From Candidatus Polarisedimenticola svalbardensis (lineage in GTDB: Bacteria; Acidobacteriota; Polarisedimenticolia; Polarisedimenticolales; Polarisedimenticolaceae): DNA of 56,765 nucleotides. Both the position numbers and the translations under genes were made by a program. Of the stretch, positions 1 to 56,765 are shown one piece after another. Positions within the stretch are counted from its first letter, which is position 1. Each line of letters opens with the position of its first letter. Location of the stretch: assembly GCA_014764515.1 (NCBI GenBank), contig JACXWD010000011.1:20620-77384 (forward strand), given 5' to 3'. The notes below the pieces were generated by a model. The model was not told the origin of the DNA. It did no database searches and was given only the letters and a program-made list of their open reading frames with translations.

Positions 1-510
1 CGGCTGAAGCAGGGCTCGAAGGAAAGAATCGCCGGACTGGTGGAACGGGAAGGGAAGATGGTCCGGCGCATGGACAACAAGCTGGCGTCGCTGGGCGATG
101 GCGAGAAGGTGATCCTATTGGGTCACGACCTCCATCTCAGCCGCAACAGCACCGGGATCACCATGGGAACCCTGCCGATGTGGCGCTCAATCGGAACCCA
201 CCTGGCGGAAGCGGACCCTGACGGTGTACTGGCGATCTGGATGCTCTATGACCACGGCCGCCACGGCAACGTCCACCTGGACGACCCGGTGCAGCCGGTC
301 CGGAGCAGCCCGGACTCGGTGGAGTGTTTGCTTTCGAAGGTCGGCGACGAGTTCATCCTGCCGCTGAACAGCGGTGACCCCCGGGAGGAGTGGCTGCACC
401 GGGAGCGGCCGTTCATGACCCACCAGGGAGTGCGCGGGAACCTGCCGAAGCACGCCGATGTGATCTATTTCGTACGCCAGGTGACCGAACCGATCGCTTC
501 GCAGCCATAG
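1..510 (+). CDS. Erythromycin esterase-like protein, C-terminal fragment
   Basis: The reading frame is open from the first base, so the gene is cut by the window edge and only about 169 C-terminal residues are seen. The pattern GEKVILLGHDLHLSR followed by a MGTLPMWRSIG segment, a DSVECLL stretch, an FILPLN strand, a WL..RPF turn and a final FVRQVTEP matches the C-terminal half of the erythromycin esterase (EreA/Succinoglycan_biosynthesis-EreB-like) fold, where the GH..H segment carries a conserved active-site histidine. Family members hydrolyse macrolide lactones in a few cases, but most chromosomal homologues have unknown substrates, so antibiotic resistance should not be inferred. It ends 114 bases before the next gene, on the same strand. 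Confidence 0.62.
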   Translation, partial: RLKQGSKERIAGLVEREGKMVRRMDNKLASLGDGEKVILLGHDLHLSRNSTGITMGTLPMWRSIGTHLAEADPDGVLAIWMLYDHGRHGNVHLDDPVQPVRSSPDSVECLLSKVGDEFILPLNSGDPREEWLHRERPFMTHQGVRGNLPKHADVIYFVRQVTEPIASQP

Positions 511-624
511 CGAACAGTTCTGCGCACCAGAGCCGAAAAAACCCGTCGATTCCACGGCAGGTCGATGGCAGCCGTTTTGCACTCATCCTCCCCAGCGGCA
601 TCCCCGCCGCAGGAGGAGGAGGCG

Positions 625-1473
625 ATGAAAACCAGAGCGATCCTGATGCTTTCAGTAATTCTTCTTGCCGTCGTCACGCTGGGCTGTGCCACCCGGCAGA
701 AGAGCATCAGCAGCAATGCATTCGAGTACCTGTACCCCGAAGGCAGTGACGGCACGCCGGAGAATACGGTTTCACTGGAGCTGCCGCTGCGGGTCGGTGT
801 AGCCTTTGCTCCCGGGACCGACTACCAGAGCACCCTCACCGCTGCCCATCAGAGCGATCTGCTGGAACGGATCGCAGGTTCATTCAGGGACCGGGAGATG
901 GTGGAGCGGATCGAAGTGGTCCCTGGCCATTATCTGACCCGTGGTGGCGGGTTCGAGGAAATGAACCGGATCAAGACCGCCCTCGGCCTGGACCTGATCG
1001 TGCTGGTTTCCTACGACCAGCATCAGTTCACCGATCCCGGCCTCAGCTCGTTCACCTACTTGACGGTGGTAGGCGCCTACATCGTCAAAGGGAGCAAACA
1101 GGATACGGCAACCATGGTGGATGCAGCCGTTTTCGACATCGAATCAAAAGCGCTCCTGTTCCGTGCCGCAGGCGAGAGCAACGTCAAGAACCGCTCCACC
1201 GGTATGGGGGAGGACAAGGCCTGGAGGAAGGCGAGCGGTGAGGGCTTTGACGAGGCAACCGTGGCCCTGGTGGCCAATCTGGACGAAGCTCTGGAACAGT
1301 TCACGGTGCAGGCCGCCAGCGGTACGGTCCGGGGAAAGGGTACTCCGAAGCTGAGCGTAACCGCATCACCCGGGTACCAGGGCAGCCTCGGTGGGGGTGC
1401 TGCAGGCTGGGCCGAAATTGCAGCCCTGGCGACCCTGCTGGCCGGCGGCATGATCCTGAGACGAGTGACTTGA
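625..1473 (+). CDS. Rhombosortase-target (GlyGly-CTERM) lipoprotein
   Basis: 282 residues. The ATG at 625 is chosen because an AGGAGGAGG Shine-Dalgarno lies six bases upstream and it opens a lipoprotein signal (MKTRAILMLSVILLAVVTLGC, cut before Cys21). An in-frame ATG at 565 would bury the signal peptide. The C-terminus is a tripartite sorting signal: a glycine-rich LGGGAAG, a hydrophobic helix (AEIAALATLLAGGMIL) and a basic RR end. This is the GlyGly-CTERM arrangement recognised by the rhomboid-like protease rhombosortase. The combination of N-terminal lipid anchor and GlyGly-CTERM tail is that of the rhombotarget lipoprotein family (TIGR04179 type). No rhombosortase gene is in the window. 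The function of the 230-residue middle domain is unknown. Confidence 0.68.
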   Translation: MKTRAILMLSVILLAVVTLGCATRQKSISSNAFEYLYPEGSDGTPENTVSLELPLRVGVAFAPGTDYQSTLTAAHQSDLLERIAGSFRDREMVERIEVVPGHYLTRGGGFEEMNRIKTALGLDLIVLVSYDQHQFTDPGLSSFTYLTVVGAYIVKGSKQDTATMVDAAVFDIESKALLFRAAGESNVKNRSTGMGEDKAWRKASGEGFDEATVALVANLDEALEQFTVQAASGTVRGKGTPKLSVTASPGYQGSLGGGAAGWAEIAALATLLAGGMILRRVT

Positions 1474-1508
1474 GCTCGGAACCCGAGGCTGCCGGGGAGC
1501 TGAAACGA

Positions 1509-1538
1509 AAAGGGTCGAGGTGTTTACCTCGGCCCTTT
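1509..1538 (-). terminator. Rho-independent terminator of the tRNA-Val/tRNA-Asp transcript
   Basis: A 12-bp stem (1509-1520 with 1527-1538, one G:U pair) closes a six-base loop. Read on the minus strand it is followed by TTTTCGTTT, the T-rich tail expected for leftward transcription. It starts 13 bases past the 3' end of tRNA-Asp. On the plus strand no T tract follows, so it serves the tRNAs better than the lipoprotein gene. Confidence 0.8.
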
Positions 1539-1551
1539 GAGTGAAACAAGT

Positions 1552-1628
1552 TGGCGGAGCCGACGGGACTTGAACCCGCGATCTTCGGAGTGACAGTCCG
1601 ATATGTTAACCAACTACACCACGGCTCC
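1552..1628 (-). tRNA. tRNA-Asp (anticodon GTC)
   Basis: 77 bases including an encoded CCA end. Reverse complement begins GGAGCCG and ends CGGCTCC-G-CCA (7-bp acceptor). The anticodon stem TCGGA/TCCGA encloses the loop CTGTCAC, giving anticodon GTC. The T arm reads CGGG-TTCAAGT-CCCG. It is the second gene of a two-tRNA transcript, 69 bases after tRNA-Val. Confidence 0.97.
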
Positions 1629-1697
1629 GTACGCCCTAATGTATTGCAGCGACTGTGTCTCTGCAATATGCAGCTTCGAGCCAGCTGCTTCATCTCA

Positions 1698-1773
1698 TGG
1701 TGGGCGGTACCGGACTCGAACCAGTGACAGCCTGCGTGTAAAGCAGGTGCTCTACCAGCTGAGCTAACCGCCC
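1698..1773 (-). tRNA. tRNA-Val (anticodon TAC)
   Basis: 76 bases including encoded CCA. The acceptor GGGCGGT pairs with ACCGCCC. The D arm is GCTCAGCTGGTAGAGC. The anticodon stem CCTGC/GCAGG holds the loop TTTACAC, anticodon TAC. The T arm contains GGTTCGAGTCC. It is the first gene of the Val-Asp transcript and lies 16 bases downstream of a strong promoter -10 box. Confidence 0.97.
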
Positions 1774-1789
1774 CTAAAATGAAGGACGG

Positions 1790-1818
1790 ATAATACGGTA
1801 GGATCCGGGTGCAGTCAA
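1790..1818 (-). promoter_or_regulatory. Sigma-70 type promoter for the tRNA-Val/tRNA-Asp operon
   Basis: On the minus strand TTGACT (1818-1813) is separated by exactly 17 bases from TATTAT (1795-1790). Both boxes match the sigma-70 consensus at five of six positions. The predicted start falls a few bases before tRNA-Val, as expected for a tRNA promoter with a short 5' leader. Confidence 0.82.
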
Positions 1819-1852
1819 GGAAACGGTGGGTGCCCCTGAGTCTGGCCCGGAT

Positions 1853-1858
1853 TATAAT
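1853..1858 (+). promoter_or_regulatory. Candidate -10 box for the secreted beta-sandwich gene at 1920
   Basis: A perfect TATAAT lies 62 bases upstream of the ATG at 1920, in the short region divergent from the tRNA promoter. No good -35 box is present at 16-18 bases (GTGCCC at 17), so the call rests on the -10 alone. Confidence 0.4.
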
Positions 1859-1919
1859 TCTCCGAGGCCGGGAATGGACCGGAATTCCAGGTTGTTCAAG
1901 GGGAACAGGGAGAATATCA

Positions 1920-2633
1920 ATGGATTTCCGAAGAATGCTGATCTTCCCGGTCCTGGCGATGATCCTGGCCCTGCCTGTAGCAGGTGGGAACAACGGGACC
2001 AGCCTCAAGGGGAGCGCCAGCCTGGACCGCAATCGGCCGGTGGTGGGAGCGAGTGTACGGATCAGCCCTGAAAACGACCGTTCCCGATACCTTTTGACGT
2101 CCACCGACGGTCAGGGGCTCCTGGAGACCATGGACCTCCCTGACGGTGATTACCAGGTCAGCTTCACCAAGGAAGGTCTGACCCCGGTGATGAAATCGGC
2201 GGTCAATGTCCGTTTCCCGTTCCGACCCGTTGTGGAGGTAAAAATGACCCCGGGACCGGATTCGGAGCCGGCGCCTGCAGCGGTGGACTCCGAGGACCTG
2301 CTGGATCTGACCGGCCGGGTCCTTACCCGCGAAGGCGATCCGGTAGCCGATGTGACGGTCCGCCTCGTCCGGCTGGACGGCGGAGGTGATCCGTTGAAAA
2401 TCCGCAGCGCTGAAGACGGCACATTGACCGGCTCGGAACTGGCCCCCGGGAGCTGGGCGGTGGAAGTCCGGGCAGCAGGGTTCCTGTCCATCCGATCGGT
2501 CCTGGATCTGGAGGGTCCGGTCCTGCTGGTCGCCCTGCTGATCCCCCAGCCGGCCTCTTATCTGGCTCCGGCGATGGACCTGCTCCCGGACGAGCAGCCG
2601 GTGCCGCCGGCAGGCGCTACTCCGCTGCCTTGA
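1920..2633 (+). CDS. Secreted protein with two carboxypeptidase-regulatory-like beta-sandwich domains
   Basis: 237 residues. The ATG at 1920 follows AGGGAGA and opens a signal peptide (MDFRRMLIFPVLAMILALPVAG); the longer open frame from 1809 has no signal peptide at its start. After the signal come two repeats of the same fold. The first, about residues 28-112, has PVVGASVRISPE followed by TDGQGLLETMDLPDGDYQVSF. The second, about 128-215, has PVADVTVRLVRL followed by EDGTLTGSELAPGSWAVEV. These are CarboxypepD_reg-like (transthyretin-like) modules common in secreted and TonB-linked proteins. They usually act as structural or binding modules, so no enzymatic role is claimed. The 3' end overlaps the convergent VWA gene by 17 bases. 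Confidence 0.72.
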   Translation: MDFRRMLIFPVLAMILALPVAGGNNGTSLKGSASLDRNRPVVGASVRISPENDRSRYLLTSTDGQGLLETMDLPDGDYQVSFTKEGLTPVMKSAVNVRFPFRPVVEVKMTPGPDSEPAPAAVDSEDLLDLTGRVLTREGDPVADVTVRLVRLDGGGDPLKIRSAEDGTLTGSELAPGSWAVEVRAAGFLSIRSVLDLEGPVLLVALLIPQPASYLAPAMDLLPDEQPVPPAGATPLP

Positions 2634-3789
2634 CCGCGAAGAATCCCCGCCTGGCCCGGACCTTGTGTTCCGGTACATCGGATTGCACCTTGAGCTTGAC
2701 CCAATGTCCATCCCACTCGGTCACCGAGGTGGAGTAGGTCAGGTAATACTGGGCCCGGAGCTCCTCGGCGATGCGTTGGTACACATCCCCAAGATCCGCC
2801 GCCTTCCCTACAACGAACAGTTTGCCGCCGGTCACTTCGGTGAATTCCTTCAGCACGTTGCGATCCAGGGTGCTGTTGGAGCCGGCCGAAAGGCCGATGG
2901 CGAAGATCATGATGTTGTTCGCCTTGGCTTCTTCCAGGACCCGCTTGTATCCGAACTGGCTGGCGGTGTCGGCGCCGTCGGACAGCAGGATGATCGCTTT
3001 GCGGCCTTGCACTCCCCGCAACTTGCGGTAAGCGGCGTGGAAGGCGTCGTACAGGGCGGTGCCGCCGATCGCCTCGGTGCTGGTGACCGCCTCCTGCAGG
3101 GCGTCATGGTCCGAAGTCAGCTCCTGAATCAGGAACACCCGCTCGTCGAAGTCGATGACCAGGGCCTTGTCTTCCGGGCGCAGGGTTTTTACGAACGACT
3201 CTGCGGCTGTATGGACTTCTTCCATGGACTCCTGGGCCGACCCGGAGGTGTCCAGGAGGATCGCCATATTGATCGGCCGGTCCTCCAGGTAGAAGTCGAT
3301 GATTTTCTGCTCCTGTCCGGCTTCCTCGACCTTGAAATCCGCCTTGTCCAGATCGGTGATCAAGGCATCTTTCTTGCCGGTGACGGTAACCCACAGGATC
3401 ACCCGGTTGACTTCCTCGAATGCGCTGAAACGCATCCTGCGGGTGATCACCGCATCGCTCACCGTAGGGCCTTCCTTGTGGTAGGCCACGGCCCGAATGA
3501 TCCAGCTTTTGGAATCACTGCCGAAATCGTGGGTGCATTCCCACGGCGGCTCCCGATCGATGAACACCACCCGGTCACCGACCATGAACTCGACCCGGTC
3601 GAGCATCTCCGGCTCGTCCAGTTTGACGTCCGCAACGATCCGAACTCTCCCGAACGCCACTTCCTGGTCCACCGGATCGGTGATGGTGATGGAGAACCCC
3701 CGGCGCTGTTCGGCGTCCTGGGACCAGGCCGGAACGGAAGCGGACAACAACATCAGCAGGATCGCACCTGCCGGCCCGTACGCCCTCAT
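2617..3789 (-). CDS. Secreted VWA-domain protein (acidobacterial VWFA-related type)
   Basis: 390 residues with an N-terminal signal peptide (cleavage near AWS-Q at residue 23). Residues 35-120 form an Ig-like beta-sandwich. The von Willebrand A domain spans roughly 173-360, with the metal-site motif DTSGS at 180-184 and a later LLSDGADT loop. The architecture resembles the VWFA-related domain proteins expanded in Acidobacteriota (TIGR03436 type), which are exported and probably bind other envelope or secreted proteins in a metal-dependent way. The start ATG overlaps the stop of the upstream TPR gene by four bases (ATGA), implying translational coupling, so the pair likely acts together in the periplasm. 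Confidence 0.85.
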   Translation of the reverse strand: MRAYGPAGAILLMLLSASVPAWSQDAEQRRGFSITITDPVDQEVAFGRVRIVADVKLDEPEMLDRVEFMVGDRVVFIDREPPWECTHDFGSDSKSWIIRAVAYHKEGPTVSDAVITRRMRFSAFEEVNRVILWVTVTGKKDALITDLDKADFKVEEAGQEQKIIDFYLEDRPINMAILLDTSGSAQESMEEVHTAAESFVKTLRPEDKALVIDFDERVFLIQELTSDHDALQEAVTSTEAIGGTALYDAFHAAYRKLRGVQGRKAIILLSDGADTASQFGYKRVLEEAKANNIMIFAIGLSAGSNSTLDRNVLKEFTEVTGGKLFVVGKAADLGDVYQRIAEELRAQYYLTYSTSVTEWDGHWVKLKVQSDVPEHKVRARRGFFAVKAAE

Positions 3790-5261
3790 GATCCTTCCTC
3801 CCCGGTCAACTGTTGAAGGATGCGGCGGACCTGTTCCGACGCCGTGTGCTTCCCGCCGGCCTGCAGGAACCGGCGGAACGCGGAGACCGCCTCTTTATCC
3901 TCCCGGAGGCGGACCAGTGCATTGCCCAGGTACAGCCAGGCATCGGAGTTGCCCTCGTCCAGTTCCAGGACCCGGCGGTAGGCGGCGGCGGCCTCCCGGT
4001 CCCGGCCCAGGTTGGCAAGGGCGATGCCCTGGTTGAGCAGCAGGCCGGTATCGTCGTTCAGGCCGGGAAGGGCGCCGTACAGCTCCACGGCCCGGGAGTA
4101 TTCGCCACCCATCAGCAGGTAGTATCCCAGGACGGCCTGGTCGGCCTGGGGCCCTGCCAGCCGCAGATAGTGCGCAGCCTTGTTCCACTCCTTGCGGGAT
4201 GCGTGGATGCCGGCCAGGGAGATGAGCTCGCTGCCTGCAGCTTCGTTCCCCGCCACCGCGGCGTTGAGGTTGGTGTACAGCTCCGCTTCGGCCTTGAGGG
4301 CCTCCCGGTAAGCCTCCAGCTCTTCACGCCCGGCAGGTCTGAGACGGGCGTCGGCAAGGGCCTGGTCCACCCGCAGGGCCGCCTCCGGATAACGTCCCTG
4401 GCGGCGCAGGAGCTCGGCCAGCCCGTGGTGGGCTGATGCCAGGTCCGGGTCCAGTTCCAGGGCCCGGCCGAACGATTCCTCGGCCCGGTGGGTCAGCCCC
4501 AGTTCCATCTGGATCATGCCCAGTGATGTCGGGTGTTCCGGTCGGCCCGGAGCCAGTTCGATCGCCTTCTCGATGGTGGCCACCGCTTCGTTGTACATCC
4601 GCAGATGGGTGTAGCCGCGGGCCAGCCGGTTCAGTCCGGGGGCGTAATCGGGCCGCACTGCAACCGCCTCCGACAACAGCCTGACCGCATCCTGGTAGCG
4701 GCCGATCCTGAGGTACAGATCGCCCAGGTGGGTGTAGGCCGGAGCATACCCCCGGTTGCTGGCGATGGCCCTCTGGTAGAACTCCTCCGCTTTGTCGGTC
4801 TGGGCCTTGGCTTCGTATCCTCTGGCGATACCGTCCAGGGCGTTGGGGAATTCCGACCGGATCTTGAGTGCCCGGTAATAGGCGGCCACCGCCTCATCGG
4901 TCTCGCCCATCTTCAGGTAGGCGTCACCGTAGGCGACCAGGGAGGTCAGGTGGTTGGGGTCCAGGTCCAGGGCGATCTCAAGGGCGTCCAGCGCCTCCGG
5001 ATACTGCCGGGTTCCGATAAGTGCCAGGCCCAGGAAGTGATAGGCACGAAATGAGTTCAGCGCCATGGCCGAGGAGCGCCGCAGCTTTTCCACCGCTTCG
5101 GCATACCGGCCCCGGTTGTAGTCCGTAACCCCCTCGTTCAACAGACGGAACGACTCCACCCGGATCTCCCCCGCGTTGCCGGCTATCAGCGGAGAGGCAG
5201 GAAAGGCCAGGGCGGCCGCAAGGACGGTCAGGAAGGTGGCGTGTGCTGCAAGTCGCTTCAT
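3786..5261 (-). CDS. Periplasmic TPR-repeat protein
   Basis: 491 residues. A signal peptide (MKRLAAHATFLTVLAAALAFPAS) is followed by about ten tetratricopeptide repeats with the usual A..YLG / Y..A / ALELDP spacing, seen as FRAYHFLGLAL, EALDALEIALDLDP and AVRLLSEAVAVRPD. TPR arrays are protein-binding scaffolds, so a partner-binding role is expected and no enzyme activity is seen. It is co-transcribed with the VWA protein through a four-base overlap, a TPR/VWA pairing that recalls BatA-BatE-like modules, although the MoxR ATPase and other Bat genes are absent here. No clear Shine-Dalgarno precedes the ATG. TAAACT lies eight bases upstream on the coding strand, so a leaderless start is possible but weakly supported. 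Confidence 0.82.
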   Translation of the reverse strand: MKRLAAHATFLTVLAAALAFPASPLIAGNAGEIRVESFRLLNEGVTDYNRGRYAEAVEKLRRSSAMALNSFRAYHFLGLALIGTRQYPEALDALEIALDLDPNHLTSLVAYGDAYLKMGETDEAVAAYYRALKIRSEFPNALDGIARGYEAKAQTDKAEEFYQRAIASNRGYAPAYTHLGDLYLRIGRYQDAVRLLSEAVAVRPDYAPGLNRLARGYTHLRMYNEAVATIEKAIELAPGRPEHPTSLGMIQMELGLTHRAEESFGRALELDPDLASAHHGLAELLRRQGRYPEAALRVDQALADARLRPAGREELEAYREALKAEAELYTNLNAAVAGNEAAGSELISLAGIHASRKEWNKAAHYLRLAGPQADQAVLGYYLLMGGEYSRAVELYGALPGLNDDTGLLLNQGIALANLGRDREAAAAYRRVLELDEGNSDAWLYLGNALVRLREDKEAVSAFRRFLQAGGKHTASEQVRRILQQLTGEEGS

Positions 5262-5300
5262 GGCAGAATAGTTTACTCGTCATTTGCCCTGCAGGCGAAA

Positions 5301-5318
5301 ATGGGGACATGTCCCCAT
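5301..5318. repeat. 18-bp perfect palindrome between divergent genes
   Basis: ATGGGGACATGTCCCCAT is perfectly self-complementary and sits in the 101-bp region between the TPR gene (minus) and the transporter (plus). It could be a dimeric repressor operator for either gene, or a REP-like palindrome. GGGGACA/TGTCCCC cores of this kind often occur near IS200-like REP-associated transposases, though none is in this window. Confidence 0.7.
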
Positions 5319-5362
5319 ATTTAACAGGGGTAGTGGCTTGCGCATTCCCGGAGGGAGGCAGG

Positions 5363-6067
5363 ATGCTCGACGGCTTTTCATGGACCATGATCCTGGCGGC
5401 AGCCGGAATCGCCGTCCTGCATACCGCCCTGGGTCCCGACCACACCCTGCCGTTCATCATGTTGGCCAAGGCACGGCGATGGTCGAGGCGAAAAACCATT
5501 ACCGTGACCCTTTTGTGTGGCGTCGGCCACGTCGGTTCCTCACTCCTGCTGGGCAGCCTGGGTCTGGCTATCGGGTTCGGCGTCGGCCAGTTCGAGATCT
5601 TTGAAGGGTTCAGGGGCAGTCTGGCGGCATGGCTCATGGTGGTGTTCGGCTTCGCCTACGCACTGTGGGGCCTGCGCCTTGCGTTGAGACGCCGGGCCGG
5701 TATCGTCCCCCATGACCACGACGGCAAGGTTCACATCCACACCGGCGGGCGGCATCACCACCACCACATGGGAAATGACCTTTCGACAACCACGTTCTGG
5801 ATGCTGTTCACCGTGTTCGTGCTGGGGCCGTGCGAACCGCTGATTCCGTTCTTCATGGTCCCTGCCAGCCGGGGTGACTGGGGGCTGGCCCTGGTAACCG
5901 GCGCCGCATTCGGAATCGCCACCCTGGCAACCATGGTCGCACTGGTTGTTCTGGGACAGGCAGGGATCGAGAGGCTACCGCTGGCCGCACTGGAACGGTG
6001 GGCCCACGCCCTGGCGGGGATGGTGATCGCTTCCTCCGGCCTGGCGGTGATCCTGCTCGGGCTCTAG
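5363..6067 (+). CDS. NicO/UreH-like metal transporter with His-rich loop
   Basis: 234 residues. The ATG at 5363 is preceded by GGAGGGAGG. About six transmembrane segments are visible. The first carries HTALGPDH, fitting the H-x4-DH signature of the NicO nickel/cobalt transporter and UreH-like families. The central cytoplasmic loop is histidine-rich (HDHDGKVHIH...HHHHH), as expected for transition-metal capture. A later FVLGPCEPLIPFF segment matches the second conserved helix. The likely role is Ni or Co movement across the inner membrane; direction cannot be told, since the family holds both importers and RcnA-like exporters. No urease or hydrogenase genes are near. The 3' end overlaps the convergent DUF429 gene by four bases. 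Confidence 0.78.
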   Translation: MLDGFSWTMILAAAGIAVLHTALGPDHTLPFIMLAKARRWSRRKTITVTLLCGVGHVGSSLLLGSLGLAIGFGVGQFEIFEGFRGSLAAWLMVVFGFAYALWGLRLALRRRAGIVPHDHDGKVHIHTGGRHHHHHMGNDLSTTTFWMLFTVFVLGPCEPLIPFFMVPASRGDWGLALVTGAAFGIATLATMVALVVLGQAGIERLPLAALERWAHALAGMVIASSGLAVILLGL

Positions 6068-7281
6068 GTCGCCTCGGTTTCGTAGGAGGCCCTCAAGACC
6101 CTGAAGCGGTAGATCTTGTTGTCCCGTGGGCGCATGAGTGCACGCCATGCAGCCGGGGAATGGAAGCGGAACGACAAGGCGGTATGGCGGCTTCGCTCCA
6201 GATTCAGGGAGCCGGCGTCCTCCTCAAGACTGACCGACAGCTCAACCAGGCCGTCGGTGGGAAGCACCGGACCTCCTACATGGCGGCAACGCTTCCACCA
6301 CAGCATTTCGTCCACGTTTTCGAATTCATAGCAGGGGATCTCCCGGAACACCGCCTGCATTTTCCGAGGCTTGCCCCGGACCGCCAACAGGTCGGGGGAG
6401 CGAACCTCGGCGATCTTCCGCAGGCTTTCCTCCAGGCTGGCCTGTGGAAACAGCTTGCCCCGCCGGCCTGAGGGCGCGGGCAGCAGCAACCTCCGCAAGT
6501 AATCGTCCGACGGCAGGATCGTGTAGCCGGTCTCCCGTTCGCCGACGAACACACAGGACTCCGGTGTTTCCAGATGACGCCGTGCTGTGCCGGCGATCAC
6601 TGAAGCGTCAAACAGCGAAGCGGCCAGGTCGGCGTCTTCGTCTCGTTCCACGGATGCCAGCGCTTCCAGAACCGGATTGAAGTCGTAGCCCCGGATCGGG
6701 GTGAGGGATCGGATCAGCAGATCCAGGGTGGATGCGATCTCCTCCCGGCCGGTTCGTCCGCGGATGTCGGTACGGCGGTACAGCGGCACCTTGTACGACC
6801 TGCAATACGGTTCCCGGTCGTCATCAGTGAGGCCTGCTCCGACCCGGGAGCCGATCCACAGCAATCCCTTGAGGGCGGGCCCCGGATGGATTTCGGCCAG
6901 CCCGGAGTTGTGGCTGTTGCGGTCGGGATAGGTCAGGCAGGCATGGCCTGCGCTGGCCAGGGCGCCCAGAAGTTGCTCACCGGTGATCCGCCGCTCCTCC
7001 GGACGCTGCCCAACCTGAATCCTGGAGCCGAACTTCTTCCTCAGAACGCCTTCGAACGGCCGTGACCGGGTTGGGCGGGCCGGAATCGCCACAGGAATAT
7101 TGACGCCCAGCAGGAAAGGGTTCCCGCCGGTAAGAGCGGCGATCTCCGCCACAAGGCCGGGAAGGGAGGAAGGTCGGCGGATCTCGGTGATGGTTCCGGA
7201 ATCATCGGTGGCAACCAGGGTCCACATAGGTGAACCTTTATCCGGTATCCCCTGTGCCAGATCGGCGCCGAACACGTTCAC
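6064..7281 (-). CDS. DUF429-like predicted RNase H-fold protein with C-terminal extension
   Basis: 405 residues from a GTG at 7281, chosen because AAAGGGG just after the glmM stop serves as its ribosome-binding site; the frame upstream lies inside glmM. Residues 1-270 show the DUF429 pattern: a first strand VFGADLA with the conserved Asp, a strand LLGVNIPVAIP, EIHPGPAL, a YKVPLYRR segment and an Asp-rich helix DADLAASLFDASVIAGTA followed by GYTILPSDD. DUF429 proteins are predicted nucleases. Here the usual IDxP motif reads VNIP (Asp replaced by Asn), so activity is uncertain. The last ~130 residues form an extra domain I do not recognise. It is the last gene of the ftsH-to-glmM operon, 13 bases after glmM. 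Confidence 0.62.
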   Translation of the reverse strand: MNVFGADLAQGIPDKGSPMWTLVATDDSGTITEIRRPSSLPGLVAEIAALTGGNPFLLGVNIPVAIPARPTRSRPFEGVLRKKFGSRIQVGQRPEERRITGEQLLGALASAGHACLTYPDRNSHNSGLAEIHPGPALKGLLWIGSRVGAGLTDDDREPYCRSYKVPLYRRTDIRGRTGREEIASTLDLLIRSLTPIRGYDFNPVLEALASVERDEDADLAASLFDASVIAGTARRHLETPESCVFVGERETGYTILPSDDYLRRLLLPAPSGRRGKLFPQASLEESLRKIAEVRSPDLLAVRGKPRKMQAVFREIPCYEFENVDEMLWWKRCRHVGGPVLPTDGLVELSVSLEEDAGSLNLERSRHTALSFRFHSPAAWRALMRPRDNKIYRFRVLRASYETEAT

Positions 7282-7294
7282 GGCGGCACCCCTT

Positions 7295-8650
7295 TCAGGA
7301 CTTGGTCGTTCCCAGTTCCCGGCTGATGATACCAGCCAGTTGTTCCGCATGATAGCGAACCGCATCCGGATCCCGGCCTTCCACCATCACCCGGGTCAGC
7401 GGTTCGGTTCCCGAGTACCTCAGAACGACCCGCCCGGTGCCGTAGAGGGCCCGCTCCGCCTCTTCCACCGCCGGTCCGATCACCGGATGGACCCTGAGGT
7501 CCGGCTTCTCGTGGACCCTGACGTTGATGAGGAGCTGGGGGTACGGGATGATCCGGTCCAGAATCTCTTCCAGGGAGTCGGCTTCCTGCTTGATGCAGTG
7601 CAGCAGCATGATTCCGGTGAGGATGCCGTCACCTGTGGTGGCGTGATCCCGGAAAATTATATGGCCCGACTGCTCGCCGCCCAGAACCGCATCTTCCTGG
7701 AGCATGCGTTCCAGAACGTACTTGTCCCCGACCTGCGCCCGGAGTAACCGGATCCCTTCCTCTTCGAGCTTTTTTTCCAGCCAGAAGTTGCTCATGATGG
7801 TGGCGACCACAACGTCGTTTCGCAGCCGGCCCATCCGCTTGAGGTGTCGCGCGGCCAGGTACAGGATGTGATCGCCGTCCACGGTGCGGCCGCGGCGGTC
7901 CACGGCCAGGGCACGGTCGGCGTCGCCGTCGAAGGCGATCCCCAGATCCACCCCCCTTTCCTGCACTTCCCTTGCCAGGCCGTCCAGATGCAGCGAGCCA
8001 CAGTTCAGGTTGATGTTGCGGCCGTCCGGATCGGCGCCGATCGTTTCCAGGTCGGCGCCCAGACTGCCGAACAGCCGGGGGGCGATGGCGGCCGCAGATC
8101 CGTTGGCGCAGTCCAGCACCAGGTGGCAGCCCCGCAGGCCGTCCTGGGCCGATCCGAGTATTTCCAGTTCCTTCAGGTAGTCGTTGAGGACGGACAGGTC
8201 CTCGCACGGCTGGATGATCTTCTCCCCCGGGTCTTCGATGCCTGAGTCCAGCATCAATCCCTCGATCTCCCGTTCCTTGTTGTCGTTCATCTTCATGCCG
8301 TTGGCGGCGAACACTTTCAGCCCGTTATCTTCGAACGGGTTGTGGCTGGCGGAAATCATCACGCCGGCGTCATGGCCGGTAGTGCGGACGGCGTGGGCCA
8401 GTCCTGGGGTTGTGATGACGCCGGCGTCTCCGAATTCGGCCCGGCCGGCTTCCAGTCCGGTGAACAGTGCATCCCGCAGCCACTCGCCCGACTGCCTGGT
8501 GTCCCGGCCGATCAGGACTCTCGGGGGATGGGGGCTTTCCCTTGCGAGGATCGTCGCCAGGGCGATGCCGAAAGTTCGGACGGTTCTCGGGTCCAGCGGT
8601 GGTTCGCCGGCCACCCCGCGGATACCGTCTGTGCCGAACAGTCGCTTCAT
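7295..8650 (-). CDS. glmM: Phosphoglucosamine mutase GlmM
   Basis: 451 residues, the usual family length. It interconverts glucosamine-6-phosphate and glucosamine-1-phosphate, the step before UDP-GlcNAc for peptidoglycan and lipopolysaccharide. The start MKRLFGTDGIRG is typical. The catalytic phosphoserine loop is MISASHNP (Ser102), the metal site DGDADR is at 241-246 and the C-terminal phosphate-binding loop reads RYSGTEP. These features separate it from phosphomannomutases. Its ATG overlaps the stop of cdaR by four bases. Clustering with cdaA and cdaR is widely conserved, and GlmM is known in Firmicutes to bind and restrain CdaA. Confidence 0.97.
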   Translation of the reverse strand: MKRLFGTDGIRGVAGEPPLDPRTVRTFGIALATILARESPHPPRVLIGRDTRQSGEWLRDALFTGLEAGRAEFGDAGVITTPGLAHAVRTTGHDAGVMISASHNPFEDNGLKVFAANGMKMNDNKEREIEGLMLDSGIEDPGEKIIQPCEDLSVLNDYLKELEILGSAQDGLRGCHLVLDCANGSAAAIAPRLFGSLGADLETIGADPDGRNINLNCGSLHLDGLAREVQERGVDLGIAFDGDADRALAVDRRGRTVDGDHILYLAARHLKRMGRLRNDVVVATIMSNFWLEKKLEEEGIRLLRAQVGDKYVLERMLQEDAVLGGEQSGHIIFRDHATTGDGILTGIMLLHCIKQEADSLEEILDRIIPYPQLLINVRVHEKPDLRVHPVIGPAVEEAERALYGTGRVVLRYSGTEPLTRVMVEGRDPDAVRYHAEQLAGIISRELGTTKS

Positions 8651-9609
8651 TCCGATATCCTCCGGTCGGTGAGCAGAACCCGGACTTCCCGGGTGGACAC
8701 AGCCTTCTCTGTTATCCGGGACAGTTCCCGGGCCGCGATCCCGACATAGTCCAGTCGAATCTTAAGTTGGTACGGATCGGCCCGTGGCGCAAGGTCCGCC
8801 AGGTCCACTACCGCCCGCAGGTTGCCGGAGTGGATTTTCTCAAGGACAGCCGCCGGCGCCGCCAGGGTGACCTGGATGACCGACGGTGTGACCCTGGCTT
8901 CGTAAATCTGGCCGGCCAGCACTACCGGAACTCCGCTCAGAACCCGTACTTCGCTGGTCGCGTCGATGGTGACCTGAACCCGGAGGGTCTGCTCTCCCAG
9001 GACCTGGGTGTTGCGACTCTCCGGAACGATGCCGGTTTCCTCCATGAAACTGCGGGATCGTCCTGTGATGCTGATGGTATCGGTCAGAAGCCGGTTCAGT
9101 CCCGATACTTCCGACGCCGGCCCTTCCACCTCCAGGGTGTCCGGGAAGGCGGTGGCGCCGTAGAACTGGTAGCCGTCGGCAGGCTCGCCGTCTATGGCTG
9201 GAAACACCGGCAGCGCAGTCCGCATGCGCTTGTCCAGGGTCAGGACCAGGCGGGCAGGTTCAAACCGCTCAACCACGATGCCTTTCGGCACGCCGCTCAG
9301 GTCCGACGGGCTGAACTGAACGTTGCGCTCGCCGGTTTTGGAATCGGCCAGATCCAGATTGAGGCGCATGTTGAGCGGATCGAGCCTGCGGATCGATGTC
9401 GCCCGGCCGCGGATGCGGACCGAGACCTGGGTCGGCGTCGGGCCGACGGATATCAGCTCATCCCCCAGGTTCATCTCAAGCGGAACGGAAAAATGGTTCA
9501 CGATGGACGACTCGCCTGTGACCGTGAGCCAGATGGCGTAGGCCAGGATCACCGAAAGCAGCTTCAACGGCCAGCGGTGCAGGAACAGGTGCCGGATCGG
9601 TTCATGCAT
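8647..9609 (-). CDS. cdaR: YbbR-domain protein, CdaA regulator CdaR
   Basis: 320 residues from the ATG at 9609, placed by a GGAGGG about seven bases upstream and by the N-terminal membrane segment (RWPLKLLSVILAYAIWLTV); the frame further upstream runs inside cdaA. The rest is extracytoplasmic and contains about three YbbR repeats, each with a V.V.G pattern (VSVRIRGRA near 85, LEVEGPASEVSGL near 180, and VQVTLAAPAAVLEKI near 260). YbbR proteins bind and modulate the membrane diadenylate cyclase. The start overlaps the cdaA stop by eight bases and its own stop overlaps glmM by four, so the three are translationally coupled. Confidence 0.9.
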   Translation of the reverse strand: MHEPIRHLFLHRWPLKLLSVILAYAIWLTVTGESSIVNHFSVPLEMNLGDELISVGPTPTQVSVRIRGRATSIRRLDPLNMRLNLDLADSKTGERNVQFSPSDLSGVPKGIVVERFEPARLVLTLDKRMRTALPVFPAIDGEPADGYQFYGATAFPDTLEVEGPASEVSGLNRLLTDTISITGRSRSFMEETGIVPESRNTQVLGEQTLRVQVTIDATSEVRVLSGVPVVLAGQIYEARVTPSVIQVTLAAPAAVLEKIHSGNLRAVVDLADLAPRADPYQLKIRLDYVGIAARELSRITEKAVSTREVRVLLTDRRISE

Positions 9610-10432
9610 CGTCCGGCCCTCCGTTGGCTGAGGCTTCGGCCTTGCGGGCTTCTGCCCGGGGTCGCAGAGCGGCCCGGATCCTGCTGGCCAGCCGTTCGCC
9701 GTCCAGGTCCTCGAGTATCCGGCCGCCCTCGGCCAGGGAGACCACCCCCCGCTCCTCCGAGACGACGACGGCAAGGGCGTCCGATTCTTCGGTGATCCCC
9801 ACCGCGGCACGGTGCCTCGTTCCGAACGCACGGGAAAGGGTCGGGTTCAGGGTCAGGGGAAGGTAACAGGCGGCGGCCTTGATCCGGCCCTCGACAATGA
9901 TCACCGCCCCATCATGGAGAGGGGAGCCGGGTGTGAAGATATTTCTCAGGAGATCGTAGGACACCACCGCCTCCAGCTTGATACCGGTCTGGGAGAACGC
10001 CCTCAGGCCTGTGGTCCGCTCCAGGACGATCAAGGCGCCCTGGCGCTTCCCGGCCAGGGTGGTGGCGGCCAGGGCGACCTCTTCGGCTACGGATTCGTGT
10101 TCCCGGCGATGCATGAAGGCGCTCATCGGGTTGCCGCCGATCCTCATCAGCGCCTGCCGGATCTGATTCTGGAAGAGCACGATGATGGCGAACGGAATAT
10201 ACAGCCGCAGGTCGCCCAGTGCGTTGTGCACCGCAGGGAGACTCAGCCGGCCAGGTCCGGTGAGGACATAGATCACCCAGACACCGGCTACGCCGATGGC
10301 CATTTGCACCGCGCGGGTGCCCCGCACCAGGAGGAGCAACTGGTATATGACCAGCGCCAGGATGGCGATGTCCAGAATCGCCAGCCAGCCCAGCTCGTTG
10401 AGGTGCAGGAGGTCGGAGAGTTGCTGCAGCAT
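9602..10432 (-). CDS. cdaA: Membrane diadenylate cyclase CdaA
   Basis: 276 residues. Three N-terminal membrane helices fall within residues 16-95, followed by a DAC (DisA_N) domain with both catalytic motifs: DGA at 174-176 in SPLHDGAVI, and GTRHRAA at 204-210. The enzyme condenses two ATP into cyclic di-AMP, a messenger controlling potassium and osmolyte transport and cell-wall balance. It lies eight bases after folP and is followed by cdaR and glmM, the conserved c-di-AMP cluster. The C-terminus is extended by about 40 residues (RPRAEARKAEASANGG), probably disordered. Confidence 0.95.
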   Translation of the reverse strand: MLQQLSDLLHLNELGWLAILDIAILALVIYQLLLLVRGTRAVQMAIGVAGVWVIYVLTGPGRLSLPAVHNALGDLRLYIPFAIIVLFQNQIRQALMRIGGNPMSAFMHRREHESVAEEVALAATTLAGKRQGALIVLERTTGLRAFSQTGIKLEAVVSYDLLRNIFTPGSPLHDGAVIIVEGRIKAAACYLPLTLNPTLSRAFGTRHRAAVGITEESDALAVVVSEERGVVSLAEGGRILEDLDGERLASRIRAALRPRAEARKAEASANGGPDDA

Positions 10433-10440
10433 GCTCCCGA

Positions 10441-11307
10441 TCAGTCCAGGTCGCGGATCGCGTCCACCATCCGGACCACCCGGACAGATTCGGCGACATC
10501 GTGGACCCGGAGGATATGGGCACCCTGCCAGGCCGCCACCGCCGCCACCGCCAGGCTCCCCGTGAGCCGACGATCAACGGGCAGATCCAGAGTGGCGCCG
10601 ATGAACGACTTCCGGGAGGCTCCGATCATCAATGGCCTCCCCTCATCGTTCAGTTCCGGCAGGCGGTGCAGGATCTCCAGGTTTCCACGCCTGGATTTCC
10701 CGAAGCCGATACCCGGGTCAAGAATGATCTTATCATCGGATATCCCCAGCTCAGCCGCCTTTTCCATCGCTTTTCGGAGGTCTGCACGGATTTCCCCAAC
10801 CAGGTCGTCATAGGTCGTCTGGCCCTGCATGGTGGACGGGTCGCCACGCATATGCATCAGGATCAGGGGCGAGGCGTGGGCGCCGGCGACGGCGGCCATG
10901 CCCGGATCGGACAGGGCCGAGACATCGTTGATCAGGGAAGCGCCTGCATCCAGGGCCTGGTGGGCCACCTCGGACTTGCGGGTGTCGACAGACAGGACGC
11001 AATCGAACCGTTTCCGTATGGCGCGGATGACCGGAACCACCCTTTCCGCTTCGAGATCGGGCGGCACCTCGTTTGCGCCGGGCCGGGTGCTTTCCCCTCC
11101 GGCGTCGATCAGGTCCGCTCCGGCCGCCAGCATCGCCTCCACCTGCTGCAATGCGGCGTCGGTACCCTGGAAACGGCCTCCGTCGGAGAACGAATCGGGA
11201 GTCAGATTCAGGATTCCCGCCACGGTGGTCCGTCCGCCCAGCTCAAGGATTCGTCCGCAGGCCAGGGAGATCGTGAACCGCTCGCGGGACGGGACCGTCA
11301 GGTTCAC
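10441..11307 (-). CDS. folP: Dihydropteroate synthase FolP
   Basis: 288 residues, GTG start at 11307 overlapping the ftsH stop by four bases (GTGA). It joins p-aminobenzoate to the pterin pyrophosphate in folate synthesis and is the sulfonamide target. TIM-barrel signatures are present: [14 protein letters not shown] (first pterin-binding strand), [14 protein letters not shown], a VLSVDTRK strand, [30 protein letters not shown], the [11 protein letters not shown]-like strand ([11 protein letters not shown]) and a final RVHDV. All residues needed for the pterin site appear intact. Its insertion between ftsH and cdaA follows an arrangement seen in several phyla. Confidence 0.97.
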
Positions 11308-13262
11308 GCCGGCTGGTTGCCCGGAGTCGGGAGCACAGCCGAGTCGTCGTCCCGGCCCTGTTCACTTTCCGGCCGGGTGCTGTCTTCTGCGGCGGCAGGG
11401 GCCTGGTTGCTGCGCACAGCCTCTATCGCCGGCAGCTCCTTGCCCTCACTCAGCAGGTCGATCTGACCGGCGTTCAGGGATTCTCGTTCCAGGAGCGCTT
11501 CGGCGATCCGGATGAGTACCTCCCGGTTGGCTTCCAGGATCCGGCGGGCTTCGGCGTAGGAGCGGTCCAGGATCTGCCGCACCTCGCGGTCGATTTCCTG
11601 GGCGGTATCTTCGCTGTAGTCCCGGTGCTGGCTGATCTCACGGCCCAGGAAGATCTGCTCTTCCTTTTTCCCGAAGGTGATCGGGCCAAGCTTTTCCGAC
11701 ATACCCCACTCGCAGACCATCTTGCGGGCCATGCCGGATGCGCGCTCGATATCGTTCCCTGCCCCGGTGGTGATTTGACCGATGTGGATCTCCTCGCTGA
11801 CCCTTCCCCCCATGAGAACGGTCAGTGTCGCTTCCAGGTATTTCTTCGAGTAGGTGTGCTTGTCGTCTTCCGGCAGCTGCATGGTCAGGCCGAGAGCACG
11901 GCCGCGGGGGATGATGGTGACCTTGTGGACCGGATCGGCTCCCGGGAGCAGAAACGCGATTAGGGCATGCCCGGCTTCGTGGTAGGCGGTTGCCCTGCGT
12001 TCGTCATCGCTGATGATCAGGGACTTGCGTTCCACACCCATCAGGACCTTGTCCTTGGCGACTTCGAAGTCCTCCATCATGACGCTGGAACGGTCCAGCC
12101 GGGCGGCATACAGAGCCGCCTCATTCACCAGGTTGGCCAGGTCGGCGCCGCTGAATCCCGGAGTGGACCGGGCGATGACCGCAAGGTCGACCTTGGAGTC
12201 CATGGGAATCTTCCGGCAGTGAACCTTGAGGATCTCCTCGCGACCCCGGACGTCCGGACTGCCGACCACGACCTGGCGGTCGAACCGTCCAGGCCGCATG
12301 AGCGCCGGATCCAGCACGTCGGGCCGGTTGGTGGCCGCCACCAGGATGACGCCGTCGTTGGTTTCGAATCCGTCCATCTCCACCAGGAGCTGGTTCAGGG
12401 TCTGTTCTCGCTCGTCATGACCGCCGCCCAGGCCGGCGCCTCGGTGACGCCCAACAGCGTCGATTTCATCGATGAAAATGATGCACGGGGCGTTTTTCTT
12501 GCCCTGATCGAACAGGTCACGCACTCGCGAGGCGCCGACGCCGACGAACATCTCCACGAAATCCGAACCGGAAATGGAGAAGAACGGCACGTTGGCCTCG
12601 CCTGCGATCGCCCGTGCCAGCAAGGTCTTGCCTGTGCCTGGAGGGCCCATGAGCAGGACACCCTTGGGGATCTTGCCTCCCAGTTTCTGGAACTTCTGGG
12701 GCTCCTTGAGGAAGGCGATAATCTCGTCCAGTTCCTCTTTGGCCTCTTCGACGCCGGCCACATCCTTGAACGTGACCTTTTTCCCGGTTGACGATGTCAG
12801 CTTGGCTCTGGATTTGCCGAAAGACATAGCCTTGTTGCCGCCGGACTGCATCTGCCGCATGAAGAAGATCCATATTCCCAGGATCAGCAGGATCGGGGAC
12901 CAGGTCAGCAGCAGGGTCAGGAATGAAGCATCCCGGGGCGGCTCGGTCTTTACGTTGACGCCCCGCTCCCGGAGCAGGGTGGTCAGGGATTCGTTCTTGA
13001 CGACATAAGTCTTGAACGTTTTGTATTCGCGTCCACCGGGAACCAGCTGGCGCGGAGTTTTGTATTCGCCTTCGATTTCATAGCCGATAATGTCGCCGGT
13101 AATTTTGACTTCCTGGATTTCGTCTGCTTCGACCAGGGCGTAGAACTCGGACTCGTCCAGTTCCCGGCTGGGGGTTCCGGCGGTATTGAAAATCTGGTAG
13201 CCGATCACCAGAATAGCGATGACCACAAGCCAGATTACGAGTGTTTTCAGGTGCGCATTCAA
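11304..13262 (-). CDS. ftsH: ATP-dependent zinc metalloprotease FtsH
   Basis: 652 residues from a TTG at 13262. AGGAGG lies ten bases upstream, and the resulting N-terminus ([21 protein letters not shown]) matches family starts; the TTG at 13316 overlaps a -10 box and is rejected. Domain order is TM1 (residues 6-24), periplasmic segment, TM2 near 117-135, AAA+ domain with GPPGTGKT (206-213), [11 protein letters not shown] and the second region of homology ending RPGRFDR, then the M41 protease with HEAGH (428-432). It degrades unneeded membrane and short-lived cytosolic proteins. It heads the folP-cdaA-cdaR-glmM operon. The last ~40 residues are acidic and proline-rich, likely disordered. Confidence 0.96.
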
Positions 13263-13316
13263 CGGGAGCGTTCCTCCTGGGGATGATTCGCCCGTCAGAA
13301 CGGGCCCAAGCTTCAA

Positions 13317-13344
13317 TATATAGGACGAAACGGACCGCTGCCAA
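13317..13344 (-). promoter_or_regulatory. Candidate sigma-70 promoter of the ftsH operon
   Basis: On the minus strand TTGGCA (13344-13339) and TATATA (13322-13317) are 16 bases apart. The predicted start near 13310 leaves a leader of about 48 bases before the TTG at 13262, supporting that start codon over 13316. Confidence 0.55.
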
Positions 13345-13475
13345 GAAGGCCTGGTGGAAACGGTGCGATGCCGGGAAGTATAACCCAGTTGTTTTGTTCA
13401 TGATCCGTCCATTCCCGGCGATCCGGTGGCGTAAAGGCCCAATCGTGAGAGAATCCCCGGACTGAGGTGGCTTTT

Positions 13476-13985
13476 ATGAATTCGGTGCCGCGAAACAAAA
13501 GGGTCATGGTCTATGCCGCCGTTACGGCGGTGGTGGTAGTCCTGGACCAGTTGACCAAGATCGCCGCAGTACGATGGCTGGCGGGGGAGGGCCCCAGGTT
13601 GTGGCTGGGCGGTTCCTTCCGATTGCAGTATGTGGAAAATCGCGGCGCGTTTCTGAGTCTGGGCGCATCCCTTCCCGACGCGGTGCGGACCGGGATCTTC
13701 GTAGTGGCCGTGCTGGCGGTTCTCGTGATGATCTCGGTTTACATCCTGAAGGGCGAACAGGTGGCCGGTGGCGAGTTATGGGCCGCTTCGCTGTTCACAT
13801 CGGGAGGCGTGGGCAACCTGATCGACCGGATTCTGTTCGGCTACGTTCGGGATTTCGCCAACGTCGGGATCGGTCCGTTGCGCACCGGCGTGTTCAACCT
13901 GGCCGACATGGCGATCACAGCCGGAGCGGTGGTGCTGCTGATTCACCTGTTCCGCAGCCGCTCCGGAACTTCAAAGCCGGTGTAG
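13476..13985 (+). CDS. lspA: Lipoprotein signal peptidase LspA
   Basis: 169 residues. ATG at 13476 is preferred over the in-frame GTG at 13467 because GAGGTGG sits as a Shine-Dalgarno just upstream. Four transmembrane helices are present. Conserved blocks are VLDQLTKI, the ENRGAFLSLG variant of the NxGAAFS box, GGVGNLIDRI with the first catalytic Asp, and GVFNLADMAI with the second. It is an inner-membrane aspartyl peptidase that cuts lipoprotein signals before the lipidated Cys, as would be needed for the lipoproteins at 625 and 20268. It lies antiparallel between tilS and ftsH. Confidence 0.95.
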   Translation: MNSVPRNKRVMVYAAVTAVVVVLDQLTKIAAVRWLAGEGPRLWLGGSFRLQYVENRGAFLSLGASLPDAVRTGIFVVAVLAVLVMISVYILKGEQVAGGELWAASLFTSGGVGNLIDRILFGYVRDFANVGIGPLRTGVFNLADMAITAGAVVLLIHLFRSRSGTSKPV

Positions 13986-14004
13986 TCCGGTTCCACGACT
14001 ACTT

Positions 14005-14031
14005 CCCTGCGGGACGGCTTGTCCAGCAGGG
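14005..14031. terminator. Hairpin between convergent lspA and tilS
   Basis: CCCTGC (14005-14010) pairs with GCAGGG (14026-14031). Inside, GGAC pairs with GTCC around the loop GGCTT, with a single G-A mismatch between the two stems. It sits in the 96-bp gap between the stops of two convergent genes. No T tract follows on either strand, so termination is plausible but not assured. Confidence 0.4.
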
Positions 14032-14081
14032 CGAGGACCGATAGTGCTCCGCCGTCTCCCGGACCCTGTCGGCGCTGAGGT

Positions 14082-15077
14082 TCAATTTCCGGCCTCTTGT
14101 TCCGTGGACAGGGTCAGGGTCGCACGGCTCCTAACCGCCCGGCAGCCGCCGGCCAGGTGCAGCCGCCGGCCGGCGCCTCCACGGTCCAGTTCCAGAACCG
14201 CCTGGATCAGCCGGCCGGAAATCCTCCGCTCCGGGATGCCGGCATCCCGCAGAGCCAGGACCACCACGCGCCGGGCCAGGACCTCGGGCAGCGCCGCCAG
14301 TTTCCCCGCCGCCAGTTGGACCGTTGCTCCGGTTCCCCGGTCCCGGATCGTCTGGTAGCGGCGCCTGGCGGTCTCATCCAGAAACACCGCGTCATCCCGG
14401 ATCAGCCCGGCGGCCTGGACCAGGTGTGCGGCAGCTGCAGGGTTCCCATGCTCTTCGAGGAAAGGCAGCACCTTCAGCCGTAGTCGATTGCGGTCGTAGC
14501 GCAGGTCCCTGTTGGTTGGATCCTGGCGGTACCGGATCGATCGCTCCTCCAGCCAGGCCCGCAGATCCCTGCGCAGAAGCCCGAGAATCGGTCGGACGAA
14601 AGGGCCCGGGCCGGACTCGCAAATGCCGGACAGTCCGGTAGGGCCCGACCCCCGCAGGAGGCGCATCAGCACCGTCTCCGCCTGGTCGTCCAGGGTGTGG
14701 CCGGTAGCGATCAGCAAGGCCCCGGCCTGATCCATCGCTTCGAGGAGGAACTCCCTGCGGACCCGTCGGGCGCCTTCCTCGGGAGATTCTGATTTCCGCC
14801 GCAGCTCTTCCACCGGTCGGCGGTCTGACAGTACAGGGAGGTCGAGGCTCTCCGACGTTTCGCGAACGAAGCGATGGTCGGTGGCAGAGCCTCGGCGCAG
14901 ACCGTGGTCAAGATGGCCGATCACCAGGTTCAGCGGATACCCTGCGCTGATCCGCACCAGCAGGTGCAGCAGGGCTATCGAGTCGCCGCCGCCGGACACC
15001 GCAACAAGAACGGTGGTCTCTTTCGGGATCAACCGTCCCACCGCCTTGCGGGCCGCCAGTTCCAAACGGACCGCCAT
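14082..15077 (-). CDS. tilS: tRNA(Ile)-lysidine synthase TilS
   Basis: 331 residues. It modifies the wobble cytidine of the CAU-anticodon tRNA-Ile to lysidine using ATP. The ATG at 15077 gives MAVRLELAARKAVGRL followed by the PP-loop SGGGDS (28-33), the IGHLDHGLR strand and LLIATGHTLDDQAETVLMRLLRG, all diagnostic. A short C-terminal domain follows. The open frame continues upstream to 15464 but there it runs antisense to mgtE's leader and out of frame through the ABC remnant, so the longer version is rejected. It begins two bases after the stop of that remnant and was probably the last gene of the former ABC operon or is now translated from it. Confidence 0.93.
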   Translation of the reverse strand: MAVRLELAARKAVGRLIPKETTVLVAVSGGGDSIALLHLLVRISAGYPLNLVIGHLDHGLRRGSATDHRFVRETSESLDLPVLSDRRPVEELRRKSESPEEGARRVRREFLLEAMDQAGALLIATGHTLDDQAETVLMRLLRGSGPTGLSGICESGPGPFVRPILGLLRRDLRAWLEERSIRYRQDPTNRDLRYDRNRLRLKVLPFLEEHGNPAAAAHLVQAAGLIRDDAVFLDETARRRYQTIRDRGTGATVQLAAGKLAALPEVLARRVVVLALRDAGIPERRISGRLIQAVLELDRGGAGRRLHLAGGCRAVRSRATLTLSTEQEAGN

Positions 15078-15079
15078 GA

Positions 15080-15373
15080 TTATTTTCCCCGGGCCAGGGC
15101 CAGGAGGTTCTCTCTCCTCGTTCCCAGCAGCTCCATGGTAATCGTTTCCAGATACCGGGCGACGAGGAATGCCAGCGCTATCCAGACCAGCAGCAGGCCG
15201 GTCAGACACTTGATGGTTGTGGATTTGCCTGCGCCGTTGGGCCCGAGGAAGCCGTAGAAACTGCCCCGCGGAACCTGCAGGTCGATACCGTCCACCGCCC
15301 TGAAATCGTCGAAGGTCCGGATAAGGGCCCGGGTCACAATGGCAGGGTCTGTTGTGTTCGATGTTGTTTCCAT
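15080..15373 (-). pseudogene. ABC exporter remnant: ATPase N-terminus fused to a permease-like C-terminus
   Basis: An intact frame of 97 codons from ATG 15373. Codons 1-61 are the start of an ABC ATP-binding protein, with the A-loop region ([13 protein letters not shown]) and a perfect Walker [11 protein letters not shown], then IKCLTGLL. At about 15190 the sequence switches to a hydrophobic stretch ([19 protein letters not shown]) and ends [12 protein letters not shown], like the last helix of an ABC-2 permease. No Q-loop, signature motif, Walker B or switch His remains, so it cannot work as an ATPase. The simplest explanation is an in-frame deletion that removed the rest of the ATPase gene and most of an adjacent permease gene. 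CTGCTGCTG at the join is possible microhomology. Confidence 0.75.
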
Positions 15374-15462
15374 AACCGCTATCATATCCCGAACCGGCGT
15401 CTGTTCTGGTATCTTGGACCGGTTCTACGGGGAGCGAACGGTTCGTACAGGAGACCGGGGCC

Positions 15463-16836
15463 ATGATCGAAAAAGAACTGCCTCCCGAGTTGGCGGTCGC
15501 CCTGGAAGCCCGGGACTTTCCGGCGCTGAAAGAGATCTTTACGCGGATCGATCATCACGATGTCGCCGCGACTATCGAGGAGATGCCTGAAGAGGACCGG
15601 GTGATCCCGTTCCGCCTCCTGCCGTACGACGTCGCCGCCGACGTGTTCGAGTACATTTCTCCCGAAACCCAGGAGAGCCTCATCAAGAACCTGGGCCAGG
15701 ACCAGGCAGCCCGGATCCTGAACGAGATGTCCGCCGACGATCGCACCGACCTGCTGGAGGAACTACCGTCGGCCGTTACCCGCCAGATCCTCCAGATGCT
15801 GTCGGTGGAAGAGCGGCGCCACGCCGTAACGCTGCTGGGGTACCCGGAAGAAAGTATCGGCCGCCTGATGACGCCGGACTACGTTGCCATCAGGGAAAAC
15901 TGGACCGTACAGCAGGCTCTGGATTTCATCCGCTCCAACGGCAAGGACTCGGAGACTCTCAATGTTGTCTACGTCACGGGGGAGCGGGGCAAGCTGTTGG
16001 CTGAGGCCAGGATCCGATTCCTTCTGCTGGCTGATCCCGAGGCGAAAATCGCCGACATCACCGATGATTACTTCATCAGCCTGCAGGCGTGGGACGACCA
16101 GGAGAAATCGGTGGCGGTGTTCGAGGAGTATGACCGGGTGGCATTGCCGGTCACCGACTCCCGCAACAATCTGCTGGGTATTGTCACTATTGACGATGTC
16201 CTGGACGTGGCCCGGGAAGAGGCCACCGAGGACATCCAGAAGATGGGCGGCACCGAGGCCCTGGACGATCCGTACATTGATGCCGGATTCCTGCACATGT
16301 TCCGGAAACGGGTCGGCTGGCTTGTCCTTCTGTTCATCGGCCAGCTGCTGACCCTGAACGCCATCGCCGTGTTCGAGAAAGAGATCATGTCGGCGATGGT
16401 CCTCGTCCTGTTCCTGCCTTTGATAATCTCCAGCGGCGGCAACAGCGGCTCCCAGGCGGCGACACTGATCATCCGTTCCCTGGCCCTCGAGGAAGTCCAC
16501 CTCAAGGACTGGTTCCGGGTTCTGGGACGGGAGATCCTTTCCGGGCTCGCCCTCGGCGCGGTGATCGCCTCACTCGGGTTCCTGCGGATCTTTGCAGGAG
16601 GCACCGCGGCGTTCGGGCCGGACTGGCCGCTCCTGGGGCTGACCATTGCGGTTTCCCTGATCGGGGTCGTACTGTGGGGATCGCTGGTCGGCTCCATGCT
16701 GCCGTTCATCATGCAGCGTCTGGGCGCCGACCCGGCGGCATCGTCCACTCCGTTCGTGACGACGGTGGTGGACGTCACCGGCCTGCTGTTCTACCTGCTG
16801 GTGGCCTCCCTGATGCTGCAGGGGACGTTCCTCTGA
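15463..16836 (+). CDS. mgtE: Magnesium transporter MgtE
   Basis: 457 residues, the full family length. The N-terminal helical MgtE_N domain (about 1-125, with ILNEMSADDRTDLLEELP) is followed by two CBS domains (about 130-255, LMTPDYVAIRENWTVQQAL and a second ending LLGIVTIDDVLDVA), a plug helix and five transmembrane segments. Pore signatures SSGGNSGSQA and STPFVTTVVDVTG are present. MgtE is a Mg-gated Mg channel of the inner membrane; the N and CBS domains sense cytosolic Mg. AGGAG precedes the ATG. No Mg riboswitch can be recognised in the 89 bases upstream. It converges on the sensor kinase with no gap. Confidence 0.96.
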   Translation: MIEKELPPELAVALEARDFPALKEIFTRIDHHDVAATIEEMPEEDRVIPFRLLPYDVAADVFEYISPETQESLIKNLGQDQAARILNEMSADDRTDLLEELPSAVTRQILQMLSVEERRHAVTLLGYPEESIGRLMTPDYVAIRENWTVQQALDFIRSNGKDSETLNVVYVTGERGKLLAEARIRFLLLADPEAKIADITDDYFISLQAWDDQEKSVAVFEEYDRVALPVTDSRNNLLGIVTIDDVLDVAREEATEDIQKMGGTEALDDPYIDAGFLHMFRKRVGWLVLLFIGQLLTLNAIAVFEKEIMSAMVLVLFLPLIISSGGNSGSQAATLIIRSLALEEVHLKDWFRVLGREILSGLALGAVIASLGFLRIFAGGTAAFGPDWPLLGLTIAVSLIGVVLWGSLVGSMLPFIMQRLGADPAASSTPFVTTVVDVTGLLFYLLVASLMLQGTFL

Positions 16837-19437
16837 TCAGTCTTCCGCCGTCGGACTACTCCTGGACAGCAAGGTTCTAACCAGCAGCAGAAGTTCATCC
16901 GCGGAGTAAGGCTTATGGATGAAGCCTGCATAGGACAGGCCGGACACCCGGTTGCTGGCGTGGAGCTCGCTGTAACCTGAAGTCAGGATCACCGGCAGGC
17001 CCGGGCAGATCTTTTCGATCTCCATGAGGGTCTCCCGTCCGTCCAGTTCCGGCATGGTCATATCCAGCAGAACGGCATCCACCTTCGGCCTATCGGCCAT
17101 CAGCAACTCTATGGCCGCCCGGCCGTCGGCAGCCTCATGGACGGTGAATCCGCCTTTTTCCAGAATGCGGCGGCTGACGGTGCGAACGACCTCTTCGTCA
17201 TCCACGACCAGGATGGATGCTTCGTGAACGTCCCGCGGCCGGCCGGCGCCATCGGTCCAGTCCTCCTCGCCTGCGGCGGAGGTATCGTGGCAGGGGAACA
17301 GGACAGTGAACGTCGATCCTTCTCCCTCGGTCGAATTAACGAAAATCCGTCCGCCATGGCCGCGAACAATCCCGAGTACGGCCGCCATCCCCATTCCGCG
17401 CCCTGTAAATTTCGTAGTGAAAAACGGTTCGAAAATCCTGCGGCGTGTTTCATCGCTCATGCCGCATCCGGTATCGGTGACCTGGAGGCTGATGTACGGT
17501 CCGGCGGTCGGGGAGGCCGAAAGGAACGGTTCGGAGCCGCCTTCCGGGCTCGTCCTCTCGAAACTGGTCCGGATGGTGATGGTGCCCGTTTCATCGCCGA
17601 TAGCTTCGGATGCATTGGTGATCAGGTTCAGGATGACCTGCCGGGTCTGGGTGACGTCGCCTTCCAGCCTGGGCAGATTCGGCGTCAGGATCAGTTCCAT
17701 TTTCGCTTTCTTGGAGATTGACGACTCCAGCAGGCTGGTCATTTCCTGCACCATTGCGCTCAGATCGAACGCCCGTATAACGAACTTGCCTTTGCCTGAG
17801 TAGGCCAGCATCTGGTTTGCCAGGTCTCCGGCCCGGCGCGCCGCCACCTCCGCTTCCGCCAGCAGAGAGGCGGCCGGGTTGTTCTCCGGGATCTCTGCAC
17901 GGGCCATGCTGGTATTCCCCAGCATGCCCACCAGCAGGTTGTTGAAGTCATGGGCCAGGCCACCGGCCAGGAGGCCGAGACTCTCCAGTTTCTGGGCCTG
18001 AAGCATGTGGGATTCCGAAATACGCCGTTCCTCGGCGGCCCGTTCCCGTTCCGCAGTCAAGGCGATCCGGTCCAGGGATACGGTTATATGGGCGCACATC
18101 GCCAGCAGGAATCTGCGACCAGGGCCGTCAGGCGGTTGAACGCCTTCCGGCCCGAAGCTGCCGGTGCCGAACTGGCGCGGTTGTCCGTCCGCTTCGTCCA
18201 GGTTGATCAGCACAACCGTCCATGGTTCCAGCCGGCCGCCGGGGGAGCCGGGGAGGCCTGAGGAGTCCGGGATCACCAGTGTGGCCAGCTCTTCCGGTCG
18301 CCTGCTCTCCCAGCGGCACACGCCGCCGAGCTCGATGAGGGCCGGTCCCGGGTCGGAGCCGGAAGGAAACCCGGAGGTCAGGATTGCACCCGAGGGGTCC
18401 TGGTCCTGGATCCAGACCCGGCTATACCCCAGGTTGTCCCGGACAATTATGCCGATGGACCGCACCAGCTCTTCCCTTGAGACAACACGATGGAGAAGGC
18501 TGGATCCGGACAGCAGCGCCTCCCCCAGCGTCCTGTCCCGGCGCAGTATCCGCTGACGCCGCATGCCGCGGTGCAGGAAGACCCCGACGAGCAGCGCCAG
18601 GATCGATCCGGCCGCAAGCATCAGTTCGTTGGCCGGATTGCCCACGGCGATCATGAGGATGGTGGAGGGCCGGATCTCCAGGGTCCAGTCCCGGTTCACT
18701 ACATGGACAGGGAGGCTGTGAACCGTCTTGTCGCCGCCGGACCAGTCCGAATCGCCCAGCTGATGGAACGGCTCGCCGTCGGATTCGGACAGCCGGTATT
18801 GGTAGCGGTCCGGGAGGTCGAACTCGGTCTCCATCTGGGCGACGACCCGGTCGATTCTCAGCACGCCGTTGACATATCCCTGGAGTGCGCCACCGGGTTC
18901 GCTTATGACCGGAGCGTAGGTCGCGATGCCCTGGCCTCCCTGGAGCAGATCGATGACCGACGTTCTGGTCAGCAGGCCGGTGGCCTCGGCCTGGCTGATC
19001 GCGGTCTGGACGGACGGTTCAGGGTGTGTCGTGAGGTCGCGGCCCAGCGCCGGCTCGTTGCCTGCCTCGGGCAGGATGACCCGGATGACCTTGCCGGTGT
19101 CGATCCAGTTGATCGCCTGGATATCCGACATGGTGTCCAGATGAGGCAGGGCCGATTCGATGAATACTTCCGGGCCGGGTTGTCGCAAGGGCCGGAGGGA
19201 CTCGCCGATATGCTCGAATATGCCGATGCGATGCCCGATCCAGGATTCCAGGTGGGCCCGTACGCGCTTGGCTGCGAATTCCGATTCGGCCTGGAGAAGG
19301 ACGGTCTTTTGCTGTTCGAGAGCGAACCATGCGAACAGGGTGAGGGCGAGAATCGAAGCGGCTGCTGCCAGTGGCAGCAGGATCTCCGAAGCCGGTCGGC
19401 GGCCTGTCGGAGAAGGACTGAGCCTGGGCTGGGCCAT
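16837..19437 (-). CDS. Membrane hybrid sensor histidine kinase with CHASE-like domain and receiver
   Basis: 866 residues. TM1 is at about 18-40, a CHASE-like periplasmic sensor spans 45-260 (with the GYVNGVLRIDRVV strand), and TM2 is at about 270-290. A GAF-like segment covers about 315-455. The HisKA domain has phospho-acceptor His496 in GGLAHDFNNLL. HATPase boxes are NLITNASEAI (N), VTDTGCGM (G1) and GRGMGMAAV (G2). The C-terminal receiver (740-860) has acidic VVDDEE, Asp792 in LLDMTMPELDG, and a conserved Lys in FIHKPYS. AHDFNNLL kinases usually act through a phosphorelay, and no cognate regulator is adjacent. GAGGGAGG precedes the ATG, and TATACT about 40 bases upstream is a possible -10. 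Confidence 0.92.
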   Translation of the reverse strand: MAQPRLSPSPTGRRPASEILLPLAAAASILALTLFAWFALEQQKTVLLQAESEFAAKRVRAHLESWIGHRIGIFEHIGESLRPLRQPGPEVFIESALPHLDTMSDIQAINWIDTGKVIRVILPEAGNEPALGRDLTTHPEPSVQTAISQAEATGLLTRTSVIDLLQGGQGIATYAPVISEPGGALQGYVNGVLRIDRVVAQMETEFDLPDRYQYRLSESDGEPFHQLGDSDWSGGDKTVHSLPVHVVNRDWTLEIRPSTILMIAVGNPANELMLAAGSILALLVGVFLHRGMRRQRILRRDRTLGEALLSGSSLLHRVVSREELVRSIGIIVRDNLGYSRVWIQDQDPSGAILTSGFPSGSDPGPALIELGGVCRWESRRPEELATLVIPDSSGLPGSPGGRLEPWTVVLINLDEADGQPRQFGTGSFGPEGVQPPDGPGRRFLLAMCAHITVSLDRIALTAERERAAEERRISESHMLQAQKLESLGLLAGGLAHDFNNLLVGMLGNTSMARAEIPENNPAASLLAEAEVAARRAGDLANQMLAYSGKGKFVIRAFDLSAMVQEMTSLLESSISKKAKMELILTPNLPRLEGDVTQTRQVILNLITNASEAIGDETGTITIRTSFERTSPEGGSEPFLSASPTAGPYISLQVTDTGCGMSDETRRRIFEPFFTTKFTGRGMGMAAVLGIVRGHGGRIFVNSTEGEGSTFTVLFPCHDTSAAGEEDWTDGAGRPRDVHEASILVVDDEEVVRTVSRRILEKGGFTVHEAADGRAAIELLMADRPKVDAVLLDMTMPELDGRETLMEIEKICPGLPVILTSGYSELHASNRVSGLSYAGFIHKPYSADELLLLVRTLLSRSSPTAED

Positions 19438-19512
19438 GGACCTGCCTCCCTCTAGATCCGACCAAATGCTGGCGCCCCGAGTATAGACCAGGGGAGACCG
19501 TGAAACGTCCGA

Positions 19513-20271
19513 TCAGAAGTCGGCTTCGACGGCAGCCAGCGGATCCGCTGTGCGGGCGAGCTTTTCCATGAAACGGTGGATGGTTTCGTCGCTCGCTCCC
19601 GCTTCGCCCAGGATCCGCATCGCTTCCGCCAGGTCGTCCGCCAGGCCTGGCATGGCGTCCAGGCAGTCCTTGAACAGCCGTTGCAGGTCACGGGTCGGCC
19701 CATCGTCATCCGGATCTTCGCCGGGGGAGGAGCTCCGGGCCAGGTCCGCCAGCTCTTGTCTGTGCGCCGCCACGGTCAGCCCGAATGATGTGATGCCGCC
19801 CAGCGCCGCAGGGGTGTTGGCCAGGTGCCAGCGCACCAGGTCCATGCGGAACGGGTCGTTCAGGATCTCTTCCACGGCCTCCTCGCCCAGCATGAGTTCG
19901 CCGGCCAGTTCCAGGATGACCTCGTCATCAGGCCGGGCTGCGATCTGCCAGGAAAACCAGTCGGTGACCCAGTCCGAGAAGGCCAGAGGCGGGAGCTCGC
20001 CGGCTTTGGCCAGGTCCAGGTTGCGGACCATGCCCTCCCGGGTGATGGCCAGTGGCGGATCGAACTCGACCTCCGAGACGAACGGATCGACTTCGGCTTG
20101 TTCCAGCAGCTCGTGAGGGAAGGTGCAGACACCGATGCAGCCTGCGGCCAGTTCGGACAGTCCGGCATCCTCGCGGGTGCGGACCCGGACTTCGCCGGCG
20201 GTCAGCTCACCCCGGATGTAGGACAGGGCGAGCTGTTTCACCTGTTCCTGCAGATCGGTTTCCGCGATCAC
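19513..20271 (-). CDS. Hypothetical acidic protein coupled to a TPR lipoprotein
   Basis: 252 residues from a GTG at 20271 that overlaps the stop of the upstream TPR gene by four bases (GTGA). I do not recognise the family. There is no signal peptide or membrane segment. The protein is acidic and mostly helical in appearance, with a central segment rich in Trp (FSDWVTDWFSWQI) and a low-complexity linker (SSSPGEDPDDDGPT) before a helical C-terminus. Coupled translation with the lipoprotein suggests a shared pathway despite the different predicted compartments. It ends 75 bases before the start of the sensor kinase on the same strand. Confidence 0.72.
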   Translation of the reverse strand: MIAETDLQEQVKQLALSYIRGELTAGEVRVRTREDAGLSELAAGCIGVCTFPHELLEQAEVDPFVSEVEFDPPLAITREGMVRNLDLAKAGELPPLAFSDWVTDWFSWQIAARPDDEVILELAGELMLGEEAVEEILNDPFRMDLVRWHLANTPAALGGITSFGLTVAAHRQELADLARSSSPGEDPDDDGPTRDLQRLFKDCLDAMPGLADDLAEAMRILGEAGASDETIHRFMEKLARTADPLAAVEADF

Positions 20272-21584
20272 TCGCCGTTCTCCGCTGTGTAACTCCGATT
20301 CGCCTCCGCCGCCCGCTCAAGAAGGGCGATGGAGCGTGCGTGCAATCCGGTGGTTTCGTAGAGATCGCTGGCGCGGCGAAGAAACTCCCTTTCTTCGGGC
20401 CCGCTCTTCACCGCCTTGTCCAGCTGGATCTGCGCCATGCCGGCGTCCTCGGTGGACAGGAACCGCACAGCCCTGGCCAGGGCGACCCTGGCGTCCGAGA
20501 TCTGTCGCACGCCGGCCAGTTCACGGTCACCGGCGTCGATTTCATCCAGGACGAACAGCGCTTCCGCTCGCCCCGCCCGCAGCCGGTCGGTTGTACCGCC
20601 GAGCCGCTCCGCACGATCGAACCAGATCATCGCCTGCTCCACGTTGCCCTCGGTCAGTTCCAGTTCGGCAAGGGCAAGGCAAGCCTTGCTGTCGCTATCC
20701 TCGAGAGCGGCCACAACCCAGGATCGATGGCCGATTTCGTAGTCTTCCAGTCTTGCGGTGGTTATGGACTGCCGCTCGGCCTCCTCGGTGCGGCCGGATC
20801 TCTCCAGCAGCCGTTCCAGAGCCTGGTGGGCGTTCAGGTGGTCCGGTTTGAGCCGGATCGCATTCCGGAAAGCGATCTCTGCCTCGTCCAGCCTGGACTG
20901 GCCCGTTCGAATCATCCCCAGGGCGTGGAGCAGGTCTGGAGAGCTGTTCCCCTCCATCCGTGTGTCCTCGTAGACCTTTTCGGCATCTCCCAGTTCGCCG
21001 TGGAAGGCCAGAAGACGGGTGAGGGCTGCGGCGATGGCGCCTCCCGCCGGATCCAGTTCGCGGGCCCGTTTCAATTGGGAGAGGGCGGCGGACCGGTCTC
21101 CTGCCTCCTCGTGGGCACGGCCGAGATAGTAAAGGATCTCGGCATCGCCGGGCAGGATCGCGGCGGCCTGGCGGAAGGATTCGGTCGCCTTTGTCCAGCG
21201 TCCCAGTCTTGCCTGGTGGAACCCGCGGTAGAACCAGGGCCACGGCTTCTCCGGCATGGTGCCGGTCATGAAGTCGAAGAACTTGATCGCTCCGGGATCG
21301 TTGAGGCCTTCCTGGTAGAAGCCGCTGGCCAGGGTGTACGGCTCCCTGAGGTCCGGTGCTTCCGCCAGAGCATCCCGTACCTGGACGATGGCGTCGAGAA
21401 ACCTGCCGGATCGTCCAAGGGCGATCGATGCATCTCTTGAGGCGATGTACGCCTCGGAAGGCTGGTTCCGGCTATCGTCTGCGGCAGGGGGGGCTGGGTC
21501 CGGTCCGCTACATGATATTGATGCCAGCAGGAGTGCGGCGATGATGGCGAGGCCGGCCTGGCTGAGATTCGTCGCACGGGTCAA
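20268..21584 (-). CDS. TPR-repeat lipoprotein
   Basis: 438 residues from a TTG at 21584. A lipobox (LLASISC, Cys26) follows a hydrophobic segment, so the mature protein is lipid-anchored. At least eight TPR-like repeats follow, including PWPWFYRGFHQARLGRW, AEILYYLGRAHEEAGDRS, DLLHALGMIRTGQSRLDEA and LNAHQALERLLERSGRTEEA. This is a scaffold-type protein of the envelope. The start is the least certain point: GGAG lies 11 bases upstream of the TTG and no ATG precedes the signal segment. The downstream hypothetical gene is translationally coupled. Confidence 0.8.
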   Translation of the reverse strand: MTRATNLSQAGLAIIAALLLASISCSGPDPAPPAADDSRNQPSEAYIASRDASIALGRSGRFLDAIVQVRDALAEAPDLREPYTLASGFYQEGLNDPGAIKFFDFMTGTMPEKPWPWFYRGFHQARLGRWTKATESFRQAAAILPGDAEILYYLGRAHEEAGDRSAALSQLKRARELDPAGGAIAAALTRLLAFHGELGDAEKVYEDTRMEGNSSPDLLHALGMIRTGQSRLDEAEIAFRNAIRLKPDHLNAHQALERLLERSGRTEEAERQSITTARLEDYEIGHRSWVVAALEDSDSKACLALAELELTEGNVEQAMIWFDRAERLGGTTDRLRAGRAEALFVLDEIDAGDRELAGVRQISDARVALARAVRFLSTEDAGMAQIQLDKAVKSGPEEREFLRRASDLYETTGLHARSIALLERAAEANRSYTAENGE

Positions 21585-21617
21585 GGGTTTTTGATCTCCA
21601 CGAGAACGCCAAGGGTA

Positions 21618-24197
21618 TCATGAGCCCTGAGCTGTTTTCCGTGTCGATTGTTCGATCAGGAATGCCGCCAGGGCGACCGGGGCGCCATGTCTCTCCAGCT
21701 TCCGCCCCAGGCTTCGAATCCGGTTGGCCCAACCGGACTGCTGGACCCAGATCTCGGGTCGGACAGACCGTGAACGTAACGGGCGGCGGGTAACGAAGCC
21801 GGCCCATTCGGGCCGTTCCTTCCCTCCAAGGTCCACGGCCACCGGCCGGAACCGCGGGCCGTCCTTCACGATCGCCAAAAGGCCGAATCCGGGAGGGACC
21901 TCTCCCCTGGACGTCGTGTGCAGCAGGGCGGCCCGGCCGTGCCAGCCCTCCTCCAGGTACGCCAGGATCCCTTCCACGATCGGGTGGCCGGCAGCCAGGA
22001 AATCGATGCGGTCATCCTCCAGAGCTTCCACACGGTCGAAGCTGCCGAGGAAATTGCTTCCACCCGGAACGCCCTGCAGGCTTCCCACGGTGGCACGGTT
22101 ACCGAATTCGATGGAGTATATCGCGTCGCCGCGCTGCCTCTCGCAGTTCAGGCCCAGACGCTCGCAGGCCGCCGCAACCACTTCCTCGTTCAACTCTTCA
22201 AGATCCGATGGAACCCTGGCGAGGATTGATTCGGCCATTTCGTTGTTGTACGGGTCACGGTGCAGTTCATGGAAGGCGGCGTCCTGGACCCGGTCATGGG
22301 CGGTGCGTGCTTCCTGCACCAGGGCGTCAACACCCTCCTCATCCAGAAGGCCTCCGGAAAGGGCGGCGCCCTGGATAGCCGGGCCGATCCCGGCCAGTTC
22401 CCGTTCAAGGCCTCCCAGTGGTTCCCGGAACAGGCCCAGGGTCTCGTAGAGTCCGGCCACCGATCGGCCCAGCCCGGCCGGTGGACGAAAATACACGATC
22501 TCCACCGGGATCGTTCGCCCGATCCGGTCCAGGCGTCCGATGCGTTGCTCCACCGCCATCGGATCCCAAGGGAGGTCGAACAACACCACCCGGGTGCAGA
22601 ACTGGAAATTCCGTCCTTCACCGCCACACTCGGTGCAGACCAGCATGGACGGACCGTCGTTCAGGCGGAACTGTGCGACCTCGATGTCACGCCGGGCCGG
22701 GGACAGATCCTCGTGGAACAGCCCGACCCGGATCTGTGCCCGGCGGCTCATCTCGCTGCGGATGACTTCGAGGGATTCCCGATGCTTGACGAATACCAGG
22801 GTCTTGTCCCCGGCGTTCCGCCACTCCCGGGCTTGCATGCCCAGCCACTCCAGCCGCGGGTCTTTCCGGACTGCCCGATCGGAGAGTCGCCGCCCGGTTT
22901 CGTCGCCTGGCTCCAGGATCTCTTTCAGGGCGGCTCCGCAGGACAGGGCGCGCTGGATCCTCCGCAACTTGCGGCCGCGATGGACCGGGCCTTCCGCCTC
23001 ACGGCCGCACATCTCCTTCTCAAGGTCCAGCAACGGCGACCAGTCTCCCGTCTCTTCCACTTCCACAGGACGGCCGACCCTGGGCGGCAGGCCTCCGATG
23101 TCCACCCGCCGGGTGGCGCTGGTGCAGGCCGGCAGCGGTTTCCGGGCATCGAGGCGGTCCTGAAACCCGAGCTCTTCAGGGAACTCCTCCGGACGGAGGA
23201 TCTGCAGCAGGCGGAAAAAGCCGTGGGCGTCCTCTTCCATCGGGGTGGCCGTCAACAGCAGTACGTGCCGTCCAAGGTCGGAGATCGGCCGCACCAGGCG
23301 GTATGCCGGGTTGCCCGGATGGCCGGCGGGCCGGCGGAGGTGATGGGCTTCGTCCACGATCAGGAGGTCGATGCCGGCCTCAACGGCGTACCGGGACAGC
23401 TGGGGATTGTCCACCAGCATTTCCATGCCCAGTACCACCTGTCCGTACGCATCGAAAGGATTGAACCCTTTGCCGTACTCCTTTTCCACATCGGCCAGCC
23501 GCTGGTCGTCCAGAAGTACGAACACCTGATGGTATTTCCGCCACAGCTCTCCGAGCCACTGCACGGTCAGGGTTTCCGGTGCGATCACCAGGGTCCGCTC
23601 CGCCCGCCGGGTTCGAACCAGACGGTTCAGGATCAGGCAGGCCTCCACCGTCTTGCCCAGGCCGACCTCGTCGGCCAGCAGCCATCGGACAGGATCGGTT
23701 CGTGAGGCCTGCTCCGCCGCGAAGAGCTGGTGGGGGAACAGTTCGATACGTCCTCCCAGGTACGATCCCAGCCCGTCGGCTTCGCGGATAGTGGCCAGGT
23801 GCAGCGCGTCCATCAGGAGAGCGAAATCTTCCACCTTGTCGACATCGCCCCGGGACAGGCGCTCCACAAGTGAATCGTCGTTGTCCAGGGGCCAGAGTTC
23901 CTCTTCCGGCATCTCCCTGCCATCCAGGAGGCGAACCCTGCTTTCAGGAAGGGTCGCCTCCACGGTGACCTCTTCGCCGCTCGGCTCGTGGATAGCGCGG
24001 CACCCGGCCGGGATCACCAGGGGGCGGAGGGTTTCCGAGTCCATGGCCAGGCGCAGCACCGTCCCGGTTCTGGGAAACTCCACTACGAGGGTGCGATCCT
24101 CTACGATCCTGACCTTGCCGGGCCCCAGTTCAGGGTTGTACCGATGGATGACCCGATGGTTCATCAGGGCCTCCAGTCTGGGATCCCGGGGAGCCAT
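21618..24197 (-). CDS. RapA/HepA-like SNF2-family ATPase
   Basis: 859 residues. ATG at 24197 has AGGAGG five bases upstream. The N-terminal ~110 residues are a small beta-rich region (PGKVRIVEDRTLVVEFP). The SNF2 core follows: ADEVGLGKT (176-183, motif I), DEAH (282-285), LTATPMEED (motif III), LVFVKHRES, LVCTECGGEGRNFQFC (motif V) and WDPMAVEQRIGRLDRIGR (motif VI). Downstream are a RapA-like linker and C-terminal domain. RapA recycles RNA polymerase in Enterobacteria; this member keeps the motor and general layout but is about 100 residues shorter, so the partner may differ. Its ATG overlaps the stop of the DUF2062-methyltransferase gene by one base (TGATG). Confidence 0.85.
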   Translation of the reverse strand: MAPRDPRLEALMNHRVIHRYNPELGPGKVRIVEDRTLVVEFPRTGTVLRLAMDSETLRPLVIPAGCRAIHEPSGEEVTVEATLPESRVRLLDGREMPEEELWPLDNDDSLVERLSRGDVDKVEDFALLMDALHLATIREADGLGSYLGGRIELFPHQLFAAEQASRTDPVRWLLADEVGLGKTVEACLILNRLVRTRRAERTLVIAPETLTVQWLGELWRKYHQVFVLLDDQRLADVEKEYGKGFNPFDAYGQVVLGMEMLVDNPQLSRYAVEAGIDLLIVDEAHHLRRPAGHPGNPAYRLVRPISDLGRHVLLLTATPMEEDAHGFFRLLQILRPEEFPEELGFQDRLDARKPLPACTSATRRVDIGGLPPRVGRPVEVEETGDWSPLLDLEKEMCGREAEGPVHRGRKLRRIQRALSCGAALKEILEPGDETGRRLSDRAVRKDPRLEWLGMQAREWRNAGDKTLVFVKHRESLEVIRSEMSRRAQIRVGLFHEDLSPARRDIEVAQFRLNDGPSMLVCTECGGEGRNFQFCTRVVLFDLPWDPMAVEQRIGRLDRIGRTIPVEIVYFRPPAGLGRSVAGLYETLGLFREPLGGLERELAGIGPAIQGAALSGGLLDEEGVDALVQEARTAHDRVQDAAFHELHRDPYNNEMAESILARVPSDLEELNEEVVAAACERLGLNCERQRGDAIYSIEFGNRATVGSLQGVPGGSNFLGSFDRVEALEDDRIDFLAAGHPIVEGILAYLEEGWHGRAALLHTTSRGEVPPGFGLLAIVKDGPRFRPVAVDLGGKERPEWAGFVTRRPLRSRSVRPEIWVQQSGWANRIRSLGRKLERHGAPVALAAFLIEQSTRKTAQGS

Positions 24198-25393
24198 CAA
24201 GTCCTCCTGGCTTCAATCAAAAGGTCTGCGTACCAGCGTGTTTCGGCCACCGGCACCACACGGGTACGATACCCCATCGCCTCGAGCATCTCGGCCCAGT
24301 CTTCCAGGGTGCGGTAACGGTGTCGGCCTGCCAGCCGCCATCGCCGTATGCCTCCAATCCGGTCGGCGGCGCTGGTTAGCCGGAAACGCCAGCCGGCGCC
24401 GGCGTCAGTCTCCCGGATCAGGAGTACGCCTCCAGGTTCCAGCGCCGAGTACACCCGCGCCAGAACCGACTCCTGTTCCGAATAGGGGAGATGGTGCAGC
24501 ACGTCCAGCAACACCGCTCCCTGGCAGGGAGGTACCGGCTTGCGGACCAGATCGCCCCGTTCGATGGTGGCAATGCCGCGGAGAGCTCGCCGGGCGGTCC
24601 GGGCCAGAGCGCTGTTGGCCTCCACGCCCCGCAGGATCCAGGGGCCTCCATGAGCCGGCCAGTCTTCGGGCCTGGCAGGATCCTCCGCCAGTTTCCGGGC
24701 GGCGGCCAGCAGGGAGAACAGCAGCCCGCGGCCACAGCCCAGGTCGACAATGGTGCCCTGCCGGGGCAGCAGGCCACGGCGCAGGATCAGTTCGTAGACC
24801 CCGTCGTAACTGAGCTTGGCCCGAACAAACTCCCAGTTGAAAATGCCGGTGTTGACGTAGCGCCTGGAAACGGTATCGATCAGTTTCTTCCTGAAGGAAG
24901 GTTTTTTCTTCCGCAGCCCGATCCACAACGCCAGAATTCCCAGCAAGGCGCCCAGGACCAGGCCGACCACCACGCTCCCCAGCAGCAAACTGAGGCCCAG
25001 CTCCTTCAGGCCCAGACCGGAGACTTCCTGGAAGCTCAAGGTCGGCAGCCTGCCCGCCAACAGCCAGCGTCCGACACCGAATTCGATGAAGATAAGAAAA
25101 GGGGCGAACATCGGGTTGCTGATCTGGGCAGCCAGTGTCGCCTTGACGATGTTCAGGCGTAACAGGCGGCAGACGAAAATACAGAACGGGAGATGAAGCC
25201 CGTAGAACGGGGTGCAGCCTACGAAGGTGCCGACAGCGATGGACCACGCCTGACGCCAGGCCGGATCGTCGGCTGTTCGCAGGCGATAATGCAACTCGGC
25301 ATACTGCCAGCCGAGCCGTTTGCGCCTTCCCCGTGCCGTGCGGCGAGCCAGTGGGCGGTCTGCCGGTGGCGACTGTCGGGCCTTTGGACTCAC
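24197..25393 (-). CDS. DUF2062 membrane domain fused to a SAM-dependent methyltransferase
   Basis: 398 residues from a GTG at 25393; GGGAGGG lies 11 bases upstream, and the longer frame runs to 25807 antisense to the sigma factor. Residues 45-165 match DUF2062: WSIAVGTFVGCTPFYGLHLPF, ATLAAQISNPMFAPF and a second hydrophobic pair. Residues 180-398 are a class I methyltransferase with VDLGCGRG (217-223, SAM loop), VEAN, a GAVLLDVLHHLPYSEQ motif and an ALEPGGVLLIRET strand. The membrane domain probably holds the enzyme at the inner membrane. The substrate is unknown; small lipids or quinones are possible. It is coupled to the RapA-like gene, an unusual partner. Confidence 0.8.
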   Translation of the reverse strand: MSPKARQSPPADRPLARRTARGRRKRLGWQYAELHYRLRTADDPAWRQAWSIAVGTFVGCTPFYGLHLPFCIFVCRLLRLNIVKATLAAQISNPMFAPFLIFIEFGVGRWLLAGRLPTLSFQEVSGLGLKELGLSLLLGSVVVGLVLGALLGILALWIGLRKKKPSFRKKLIDTVSRRYVNTGIFNWEFVRAKLSYDGVYELILRRGLLPRQGTIVDLGCGRGLLFSLLAAARKLAEDPARPEDWPAHGGPWILRGVEANSALARTARRALRGIATIERGDLVRKPVPPCQGAVLLDVLHHLPYSEQESVLARVYSALEPGGVLLIRETDAGAGWRFRLTSAADRIGGIRRWRLAGRHRYRTLEDWAEMLEAMGYRTRVVPVAETRWYADLLIEARRT

Positions 25394-25569
25394 GATAGGC
25401 CGATCCCTCCCGTCCAACCGCCGGACGCCGCTGTAGCGTAGCGATTCCGGGCGATTCCCGTCAAGGCGTTCCGCCGGGGCTAGGCGTCCGGGACCGGGTC
25501 GAATAAACTGGAGACCGGTGGGTATCCTGTTTTGCGCGGCAACCAAGGCCGGCTGGAAGGGACTCGCTG

Positions 25570-26184
25570 GTGGAGAGGATCTTGGCAGTGGAACTATGCG
25601 AAAGTGATGCGGACCTGATCCGCAAGGCCCAGAATGGTGACCGGGCCGCTTTCGGGTTCCTGGTGGAGCGATACATGAAGAGGGCCTACTACTCGGCTCT
25701 CGGCCTGGTCGGTTCGCCGGAAGATGCCAGGGACCTGTCCCAGGACGCATTTGCCAGGGCGTATCGTGCCAGGCAGACCATCGATCCCGACCGGCCGTTC
25801 TTCGCATGGCTGTACCAGATCGTGCGCCGGCTCTGTTTCAACTTCAACCGGGACCGGCGCAGCCGCCGGGACAAGCTCAGGGATGCGTCCCTGTGGCTGG
25901 CCGAGGAGGCCGAGGCCCGTGCGCCCGCCCCCAGCCCTTCCCGTGTGCTGGAGAAGAGCGAACTGTGCAGGACGGTACGCCAGGCGATCGAAGAGCTCCC
26001 CGAGAGGGAGCGGGAGGTCCTGGTGCTGAAGGAGTTCGAAGGTCTGCGATACAGGGAAATAGCTGAACTGGTCGGTATACCGATCGGTACGGTGATGTCC
26101 CGGCTTTATACGGCAAGGAAGCACCTGGCAGCGGCGCTGTCGGTGACGATGAACCGTAACCCGGGAGAGGAGAGCGGGCGATGA
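25570..26184 (+). CDS. ECF sigma factor
   Basis: 204 residues from GTG 25570 (GGAAGGG eight bases upstream); a second GTG at 25588 is nearly as good. Region 2 contains AFGFLVERYMKRAYYSALGLVGSPEDARDLSQDAF and a WLYQIVRRLCFNFNRDR helix for -10 recognition. Region 4 contains ELPEREREVLVLKEFEGLRYREIAELVGIPIGTVMSRLYTARKHL, the -35 helix-turn-helix. Length and absence of regions 1 and 3 make it an extracytoplasmic-function sigma. It is coupled by ATGA to its membrane anti-sigma factor and leads a three-gene operon. The divergent 176-bp region upstream may hold an autoregulated promoter, but I could not pick a clear one. Confidence 0.93.
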   Translation: MERILAVELCESDADLIRKAQNGDRAAFGFLVERYMKRAYYSALGLVGSPEDARDLSQDAFARAYRARQTIDPDRPFFAWLYQIVRRLCFNFNRDRRSRRDKLRDASLWLAEEAEARAPAPSPSRVLEKSELCRTVRQAIEELPEREREVLVLKEFEGLRYREIAELVGIPIGTVMSRLYTARKHLAAALSVTMNRNPGEESGR

Positions 26185-26648
26185 CGACTCGCGACGATTC
26201 CGGTTGGCGGGAGGAAGCCCGCCGATTGATGATGGCTGCGCTGGACGGAGAAATCAGTCCTGACCAGCGGCGGCAACTGGACCGGCTTCTTGCCGACAAC
26301 CCGGAACTCAGGGAAGATTGGGAGAGGATGGGCCAGGTGAAGGAGGTAACCCGCTCCATGTCCTATCGGGAACCGCCGGAGGAGATCTGGCAAGAGTACT
26401 GGGTGTCGGTCTACAGTCGCTGCGAACGAGGCGTCGGCTGGCTGCTCATGACCTTGTCCGCGGTCGTTCTGCTGTCCTGGTCCGCCTGGCAGGGGATCGC
26501 GGCGATGTTCGCCGACTCGACCATGCCGCTGTTTCTCAAGCTGGCCGTGCTCGGCGTCGCCACAGGTGCGATCATTCTGCTGGTGTCGGTGGCCCGGGAA
26601 AAATGGTTTGTCCGGCGCAAGGACCCGTATCGGGAGGTAATCCGATGA
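26181..26648 (+). CDS. Membrane anti-sigma factor lacking the zinc motif
   Basis: 155 residues, ATGA overlap with the sigma factor. The N-terminal 60 residues look like the helical anti-sigma domain (MAALDGEISPDQRRQLDRLL), but where zinc-binding versions have a CxxC this has DNPELRED, so zinc is not bound. Two transmembrane helices follow (about 85-108 and 118-138), with a short basic C-terminal tail. It should hold the ECF sigma inactive at the inner membrane until released by proteolysis or a conformational signal. Its stop overlaps the YbjQ-like gene by four bases. Confidence 0.8.
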   Translation: MTTRDDSGWREEARRLMMAALDGEISPDQRRQLDRLLADNPELREDWERMGQVKEVTRSMSYREPPEEIWQEYWVSVYSRCERGVGWLLMTLSAVVLLSWSAWQGIAAMFADSTMPLFLKLAVLGVATGAIILLVSVAREKWFVRRKDPYREVIR

Positions 26649-26965
26649 TTCTGACCCCTGCTTCTTCTTTCAGTGGCTACCGTGTGGTGAAAAGCTTCGG
26701 CCTGGTCAAAGGAAACACGATCCGGGCCAGGCACATCGGCAAAGACATCATCGCGGCGTTCAAGAACATGGTAGGCGGCGAGATCGAGGAATATACGAAG
26801 ATGATGGCCGAATCCAGGGAGCAGGCGGTGGATCGGATGCAGGCGGAAGCCCGGAGCATGGGGGCCGACGCCGTGCTGGACGTGCGGTTCAGCACCTCCT
26901 ACATCATGGGGATGGCGGCGGAGATCCTGGCTTACGGCAATGCGGTGATCCTGGAGAAGGAGTAG
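26645..26965 (+). CDS. YbjQ/UPF0145-family protein
   Basis: 106 residues, full family length. Conserved pattern: an N-terminal strand YRVVKSFGLVKGNTIRAR, a long helix with FKNMVGGEIEEYTKMMAESREQAVDRM, then a MGADAVLDVRFSTSYI strand and AYGNAVIL. The family forms pentamers and is sometimes called heavy-metal-binding, though the function is not settled. GGGAGG lies upstream of the ATG at 26645, and the start overlaps the anti-sigma stop by four bases. Being third in the sigma operon makes it a probable target of that sigma. Confidence 0.88.
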   Translation: MILTPASSFSGYRVVKSFGLVKGNTIRARHIGKDIIAAFKNMVGGEIEEYTKMMAESREQAVDRMQAEARSMGADAVLDVRFSTSYIMGMAAEILAYGNAVILEKE

Positions 26966-26970
26966 GGCGA

Positions 26971-27492
26971 TCAGCTCCCGCCTAGCCGCACAAGGTGCTC
27001 TCTGACGCTGGTCCAGGTCTCCGGGTCCACCGCCAGCAGGGCCGCCAGATACAACTCTACCCGGTCCCCGGGAAACTGTTCTTCGAGAGAAGCGACTGCT
27101 GCAGCCATTTTCTCCCCTTCCGGGGGCATGAGGTCGTAATCGTCATCGATCATTCCGGCGTCGTTGGGGATCTCCAGTACGTCCAGGAATGCGACCAGCA
27201 CATCCCGGCGATCGCCCATATGCAACGCCAGCAGCAGGGAGGTGGCCAGGGAGTCGTCGGGGCGGAACCCCCGGGTCACATAGCCGGCCCGTTTTTCCAC
27301 CGGGAGGCGCTGAACCGCCGCCGGACGGAACTTCAGGTTCACGGCGATCGCCATGTTCGCTTCCATCTTCGCTTCCTTGTTTTCCCCGGCGTACAGGTTG
27401 CGAGCCGCCTCGAGGCGGTCTTCCTGATCCATGGCGGACCACAGCCTGGACGGGGTCAGGCGGTCCAGGTCGATTTTCTGAAGTGTGGACAT
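26971..27492 (-). CDS. Hypothetical protein
   Basis: 173 residues from ATG 27492; GGAG lies about 11 bases upstream. I do not recognise the family. No signal peptide, membrane segment or Cys cluster is seen. It looks like a soluble, all-helical protein, with SRLWSAMDQEDRLEAARNLY near the start and a repeated helix-turn pattern (SLATSLLLALHMGDRRDVLVAFLDVL). It is convergent with the YbjQ-like gene, five bases apart, and divergent from the zinc-ribbon gene with 140 bases between, so it is likely a single-gene transcript. Confidence 0.7.
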   Translation of the reverse strand: MSTLQKIDLDRLTPSRLWSAMDQEDRLEAARNLYAGENKEAKMEANMAIAVNLKFRPAAVQRLPVEKRAGYVTRGFRPDDSLATSLLLALHMGDRRDVLVAFLDVLEIPNDAGMIDDDYDLMPPEGEKMAAAVASLEEQFPGDRVELYLAALLAVDPETWTSVREHLVRLGGS

Positions 27493-27632
27493 GGTTGCCG
27501 AATCTCCATGAATAACGGGAAGGCAGGAGTGTACAACGTCATGGGACGGGATGCAGCCTGCAAAATAAGGGTGAGGCGCCGGCCGCCGATCGGTTTAAAC
27601 TCCTATGGCAGCTGTTCTATGGATGAGGTGTG

Positions 27633-28037
27633 ATGACCGGATGCCCTGACTGCGGCGAGCCGCTGGTGATCTACGAAATGGACGGGGTGGAGACCGACCA
27701 CTGCCTCGCCTGTGCCGGCACCTGGCTGGACGCCGGAGAACTGGAGCTGGTAGTGGAAAACGCAGGCGTCGACCCTGCGCCTCTGGTGGCCGCCCTGGAC
27801 AACACACCTCTGGGCGAGAAAGGGGTGCGACGGTGCCCCCGGTGCCGCAAGCGCATGCGCGTTGCCTGCCTGGGCCCCGGGGACGGCGTGGAACTGGACA
27901 TCTGTCCGGCAGGCCATGGCATCTGGCTGGACAGCGGTGAGATGGAAGATGTGGCCGGTGCATTCTCGGGAGGCGCCGGAGATGCGGTGGCATCGTATTT
28001 CAAGGAGCTCTATCCAACGGAGAGGAGAGAGGGATGA
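27633..28037 (+). CDS. Double TFIIB-type zinc-ribbon protein
   Basis: 134 residues. ATG 27633 is preferred over the adjacent GTG 27630; GAGG lies upstream. Two zf-TFIIB-like units are seen. The first is CPDC ... CLAC-AGTWLDAGELE near residues 4-40. The second is CPRC ... CPAGHGIWLDSGEME near 66-108, in which the last Cys of the usual CxxC is replaced by a GH turn. WLD.GE is the hallmark of this ribbon family. Function is unknown; such proteins often travel with membrane proteases. The stop overlaps lemA by four bases, starting a zinc-ribbon-lemA-M48 operon. Confidence 0.85.
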   Translation: MTGCPDCGEPLVIYEMDGVETDHCLACAGTWLDAGELELVVENAGVDPAPLVAALDNTPLGEKGVRRCPRCRKRMRVACLGPGDGVELDICPAGHGIWLDSGEMEDVAGAFSGGAGDAVASYFKELYPTERREG

Positions 28038-28588
28038 CGGGAACAATAATCTTTGTTGTGGCTGTGGTCGTGATCGGCGCCATATTGGTGGGGATGTACA
28101 ACGGACTGGTCCGACTTCGGAACCAGGTCCGCAACGCCTGGTCCCAGATCGACGTCCAGCTCAAGCGACGTCACGATCTGATTCCGAACCTTCTGGAGAC
28201 GGTCAAGGGTTACGCCGGCCACGAAAAACAGACCCTGGAGAATGTGGTCAAGGCCCGCAGCCAGGCGCAGTCCGCAACGGGTGTGGAAGCGCAATCCATG
28301 GCGGAAGGCGCCCTGTCGTCAGCCCTGGGCCGCCTGATGGTGGTGGTGGAGCAGTACCCTGACCTCAAGGCGAATCAGAACTTCCTCGCCCTGCAGGAAG
28401 AACTGGCTTCCACGGAGAACAAGATCAGCTTCTCCCGGCAGCACTACAATGACAGCGCCATGGTGATGAACAACAAGGTCGAGTCGTTCCCCTCCAACAT
28501 CATCGCCGGCATGTTCGGTTTCAAAAGAGAGCCGTTCTTCGAGATCCAGGACGAGGCGGAGCGGGAGGCTCCCAAGGTCCAGTTCTAG
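28034..28588 (+). CDS. lemA: LemA family membrane protein
   Basis: 184 residues. One N-terminal transmembrane helix (about 4-22) is followed by the LemA signature YNGLVRLRNQVRNAWSQIDVQLKRRHDLIPNLLETVKGY and FLALQEELASTENKISFSRQHYND. The end FPSNIIAGMFGFK..PFFEI is also typical. The body is a periplasm-facing or cytosolic helical bundle of unknown biochemical role. LemA genes very often precede HtpX-like M48 proteases, as here, so a shared envelope quality-control role is inferred. ATGA overlap with the zinc-ribbon gene. Confidence 0.96.
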   Translation: MTGTIIFVVAVVVIGAILVGMYNGLVRLRNQVRNAWSQIDVQLKRRHDLIPNLLETVKGYAGHEKQTLENVVKARSQAQSATGVEAQSMAEGALSSALGRLMVVVEQYPDLKANQNFLALQEELASTENKISFSRQHYNDSAMVMNNKVESFPSNIIAGMFGFKREPFFEIQDEAEREAPKVQF

Positions 28589-28600
28589 TCCGGCCAGATC

Positions 28601-29995
28601 ATGTGGGAAGCGATCCGCGCCAACAAGATCCGGTCCAGGGTGCTGATCAGCGCCATGGGCGGGACCCTGATCGCCCTGGGTGCGGTGTTCGGCGCGGTCT
28701 ATCACGCGGAGGCCGGCGCCGCAGTCGGCGCCGTCTTCGCTCTCGGCATCTGGGGACTCCTGGTGCTTGTCGCGTTCACAGGCGGCGACAAAATGCTGCT
28801 CATGAGCGCCGGCGCCAAGAAGATCGAAAAACAGGACGCTCCCAGGCTGTGGAACATCGTGGAAGAGATGACCATCGCCTCCGGACTGGGCAGCATGCCG
28901 GACGTGTACGTCATTGATGAAGACGCGCCCAACGCGTTCGCCGTGGGGCAGGACCCGTCCCGCTCCGCCGTGGCGGTGACCCGGGGACTCCTGAGGCGTC
29001 TCAACCGCGATGAACTCCAGGGAGTCGTGGCCCACGAGATGGGGCACATCCGGAACCTGGACGTTCGTTTCATGACGCTGGCTGCGGTGATGCTCGGAAG
29101 CATCGTTCTGCTCTCCGACGTTTTTCTCCGTTCACTGTGGTTCGGCGGTGGCCGGAGGCGGGGCCGAGGCGGAGAGGGCGGCCAGGCCCAGTTGATCCTG
29201 GTGGGGGTCTCAATCCTCCTGGCGATCCTGGCGCCGTTTCTGGCTCGATTGCTGTATTTCGCCTGTTCCCGGCAACGGGAGTTTCTGGCCGATGCATCGG
29301 CGGCAAGGTTCACCCGCTACCCCGAGGGGCTGGCCTCGGCTCTTGAGAAGATCTCTCGCCCGACCAGCGGGAAGGTAGGCCGCAAAGGGGCCAACCGTGC
29401 TCTCGCACCACTGTACATCGTCCGGCCCGAGGGCTTCCGGTCGCTCACCGGCATGTTCTCGACTCACCCGCCCCTTGAGCGCAGGGTAAGCATTCTGCGA
29501 TCCATGGGCGGGGGCGCCGGTTATGCCGCATACGAAAAGGCCTGGAAACAGGGAGGCGGGGAAGGCTCGCTGCTGGACGCCCGCACGCTTTCCGGGGACC
29601 AGTCGCTGAGCGCCAGGCAGGGCACACCGGAACCTGAAACTAAAAAAGAAGCGCAGGAAACGGTCCGTGAAGTCCTGGACGTTTTCGACCGCCTGGCCGG
29701 GTTCCTTATTCTGGGATGTGCCTGCGGTGTTCGCATCAAGGTTCCGGAGGGGTATGCCAAACCGACGGTGCCCTGCACCCGTTGCGGAAGAGAGAATCCG
29801 GTTCCCCAGGCCGCCGAACCGGAGGCGGCGACCGCGGCGGCAACCGGGGCGGCAACGTACCGGCGGAAATCCGGGGCATGGGAATCATTCCGCTGCCCCT
29901 GTGGCCGGAACGTCCAGATCAGCCCGGCATTCAAAGGTGAATTTAAAAAATGCCCTGCCTGCAGCAGAAAAATCAAGATTCTGCAGCCTGATTAA
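28601..29995 (+). CDS. HtpX-like M48 metalloprotease with two C-terminal zinc ribbons
   Basis: 464 residues. N-terminal membrane helices (about 10-28 and 37-57) are followed by the M48 catalytic domain: HEMGH in ELQGVVAHEMGHIRNLD, further helices near 160 and 200, and the distal zinc ligand in CSRQREFLADASAARF. Family HtpX proteins end near residue 300, but here about 140 residues follow. They include two zinc ribbons, CACG...CTRCG and CPCG...CPACSR, separated by an Ala-rich linker. HtpX clears misfolded inner-membrane proteins; the ribbons may bind substrates or a partner. It lies 12 bases after lemA with no strong Shine-Dalgarno, consistent with the operon. Confidence 0.9.
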   Translation: MWEAIRANKIRSRVLISAMGGTLIALGAVFGAVYHAEAGAAVGAVFALGIWGLLVLVAFTGGDKMLLMSAGAKKIEKQDAPRLWNIVEEMTIASGLGSMPDVYVIDEDAPNAFAVGQDPSRSAVAVTRGLLRRLNRDELQGVVAHEMGHIRNLDVRFMTLAAVMLGSIVLLSDVFLRSLWFGGGRRRGRGGEGGQAQLILVGVSILLAILAPFLARLLYFACSRQREFLADASAARFTRYPEGLASALEKISRPTSGKVGRKGANRALAPLYIVRPEGFRSLTGMFSTHPPLERRVSILRSMGGGAGYAAYEKAWKQGGGEGSLLDARTLSGDQSLSARQGTPEPETKKEAQETVREVLDVFDRLAGFLILGCACGVRIKVPEGYAKPTVPCTRCGRENPVPQAAEPEAATAAATGAATYRRKSGAWESFRCPCGRNVQISPAFKGEFKKCPACSRKIKILQPD

Positions 29996-30031
29996 ACCGT
30001 CCGGCGGTCCGGGGCGTTGTACCTGGGTGTG

Positions 30032-30649
30032 ATGACCGCATTAACACTGGCGATACCGTTGAAGAACGAACGTGACCAGAACCTGCCGCTACAGGGCGAC
30101 CCTGTGGACCTGGATGAGTTCCGGCTTGTTAGCCGGGCTCGTGGTGGAGACGTTCAGGCTTTCGAGGGGCTGTACCGCCGGTTTGTTCCGCGGGTATTCG
30201 GATTGTGCAGACGGATGGTAGGGGACGTTGCTCTGGCGGAAGAGCTGACCCAGGAAGTCTTCGTCAGGGTCTGGGAGAAGCTGCCGTTGTTCAAGGGGCA
30301 GGGGCCGTTTGCGCCATGGCTGCTGACCGTCGCCTCCCGGGTAGTGTTCAGCCACCGCAGGTCGTCGCGTCGGCGTGACGACAAGATCCGCGCCGTAGAC
30401 GATCTGGCCCGGGTTGAGCCCCATGCTGTCGATTTTGAACCGGCTCGCCACAGGTCCGCCGATGCCGGCATCGACCTTGCGGCAGCTCTTGCCCAACTCC
30501 CCGAAGGGGCGCGGAAGGTTTTCGTGCTCCATGACGTGGAAGGCTACAAGCATCATGAGATCGCCCGGATGACCGGGACGGCGGTAGGAACGTCCAAGGC
30601 GCAACTGCACCGGGCCCGCCGAATCCTGAGGGAGGTGCTGACGAAATGA
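30032..30649 (+). CDS. ECF sigma factor (second)
   Basis: 205 residues from ATG 30032; a TTG at 30017 is a possible earlier start. Region 2 is AFEGLYRRFVPRVFGLCRRMVGDVALAEELTQEVFVRVWEKLPLF with PFAPWLLTVASRVVFSHRR. Region 4 is ALAQLPEGARKVFVLHDVEGYKHHEIARMTGTAVGTSKAQLHRARRIL. This is a typical ECF layout of the RpoE-like group linked to zinc-binding anti-sigma factors. ATGA overlap with that anti-sigma gene. It starts 37 bases after the M48 protease gene, so it could be partly co-transcribed with it. Confidence 0.94.
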   Translation: MTALTLAIPLKNERDQNLPLQGDPVDLDEFRLVSRARGGDVQAFEGLYRRFVPRVFGLCRRMVGDVALAEELTQEVFVRVWEKLPLFKGQGPFAPWLLTVASRVVFSHRRSSRRRDDKIRAVDDLARVEPHAVDFEPARHRSADAGIDLAAALAQLPEGARKVFVLHDVEGYKHHEIARMTGTAVGTSKAQLHRARRILREVLTK

Positions 30650-31257
30650 AGTGCGATACGACCCTCTGTCGTCTGGACGACTACATCGACGGTGAACTGG
30701 AGGCTCATGATCATGAAGCTGTTCGGGAGCATCTCCACCGATGCGCCTCATGCAGCAGGGAGCACCAGGCCACCCTCCGTTTGCTGGAGCAGGTCCGGTC
30801 ACTGCCGGTGGACGAGGAACCGCCTCGGGACCTGTGGGGCGGGATCCGCACCCGGATCGGCGAGCCTGCAGCCGGAAGTGGATCTGCCCGTGGGCGCATG
30901 GTCCTGATCGCCGCTGCTGCGGCGCTGATTCTGGCTGTTGTGGCAGGACCCAGGCTGCTGGACCCTGCCGAATCGCCTGCGGTGGCTCCTGTCAGTTACC
31001 AGGAGGCCGACGAGCGGTTCGCGGAAGTCCGGGAGCAGCTACTGGCCGGGCTCACCAGCGGTGAAGATCGCCTGGATCCGGAAACGGTGAGGGTGGTCAG
31101 GAAAAGTTTGAAGGTGATGGACGACTCGTCGGCGGAAATCCGCAAGGCCCTGGCGGCGGATCCGGGTAATTCCGGGTTGCGGCGGATGCTGCTGTCTTCG
31201 TACCGATACCAGGCGAAACTGTTGACCCGGGTCCGGGAATATCCGGAACCGATGTAA
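30646..31257 (+). CDS. Zinc-binding (zf-HC2) anti-sigma factor
   Basis: 203 residues. The N-terminus is a ZAS domain: CRLDDYIDGELEAHDHEAVREHLHRCASC with the HxxxCxxC zinc motif. A single transmembrane helix (about 84-102) follows, then about 100 extracytoplasmic residues that are helical (ADERFAEVREQLLAGL...). ZAS proteins hold their ECF sigma in an inactive complex, and the periplasmic part usually senses or is cut by a protease. Coupled to the sigma by ATGA and followed 12 bases later by the DUF4097 gene. Confidence 0.92.
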   Translation: MKCDTTLCRLDDYIDGELEAHDHEAVREHLHRCASCSREHQATLRLLEQVRSLPVDEEPPRDLWGGIRTRIGEPAAGSGSARGRMVLIAAAAALILAVVAGPRLLDPAESPAVAPVSYQEADERFAEVREQLLAGLTSGEDRLDPETVRVVRKSLKVMDDSSAEIRKALAADPGNSGLRRMLLSSYRYQAKLLTRVREYPEPM

Positions 31258-31269
31258 TGAGGTGACGTG

Positions 31270-32178
31270 ATGACGATGAAGAGATTCAGGGTGGCATGCA
31301 GGCTGTTGATGGCGGTGCTGGTACTGGCGCTGATCGGATCGCCGGTTCTGGCGAAACGGGCCGTTGACAAGTCGTGCGAGGTGTCCGGCGCGGTCCGGGT
31401 CAGTGTGGAGTCGATGAGCGGCAATATCGTCGTCACAGGCGGTGGATCCTCGGTACAGGTCCGTGGTGAGGTCGGCGACGATGTGGAAGGCGTGGAACTG
31501 GAATGTGACGGCGGCAGGGTGGAGATCACCGTGTTGTACCCGGATCACATGAAGCGGATGAACGCCGGCAACGCCAACCTTGAGATCACCGTCCCGGCGT
31601 CTGCCTCCGTCCGGCTGGAAGGGCTGTCCACCGATCAGACGGTCAAGGGTGTGAACGGCAAGGTCGCTCTTGAGGCGATGAGCGGCGATCTGGTTGTAGA
31701 AGGCGATCCGGAAGAAGTCCGGGCCGAGACTCTTTCCGGTGATATCCGCATCAGCGCCGGCGCCGGCAAGGTCTCCGCCGAAGCGGCCAGCGGCAATATA
31801 ACGATCCTGGGTGTCTCGGGAGAGGTGCGGGCCGAAACCATGAGCGGCAATATCGAACTGGAAGCCGGAAGCCTGGATGAGGCCGACCTGGCCACCGTGG
31901 CCGGCAATGTGTCGTGTCGCTGTGATCTGAGCCCCGGCGGCAGGCTCACAGCGGAAGCGGTCAGCGGCAGCGTGACGCTGGATCTCCCTGATGGCATCAA
32001 CGCCAGCTTCACTCTGGAGACGTTCAACGGCTCCATCGAGGCGACTATCGGCGGGAAGGTTCGCCGGCCGGGGAAGGAAGACCGTTACGGCCCGGGTCGA
32101 AGTCTGGAGTTCACCCAGGGCACCGGCGAAGCCTCGGTGGATGTATCGGTGTTCAACGGCAAGTGCATCGTCAAATGA
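31270..32178 (+). CDS. Exported DUF4097-like beta-helix protein
   Basis: 302 residues from ATG 31270 (GAGGTG upstream; ATG 31276 is an alternative). A signal peptide ends near SPVLA-K. The rest is a ladder of short strands with repeated SGN/SGD turns: SMSGNIVV, AMSGDLVV, TLSGDIRI, AASGNITI, TMSGNIEL, VAGNVSC and AVSGSVTL, spaced about 18-22 residues, fitting a right-handed beta-helix of the DUF4097 adhesin-like family. These are common targets of ECF and other envelope-stress regulators. Being third in the ECF operon it is a likely target of that sigma. It ends one base before the convergent RsbW-like gene. Confidence 0.83.
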   Translation: MTMKRFRVACRLLMAVLVLALIGSPVLAKRAVDKSCEVSGAVRVSVESMSGNIVVTGGGSSVQVRGEVGDDVEGVELECDGGRVEITVLYPDHMKRMNAGNANLEITVPASASVRLEGLSTDQTVKGVNGKVALEAMSGDLVVEGDPEEVRAETLSGDIRISAGAGKVSAEAASGNITILGVSGEVRAETMSGNIELEAGSLDEADLATVAGNVSCRCDLSPGGRLTAEAVSGSVTLDLPDGINASFTLETFNGSIEATIGGKVRRPGKEDRYGPGRSLEFTQGTGEASVDVSVFNGKCIVK

Positions 32179-32179
32179 C

Positions 32180-32626
32180 TCAGATGGGCGGCGCCTTGTA
32201 GAGCAACAGCTCGGTGCCGCCCTTCCTGTACTCGATGTCGTCCACCAGCTGCTGCATCAGGAAGATCCCTCGACCGTGGTGCAGCAGCAGCCGGTCCTCG
32301 CCTCGGGGGTCGGGGACCGCATCGGGATCGAATCCGCTGCCTTCATCCCTGATCGCGATCCAGAGTCCCTGTTCCCGGCTGCCGTAGAAGCGCAGGAAAA
32401 CCGATTTGGTTTCCGCAGCCTGGTTGCCGTGGAGCGCCGCGTTGGCCAGCCCTTCCCGCAGCACGATCTCAAGGTCTGCCATGACGTCTTCCCGGGAGCA
32501 GATGCTGCCGAGGTGCTCCATCGTTTGCTGCACGGCAAGGTTAATGGCGTCGCGGCTGCTGCCCAGATGGGTCCGTCGGCGCAGCGAGAGCCGGCTGCGA
32601 TCGAACGGCGGTCTGTCTTTCGCCAC
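32180..32626 (-). CDS. RsbW/SpoIIAB-like serine kinase (HATPase_c) protein
   Basis: 148 residues from GTG 32626 with GGGAGG five bases upstream. It is a lone HATPase_c domain with the N box EGLANAALHGN, G1 box IRDEGSGFDPD and G2 box GRGIFLM, the set typical of anti-sigma serine kinases. These phosphorylate STAS anti-anti-sigma proteins and bind sigma factors in partner-switching. No STAS antagonist, PP2C phosphatase or sigma-B type factor is in the window, so its partner is encoded elsewhere. It is convergent with the DUF4097 gene. Confidence 0.88.
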   Translation of the reverse strand: MAKDRPPFDRSRLSLRRRTHLGSSRDAINLAVQQTMEHLGSICSREDVMADLEIVLREGLANAALHGNQAAETKSVFLRFYGSREQGLWIAIRDEGSGFDPDAVPDPRGEDRLLLHHGRGIFLMQQLVDDIEYRKGGTELLLYKAPPI

Positions 32627-32742
32627 AGGTCCTCCCTTGTCTGCCGCGCGGAAGAATAGTCCAGAACGGCCTGCTCAGGCTACAATTGAAGTTCATATCG
32701 TACTAAAAAAGTGCAATCCGGGTTTTGCCCGGGAGGAAGCGG

Positions 32743-33210
32743 ATGGCAATTAAATACTGGTTGATGAAATCCGATCCGGACACCTACGGATGGGATGATC
32801 TGGCGGCTGAAAAGCGCCAGACCACATGCTGGGACGGTGTTCGCAACTACCAGGCCCGGAATATGCTCCGGGACGAGATCCGGGAAGGGGACGGGGTCCT
32901 TTTCTACCACTCCCAGACCGACAAGGCGGTTTTGGGCACCGCTCGGGTCGTACGGTCCGGATATCCGGACCCGACCCAGTTCAAGTCGGGGGTGAAGGGG
33001 TTTGACCCGGCTTCCACCCGTGCCGAACCCCGGTGGTATGCCGTGGATATCCGGCGCGAGAAGGCTTTTCAAACTCCGATAACCCTGGCACGTATGAAGG
33101 AAATTCCGGGCTTGCGGGAAATGGGTCTCCTCCGTCGAGGCAACCGATTGTCGGTCATGCCGGTTACGGCCTCGGAGTGGAAACTGGTCGTCCGGGAAGG
33201 TTTAGTCTAG
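32743..33210 (+). CDS. EVE-domain (PUA-like) protein
   Basis: 155 residues. ATG 32743 follows GGGAGGA. The whole protein is a single EVE domain: YWLMKSDPDTYGWDDL at the start, CWDGVRNYQARNMLRD, the VLFYHSQTDKAVLGTARV strand pair and FDPAS...PRWYAVDI, then LREMGLLRRGNRLSVMPVTASEW. EVE proteins are related to human Thy28 and bind modified nucleotides such as methylcytosine derivatives in some cases. A small stem (CCGGG-TTTTG-CCCGG, 32718-32732) overlaps the first bases of the ribosome-binding site and could tune translation. Confidence 0.92.
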   Translation: MAIKYWLMKSDPDTYGWDDLAAEKRQTTCWDGVRNYQARNMLRDEIREGDGVLFYHSQTDKAVLGTARVVRSGYPDPTQFKSGVKGFDPASTRAEPRWYAVDIRREKAFQTPITLARMKEIPGLREMGLLRRGNRLSVMPVTASEWKLVVREGLV

Positions 33211-33232
33211 GGTTCGGTCCAGGAGAAACAGC

Positions 33233-34459
33233 ATGAGCGACATCTACGGAAAGCGGCGGGCACGGTTGATGGAACGGTTTCCCGAAGGGATCCTGCTGGT
33301 GCAGGCCGGAGCCAACGGTCGCCCCAACCGCAACTTCACTTACCTTACCGGTCTCACTACCGGCGCCGGAGCCCTGGTTCTGGCTCCCGGTGGAGTGCGG
33401 GCCTGTACCGGGCGAAACTACCCGGGGCCGGATTACCTCCGGGGGCGGATCGTCCATCAGGTTCTGCTGTTGCCGCCGGCGGATCCGATGCTGTCCCGCT
33501 GGGGAGAGGATTCGGCAGTGACCGCAGGCGCCATGCGGCCGGAAGAGTCCGGTGTCGATCTGATCCTCCAGGTCGGGGCGATGGACGAACTGCTCAGCCC
33601 TGCTCTGGATCACGGGGCGACCTTGAACTACGTCCGAGCCGCCGCCGCCGGTCTGTCCGGGGGACCGGATGAAGACAGTCTGTTCCTGGACCGGGTCCGC
33701 CAGAGATTTTTCGATGTCCGCCTGGTGAACGCGACGCCGGAGCTGGAAGAGATGCGCCGGCTGAAGGAGCCGGACGAGATCGAGAAAACCCGCAAGGCGA
33801 TCGCCGTAACCGACGAGGCGTTGCGGAGGGTTTATGGCATGGCCCGGCCAGGGATGTTCGAGTACGAGCTGGAAGCGGAAATTACCGGCCATTATCGATC
33901 CCACGGCGGAACCCACGCCTTCGAGCCGATCGTCGCCACCGGTCGCAACGCCTGTTCCCTGCACTACACGGAAAACCGGGGGAAGATTGCCGCCGGTGAT
34001 CTGGTGCTGCTGGATACAGGCGTCTGTCTCGACGGGTACAACAGCGATATCACACGGACTTTTCCGGTGGACGGCCGGTTCACCAGCCGACAGCGTGAGA
34101 TCTACGAGGTTGTTCTGGCTGCGCTGGAAGCGGCAACGGCGATGGCGGCGCCGGGGGCCGACCTGGGAGCGATCCACGCCTGTGCCTGGGATGTGATCCA
34201 CAAGGCCGGATTCAGCCGCTATTTCATCCACGGAACGTCGCATTTCATCGGCATGGACACCCACGACGTCGGTGACCGCTATGTACCCCTTGAGCCGGGA
34301 GCCCTGTTCACCGTAGAGCCCGGGATCTATATCCCGGAAGAGGGGATCGGCATCCGGCTGGAGGACGAGGTCCTGGTGACCGCCGCAGGGCATGAGGTGC
34401 TCAGCGCAGCCCTGCCGCGGAAGGCGGAGGAGATTGAGGAGATCCTGGCCGGCCGATGA
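33233..34459 (+). CDS. pepP: M24-family Xaa-Pro aminopeptidase
   Basis: 408 residues, AGGAG before the ATG. The N-terminal domain (1-165) has the aminopeptidase P fold start (RRARLMERFPEGILLV, NFTYLTGL). The C-terminal pita-bread domain has all five metal ligands: the Asp in LVLLDTG, Asp in YNSDITRTF, His in HGTSHFIG, Glu in FTVEPGIYIPEE and Glu in IRLEDEVLVT. It removes N-terminal residues preceding proline in the cytosol. Its stop overlaps the next gene by four bases (ATGA). Confidence 0.92.
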   Translation: MSDIYGKRRARLMERFPEGILLVQAGANGRPNRNFTYLTGLTTGAGALVLAPGGVRACTGRNYPGPDYLRGRIVHQVLLLPPADPMLSRWGEDSAVTAGAMRPEESGVDLILQVGAMDELLSPALDHGATLNYVRAAAAGLSGGPDEDSLFLDRVRQRFFDVRLVNATPELEEMRRLKEPDEIEKTRKAIAVTDEALRRVYGMARPGMFEYELEAEITGHYRSHGGTHAFEPIVATGRNACSLHYTENRGKIAAGDLVLLDTGVCLDGYNSDITRTFPVDGRFTSRQREIYEVVLAALEAATAMAAPGADLGAIHACAWDVIHKAGFSRYFIHGTSHFIGMDTHDVGDRYVPLEPGALFTVEPGIYIPEEGIGIRLEDEVLVTAAGHEVLSAALPRKAEEIEEILAGR

Positions 34460-35859
34460 GTGAGCTTCCCGGCGGCATTGAACCGGCACAGGTCCCGGAA
34501 CCGAGGGACAGCGCCCTTGGCGTCCTTTTGCGACGAGGAACGGCAGGAGGATGGCAGGTGCTCCTGGGTCGGCGATCCCGCAAGGCAAGGTTCCTGCCGG
34601 GCCACCTGGCCTTTCCAGGCGGCCGAATGGAACCGGAAGACAGAGCCGATGCGCCTTCAAGGTGGCACCGCTGTGCATCCCGGGAACTGGTCGAGGAAAC
34701 AGGAATCCAGGTAGACCACCAGGTCTGGCTGGATGGGGGAGAGCGGTCGACGCCTGCGATGTTTCCGGTGCGCTACCGTACGGCGTTCCTGCTTGCCCAA
34801 CTGCCTTCCGGGAACGATCCCGCCCCGCCTCCGGCTTCTCCGGAAAATGAATCGATGATCTGGATAGAGCCGGGTGAGGCCATGGACCGTTACCGCGCCG
34901 GCGCTATTCAGATCCCACCGCCGGTTCTGGCGATTCTGAGGGCCATGACCGAGCGGCCGCCCCTGGACCTTGCTGCGGCGGCGGAGCAGGTCCGGCAGGT
35001 CAACGCCCTGGAAGAACAAGCGCCACGGATCGAATTCGTACCGGGGGTATGGATGCTGCCGGTGCACTCCGATACCCTCCCGCCGGCGACCCACACCAAT
35101 GTCTACATGCCGGCGGCAGAACGGTTCGTGGTTATAGACCCGGGCTCCAGCCGGCCCGGTGAAATCGAAAAGCTCCTGAAGGTGACGGGCCGCCTCAAGG
35201 AATCCACCGGAGCCGAACCGATGGGAGTGCTGCTGACCCACAACCACCAGGACCACACTGCCGGCGCGGCCCAGGTGGCTGACGCGCTGCAGGTGCCGGT
35301 TTTCGCCCATCCGGAGGCGGCATGCCCCCTCCCGACCGAACCTCTGGCCGATGGCCGCCCCATCGATCTGGGCGGGATGACCCTGGTGCCGGTCCTGACG
35401 CCCGGCCATGCCGAAGGACACCTGGCATTCCACATACCGGAACGGAACGCTCTTGTTTCCGGTGACCTGGTCAGCGGGCTTTCCACCATGGTAATTCCCC
35501 CGGAACCGGGCGCCATGGACCGCTACCTCGCCTCGCTGGACCTGGCTTCGAGCCTGGGCGCCGATCGTTTGCTGCCTTCCCACGGGCCTCCGCTCAGCGG
35601 AAAAAGCCTCAAAATAACAGCCGACCACCGGTTACAGAGGGAAGCGCGGATCCTGGAAGCACTGGAACAGGAAGGGGAGGGTGAGGCCCCGATCGCCCTG
35701 ATTTCCGCCACCGCCTACGCCGATTCCCCCGGGGCGATCCGGTTCCTGGCGGAGCGGCAAACCGAATCTCACCTCCTCAGGCTGGAAGCGGCAGGCCGGG
35801 TGCGGAGGGCTGGTGATCGCGCCGGGATCTGGCAACTGTGCCGCCAGGCCGGGCAATGA
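34456..35859 (+). CDS. Nudix hydrolase fused to a metallo-beta-lactamase-fold hydrolase
   Basis: 467 residues, coupled to pepP. Residues 18-180 are Nudix-like: LPGHLAFPGGRMEPED followed by the catalytic RELVEETGI, with a longer loop than the canonical Nudix box between them (CoA-pyrophosphatase-like). Residues 200-395 form a metallo-beta-lactamase domain with THNHQDHTAG, TPGHAEGH, SGDLVSG and LPSHGPP, giving the full zinc-ligand set, close to LACTB2-type. A winged-helix-like tail completes it (about 395-467). A Nudix half and an MBL half of this kind suggest cleavage of an activated acyl or nucleotide conjugate in two steps, but the substrate is not known. Confidence 0.85.
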   Translation: MSELPGGIEPAQVPEPRDSALGVLLRRGTAGGWQVLLGRRSRKARFLPGHLAFPGGRMEPEDRADAPSRWHRCASRELVEETGIQVDHQVWLDGGERSTPAMFPVRYRTAFLLAQLPSGNDPAPPPASPENESMIWIEPGEAMDRYRAGAIQIPPPVLAILRAMTERPPLDLAAAAEQVRQVNALEEQAPRIEFVPGVWMLPVHSDTLPPATHTNVYMPAAERFVVIDPGSSRPGEIEKLLKVTGRLKESTGAEPMGVLLTHNHQDHTAGAAQVADALQVPVFAHPEAACPLPTEPLADGRPIDLGGMTLVPVLTPGHAEGHLAFHIPERNALVSGDLVSGLSTMVIPPEPGAMDRYLASLDLASSLGADRLLPSHGPPLSGKSLKITADHRLQREARILEALEQEGEGEAPIALISATAYADSPGAIRFLAERQTESHLLRLEAAGRVRRAGDRAGIWQLCRQAGQ

Positions 35860-35871
35860 TATGGTTGAATT

Positions 35872-35892
35872 TCCGTCCTGAACCTGGACGGA
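35872..35892 (+). other. Short hairpin after the Nudix-MBL gene
   Basis: TCCGTCC pairs perfectly with GGACGGA around a seven-base loop, 13 bases after the stop at 35859. No T tract follows, so it may be a weak terminator or an mRNA end-protecting hairpin. The rest of the 111-base gap shows only the GGAGGG ribosome-binding site of the next gene. Confidence 0.35.
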
Positions 35893-35970
35893 CAAGATAC
35901 GTAACAAGGTCGAGCGATCAGTAACGAAATTTCCGGGAAGGCCGTTTGCCTCCCCGGTGGAGGGATCAAC

Positions 35971-37755
35971 ATGCATACAGTTATGAGGCGGAGGTTCCTG
36001 TTACCTCTGCTGCTGCTATCGGTTGCGACGCTGGCCGTCGCTCCCGTCGCCGCCGAAACCGTCACCAGCGTGCCGGTGGAGGTCTTCAACCTGGACAACG
36101 GCATGAAAATGCTGTTGGTCGAACGGCCGGAGATGACCACCGTGTCCGCCGGCTGGGTTGCCCACGTCGGCGCCGCCAACGAGCGGCCGGGGATCACCGG
36201 ACTGAGCCACCTGTTTGAGCACATGATGTTCAAGGGCACGCCGACCATCGGTACCACCGATATCAAGCGGGACCTTGAGATCATCGCCGAACAGGAAATG
36301 ATCCAGGAGCAGATCCGGCAGATCTACCGGGAGCAGCGCAGGCAGTACCGCCTGGGCGGCAACGACGACCCGTTCGATCCGGAAGCCCGCACCGACAAAC
36401 AGATCGAGCTGGAAAAGCAGTTCACCGCCCTGGTGGAAGAACAGCGTTCCATCATGATCAAGGACGAGTTCGACAAGATTTACACAGGTGCCGGAGGTTC
36501 GGGCATGAACGCCGGCACCACCAACGATCTGACGCTCTACTTCATCACCGTACCGGCCAACAAGCTGGAGCTGTGGTTCTGGATGGAGTCGGATCGTCTG
36601 GGCAACCCGGTGTTCCGTGAGTTCTATTCGGAACGTGACGTGGTCCAAGAAGAGCGGCGGATGCGGACCGAGTCCACGCCTACCGGCAAGTACGCCGAAC
36701 AGTTCGAGGCGATGTTCTGGGAATCCCACCCGTACAGCTGGCCGGTAGTCGGCTGGCCGTCGGACCTGAAGGTCATCAGCAAGCAGCAGGCCGACGATTA
36801 CTACGCTACGTACTACGCACCCAACAACCTGACCGTCGCCCTGGTCGGCAACTTCGACTCGGACCAGGTCAAGGCGATGGCCAAGAAGTATTTCGGCCGC
36901 ATCCCCCGTGGCGAGACCGATCCGCCGGATGTGGTCACACTGGAGATGGAGCAGCTGGCCGAGAAGCGGATGATGGCTGAATGCGATTGCCAGCCCCAGG
37001 TCGATGTGCGGTACCACACCGTACCGTTCATGCATGCCGATTCCTATGCCCTGGACATCCTGTCGGAACTGCTCAACGGCCGCACCGGCAGGCTCTACAA
37101 GGAACTGGTCCTGGGCAAGGAAATCGCTTCCTCCGCCTCCGCCGGCCAGGATTCCGGCAAATACGCAGGGTCGTTTACCTTCAGCGCCGAGACAAAAGGC
37201 GACGCAACGCCGAGCCGGCTCGAAAGCGCCTGGTACATGGAACTGCGCAAGATCCAGGAGCTTCCGATTCCGGCCAGGGAGCTCGAGAAGGTGAAGAACA
37301 ACGTGGCCGCCGGTTCTTTCCGCAGGCTGCAGAACCCGTTCTTCCTGGCGCTGCAACTGATGTTCTACGACGGTCTGGGAGACTGGACCTACATGAACAG
37401 CTGGTCCGACAAGACCCTGGCGGTGACCGCGGAAGACGTTCAGCGCGTCGCCAAGAAGTACTTCACACCGGAGAACAGGGCGGTGGCGACCTACACTCGG
37501 CTGGCCGGCGCCGATGCGGAACAATGGCCTGAAGGTGTGGAAGATCTGGAAGGTCAGGTCCAGGTGATGGTGAAGACCCAACTCCGCCAGCTGCGGCAGG
37601 TACAGGACGTGGCGCAGTTGCAGGCCCTGGTCGACCAGTTGCAGGAACAGAAGGCGTCCGCGCCTCCCGAGTTCAAGGACGTCATACCTATTATGGAGAA
37701 ATTCCTCAGCGACCGGATCGCCGAGCTGTCCGCCGCCGACGGGGGTGACCAGTAA
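35971..37755 (+). CDS. M16 zinc peptidase, catalytic subunit type
   Basis: 594 residues. GGAGGG precedes the ATG, and a signal peptide (RRRFLLPLLLLSVATLAVAPVAA) exports it. The inverted zinc motif is HLFEH (His80, Glu83, His84), followed by about 65 residues of charged coiled-coil insertion (IAEQEMIQEQIRQIYREQRR) before GGSGMNAGTTND. Two M16 repeats are present (second starting near 200, with YYAPNNLTVALVGNF). It lacks the R/Y substrate motif of the partner. It pairs with the next gene in the way of M16B heterodimers, where only one subunit carries zinc. Likely a periplasmic peptide-degrading chamber. Confidence 0.92.
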   Translation: MHTVMRRRFLLPLLLLSVATLAVAPVAAETVTSVPVEVFNLDNGMKMLLVERPEMTTVSAGWVAHVGAANERPGITGLSHLFEHMMFKGTPTIGTTDIKRDLEIIAEQEMIQEQIRQIYREQRRQYRLGGNDDPFDPEARTDKQIELEKQFTALVEEQRSIMIKDEFDKIYTGAGGSGMNAGTTNDLTLYFITVPANKLELWFWMESDRLGNPVFREFYSERDVVQEERRMRTESTPTGKYAEQFEAMFWESHPYSWPVVGWPSDLKVISKQQADDYYATYYAPNNLTVALVGNFDSDQVKAMAKKYFGRIPRGETDPPDVVTLEMEQLAEKRMMAECDCQPQVDVRYHTVPFMHADSYALDILSELLNGRTGRLYKELVLGKEIASSASAGQDSGKYAGSFTFSAETKGDATPSRLESAWYMELRKIQELPIPARELEKVKNNVAAGSFRRLQNPFFLALQLMFYDGLGDWTYMNSWSDKTLAVTAEDVQRVAKKYFTPENRAVATYTRLAGADAEQWPEGVEDLEGQVQVMVKTQLRQLRQVQDVAQLQALVDQLQEQKASAPPEFKDVIPIMEKFLSDRIAELSAADGGDQ

Positions 37756-39293
37756 TGAAGAAGCGTCAATGGATGACCATGGTGCTTGCGGTGGCGGTGT
37801 TGGCCGCAACCCTCGCCAGCCCGGCCCTGGCAGATCGCAAGGGCAAGAAGAAAGAGGGCGGTGACGCCATCGCGTCCCACCCCAACGATCTGAAGTACCC
37901 GAAACTGAAATTTACCGTCCCGGAGGCCAAGGACTACCGCCACGAGCTGTCCAACGGCATCCCGGTCTATATCGTCGAAGACCATGCGCTGCCGCTGGTC
38001 GACATCTCCATCATGCTCAGGATCGGTTCGTTCCTTGAGCAGACCGATGAAGGATTGAAGCAGGGTGTGGCCCCGTTCACCGGAACCCTGATGCGCCAGG
38101 GCGGCGCCGGGGGGAAAACCGCCGAAGAGTTTGACGAGGCGGTGGACTTCCTGGGAACCAACATGGGCAGCTTCACCGGAAGCACCCAGGGCGGCGCCAG
38201 CATGAACTGCACGACCATGGTGCTGGGTGACAGCCTCGACCTGTTCTTCGACATGCTGAAGACACCGGGTTTCGAGCAGGAGCGGCTCGATATCCGCACG
38301 GACGAGCTGATCGAGAACATGAAGCAGCGAAACGACGACGCCCAGAACATCACCGGCCGGGAATGGAACTGGTTGATGCGGGGTGAGAGTCACTTCAGTT
38401 CCCGCGCCTCCACCGTCGGAAGCGTCAGCGCCATCACACGGGACGATCTGATCGCGTTCCACAAGAAGTACTGGACCCCCTCAACCATGATGATCGCCAT
38501 CTCAGGCGATGTGAAGCCTGAAGAGATCCTCAAGGAGCTTGAGGCGAGGTTCGAGGGTTGGGAAGCGGTGCAGGTCGATGTGCCGTGGCCGCCGCCGGCG
38601 CCTTCCTACACCCCGAAACCCGGCGTGTACCACGTAGAAAAGGACATTCCCCAGGGGAGAGTCCGGATCGGACATCTGGGCGCCCAGCGCACCGATTGGG
38701 CCGACCCGGATCTGTTCGCCCTCCAGGTCATGAATGATGTTCTGGGTGGCGGTGGATTCACTTCGCGTCTCGTGAAGCGGATCCGCTCCGATGAGGGGCT
38801 GGCCTACAGCGCCGGCTCGGGATTCGGGATCGGCGACTACTGGCCCGGCGTCTTCATGATGCTGTACCAGTCCAAGAGCGAGACCGTTGCCTTCGCGGCC
38901 CAGATCGCCGTGGCGGAAATGAAGCTGATCAGGGACGAGCCGATCTCCGAATCGGAGCTCGATACCGCCAAGGCCTCGTTCATCGACACCTTCCCCGGAC
39001 GGTTCGATTCTCCACAGGCACTGGCCGGTACCTTCATGGATGACGAGTACATGGGACGGCCTGCGGATTACTGGCGGAAATACCAGGATCGCATGCGGGC
39101 GGTGTCCGTGGCGGATATCCAGCGTGTTGCCAAGAAGTACCTGGATCCGGAACAGCTGGTGTTCCTGATCGTGGGCAAGTGGGATGAGATCGAGCCCGGC
39201 GACGCCGATGGGCGCGCCTCCATGAAGGAGTTCTTCGGCGGCGCTTCTACCGAGCTGCCGTTGCGGGATCCGTTGACTCTCAAGCCGATGTAA
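37755..39293 (+). CDS. M16 peptidase, non-catalytic partner subunit
   Basis: 512 residues; its ATG shares one base with the upstream stop (TAATG). Signal peptide MKKRQWMTMVLAVAVLAATLASPALA. The position of HxxEH is replaced by a GVAPFTGTLMR sequence, so there is no zinc site. It keeps the C-terminal RIRSDEGLAYSAGSGF segment, with the Arg and Tyr that bind substrate in M16B partners. Together the two subunits should form one active cavity. A strong hairpin terminator follows 39 bases after the stop. Confidence 0.92.
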   Translation: MKKRQWMTMVLAVAVLAATLASPALADRKGKKKEGGDAIASHPNDLKYPKLKFTVPEAKDYRHELSNGIPVYIVEDHALPLVDISIMLRIGSFLEQTDEGLKQGVAPFTGTLMRQGGAGGKTAEEFDEAVDFLGTNMGSFTGSTQGGASMNCTTMVLGDSLDLFFDMLKTPGFEQERLDIRTDELIENMKQRNDDAQNITGREWNWLMRGESHFSSRASTVGSVSAITRDDLIAFHKKYWTPSTMMIAISGDVKPEEILKELEARFEGWEAVQVDVPWPPPAPSYTPKPGVYHVEKDIPQGRVRIGHLGAQRTDWADPDLFALQVMNDVLGGGGFTSRLVKRIRSDEGLAYSAGSGFGIGDYWPGVFMMLYQSKSETVAFAAQIAVAEMKLIRDEPISESELDTAKASFIDTFPGRFDSPQALAGTFMDDEYMGRPADYWRKYQDRMRAVSVADIQRVAKKYLDPEQLVFLIVGKWDEIEPGDADGRASMKEFFGGASTELPLRDPLTLKPM

Positions 39294-39306
39294 TCAGGTC
39301 GGGTCG

Positions 39307-39336
39307 TTGACCCGGCATTGGATCGACCGTTATCCT
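39307..39336 (+). promoter_or_regulatory. Promoter for the MFS gene, overlapping the upstream terminator
   Basis: TTGACC (39307-39312) and TATCCT (39331-39336) are 18 bases apart. The -10 overlaps the 5' arm of the M16 terminator. A transcript starting near 39343 would lack that arm. The -35 lies inside an inverted repeat, CGGGTC-GTT-GACCCG (39300-39314), which could be an operator. Confidence 0.5.
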
Positions 39337-39371
39337 CCCGGTGCCCCTCGTGGGCGCCGGGAGGATTTTTT
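39332..39371 (+). terminator. Rho-independent terminator of the M16 pair, embedding the MFS ribosome-binding site
   Basis: A stem of 15 bp (39332-39346 with 39352-39366, one G:U pair, loop CTCGT-like) is followed by six T residues ending at 39371. The 3' arm contains GGGAGG, which is the Shine-Dalgarno of the MFS gene whose ATG is the next base, 39372. Confidence 0.88.
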
Positions 39372-40580
39372 ATGCTCCGCCGGTTCGCGCTTTACGGCTT
39401 TCTCAAGAACCAGCGCTACTTCGAGCCGTTCCTGCTTCTGGTTTTTCTCGAAAAGGGCCTGGATTTCTTTCAGATCGGCCTGTTGATCGGGTTTCGGGAG
39501 CTCTGTGTCAATCTAATGGAGGTGCCCAGCGGCGCAGCTGCGGACCTGTACGGCCGGCGCCGTTCGATGCTGCTGTCTTTCAGCGCGTACATCGCCTCCT
39601 TCGTCGTATTCGCGCTGGCGGACAGCATCGCCCTGCTGTCCGCCGCCATGTTTTTGTTCGCCATCGGTGAAGCGTTCCGCACCGGAACCCACAAGGCGAT
39701 GATTCTCGACTGGCTGAACCGGGAGGGGCGCGGGGATGAGCGGACCCGGGTGTACGGCTTCACCCGCTCATGGTCCAAGATCGGCAGCGCTCTGTCGGTG
39801 CTGATCGCAGCCGGTCTGGTGTTCTGGACCGGGCGGTACTCCACCATCTTCTGGTTTTCCATCCCGCCATACGCTCTGGCTCTGGTGAACTTCCTGGGCT
39901 ACCCGGCGTGGCTTGACCGGGCCGGCGCCGGCCCGGTGACGGTTCGGAAAGCGATGGCCCATCTGGGAAAATCTGTGGCCGACGCCTTCCGCAATGCCAG
40001 GATCCGCAGGCTTGTTCTGGAGTCCAGCGCTTTCGAGGGTACGTTCAGAGCCGGCAAGGATTACCTCCAGCCGGTGCTCCAACAGGTCGCCATCGGGATC
40101 CCGTTGCTGGTTTCCCTGCCGGCGAATCGCCGCTCCGCCCTGCTCATCGGTGCGGTCTATGCGGTGTTGCACCTGCTGTCCAGCCTGTCCGCCCTCAACG
40201 CCTACCGTCTGGCCGGCGCTCGCGGTGGCGAGGACGGCGGATCCCTCCTGCTCTGGGGAATGGTCCTGGTTGTTTACCTGGTCCTGGTCCCCGCCTTTCA
40301 CATGAATATCCTCCCACTGGCAGTGGCCGGGTTCGTAGCGTTGGCGGCGGCCCAAAGCTTGTGGCGGCCGATAATTGTCAGCCGTTTCCATCGCTGTGCC
40401 CCGGCAGGCAGGGAAGCGACGATACTGTCCATCGAATCACAGTCCAATTCCGCCGCAACGATGGTTCTGGCCCCGGTGGTCGGGTTCCTGGTGGAGCGAA
40501 CCGGGTTCGCCTCCATCGGCATAACCGGTGCGGTACTGGCAGGGGTGATTCTGGCCGGTTTCTACACCAGAAGGCGCTAG
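39372..40580 (+). CDS. MFS transporter
   Basis: 402 residues. ATG 39372 is chosen over 39318 because the longer frame would span the terminator; GGGAGG lies seven bases upstream. About twelve transmembrane helices are predicted. The conserved MFS loop after TM2 is seen as GAAADLYGRRRSM, and EVPSG lies in TM2 just before it, a pattern of the tetracycline-resistance-like drug/metabolite group. Substrate cannot be told. Its expression should depend on the promoter inside the M16 terminator. Confidence 0.88.
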   Translation: MLRRFALYGFLKNQRYFEPFLLLVFLEKGLDFFQIGLLIGFRELCVNLMEVPSGAAADLYGRRRSMLLSFSAYIASFVVFALADSIALLSAAMFLFAIGEAFRTGTHKAMILDWLNREGRGDERTRVYGFTRSWSKIGSALSVLIAAGLVFWTGRYSTIFWFSIPPYALALVNFLGYPAWLDRAGAGPVTVRKAMAHLGKSVADAFRNARIRRLVLESSAFEGTFRAGKDYLQPVLQQVAIGIPLLVSLPANRRSALLIGAVYAVLHLLSSLSALNAYRLAGARGGEDGGSLLLWGMVLVVYLVLVPAFHMNILPLAVAGFVALAAAQSLWRPIIVSRFHRCAPAGREATILSIESQSNSAATMVLAPVVGFLVERTGFASIGITGAVLAGVILAGFYTRRR

Positions 40581-40586
40581 TGTCCC

Positions 40587-40595
40587 TGCTATAGT
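40587..40595 (+). promoter_or_regulatory. Extended -10 promoter for leaderless recJ
   Basis: TGC-TATAGT, an extended -10 element, ends six bases before the recJ ATG. No good -35 is seen at 16-18 bases and no Shine-Dalgarno precedes the ATG. The TATA is flanked by two identical octamers, GTCCCTGC (40582-40589 and 40594-40601). Confidence 0.55.
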
Positions 40596-40601
40596 CCCTG
40601 C

Positions 40602-42338
40602 ATGCATCACCGCGACCATACCGACCCGAGCCCGGCCCGCTGGGTTCTCCAGGATGTCGACCCGTTGCCTGTCGCTCACCTGGTAAAAAATCTGGACCTT
40701 CCCCTGCCGGTGGCCCGGGTGCTGGTTGTTCGGGGCTACACCACTGCGGAACAGGTCCGGGAGTACTGGAACCCGTCACTCTCCACGCTGCACCCGCCGG
40801 AGGCGTTTCGAGACATGGGATTGGCGGTGGATCGTATCCGAAAGGCGGCTGCCGGCCAGGAACGGATAAGGGTCTACGGCGATTACGACGTGGACGGCAT
40901 CAGCGCCACGACCCTGCTTGTGAAACAACTGCGACGGATGGGAGCGCTGGTGGACTACCGCATCCCCAGCCGGTTCACCGACGGCTACGGTATCGGGGTC
41001 CCGGCTGTCCAGCAGGCGGCGGAAGACGGCGTCAGGGTTCTGGTGGCGGTGGACAACGGTTCGGTGGCCTACAAGGCTCACGCCGCCGCTCGTGAAGCCG
41101 GTATAGACATGATCGTATGCGATCACCATGAGGCCGGAGACCACCGCCCGGATGTGCTGGCCCATCTGAACCCGAAGGCGGCGGATGCCGCTTACCCGTT
41201 TCCGGATCTGTGCGGCGCCGGAATCGCATGGAAGCTGGCTCAGGGGCTGGGGGCAACCCCGGATGAACTGACCCAGTACACGGTGCTGGGAACCATAGCG
41301 GACATGGTGCCGCTCCGGGGAGAGAACCGGGTCATCGCCCGCTACGGCCTGGACCGGCTCAACGAGGCCGTTGACCGGGGCGATCCGGGCCTGGCCGCCC
41401 TGGCCGGTGTATCCGGACTCCATGGCCGGCGGATCGGCGGCGGCCAGATCGGCTTCCAGCTCGGACCCCGGCTGAACGCCGCCGGCCGGATGGATGACGC
41501 TTCCGCCGGCGTGGAACTGCTGCTGGCGCGGGAAATCGAAGATGCTCGCTCCATTGCCGCCGGGCTGGACGCTTCCAACATGGAGCGGAGGGAGATACAG
41601 GAGCAGATGTATTCAACCGCCATGGCTCAGGCGGAGGCCGAGGTTGGGAACGGCGCCTACGGGCTGGTGCTGGCCGATCGTAACTGGCACAGCGGGGTGG
41701 TGGGGATTGTAGCCTCCAAGGTAGTGGAAACCTTCAGCCGTCCGGCGATATTGATCGCGGTAGATGACAAAGGTATCGGTAAAGGGAGCGGCAGGTCGGT
41801 GCCGCTGTTTGACCTCCATTCCGGTCTGGCCGGCATAGGCCATCTCCTGGACCGTTTCGGAGGCCATATCATGGCCGCCGGTCTCACGGTTCGGGAGGAA
41901 CGCATTCCCGAGTTCCGCCGGCTCTTCCAGGAACTGTGCCGCGAAGCCCTTGAGGGCGCGGATCTCCGACCGGTGGTGACCTGCGACGCCGAGCTGGATC
42001 TTGCCGACCTGAACGAATCGTTTGTCGAAATGGTGGAGCGGGGGGCTCCTTTCGGGCTTGGGAACGCAACGCCCCAGTTCCTGGTTCGTGGCGCCCGGCC
42101 GGTGGGGGAGATCCGGATTCTCAAGGACCGGCACCTGAAGTTCCAGATCGCGTCCCCTCAAGGGCGCCCTGTGGACTGTATCGGTTTCGGAATGGCGGAG
42201 GAGGCCGGCCTGCTGAGGCGTTCCGCTTCCTCCGGCCTGGACCTGGCGGCCCGTGTGGAGATCAACATCTGGCAGAACCGACGCTCACTGCAATTGCAGT
42301 TGAAGGCGGTCCGTCCGGCTGCCGCCGAGGCGCCATGA
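40602..42338 (+). CDS. recJ: Single-stranded-DNA-specific exonuclease RecJ
   Basis: 578 residues. A 5'-3' exonuclease on single-stranded DNA used in recombination and repair. DHH-family motifs are intact: DYDVDG (94-99), VAVDNG (about 148-153), CDHHEAG (173-179) and DLCGAGIAWKL, then the DHHA1 region with GPRLNAAGRMDDAS and the C-terminal OB-like domain. GHIMAAGL and RHLKFQI are also typical. Start at ATG 40602 has no ribosome-binding site but sits six bases after an extended -10 box, suggesting a leaderless mRNA. The XdhC-like gene starts one base after its stop. Confidence 0.96.
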   Translation: MHHRDHTDPSPARWVLQDVDPLPVAHLVKNLDLPLPVARVLVVRGYTTAEQVREYWNPSLSTLHPPEAFRDMGLAVDRIRKAAAGQERIRVYGDYDVDGISATTLLVKQLRRMGALVDYRIPSRFTDGYGIGVPAVQQAAEDGVRVLVAVDNGSVAYKAHAAAREAGIDMIVCDHHEAGDHRPDVLAHLNPKAADAAYPFPDLCGAGIAWKLAQGLGATPDELTQYTVLGTIADMVPLRGENRVIARYGLDRLNEAVDRGDPGLAALAGVSGLHGRRIGGGQIGFQLGPRLNAAGRMDDASAGVELLLAREIEDARSIAAGLDASNMERREIQEQMYSTAMAQAEAEVGNGAYGLVLADRNWHSGVVGIVASKVVETFSRPAILIAVDDKGIGKGSGRSVPLFDLHSGLAGIGHLLDRFGGHIMAAGLTVREERIPEFRRLFQELCREALEGADLRPVVTCDAELDLADLNESFVEMVERGAPFGLGNATPQFLVRGARPVGEIRILKDRHLKFQIASPQGRPVDCIGFGMAEEAGLLRRSASSGLDLAARVEINIWQNRRSLQLQLKAVRPAAAEAP

Positions 42339-42339
42339 C

Positions 42340-43377
42340 GTGCGGGATATCCTTGACCACATCCGTGACTGGCGGAAACAGGGCAGAAAGATAGCCGTAG
42401 CCACCCTGGTCCAGGTCTGGGGATCGGCTCCCCGGCGGCCAGGGGCCCGGGTCGTCGTGTCCGACGCCACGGAGCTGGCCGGTTCGGTGAGCGGCGGCTG
42501 CGTGGAATCGGCCGTACTCCAGGAGGCGGTGGAGGTTTTTCATACCGGCCGGGCCCTGACCCTTGAATACGGTGTCACCGATGAAGACGCCTGGGCGGTC
42601 GGTCTGACCTGCGGAGGCGCCATCGAGCTGCTGGTGGAAGAGATCCCCGGGGAAGGGGACGACCCGGTGTGGGATACGGTCCTGGACCGGGTGGAGTCTG
42701 AGGCACTGTTCGGCATGGCTACGGTCCTCGCCGGGGACCGGGCCGGCGCCCGCCTTGTCGTCTCCCCGGATGGCGCCAGGGCAGGCAGCCTGGGAGAGTC
42801 CGGACTGGACGATGGGGCGGCCGCATTCCTTTCTGAAAGGTTTCCGAACCAGGGCGCGTGGCGTCATCAGGTTCCCGGCCACGATTGTGAGCTGTTCCTC
42901 GAGATCCTCGGCCCCAGGGACAAGCTGGTGATCTTCGGCGGCGTCCATATCGCCATCCCCCTGGTGCGGATGGCCAGGGACCTGGGCTGGCACACCACGG
43001 TGGTGGACCCCCGGACCGCGTTTGTGACCCGGGAACGTTTCCCGGATGCGGACCGGCTGCTGACCGACTGGCCCGACAAGGGATTGGCGAATCTGGGAGT
43101 CGACGCCGGCACGGCAGTAGCGGTTCTGAGCCATGATCCCAAAATCGACCTGCCGGCAGTCCGGGAAGGGCTGGCCTCACCGGCATTTTATGTCGGCGCG
43201 CTGGGATCGCGGAAAACCCACAAAAAACGGGTGGATGCGCTGGAGGGCGCCGGTGTCTCCCGGGAGGAGATAGCCAGGATCCACGCCCCGATCGGGCTGG
43301 ACCTGGGAGGGCGTGAGCCACAGGAGATCGCTCTTGCGATCCTGGCCGAAATCGTTGCGGTCCGGTGCAAGAACTGA
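42340..43377 (+). CDS. XdhC/CoxI-family protein
   Basis: 345 residues, GTG start at 42340, one base after the recJ stop. The N-terminal XdhC/CoxI domain has VATLVQVWGSAPRRPGARVVV, the GSVSGGCVESAV motif and LTCGGAIELLVE. The C-terminal Rossmann-like XdhC_C domain has LVIFGGVHIAIPLVRMARDLGW and FYVGALGSRKTHKKR followed by HAPIGLDLGGREPQEIALAILAEIVA. The family matures and inserts sulfurated molybdenum cofactor into xanthine dehydrogenase and CO dehydrogenase type enzymes. No such enzyme is near, so it works on a partner encoded elsewhere or has another role. Confidence 0.92.
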   Translation: MRDILDHIRDWRKQGRKIAVATLVQVWGSAPRRPGARVVVSDATELAGSVSGGCVESAVLQEAVEVFHTGRALTLEYGVTDEDAWAVGLTCGGAIELLVEEIPGEGDDPVWDTVLDRVESEALFGMATVLAGDRAGARLVVSPDGARAGSLGESGLDDGAAAFLSERFPNQGAWRHQVPGHDCELFLEILGPRDKLVIFGGVHIAIPLVRMARDLGWHTTVVDPRTAFVTRERFPDADRLLTDWPDKGLANLGVDAGTAVAVLSHDPKIDLPAVREGLASPAFYVGALGSRKTHKKRVDALEGAGVSREEIARIHAPIGLDLGGREPQEIALAILAEIVAVRCKN

Positions 43378-43398
43378 ATGGTCCCGAAACCGGCCTGC

Positions 43399-43407
43399 TG
43401 ATAGAAT
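43399..43407 (+). promoter_or_regulatory. Extended -10 promoter for a leaderless aminotransferase mRNA
   Basis: TGA-TAGAAT (extended -10) ends six bases before ATG 43414, the same spacing as at recJ. No Shine-Dalgarno is present in the 36-base gap. Confidence 0.5.
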
Positions 43408-43413
43408 CCCACC

Positions 43414-44727
43414 ATGGCTACCAACACCAGAACCAACGAACTTTCCTTTGGTGAACCGGAGCAGTTCGCCTCCTCTTTTTCCAGCCTGAGCAAGGGTCTC
43501 AAAGGGTCCAGGATCCTTCAGATCGCAGGGCAGGTTCGGGAGCTGATCGCCGCCGGTGAAACGGTCTACAACCTGACCGTAGGTGACTTCGATCCGTCGA
43601 TGTTCCCGATCCCGGCCGGGTACAAGGACCGCATCAAGGCGGCGCTGGACGACGGGCAGACGACCTACCCGCCGGCCGACGGGATGCCGGAGCTCCGGGC
43701 CGCTGTGGCCGAGTACGCTTCGCGGGTCTGGAACGTGCCGTTCCAGCCGGTCAACGCCATCATCGGCGGAGGCGCCCGGCCGATGATCTTCGCCACCTAC
43801 AAGGCGCTGATCAACCCGGGGGAAAAAGTTGTTTACCCGGTGCCGTCGTGGAACAACCACTATTACACCACCATCGCCGACGCCAACGTGGCCCAGCTCG
43901 AGACCGTACCGGAAAACGGTTTCATGCCGACCCTGGACGATCTCGCGCCTCACATGAAAGATGCCCGGCTGCTGGTTCTGAACACTCCTTCCAACCCGAC
44001 CGGCACAGTGATCGATCCCGAGATGCTCCGTGCCATCACCCAGGGGATCGTGGACGAGAATCTCCGCCGGGCGGAAAAAGATCAGCCCAGGCTGTTCCTG
44101 CTGATGGACATGGTCTACCACGCACTGGTATTCGGGGACCATCGCCACGTCCACCCACTGGAACTGGTGCCGGCGGCGGCTCCCTGGGTGATCTCCCTGG
44201 ACGCAGTCTCCAAGGGGTTCTGCGGCACCGGCGTTCGGGTCGGCTGGGGACTGGCGGCCCCTGCAGTCATCGCCAAGCTGAAACCTCTCATCAGCCACAT
44301 GGGCGCATGGGCGCCTCGGGCGGAGCAGGTTGCACTGGCCGGTTTCCTCAGGGATCGGGAAGCGGTGGAATCGTTCCAGGACCACCTTGTCGCCGGCGTC
44401 GGTGAACGTCTCGATACGTTGTACAAGGGGTTCGCGGACATGAAGGCCGACGGTTACCCGGTGGAGTGCATTGCGCCGGAAGGCGCCGTGTTCCTTTCCC
44501 TGCGGCTGAACTGGATCGGCAAGAACATGGACGGCAAGGCGATGGAGAGCAACGAGGATATCCGCACCCTCCTGCTGGAGAAGTCCGGTATGGCCGTGGT
44601 GCCGTTCCAGGCCTTCGGCCGGGCGGCGGAGGACGGCTGGTTCCGCATGTCCGTTGGAGCGGTGACCTCGGATAACATCCGGGGGATGTTCCCGAAAGTC
44701 CGCGCTCTCATGGACGGGATGCGCTGA
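43414..44727 (+). CDS. Class I/II pyridoxal-phosphate aminotransferase
   Basis: 437 residues. Fold type I signatures: GGGARPMIFATYKALINPGEKVVYPVPSWNNHY, a VLNTPSNPTG motif, LLMDMVYHALVF with the Asp that contacts the pyridine N, and the Schiff-base Lys in SLDAVSKGFCGTGVRVGWG. The N-terminal ~25 residues are extra and polar. Closest in pattern to aspartate-type transaminases of subgroup I, but the exact substrate pair is uncertain. It is transcribed apart from the upstream XdhC-like gene, probably from the extended -10 box at 43399. The TonB receptor gene begins three bases after its stop. Confidence 0.92.
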   Translation: MATNTRTNELSFGEPEQFASSFSSLSKGLKGSRILQIAGQVRELIAAGETVYNLTVGDFDPSMFPIPAGYKDRIKAALDDGQTTYPPADGMPELRAAVAEYASRVWNVPFQPVNAIIGGGARPMIFATYKALINPGEKVVYPVPSWNNHYYTTIADANVAQLETVPENGFMPTLDDLAPHMKDARLLVLNTPSNPTGTVIDPEMLRAITQGIVDENLRRAEKDQPRLFLLMDMVYHALVFGDHRHVHPLELVPAAAPWVISLDAVSKGFCGTGVRVGWGLAAPAVIAKLKPLISHMGAWAPRAEQVALAGFLRDREAVESFQDHLVAGVGERLDTLYKGFADMKADGYPVECIAPEGAVFLSLRLNWIGKNMDGKAMESNEDIRTLLLEKSGMAVVPFQAFGRAAEDGWFRMSVGAVTSDNIRGMFPKVRALMDGMR

Positions 44728-44730
44728 TCC

Positions 44731-46878
44731 GTGTTGCCTCGCCTGCTGGTGATCCTGGCTTCGTGTTCGCTTGCCCTGGCGGCTGCTGCGGCAGAGACGT
44801 CGCCTGAATTTCAGATCCTGGGGGCCGACGGCCGTCCGATGGCCAACGCCCGGATCATGCTCCTGGGCAGGATCGAGCCGGTCAGCGTTGACGGTGACGG
44901 CCACTTCCGGTTGATCCCGTTTCCCGAACTTCCGGTTGAACTGCTGATCATGGACGGCGCCGGACGGCTGGCCGGTACGGTCCTGCTGGAAGCGATCGTT
45001 CCGGTGGACGGCCCGGTGGTGTTGACGCTGAACCCCGTCGGCCTGGAAGCGGTGACGGTTGTGCTGGGTTCCAGCCCGTCTACCGCCTCGTCGCCGGCCG
45101 CCGCCGCCACGATGATGACACGAGAGGAGCTGGACCGGGCCCGGCCGTCACGGCTCGTGGACACCCTTGCGGCGGTTCCCGGCGCCGAGAATTCCGGCTC
45201 CGGGCAGACGGCGGCGCCGACGATCCGGGGCCTGTCCCGTGGGAGGACCCTGGTGCTGCTGGACGGCGCCCGGGTGACCACCGAACGGCGGGCCGGGGCA
45301 TCGGCCACCTTCCTGGATCCGTTTTCCCTGGAATCCACCGAACTTGTGAGAGGACCCGGATCGGTCGCTTACGGCTCCGACGCCCTGGGCGGAATCCTGC
45401 ATGCGCGGACCGTCCGTCCGGTGCCAGGAGAGTTTGCCGGAAGGTGGGAACTGGCGGCCGGGGGAGGTGTACCCTACGGATCCGCAGCTTTCGGGGTGAA
45501 CCTGCCGGCCGGCGAACAGGGCAGCTTCCTGGTGCAGGGCCACCAACGCAGCTTTGACGATTACGAAACGCCGGACGGCACAGAGGAGAACTCTTCGGCC
45601 AGGGACCGCGGCTTCCTGGTTCGCGGCCGGATGCCGTGGTTGTCCGGCGATCTGAATCTCGGGTTCCAGTTCGACGAGGCCATAGATGTGGAACGGCCGG
45701 CCTCCAACACCGGCACCAGCCGCACCGACTACCCGCTGGAGCGGTCGGAGCGTTTGACCCTGGACTGGACCCGCACCGGCCTGTCCGGCTGGTTCAAGGA
45801 ACAGACGGTGCAGCTCTTCCTCGGTCGCTACCGTCTGGAAACCGAGCGTGAGGACGATGAACCGGGAGGAGTCGAGATCAGCGGCTCGGATGTTTCCGCC
45901 TCCGACTATTCGATCCGGGTCGCAGGGATGCGGGAGCGGGAGGGGTATCGCCTGCAAGCCGGCCTGGATCTGAACGGCCGGGCAGGCCTTGAGGCGGTCG
46001 GCTCCATCGACTCGGCTCAGAGAACCGACGCCGGGTTGTACATGGAAGGTGAGCGCTTTCTGGACGGCGGTCGCTGGACCGTCTCAGGTGGCGCACGACT
46101 CGACCAGGTGCGATCCAGCAACAGTGGCGGTAACTTCGGCGACCGCACCAGTTCCAACGGCACCGCTTCCGGATTTGCCGCCATCGGGTTGCGGCCGTGG
46201 GAGTCGGCGACCCGGTTTACCTTCCAGGTTGCCCGTGGCTTCCGGGACCCGTCCCTGTCGGACCGGTACTTCTCCGGCACAACCGCCCGGGGAAGGATCA
46301 CCGGCAACCCGGACCTGTCGCCTGAAACCTCCCTGCAGTTCGACCTGTCCGCCACGACCCGGGTGGGACGCACCACCGTTGCGGCCTACGGGTACCACTA
46401 CACCGTGTCGGATCTGATCGAGCGTTTCGAAACGGCGGAGGACGAGTTCGGATTCCGAAACCGGGACGAAGTGGTTATCCGGGGTCTCGAACTTGAGGCT
46501 GACACCGTACTGGCCGAGGGTTGGACCCTCCGGACCATCGCCGGCCGGTCGGAGGGCGAACTGGAAGACGGCTCCCGCCCCAACGACATACCGGCAGCCA
46601 CGGTAGGCGCCACGGTGCAGCACAGTGCAAGTGACCGGTTGTGGTACCGCTTCGGCGGTCGCTACGTTTTCCGTGACGAAGACGCGGGTTCCACCGAACA
46701 GCTTGTACCCGGATATGCCGTGCTGGATATGGTGGTCGGCTGGGAGGCGAAAACCGGCTGGTCGGCCCGGCTGGTCCTGAAGAACCTGGCCGACCGCAAC
46801 CACCTGGCCAGCGCCGACCGCAGGGCGCCGTCAGCGCCGGGACTGTCGGCGGCGCTGGTGGTTTCCGGGCGGTTCTGA
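44731..46878 (+). CDS. TonB-dependent outer-membrane receptor
   Basis: 715 residues, GTG start at 44731 following the aminotransferase by three bases. A signal peptide (MLPRLLVILASCSLALAAAAA) is followed by a carboxypeptidase-regulatory-like beta domain (about 24-115), a plug with MTREELDRARPSRLVDTLAAVPG, IRGLSRGRTLVLLDGARV and VRGPGSVAYGSDALGGIL, then a ~500-residue beta-barrel with alternating aromatic strands. The last residue is Phe (VVSGRF), the barrel-assembly signal. It imports a siderophore, cobalamin or glycan with TonB energy; the ligand is not predictable. An obvious TonB box is not seen. Confidence 0.93.
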   Translation: MLPRLLVILASCSLALAAAAAETSPEFQILGADGRPMANARIMLLGRIEPVSVDGDGHFRLIPFPELPVELLIMDGAGRLAGTVLLEAIVPVDGPVVLTLNPVGLEAVTVVLGSSPSTASSPAAAATMMTREELDRARPSRLVDTLAAVPGAENSGSGQTAAPTIRGLSRGRTLVLLDGARVTTERRAGASATFLDPFSLESTELVRGPGSVAYGSDALGGILHARTVRPVPGEFAGRWELAAGGGVPYGSAAFGVNLPAGEQGSFLVQGHQRSFDDYETPDGTEENSSARDRGFLVRGRMPWLSGDLNLGFQFDEAIDVERPASNTGTSRTDYPLERSERLTLDWTRTGLSGWFKEQTVQLFLGRYRLETEREDDEPGGVEISGSDVSASDYSIRVAGMREREGYRLQAGLDLNGRAGLEAVGSIDSAQRTDAGLYMEGERFLDGGRWTVSGGARLDQVRSSNSGGNFGDRTSSNGTASGFAAIGLRPWESATRFTFQVARGFRDPSLSDRYFSGTTARGRITGNPDLSPETSLQFDLSATTRVGRTTVAAYGYHYTVSDLIERFETAEDEFGFRNRDEVVIRGLELEADTVLAEGWTLRTIAGRSEGELEDGSRPNDIPAATVGATVQHSASDRLWYRFGGRYVFRDEDAGSTEQLVPGYAVLDMVVGWEAKTGWSARLVLKNLADRNHLASADRRAPSAPGLSAALVVSGRF

Positions 46879-46905
46879 GCCGGCGGTAAAATTCGACCTT
46901 CTGCC

Positions 46906-46934
46906 GGGACAATCTAACCTTATTAGCGTATATA
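46906..46934 (+). promoter_or_regulatory. Candidate promoter for the first secreted protease
   Basis: GGGACA (46906-46911) and TATATA (46929-46934) are 17 bases apart, about 47 bases upstream of the ATG at 46982. The surrounding 103-base gap is locally AT-rich compared with the rest of the window, as expected for a promoter. Confidence 0.45.
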
Positions 46935-46981
46935 AGCGGTTACGTCGGCGGCCGAGCGGGTTGTCCGGCAGGAGGACATTC

Positions 46982-49900
46982 ATGTTTTTGAAGTCGGCAT
47001 GTCGAGGCGAAGTTCGCCTTTTTGCTTGTTATATCGCCATATTTCTGGTTTTGGCCGCCGCTCCCACTATGGCCGCAGGTGGTTCGCCCGGCAGAGTCCA
47101 TCTCAAGATAGGCTCGTTCGACCCGACGGTTTCGCTCCCGGAGCTGCCGGAACGTCTTCGGCAGAACAAGGAGCCGGAGGCCGGCGTTTTCGTCGTCCAG
47201 TTCAACCAGGCGATCGATCCGGGCGTGTTGCAAAGAATCCGGACTGCCGGCGCTGAGACCTTGAAATACCTCCCGGACAATTCTTACCTGGTGCGGTTGC
47301 CTGCCGGTGCCGCCGCCGCCATCCGAGGCCTGTCCTCCGTGCGCTGGCTGGGGCCGGTACAGCCCGGCTGGAAGCTGGCCCCCGATCTGGGAACCAGGCC
47401 GTTCCAGGATCCGTCCCGGCGGATCGGTGGCCGGATGGATACGGTGGTCGATCTGTTTCCCGGGGCCGACGGAGAAGCGGTGTCCGCCCAGGTCGCCGCC
47501 ACCGGCGCCGAAATGGTGCAGATCGTCCGGTTCGGGAAGACAGTTCGTCTAAAAGTCCGAGGCGTAAGAGAACAGCTCGAACAGATTGCCGGTATTCCTG
47601 AAGTCGCCTGGATCGAGGAGGCGGCGGAAATCACATCTCGCAATGAGGAAGGCCAGTGGGTTGTGCAAACCGATGTGGTTGATTCCCGCACCATCTGGGA
47701 CCACGGCCTCCACGGTGAAGGGCAGGTTATCGGCCATATCGACGGCCGGATCAATATCAACTCCTGCTGGTTCAGTGATCCTGTGAACAACACCCCTGGC
47801 CCCGGCCATCGTAAAATCGTGGCCTACCGTTCGGCATCCGGGCTCGGCACCGATTCCCACGGCACCCACACCGCCGGCACCGTGGCCGGTAACCAGGAAC
47901 CTGTAAACGGTGTCTTCACTGCCAACGGCCATGCCTATATGGCGAAGATCTCCCACACCAACTCCAACGACGTCTCCGGATTCAACAACTCATCGTCCAA
48001 CCTGTACGCCAACCTGGAGGCGGCCCACCAGGACGGCGCCCGGGTTCATACCAATTCGTGGGGCGATGACGGCACCACCGTCTACACCACCTGGTGTGAG
48101 GATATCGACCAGTTCAGCTACGACTACGAAGACTCCCTGGTCCTGTTCGCCGAAACCAACGGAAGCGCTCTCAAGACCCCGGAAAACGCCAAGAACGTCC
48201 TGGCCGTCGGCGCCACCCAGCGAGGCGCCTCTGCGGACAACCACTGTTCCGGCGGGACCGGCCCTGCCAGTGACGGCCGCAGGAAACCGGAGATCTACGC
48301 GCCGGGTTGTTCCACCAGCTCGGCCTCCACCACCAGTTGCTCGACGACCTCGAAGACCGGCACCTCCATGGCCTGTCCGGCGGTCACCGGCGCCGGCGCC
48401 CTGGTACGGCAGTACTTCGAGGAAGGCTGGTATCCTTCCGGCGCCGCCAACGTCGCAGACACCATCACCCCTTCCGGCGCGCTGGTGAAGGCGACCCTGT
48501 TGAATTCCACGGTGGATATGACCGGGGTCACCGGCTACCCCAGTAACAGGGAAGGATGGGGGCGGGTTCTTCTTGAGAACAGCCTGTACTTCAATGGCGA
48601 CATCCGGGCCACCTCCCTCCTGGCCGATATCAGGAACCTGGATGGATTCGTCACCGGGGAGGAAGCATCGTTCCCGGTTCAGGTCACCGGCAACGGCGAA
48701 CCGCTGAAGATCACCCTGGTCTGGACCGAACCGGCTGCCGCCAACATGGCATCCCAGGCCGCCATCAACGACCTGGATCTGGAAGTCCGGGCTCCGTCCG
48801 GCGCGCTGTACCTCGGTAACGTCATGGACACCGCTTCCGGAGTTTCCGTCACCGGGGGATCGGCCGACACCATCAACAACGTGGAGATGGTCATCCTGAA
48901 CGGACCGGAAACGGGAGAATGGACGGTCACTGTTAAAGGGACCGCCGTCAACGAAGGTACCCAGGGCTTTGCACTGGTCGCTTCGGGAGAGGTGACACCG
49001 TTCGTTCCCGGGGCGCTGCGATACGTTTCCCACCTCAGCCGGGATGACGCCCCCCTAGGGAACGCCGACGGCATCGTAGACCCCGGCGAAACCATCACCC
49101 TGGAGCTGACCCTTCGCAACGCAGGATCGACGACGATCACCGGTATTTCCGGAACGATGGCAGGCGACCGGCCGGACCTGGTAAAGGTCACACGGCCTGT
49201 CGCCGCGTTCCCGGACATGGGACCGGACAGTTCCACAACATCCAGTTCGCCGCACTACCGCTACACCGTCTCGCCGGATGCACCGTGCGGCACCATCGTC
49301 CGGTTTGAAGATGTTCTGTTTTCCTCTGACGGGGAAGGATCGGTGGTATTTCGTGTCGAGGTCGGGAAAACCCGGCTGGACCAGCCCGGTTCAGGAACAC
49401 CGGTGGCGCTCCCCAAGAAGTCGGCTACGCCGGTCAGTTCAACCGTCGATATCGGAGACAGCTTCACCCTTCAGGAAGTGGATGTCGAGCTGGACATCGC
49501 CCACGGCGATGTAGGGGAGTTGATCGTACAGATAACGTCGCCTCAGGGAACCGCGGTTACGCTGCACAACCAGTCCGGAGCCGGTACGGCGGACCTGACA
49601 GCGACTTACGATGCCGGCCGACAGCCGGACGGTCCCGGGAGCCTGGCGGACTTCAACGGGCAGCAGGCCCAGGGAACCTGGACGCTTTCGGTGACCGACA
49701 ACACAGGCGGCAGGGTCAAGGGCGGCAGTTTGAACGGCTGGACCCTGATGCTGAAGGCGACAACGCCTATCAGTTGCACGCCGCTGGCTTGTGGAGATGC
49801 CGTGCCCGACACAGCCTCCGGCGCCAGGATCGACGCGGTGAACGGATCCGATCTGCAGCTCTCCTGGGATCCGATGGCCGGCGCATCCGGTTACCGTGTG

Positions 49901-50050
49901 TGGAAATCCATTAGCCGGGAATTCGCTGAGGAAAAATTCGTTGGCTCAACCAGCAGCACCGCACTCACGGAATCAGGAGGCCTCACCGACCTGTCGGACT
50001 GGTACTACCAGGTCCGCGCTGTGAACAGCTGTGAGTGGGAAGGGCCCTGA
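46982..50050 (+). CDS. Secreted S8 (KP-43-like) serine protease with P domain
   Basis: 1022 residues; ATG 46982 follows GGAGGA. A signal peptide (to about residue 32) and a propeptide-like region precede the subtilase domain (about 235-540). The triad is Asp254 (in GHIDGRIN), His293 (HGTHTAG) and Ser462 (GTSMACP), with Asn393 for the oxyanion hole in FAETNG. The usual DTG and AAGN.G contexts are altered but the key residues stay. Downstream are a beta-sandwich, a NADGIVDPGE module (near 700), a proprotein convertase P domain (about 815-925, DIAHGDVGELIVQITSP and GTWTLSVTDN), and a FN3-like end. Likely exported by type II secretion to degrade extracellular protein. Confidence 0.9.
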   Translation: MFLKSACRGEVRLFACYIAIFLVLAAAPTMAAGGSPGRVHLKIGSFDPTVSLPELPERLRQNKEPEAGVFVVQFNQAIDPGVLQRIRTAGAETLKYLPDNSYLVRLPAGAAAAIRGLSSVRWLGPVQPGWKLAPDLGTRPFQDPSRRIGGRMDTVVDLFPGADGEAVSAQVAATGAEMVQIVRFGKTVRLKVRGVREQLEQIAGIPEVAWIEEAAEITSRNEEGQWVVQTDVVDSRTIWDHGLHGEGQVIGHIDGRININSCWFSDPVNNTPGPGHRKIVAYRSASGLGTDSHGTHTAGTVAGNQEPVNGVFTANGHAYMAKISHTNSNDVSGFNNSSSNLYANLEAAHQDGARVHTNSWGDDGTTVYTTWCEDIDQFSYDYEDSLVLFAETNGSALKTPENAKNVLAVGATQRGASADNHCSGGTGPASDGRRKPEIYAPGCSTSSASTTSCSTTSKTGTSMACPAVTGAGALVRQYFEEGWYPSGAANVADTITPSGALVKATLLNSTVDMTGVTGYPSNREGWGRVLLENSLYFNGDIRATSLLADIRNLDGFVTGEEASFPVQVTGNGEPLKITLVWTEPAAANMASQAAINDLDLEVRAPSGALYLGNVMDTASGVSVTGGSADTINNVEMVILNGPETGEWTVTVKGTAVNEGTQGFALVASGEVTPFVPGALRYVSHLSRDDAPLGNADGIVDPGETITLELTLRNAGSTTITGISGTMAGDRPDLVKVTRPVAAFPDMGPDSSTTSSSPHYRYTVSPDAPCGTIVRFEDVLFSSDGEGSVVFRVEVGKTRLDQPGSGTPVALPKKSATPVSSTVDIGDSFTLQEVDVELDIAHGDVGELIVQITSPQGTAVTLHNQSGAGTADLTATYDAGRQPDGPGSLADFNGQQAQGTWTLSVTDNTGGRVKGGSLNGWTLMLKATTPISCTPLACGDAVPDTASGARIDAVNGSDLQLSWDPMAGASGYRVWKSISREFAEEKFVGSTSSTALTESGGLTDLSDWYYQVRAVNSCEWEGP

Positions 50051-50067
50051 TTGCCTGGAGAAAGTTC

Positions 50068-52686
50068 ATGACGTTTAGTCTGCGATCCGGATATTTCTGT
50101 GTTCTGTTGCTTATGGTTTGCCTGGTTGGGTCTTCGGCCTCCGCCGAATGGCGCACCACGCCGACAGGTGACGTTCCCAGCCTCAGCCAGGGCGATCTGG
50201 CCGGCCTTGCCGTCCTGCCGCAAGTTGTCCTCGATGCTCCCGACCGGGACAAGCTGCTGGCTGAAGACGCCCTTGACGCGGAGGCGGGGTTCACCAAGGG
50301 CAGGCGCGTCGGTCTCCCTCGCAAAATAGCCGTAACCCCATCGACCCATGGCCTGTGGGAAACGCTCAAGTCAGGTGACAGGCTGTGGCGCCTCAAGGTC
50401 GGCAGCCGCAACGCGCGCTGGCTGGTCCTCGGTTTTACTACCTTCAGGTTGCCTCAGGACGCCGCCCTGTATGTCTACGGTCCCGGCGCGGGAGTTGCCC
50501 AGGGCCCGATCGGATACGAACGGGTCGAGCGACATGGCCAGCTATGGTCGACGCCGATCGAGGGTGATATCGCGATCATCGAACTGCTCTGGCCTGGGTC
50601 TCTCAAGGACGAACAGCCGAACCTCCATCTCGGTGTTCTGTCCCACGGATATCGCCAGTGGGGCGGGATCGGCAAGGAGCCGTTGCCCGATCCCGGCGCC
50701 GATGCCGGCAGCTGCAATATCGACATCAACTGCCCGCTTGGGGACAACTGGCAGGACGTCAAGCATGGCGGGGTCATGACCCTGATCAACGGTTCCCGGC
50801 ACTGTTCAGGATCGCTGATCGCCGCGGCCGGCGGTGGCGACTGTCGCAATTACATGCTGACGGCGAACCATTGCCATAGTTCCGCAACCCAGGCTCCCAG
50901 CGTCAGCCTGATGTTCAACTTCGAGCGGCCCGGCTGTGAAACCGGAGTCGCGCCCACCGACCAGGTCCTGGGCGGCGGCGCCGTGCAGCGGGCGACCTGG
51001 TCCAGTTCCGATGTGACTCTCCTGGAAATGAACGACGATCCCCCGGCATCGTTCCTGCCGTACTGGAACGGCTGGAACCGTTCGCCGGTGGCCGCCACCG
51101 AGACCTACGGCATCCATCACCCTTCCAACGACGAAAAGAAGATCTGCTACAACCAGGATCCTGCCATCGACGGCAGTAACTACGGAGCGGATCACTGGCG
51201 TATCACCGAGTGGGAGCAGGGCACCACGGAAGGCGGGTCGTCCGGGTCCCCGTTGTTTGACCAGGACCAGCGGATCATCGGCCAACTCCATGGTGGTCAG
51301 GCGTCCTGCACCAATATCACGTGGGATGAGTACGGCAAGCTGGCGGTCTCCTGGGAAGGGGGCGGGACGCCGTCCACCCGCCTGAAAGACTGGCTCGATC
51401 CGGACGGCACCGGGGAAGAGGCGGTGGACGGCTCCTATGGCCCGACCTGTGGTGCAGCGGCGCCGAACCTGACGGTTTCCGGCACCACCCTGGACGACAG
51501 TGCCGGGAACGGTGACGGCATCATTGATGTGGACGAGAAGATCACACTGCTCATCGATCTGGAGAACCGCGGAACCCTCGACGCCACGTCGGTCTCCGGT
51601 TCCCTGTCGGTTCTGACGCCGGAGGTGCTGCTCCTGGATGGAGGCGCCGACTGGGTGGATGTTCCCGCCGGTCAGATCCGGACCTCCAATGCCCCCCATT
51701 TCATCCTTCAGACCACACCGGCCTTCGTCTGCGGGACCACCATCGAACTGGACCTGGCGGTGGCCGCTGCAGAACGACCGACCGGCTGGACTCGCAGGAT
51801 CGTACTGCCTACAGGAACCGGCTCGGTCATCCAGGCGTTCGCCGACGACGTGGAATCGGGGCAGGGGACCTGGACGGTGGCATCCCTGTCCGGGACCGGG
51901 CCCTGGTCCCTTTCCGCCGCCCGGGCGGCCAGTCCGGTAACCAGCTGGTTCGTCGCCGATCCCGGAGCGGTCACCGATCAGGTCCTGATCATGGAAGCCC
52001 TGGACCCGGTGGATGCGAACATGGAGTTGACCTTCCAGAACCGGATCAACAGTGAGGGGAGCTGGGATGGTGGGGTCCTGGAGTATGCGGTGGCCGGCGG
52101 CGCCTGGCAGGATGCAGGGTCGTTGATTGTGGAAGGCGGTTACACAAGCACGTTGAGTTCCTCGTCCAACCCGCTGTCCGGTCGTGAAGTCTGGGCCGGG
52201 GACAACGGCGGGTTCGAAACGGTGCGGGTCGATCTGGCGACCCTGGACGGTCAGACGGTCCAGTTTCGCTGGCGGTTCGGTTCGGACAGTTCGGTTTCCG
52301 ACGAAGGCTGGTACATCGACGATATCCAGGTCCAGCGTACCGAGTACTCCTGTCAGGGCCTGCCCCTGGGCGAAGCGTCGGAGCCGGGAGTTGGCCTGCC
52401 GTTCACCCTGGCCAAGGACCCTGGAGGTTACCTGCTGAACTGGTCTGCCCCGGCAGGCGGCGGTGTGGCGGAGCACTACGCGCTGTATCGCACCGGCCTC
52501 GGCGGACCGGTGGACCCGACCTGTGAAGCCGATCTCGGCTCCGGGACCAGTGCGGTGCTGGCCGACCTCACCGACGGACACGGCTTCCTGGTGGTGGCGG
52601 TGGACGCCGCCGGCGAAGGGAGTTATGGCAGGGACAGCAACGGCGCCGGCAGGGCTGCTGCAACAGGATCCGCAGTCTGTCCCTAG
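50068..52686 (+). CDS. Secreted S1 serine protease, lysyl endopeptidase-like, multidomain
   Basis: 872 residues; ATG 50068 follows GGAGAAAG, 17 bases after the upstream stop. Signal peptide to about residue 26, then a ~185-residue prodomain and a chymotrypsin-fold domain with several Cys. His268 is in MLTANHC, Asp315 in SSDVTLLEM and Ser392 in GGSSGSPLF; this block pattern is close to Achromobacter-type lysyl endopeptidase. After the protease come a GNGDGIIDVDE module (near 480), a jelly-roll MAM-like domain that begins FADDVESGQGTW (about 590-755), and a FN3-like C-terminus ending GEGSYGRDSNG. Probably co-transcribed with the preceding S8 gene. Confidence 0.88.
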   Translation: MTFSLRSGYFCVLLLMVCLVGSSASAEWRTTPTGDVPSLSQGDLAGLAVLPQVVLDAPDRDKLLAEDALDAEAGFTKGRRVGLPRKIAVTPSTHGLWETLKSGDRLWRLKVGSRNARWLVLGFTTFRLPQDAALYVYGPGAGVAQGPIGYERVERHGQLWSTPIEGDIAIIELLWPGSLKDEQPNLHLGVLSHGYRQWGGIGKEPLPDPGADAGSCNIDINCPLGDNWQDVKHGGVMTLINGSRHCSGSLIAAAGGGDCRNYMLTANHCHSSATQAPSVSLMFNFERPGCETGVAPTDQVLGGGAVQRATWSSSDVTLLEMNDDPPASFLPYWNGWNRSPVAATETYGIHHPSNDEKKICYNQDPAIDGSNYGADHWRITEWEQGTTEGGSSGSPLFDQDQRIIGQLHGGQASCTNITWDEYGKLAVSWEGGGTPSTRLKDWLDPDGTGEEAVDGSYGPTCGAAAPNLTVSGTTLDDSAGNGDGIIDVDEKITLLIDLENRGTLDATSVSGSLSVLTPEVLLLDGGADWVDVPAGQIRTSNAPHFILQTTPAFVCGTTIELDLAVAAAERPTGWTRRIVLPTGTGSVIQAFADDVESGQGTWTVASLSGTGPWSLSAARAASPVTSWFVADPGAVTDQVLIMEALDPVDANMELTFQNRINSEGSWDGGVLEYAVAGGAWQDAGSLIVEGGYTSTLSSSSNPLSGREVWAGDNGGFETVRVDLATLDGQTVQFRWRFGSDSSVSDEGWYIDDIQVQRTEYSCQGLPLGEASEPGVGLPFTLAKDPGGYLLNWSAPAGGGVAEHYALYRTGLGGPVDPTCEADLGSGTSAVLADLTDGHGFLVVAVDAAGEGSYGRDSNGAGRAAATGSAVCP

Positions 52687-52859
52687 CGGTTCGTACTCAG
52701 GGCGATGCCGCCGCCTTCACGGGTCCGGACCTGCGCATCGAAACGGCCGGTATCATTCTTTTTCCCTGCGGCCATTACGAGTCTGGGGAAGGAAGGCATG
52801 GGGTCACCTCGGATCGTCATCCGGTTCGGAGATCAGCCAATAAAAGGACCGGCCCCCGC

Positions 52860-52888
52860 TTTACAGCACTCCAGCCTCCGCGTATAAG
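52860..52888 (+). promoter_or_regulatory. Sigma-70 type promoter for the second S8 protease
   Basis: TTTACA (52860-52865) and TATAAG (52883-52888), each five of six to consensus, are exactly 17 bases apart and 50 bases upstream of ATG 52938. The 251-base gap after the S1 gene holds no gene and no convincing terminator. Confidence 0.72.
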
Positions 52889-52937
52889 AAGTATGTCCGA
52901 TCCCCCCGCCGAATAGCACCGAATTGCCGGAGGTCCC

Positions 52938-55640
52938 ATGAGAAACTTGCGCCTGCCCTTGTTTTTTGCCTGCCTGGTCCTGCCTGCCCTGGTATTTGCC
53001 GGGGGTGGCGCCTTTCCCGACGGCCTTCGTCCGCCCCTGGGGGACGTGCTGGAGCGGTCGGGGCCGGATGAGCTGATTCCCGTGAGTATCGTGCTTCGGG
53101 AGCAGGCCGGCGGTGAGCAGCTCAGGTTGGTCGGCGCCGGATTGGACCGGGCGGCGAGGCGGCAGGCTGTTATCGGCCGGCTCAAGGCGATCGCCGCCGG
53201 AACCCAGGGACCGCTGGTTCAGGCGCTCCGTGGCGATTCCCGGGTGCAGAACATCCGGCCGCTCTGGATCGGCAATCTTGTCGGGGTCGAAGCGACGCCG
53301 GAGCTGATCCGCAGGATTGCTGCACGTCCCGAGGTAGCCTGGGTCAACCACAACCCGAAGGTAGACGTCGCCCTGCTGCGGCCGGACAATCTGGCGCCGG
53401 ATATGGAAAGGCCTGAAGGCGGAACACCGGCGGAGATCGAATGCGGAACCGACCTCATGGGTGCTCCCAGGGTCTGGAACGAACTGGGGATTACCGGTCG
53501 TGGCGCCGTCATTGCGGTAGTCGATTCCGGTGTCTGTTACACCCACCCGGACATCATCAACCAGATCTGGGTCAACCCGGGGGAGGACCTGGATGGCGAC
53601 GGTGCGGTGTTCGACCTGGACGACGCCAACGGTGTGGATGACGACGCCAACGGCTACGTAGACGATTTTATCGGCTGGGATTTTGATCAGAACGACAATG
53701 ACCCGGACGATGAGAATTCCCACGGCTCTCATGTAGCCGGAACGGTGGCCGGAGACGGCACATCCGGGACCGAGGCGGGAGTGGCCCCAGACGCCGCGAT
53801 TATGGTGGTCCGGGTTGGCCTGCAGTTCTCCGACGAAGTGTCGGTCTGGGCCGGCATGCAGTACGCCGCCGAGAACGGCGCCGACTCCATCTCCATGAGC
53901 CTGGGCTGGCCCCACAACCAGAATCCGGACCGGGCCACATGGCGTCAGAACTCGGAGAACACCATCGAGGCCGGCACAGCCATGGTGGTTGCCGCAGGGA
54001 ACGAGGGTCAGGGGAGCGAGCCGGACAATATCCGCACTCCCAGTGACGTTCCCCGGATCATTACTGTGGCCGCCACCGACTGTAGCGACAACATCGCCTC
54101 GTTCAGCAGCCGGGGTCCCGTGACCTGGCAGGACGTCCCTCAGTACGGCGACTGGCCGTACCCGCCTGGACTGGTCAAGCCGGATGTTGCAGGGCCGGGC
54201 GTGAGCACCAGGAGTCATGCCTTTTGCAGTGGATATTCCAGCAAGAGCGGCACTTCCATGGCTACACCTCATGTGGCCGGTGCCGTGGCGTTGATGATGG
54301 AAGCCAACCCGGGTCTGGCCCACGACGAGATCAAACAGGTTTTGATGGACACATCCATCGACCTGGGCGCTGTCGGGAAGGATAACCATTACGGCCAGGG
54401 CAGGGTGGATGCCTTCGCTGCGGTGGATGCGGTGTTCGGTCTGTCGTTCGCTGGTGTGGAGCTGGTGGAAGCCGGCCCGGACTACGGCAACGGCGACGGC
54501 GGTATCGACACCGGTGAAATCGTCACCGTGGCGGTGAACCTGGAGAGTCAGTGGGACGACACCACGGCGGTGAATGTCAGGGGCAGCCTGTCCACATCCA
54601 CGCCGGGAGTGACCCTGGTGCATGATTACGCCACCTGGCCCGACGTCCCGCCCCTGGGATCGGTCCAGACCGCAGCGCCCCATTTCTCGGTGCGAATTGA
54701 CGAAGGCTGCAACTATCCCATCGATTTCATCCTGGACCTGGCCTACAACGACCGGGTCTCCAGTGCCCGGTTCTCCCTGAGGGTCGGTACTGCATTCCCT
54801 GTTGTACTCCTGGTGGACGACTTCGAGTCCGATCAGGGCTGGACCACCGGCGGCACCGCCACCACCGGTCATTTTGTGAGGGACGACCCGAACGAGGTTG
54901 AGGACGATTTCAACGGCTTTTCACAGCCGGAAGACGACGTGACTCCGGACCCGGGAGTTGCGGCCTGGGTCACCGGCAACGCCAACGGCCCCAACGGCAG
55001 CGACGACGTGGACGACGGCAATGCCTGGGTGCAGTCTCCTGTGGTGGACGGCACCAACCTGGACAGTCTGAACCTGGCCTACTCCCGGTATTATTACGCG
55101 TTCCCGGGCACGATCCCGCCCAGCAACTTCATGCGGGCGCAGTGGTCCATCGACGGAGTCGCCTGGGCCAATCTTGAGGAACTAAGCGGCTCTGATGCGG
55201 AATGGACCGCAGTCAACGTGCCGCTGCCACCCTCGGCGTATGCTCCAGGCTTGCAAATTCGGTTCTGGGTGGAAGAGGCCTCCGCCGGCCTCAACGATGC
55301 GGTTATCGAACTGCTGGTGGACGAGGTCAATCTGGCCGGCACCAGAATCCAGTGCGACCTGTTTACCCCGCCGGTGGTGAACCGGCCCAACGGGGTGGGG
55401 GATACACTGTTCGTGGATCACGATGGCGTCAATGTCCGCCTGGACTGGACAGTCCCGGTAGCGGACGGCGCCCACGATCCGGCCACCCTCTATCGCATCC
55501 ATCGCTCCACGGACCCTTCCACCGGCTTCACAGCCGACGGCATGTCCATTGAGCCATGGCATGTGGAAACCGGAGAGGCGAGCCTGCCGGGAATCGTGTA
55601 CTTCCTCGTCACCGCGGAGAACGGCGGCGGCCCCGAATAG
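52938..55640 (+). CDS. Secreted subtilisin-like S8 serine protease, multidomain
   Basis: 900 residues with GGAGG before the ATG. Signal peptide (to about 21), an inhibitor_I9-like propeptide (to about 145), then a classic subtilase: Asp196 (VVDSGV), His262 (SHGSHVAGT), Asn355 (AAGNEGQ) and Ser440 (GTSMATPH). A calcium-site-like Asp-rich insertion (about 216-260, DLDGDG...DDDANGYVDD) lies between Asp and His. C-terminal modules are a GNGDGGIDTGE segment (about 513-540), a jelly-roll domain starting VDDFESDQGW (about 640-800) and a FN3-like end. It shares module types with the two proteases upstream and has its own promoter. Confidence 0.92.
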   Translation: MRNLRLPLFFACLVLPALVFAGGGAFPDGLRPPLGDVLERSGPDELIPVSIVLREQAGGEQLRLVGAGLDRAARRQAVIGRLKAIAAGTQGPLVQALRGDSRVQNIRPLWIGNLVGVEATPELIRRIAARPEVAWVNHNPKVDVALLRPDNLAPDMERPEGGTPAEIECGTDLMGAPRVWNELGITGRGAVIAVVDSGVCYTHPDIINQIWVNPGEDLDGDGAVFDLDDANGVDDDANGYVDDFIGWDFDQNDNDPDDENSHGSHVAGTVAGDGTSGTEAGVAPDAAIMVVRVGLQFSDEVSVWAGMQYAAENGADSISMSLGWPHNQNPDRATWRQNSENTIEAGTAMVVAAGNEGQGSEPDNIRTPSDVPRIITVAATDCSDNIASFSSRGPVTWQDVPQYGDWPYPPGLVKPDVAGPGVSTRSHAFCSGYSSKSGTSMATPHVAGAVALMMEANPGLAHDEIKQVLMDTSIDLGAVGKDNHYGQGRVDAFAAVDAVFGLSFAGVELVEAGPDYGNGDGGIDTGEIVTVAVNLESQWDDTTAVNVRGSLSTSTPGVTLVHDYATWPDVPPLGSVQTAAPHFSVRIDEGCNYPIDFILDLAYNDRVSSARFSLRVGTAFPVVLLVDDFESDQGWTTGGTATTGHFVRDDPNEVEDDFNGFSQPEDDVTPDPGVAAWVTGNANGPNGSDDVDDGNAWVQSPVVDGTNLDSLNLAYSRYYYAFPGTIPPSNFMRAQWSIDGVAWANLEELSGSDAEWTAVNVPLPPSAYAPGLQIRFWVEEASAGLNDAVIELLVDEVNLAGTRIQCDLFTPPVVNRPNGVGDTLFVDHDGVNVRLDWTVPVADGAHDPATLYRIHRSTDPSTGFTADGMSIEPWHVETGEASLPGIVYFLVTAENGGGPE

Positions 55641-55643
55641 TTT

Positions 55644-55685
55644 CGGGGACAGCAACCGAAACCGGGGTTTCGGTTGCTGTCCCCG
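55644..55685. terminator. 19-bp hairpin between convergent protease and cyclophilin genes
   Basis: A perfect 19-bp stem (55644-55662 with 55667-55685) closes on the four-base loop CGGG. It begins four bases after the protease stop and its 3' arm touches the cyclophilin stop, so it can serve both strands. No T tract of length is seen. The arm starts GGGGACA, as does the half-site of the palindrome at 5301. Confidence 0.72.
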
Positions 55686-56765
55686 TTACTTCAGGGTTGC
55701 CTTGAGGATGACGTCGCCGACTTCGATACGGTCGATGACCTCCATCCCGGAGATCACCTGTCCGAAGATGGTGTAGTTGCCGTCCAGGTGTGGTGTGGGG
55801 ATGTGGGTGACAAACAGCTGGCAACCGCCGGTATCTTTGCCTAGCTTGGGCATTCCGACGGCGCCACGGCCATACCGCTGGCGGTTGATCTCGTCGGGAA
55901 TCGTATAACCCGGGCCGCCCCAACCGTTACCTTCCGGGTCGCCGCCCTGGATCACGAAGTTCGGCACCACCCGGTGCCAGATCAGCCCATCGTAGGTTCC
56001 TTCTTCCACCAGCTTTACGAAGTTGGCTACGTGCACCGGAGCGTCGGCGGGGAAACACTCGATCTCCATGACCCCTTTGCTGGTTTCCATGACGACCACC
56101 GGGTTGGTCTTGAAAGTCCTGGAGGGAAGTTCAGCCTCCTGCGGCAGGGGCTCCTCTTCCGGCGCCTGCTCCCGCAGTTCGTTCAGCGCGTCACGGACCT
56201 GGGCCTGTAGTTCGATCCAGCGCACGCCGGTGGAGGCGGCCAGAACCTGTTTCAGAAGATCGACCTTGTCCGGATAGGGCCACTCCTCCAGCAGGCCGGC
56301 AGCACTGCCCCGAACCGCCAGATCATTGGAGGTCAGCGCGGACCGCACTGCCGCAGCAACATCCGGGTCGGCCAACTTATCTTCCATCCCTGCAAGAGCC
56401 GCCGCCGCTACGCGGGGATCGTCGTCGGAAACGGCGGAGGGGAACCCTCCAGCCGCCGCCGCCGCCGCACGTACCGGCCAGCGGGCATCCTTGAGGTGCT
56501 CCTCCAGCAGCATGCGGTACCCGATCCCGAGCCTGGCCGATACCGAACGGATGGTGGCCGCCTTCACCGAAGTGGAGCCGTCTTCCTCCAGTTTCCGAAG
56601 AATCTCCAGAGATGCCCGCCCCTTCGCCGTGCTCAGTACCTGGGCCAGGTTGGCCCTGACGTGGAATGAGCCATCCTCAACGAGAGCGGCGGTCAGCAGT
56701 TCCTGCCGCCCCAGGGTTCCCATAGCCTGTACCGTTTCTGCACGCACTCCAGGATCGGGATCGGT
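55686..56765 (-). CDS. HEAT-repeat cyclophilin-type peptidyl-prolyl isomerase, partial
   Basis: 360 residues seen. The frame is open to the window edge and reads TDPDPGVRAET, part of a HEAT repeat, so the N-terminus lies outside. Residues up to about 190 are HEAT-like helical repeats (DGSFHVRANLAQVL, DARWPVRAAAAAA, SNDLAVRGSAAGLL). The C-terminal ~145 residues are a cyclophilin domain with FVKLVEEGTYDGLIWHRVVPNFVIQGGDP (catalytic Arg, Phe, Gln), GGCQLFVTH and GNYTIFGQVISGMEVIDRI. It assists prolyl folding, and the HEAT arm probably binds partners. Location cannot be judged without the N-terminus. Confidence 0.9.
   Translation of the reverse strand, partial: TDPDPGVRAETVQAMGTLGRQELLTAALVEDGSFHVRANLAQVLSTAKGRASLEILRKLEEDGSTSVKAATIRSVSARLGIGYRMLLEEHLKDARWPVRAAAAAAGGFPSAVSDDDPRVAAAALAGMEDKLADPDVAAAVRSALTSNDLAVRGSAAGLLEEWPYPDKVDLLKQVLAASTGVRWIELQAQVRDALNELREQAPEEEPLPQEAELPSRTFKTNPVVVMETSKGVMEIECFPADAPVHVANFVKLVEEGTYDGLIWHRVVPNFVIQGGDPEGNGWGGPGYTIPDEINRQRYGRGAVGMPKLGKDTGGCQLFVTHIPTPHLDGNYTIFGQVISGMEVIDRIEVGDVILKATLK

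Follow-up and report, generated by a model that had tools for sequence, protein, structure and literature searches.

How can a gene be expressed when its start codon is the base after a predicted transcription terminator and its ribosome-binding site lies within that terminator? The question is raised by an intergenic region on the forward strand of the window, by which we mean the whole 56,765-nucleotide stretch of Candidatus Polarisedimenticola svalbardensis DNA that was analyzed. Upstream is the second gene of an M16 peptidase-like pair (PF05193; 37755–39293), which forms the upstream transcription unit, and downstream is a gene for an MFS transporter (PF07690; 39372–40580). Between them, beginning about 38–39 nt past the M16 stop codon, is a hairpin whose 5′ arm, ATCCTCCCGGTGCCC (39332–39346), and 3′ arm, GGGCGCCGGGAGGAT (39352–39366), form 15 pairs (14 Watson-Crick and one G-U) around the loop CTCGT. 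A tract of six T residues follows (39366–39371), the first of which is also the closing base of the stem, and this combination of a GC-rich stem of at least 5 bp with an immediate U-rich tract is that of an intrinsic terminator. The predicted folding energy of the hairpin is −32.6 kcal/mol (z = −6.5 relative to dinucleotide shuffles). Its 3′ arm holds GGGAGG (39359–39364), the Shine-Dalgarno sequence of the following gene, 7 bases 5′ of the ATG at 39372. A −35-like TTGACC (39307–39312) is separated by 18 bases from a −10-like TATCCT (39331–39336), and the latter overlaps the 5′ arm by five bases. The original prediction was that terminator, promoter and ribosome-binding site are written in the same bases; re-reading of the sequence found its parts where they had been placed, including the 15-bp stem with six T's, the −10 box overlapping the 5′ arm, the GGGAGG in the 3′ arm, and the MFS start codon right after the T tract.

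We propose, with a probability of roughly 0.55, that this region is a compact control element in which a terminator and a translational clamp are disarmed by an internal promoter, so that expression of the downstream gene depends mainly on its own promoter. Transcripts entering from the M16 pair would fold the 15-bp hairpin and mostly terminate at the T tract, immediately upstream of the ATG, and any RNA that escaped would keep the Shine-Dalgarno sequence locked in the stem. RNA initiated at the internal promoter, with a predicted start near 39343, would lack most of the 5′ arm; neither terminator nor clamp could then form, and this RNA would be translated. Termination, the locked Shine-Dalgarno sequence and the internal start would together leave the downstream gene mainly under its own promoter.

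Folding predictions are consistent with the first half of this scheme and qualify the second. Opening the Shine-Dalgarno sequence is predicted to cost 16–18 kcal/mol in read-through RNA, where it is locked in the stem, which supports in silico the earlier claim that such RNA hides the ribosome-binding site. The predicted cost falls to 14 kcal/mol for RNA starting at 39334, to 9 kcal/mol at 39336, and to 7–8 kcal/mol from 39338 on. The switch in accessibility therefore lies between starts at 39334 and 39338, and the expected start near 39343 is past the transition. A similar drop, from 14 to 7–9 kcal/mol, is predicted for the same element in a sister genome, G001 (described below). The companion claim, that internally started RNA exposes the site, holds in a relative sense: in this RNA GGAG is predicted to pair with CUCC of MFS codons 2–3, so that the predicted gain, about 9 kcal/mol, falls short of full exposure. 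A ribosome terminating on the M16 message should not open the stem, judging from the ribosome footprint, because the stop codon is too far away.

A terminator placed right before a start codon is also the usual form of an attenuator, and the hairpin could be imagined as a signal-sensing leader that places the downstream gene under the control of a ligand or protein. We consider this very improbable. The distance between the M16 stop codon and the stem would not accommodate an aptamer, an internal promoter would start transcription inside the stem, and the folds show a very stable stem and no anti-terminator that competes with it. Neither a sensor domain with an alternative fold was found upstream of the terminator, nor did any Rfam family score at or above its cut-off for the element.

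The internal promoter itself is inferred from its sequence and from the company such sequences keep. A promoter scan returned one site in 2 kb, where 0.2 would be expected. In the window's genome, the class TTGAC-N17/18-TANNNT occurs ahead of genes that have an intergenic region to themselves eight times in the sense orientation and twice in the antisense orientation; the corresponding counts are 3 and 0 in G001 and 7 and 5 in G004, and in operonic gaps the class was never found. Six of the eight sites in the window's genome end 35–41 nt before the start codon, and both the 35 nt from TATCCT to the ATG and the 18-base spacer are typical for this genome. It could still be argued that TTGACC and TATCCT occur here by chance, and that read-through RNA is the sole source of downstream gene expression, which the hairpin would hold at a low level. 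TATCCT matches TATAAT at only four of six positions, by itself shows no strand bias upstream of genes, and could owe its conservation largely to its role in the stem. However, the −35 box and the entire spacer lie outside the stem and are conserved but for one change, and the paired motif shows a strand bias ahead of genes and does not occur in operons; we judge the absence of a promoter to be quite unlikely.

Conservation of the element was assessed against one same-genus genome, G001 (record CALZKF010000005.1, an Acidobacteria MAG). The M16 pair of G001 is orthologous (83% identical), and the same element stands behind it, so that the overlapping layout is kept at the orthologous locus. From TTGACC through GGTGCCC, a near-gapless alignment of the two sequences shows a single base difference; both boxes are unchanged, and a 13-bp GC-rich stem, GGGAGG, and the spacing to the ATG are common to both. 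The sequence 5′ of TTGACC, the loop and the T tract differ, and in G001 the tract is interrupted (TTATTTT; UUAUUUU in RNA). Between the window and G001, the hairpin arms hold no base change that would test the pairing by covariation. Other intergenic regions of this pair of genomes also hold 30-bp cores with 28–30 matches, so the conservation of the element is good, not exceptional. An operator had been suggested at an inverted repeat over the −35 box, CGGGTC-GTT-GACCCG (39300–39314). The repeat is present in the window, but in G001 it reads CTGGGC-GTT-GACCCG; with its left arm not conserved, the operator idea is without support, and we rejected it and do not consider the repeat functional.

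The ATG behind the element opens a different gene in G001. There it begins iaaA, which encodes an Asparaginase_2/isoaspartyl-peptidase with a lipoprotein-like signal, and the MFS gene lies directly downstream, with its ATG two bases past the iaaA stop codon. The G001 MFS start reads AATAGCTATGC and is without a Shine-Dalgarno sequence of its own, as would be expected of a gene translationally coupled to iaaA. No match to iaaA was found in the window's genome (estimated 100% complete), but each of the five other family members has the gene. The simpler direction of change is thus a loss in the window's lineage, and an insertion in G001 the less simple one; in more distant relatives iaaA genes are at other locations. 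The candidate deletion ends in G001 are TTTTATGC and CTATGC. The difference between TTTTATGC...CTATGCTCCG in G001 and TTTTTTATGCTCCG in the window is the one expected of a deletion between two TATGC repeats. In the window's lineage iaaA may therefore have been deleted from its own ATG to the MFS ATG, whereby the MFS gene would have taken over its promoter and ribosome-binding site. The element would then be older than the present arrangement, serving iaaA in the sister genome with MFS as the coupled second cistron. The original prediction had the element insulate the MFS gene from upstream read-through; insulation has in silico support, but because the element serves iaaA in G001, the insulated gene is not specifically MFS.

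The start codon of the MFS gene is backed by N-terminal conservation, with M1, L2, R4 and F5 invariant in eight homologues from several phyla. An in-frame TTG at 39318 was rejected as a start, having no Shine-Dalgarno sequence upstream and homologues that start at the ATG; this frame is retained in G001 too, but before a different protein. Close homologues (about 45–57%) occur in many phyla, among them Cloacimonetes, Gemmatimonadetes, Poribacteria, Dehalococcoidia and Planctomycetota, and the MFS family is not found in other genera of the family to which the window's genome belongs. This scattered distribution suggests acquisition by horizontal transfer. Among the MFS homologues elsewhere, none of the 31 with a recognizable Shine-Dalgarno sequence carries such a hairpin, and only in G001 is iaaA next to the MFS gene.

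The layout is rare. In a 626-kb sample of the window's genome, comprising 135 same-strand genes with an upstream gap of at least 40, a Shine-Dalgarno sequence within the 3′ arm of a stem of at least 8 bp with a T-rich tail was found once (shuffles, 0.2). When the T tail was ignored, perfect 8-bp hairpins holding the Shine-Dalgarno sequence were no commoner in the sampled stretches than in shuffles. The pattern CCTCC/GGAGG/TTTTATG has one match in the whole 3.7-Mb genome and one in G001, at the same place, and a DNA search for the element across the family returned G001 as the only true match.

These observations bear on whether the clamp is a selected feature. Promoter and terminator may both be real, with termination alone sufficient and the hiding of the Shine-Dalgarno sequence of no selected consequence; the sequence would then owe its position in the stem simply to the fact that a T-rich 3′ arm bearing GGAGG also serves well as a ribosome-binding site. 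We regard this economical account as possible but doubtful. Behind the M16 pair of G003 (59% identical) stands an ordinary terminator, clear of any start codon, and then come other genes, so termination alone can be the feature that is kept. That terminator, GGCCGGGCCCTTCGGGGTCCGGCCTTTTCTT (L026, 2955–2995), has no gene start at it and belongs to a different genus. No general compensatory pairing was seen in orthologous upstream regions of G000 and G001, and layouts of this kind are no commoner than in shuffles. Against this account, the stem and GGGAGG of G001 are intact although its T tract is interrupted, and in G002 and G005, where iaaA has its own intergenic region, the Shine-Dalgarno sequence folds with an upstream arm in the absence of a T tract. 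Six loci were scored in the survey of iaaA upstream regions. The two in question (L232, 1399–1503, in G002; L128, 1333–1437, in G005) are from two other genera and have unrelated upstream sequences; both follow a sigma-factor-like gene, and in both the arm that pairs with the Shine-Dalgarno sequence is upstream of a −10-like box. Their folds scored z = −5.7 (G002) and z = −2.5 (G005) at the same window length.

Control by a terminator and clamp that an internal promoter disarms has close relatives among described systems. Sequestration of the ribosome-binding site in read-through RNA is described for T4 e, soc, I-TevI, I-TevII and segB and for Aeh1 mobE (PMC2988022). In these T4 late genes and homing endonucleases, RNA from upstream promoters has its Shine-Dalgarno sequence buried in a stable stem, and RNA from a promoter placed in the stem region lacks the 5′ arm (PMC2988022); the same is predicted for the window element. 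In contrast to them, the window stem runs into a T tract and is expected to act as a terminator, its putative promoter looks housekeeping and not late-phage, and its genes are ordinary chromosomal genes. The transposase genes of IS10/Tn10 and IS200 are protected from external transcription (Davis 1985, Beuzon 1999, as cited in PMC2965389), and the likeness is one of purpose, in that incoming transcription yields no protein; unlike these, the window element has no mobile element in the flanking sequence examined. Finally, 5′ terminators may encompass a ribosome-binding site, as in the rimP leader, where one hairpin can likewise act as terminator and overlap the ribosome-binding site (PMC2965389). 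The rimP leader, however, is transcribed from an upstream promoter, whereas the putative promoter of the window element is inside the hairpin and would bypass it. A promoter within a stem that hides the ribosome-binding site is an established principle, and the terminator is the addition here; a partial literature search with few phrasings returned no paper in which a single stem combines all three functions of terminator, promoter and ribosome-binding site. We consider the element real but small, of modest interest, its predicted function following known principles. It would be a two-level insulator, about 65 bases from promoter to start codon, that terminates incoming RNA, silences the escapees, and is disarmed by its own promoter. 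The sister genome suggests that an element of this kind can come to serve another gene when a deletion runs from start codon to start codon.

Pairing between Shine-Dalgarno and promoter regions may extend beyond this locus. In three genomes this complementarity is slightly above shuffled or reversed controls: the mean percentile in the window's genome is 0.407 (nominal p = 3e-5, one of several statistics), and nominal p is 0.02 in G001 and 0.008 in G004 (several statistics tried). The gain is small, about 0.4–0.9 kcal/mol, though single cases stand out, among them the window gene at 46982 (described below) and iaaA of G002 and G005. Operonic genes showed no excess in the same −100 to −32 window. 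Divergent gene pairs of the window's genome show the excess as well, and there read-through is not an obvious reason for it. A comparison of own with cross pairing in 22 orthologous upstream regions whose Shine-Dalgarno regions differ gave no support (p = 0.24), and we treat a genome-wide habit as an unproven lead. That some promoters across the family carry, upstream of the transcript start, arms complementary to the Shine-Dalgarno sequence of their own gene seems to us unlikely. If it were so, only RNA from the proper promoter would be translated, and among such cases the window element would be the most pronounced, one that is fused to a terminator; the weak genome-wide tendency, if real, would offer a general means of tying translation to the correct promoter.

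Two further loci have related structures. In the window, a subtilase-like gene that starts at 46982 and follows a TonB-receptor-like gene has a GGAGG that takes part in an imperfect 16-bp pairing (in the region 46870–47000) of the arms CTTCTGCCGGGACAATC and GGTTGTCCGGCAGGAGG, with a −10-like TATATA between them; no matching arm was found in the aligned part of a homologous G001 locus. In an intergenic region of G003 without a start codon (L182, 1505–1600), two near-identical tandem hairpins, CCTCCCGGCGCC...ACACCGGGAGGTT, about 60 bp apart, resemble the window stem.
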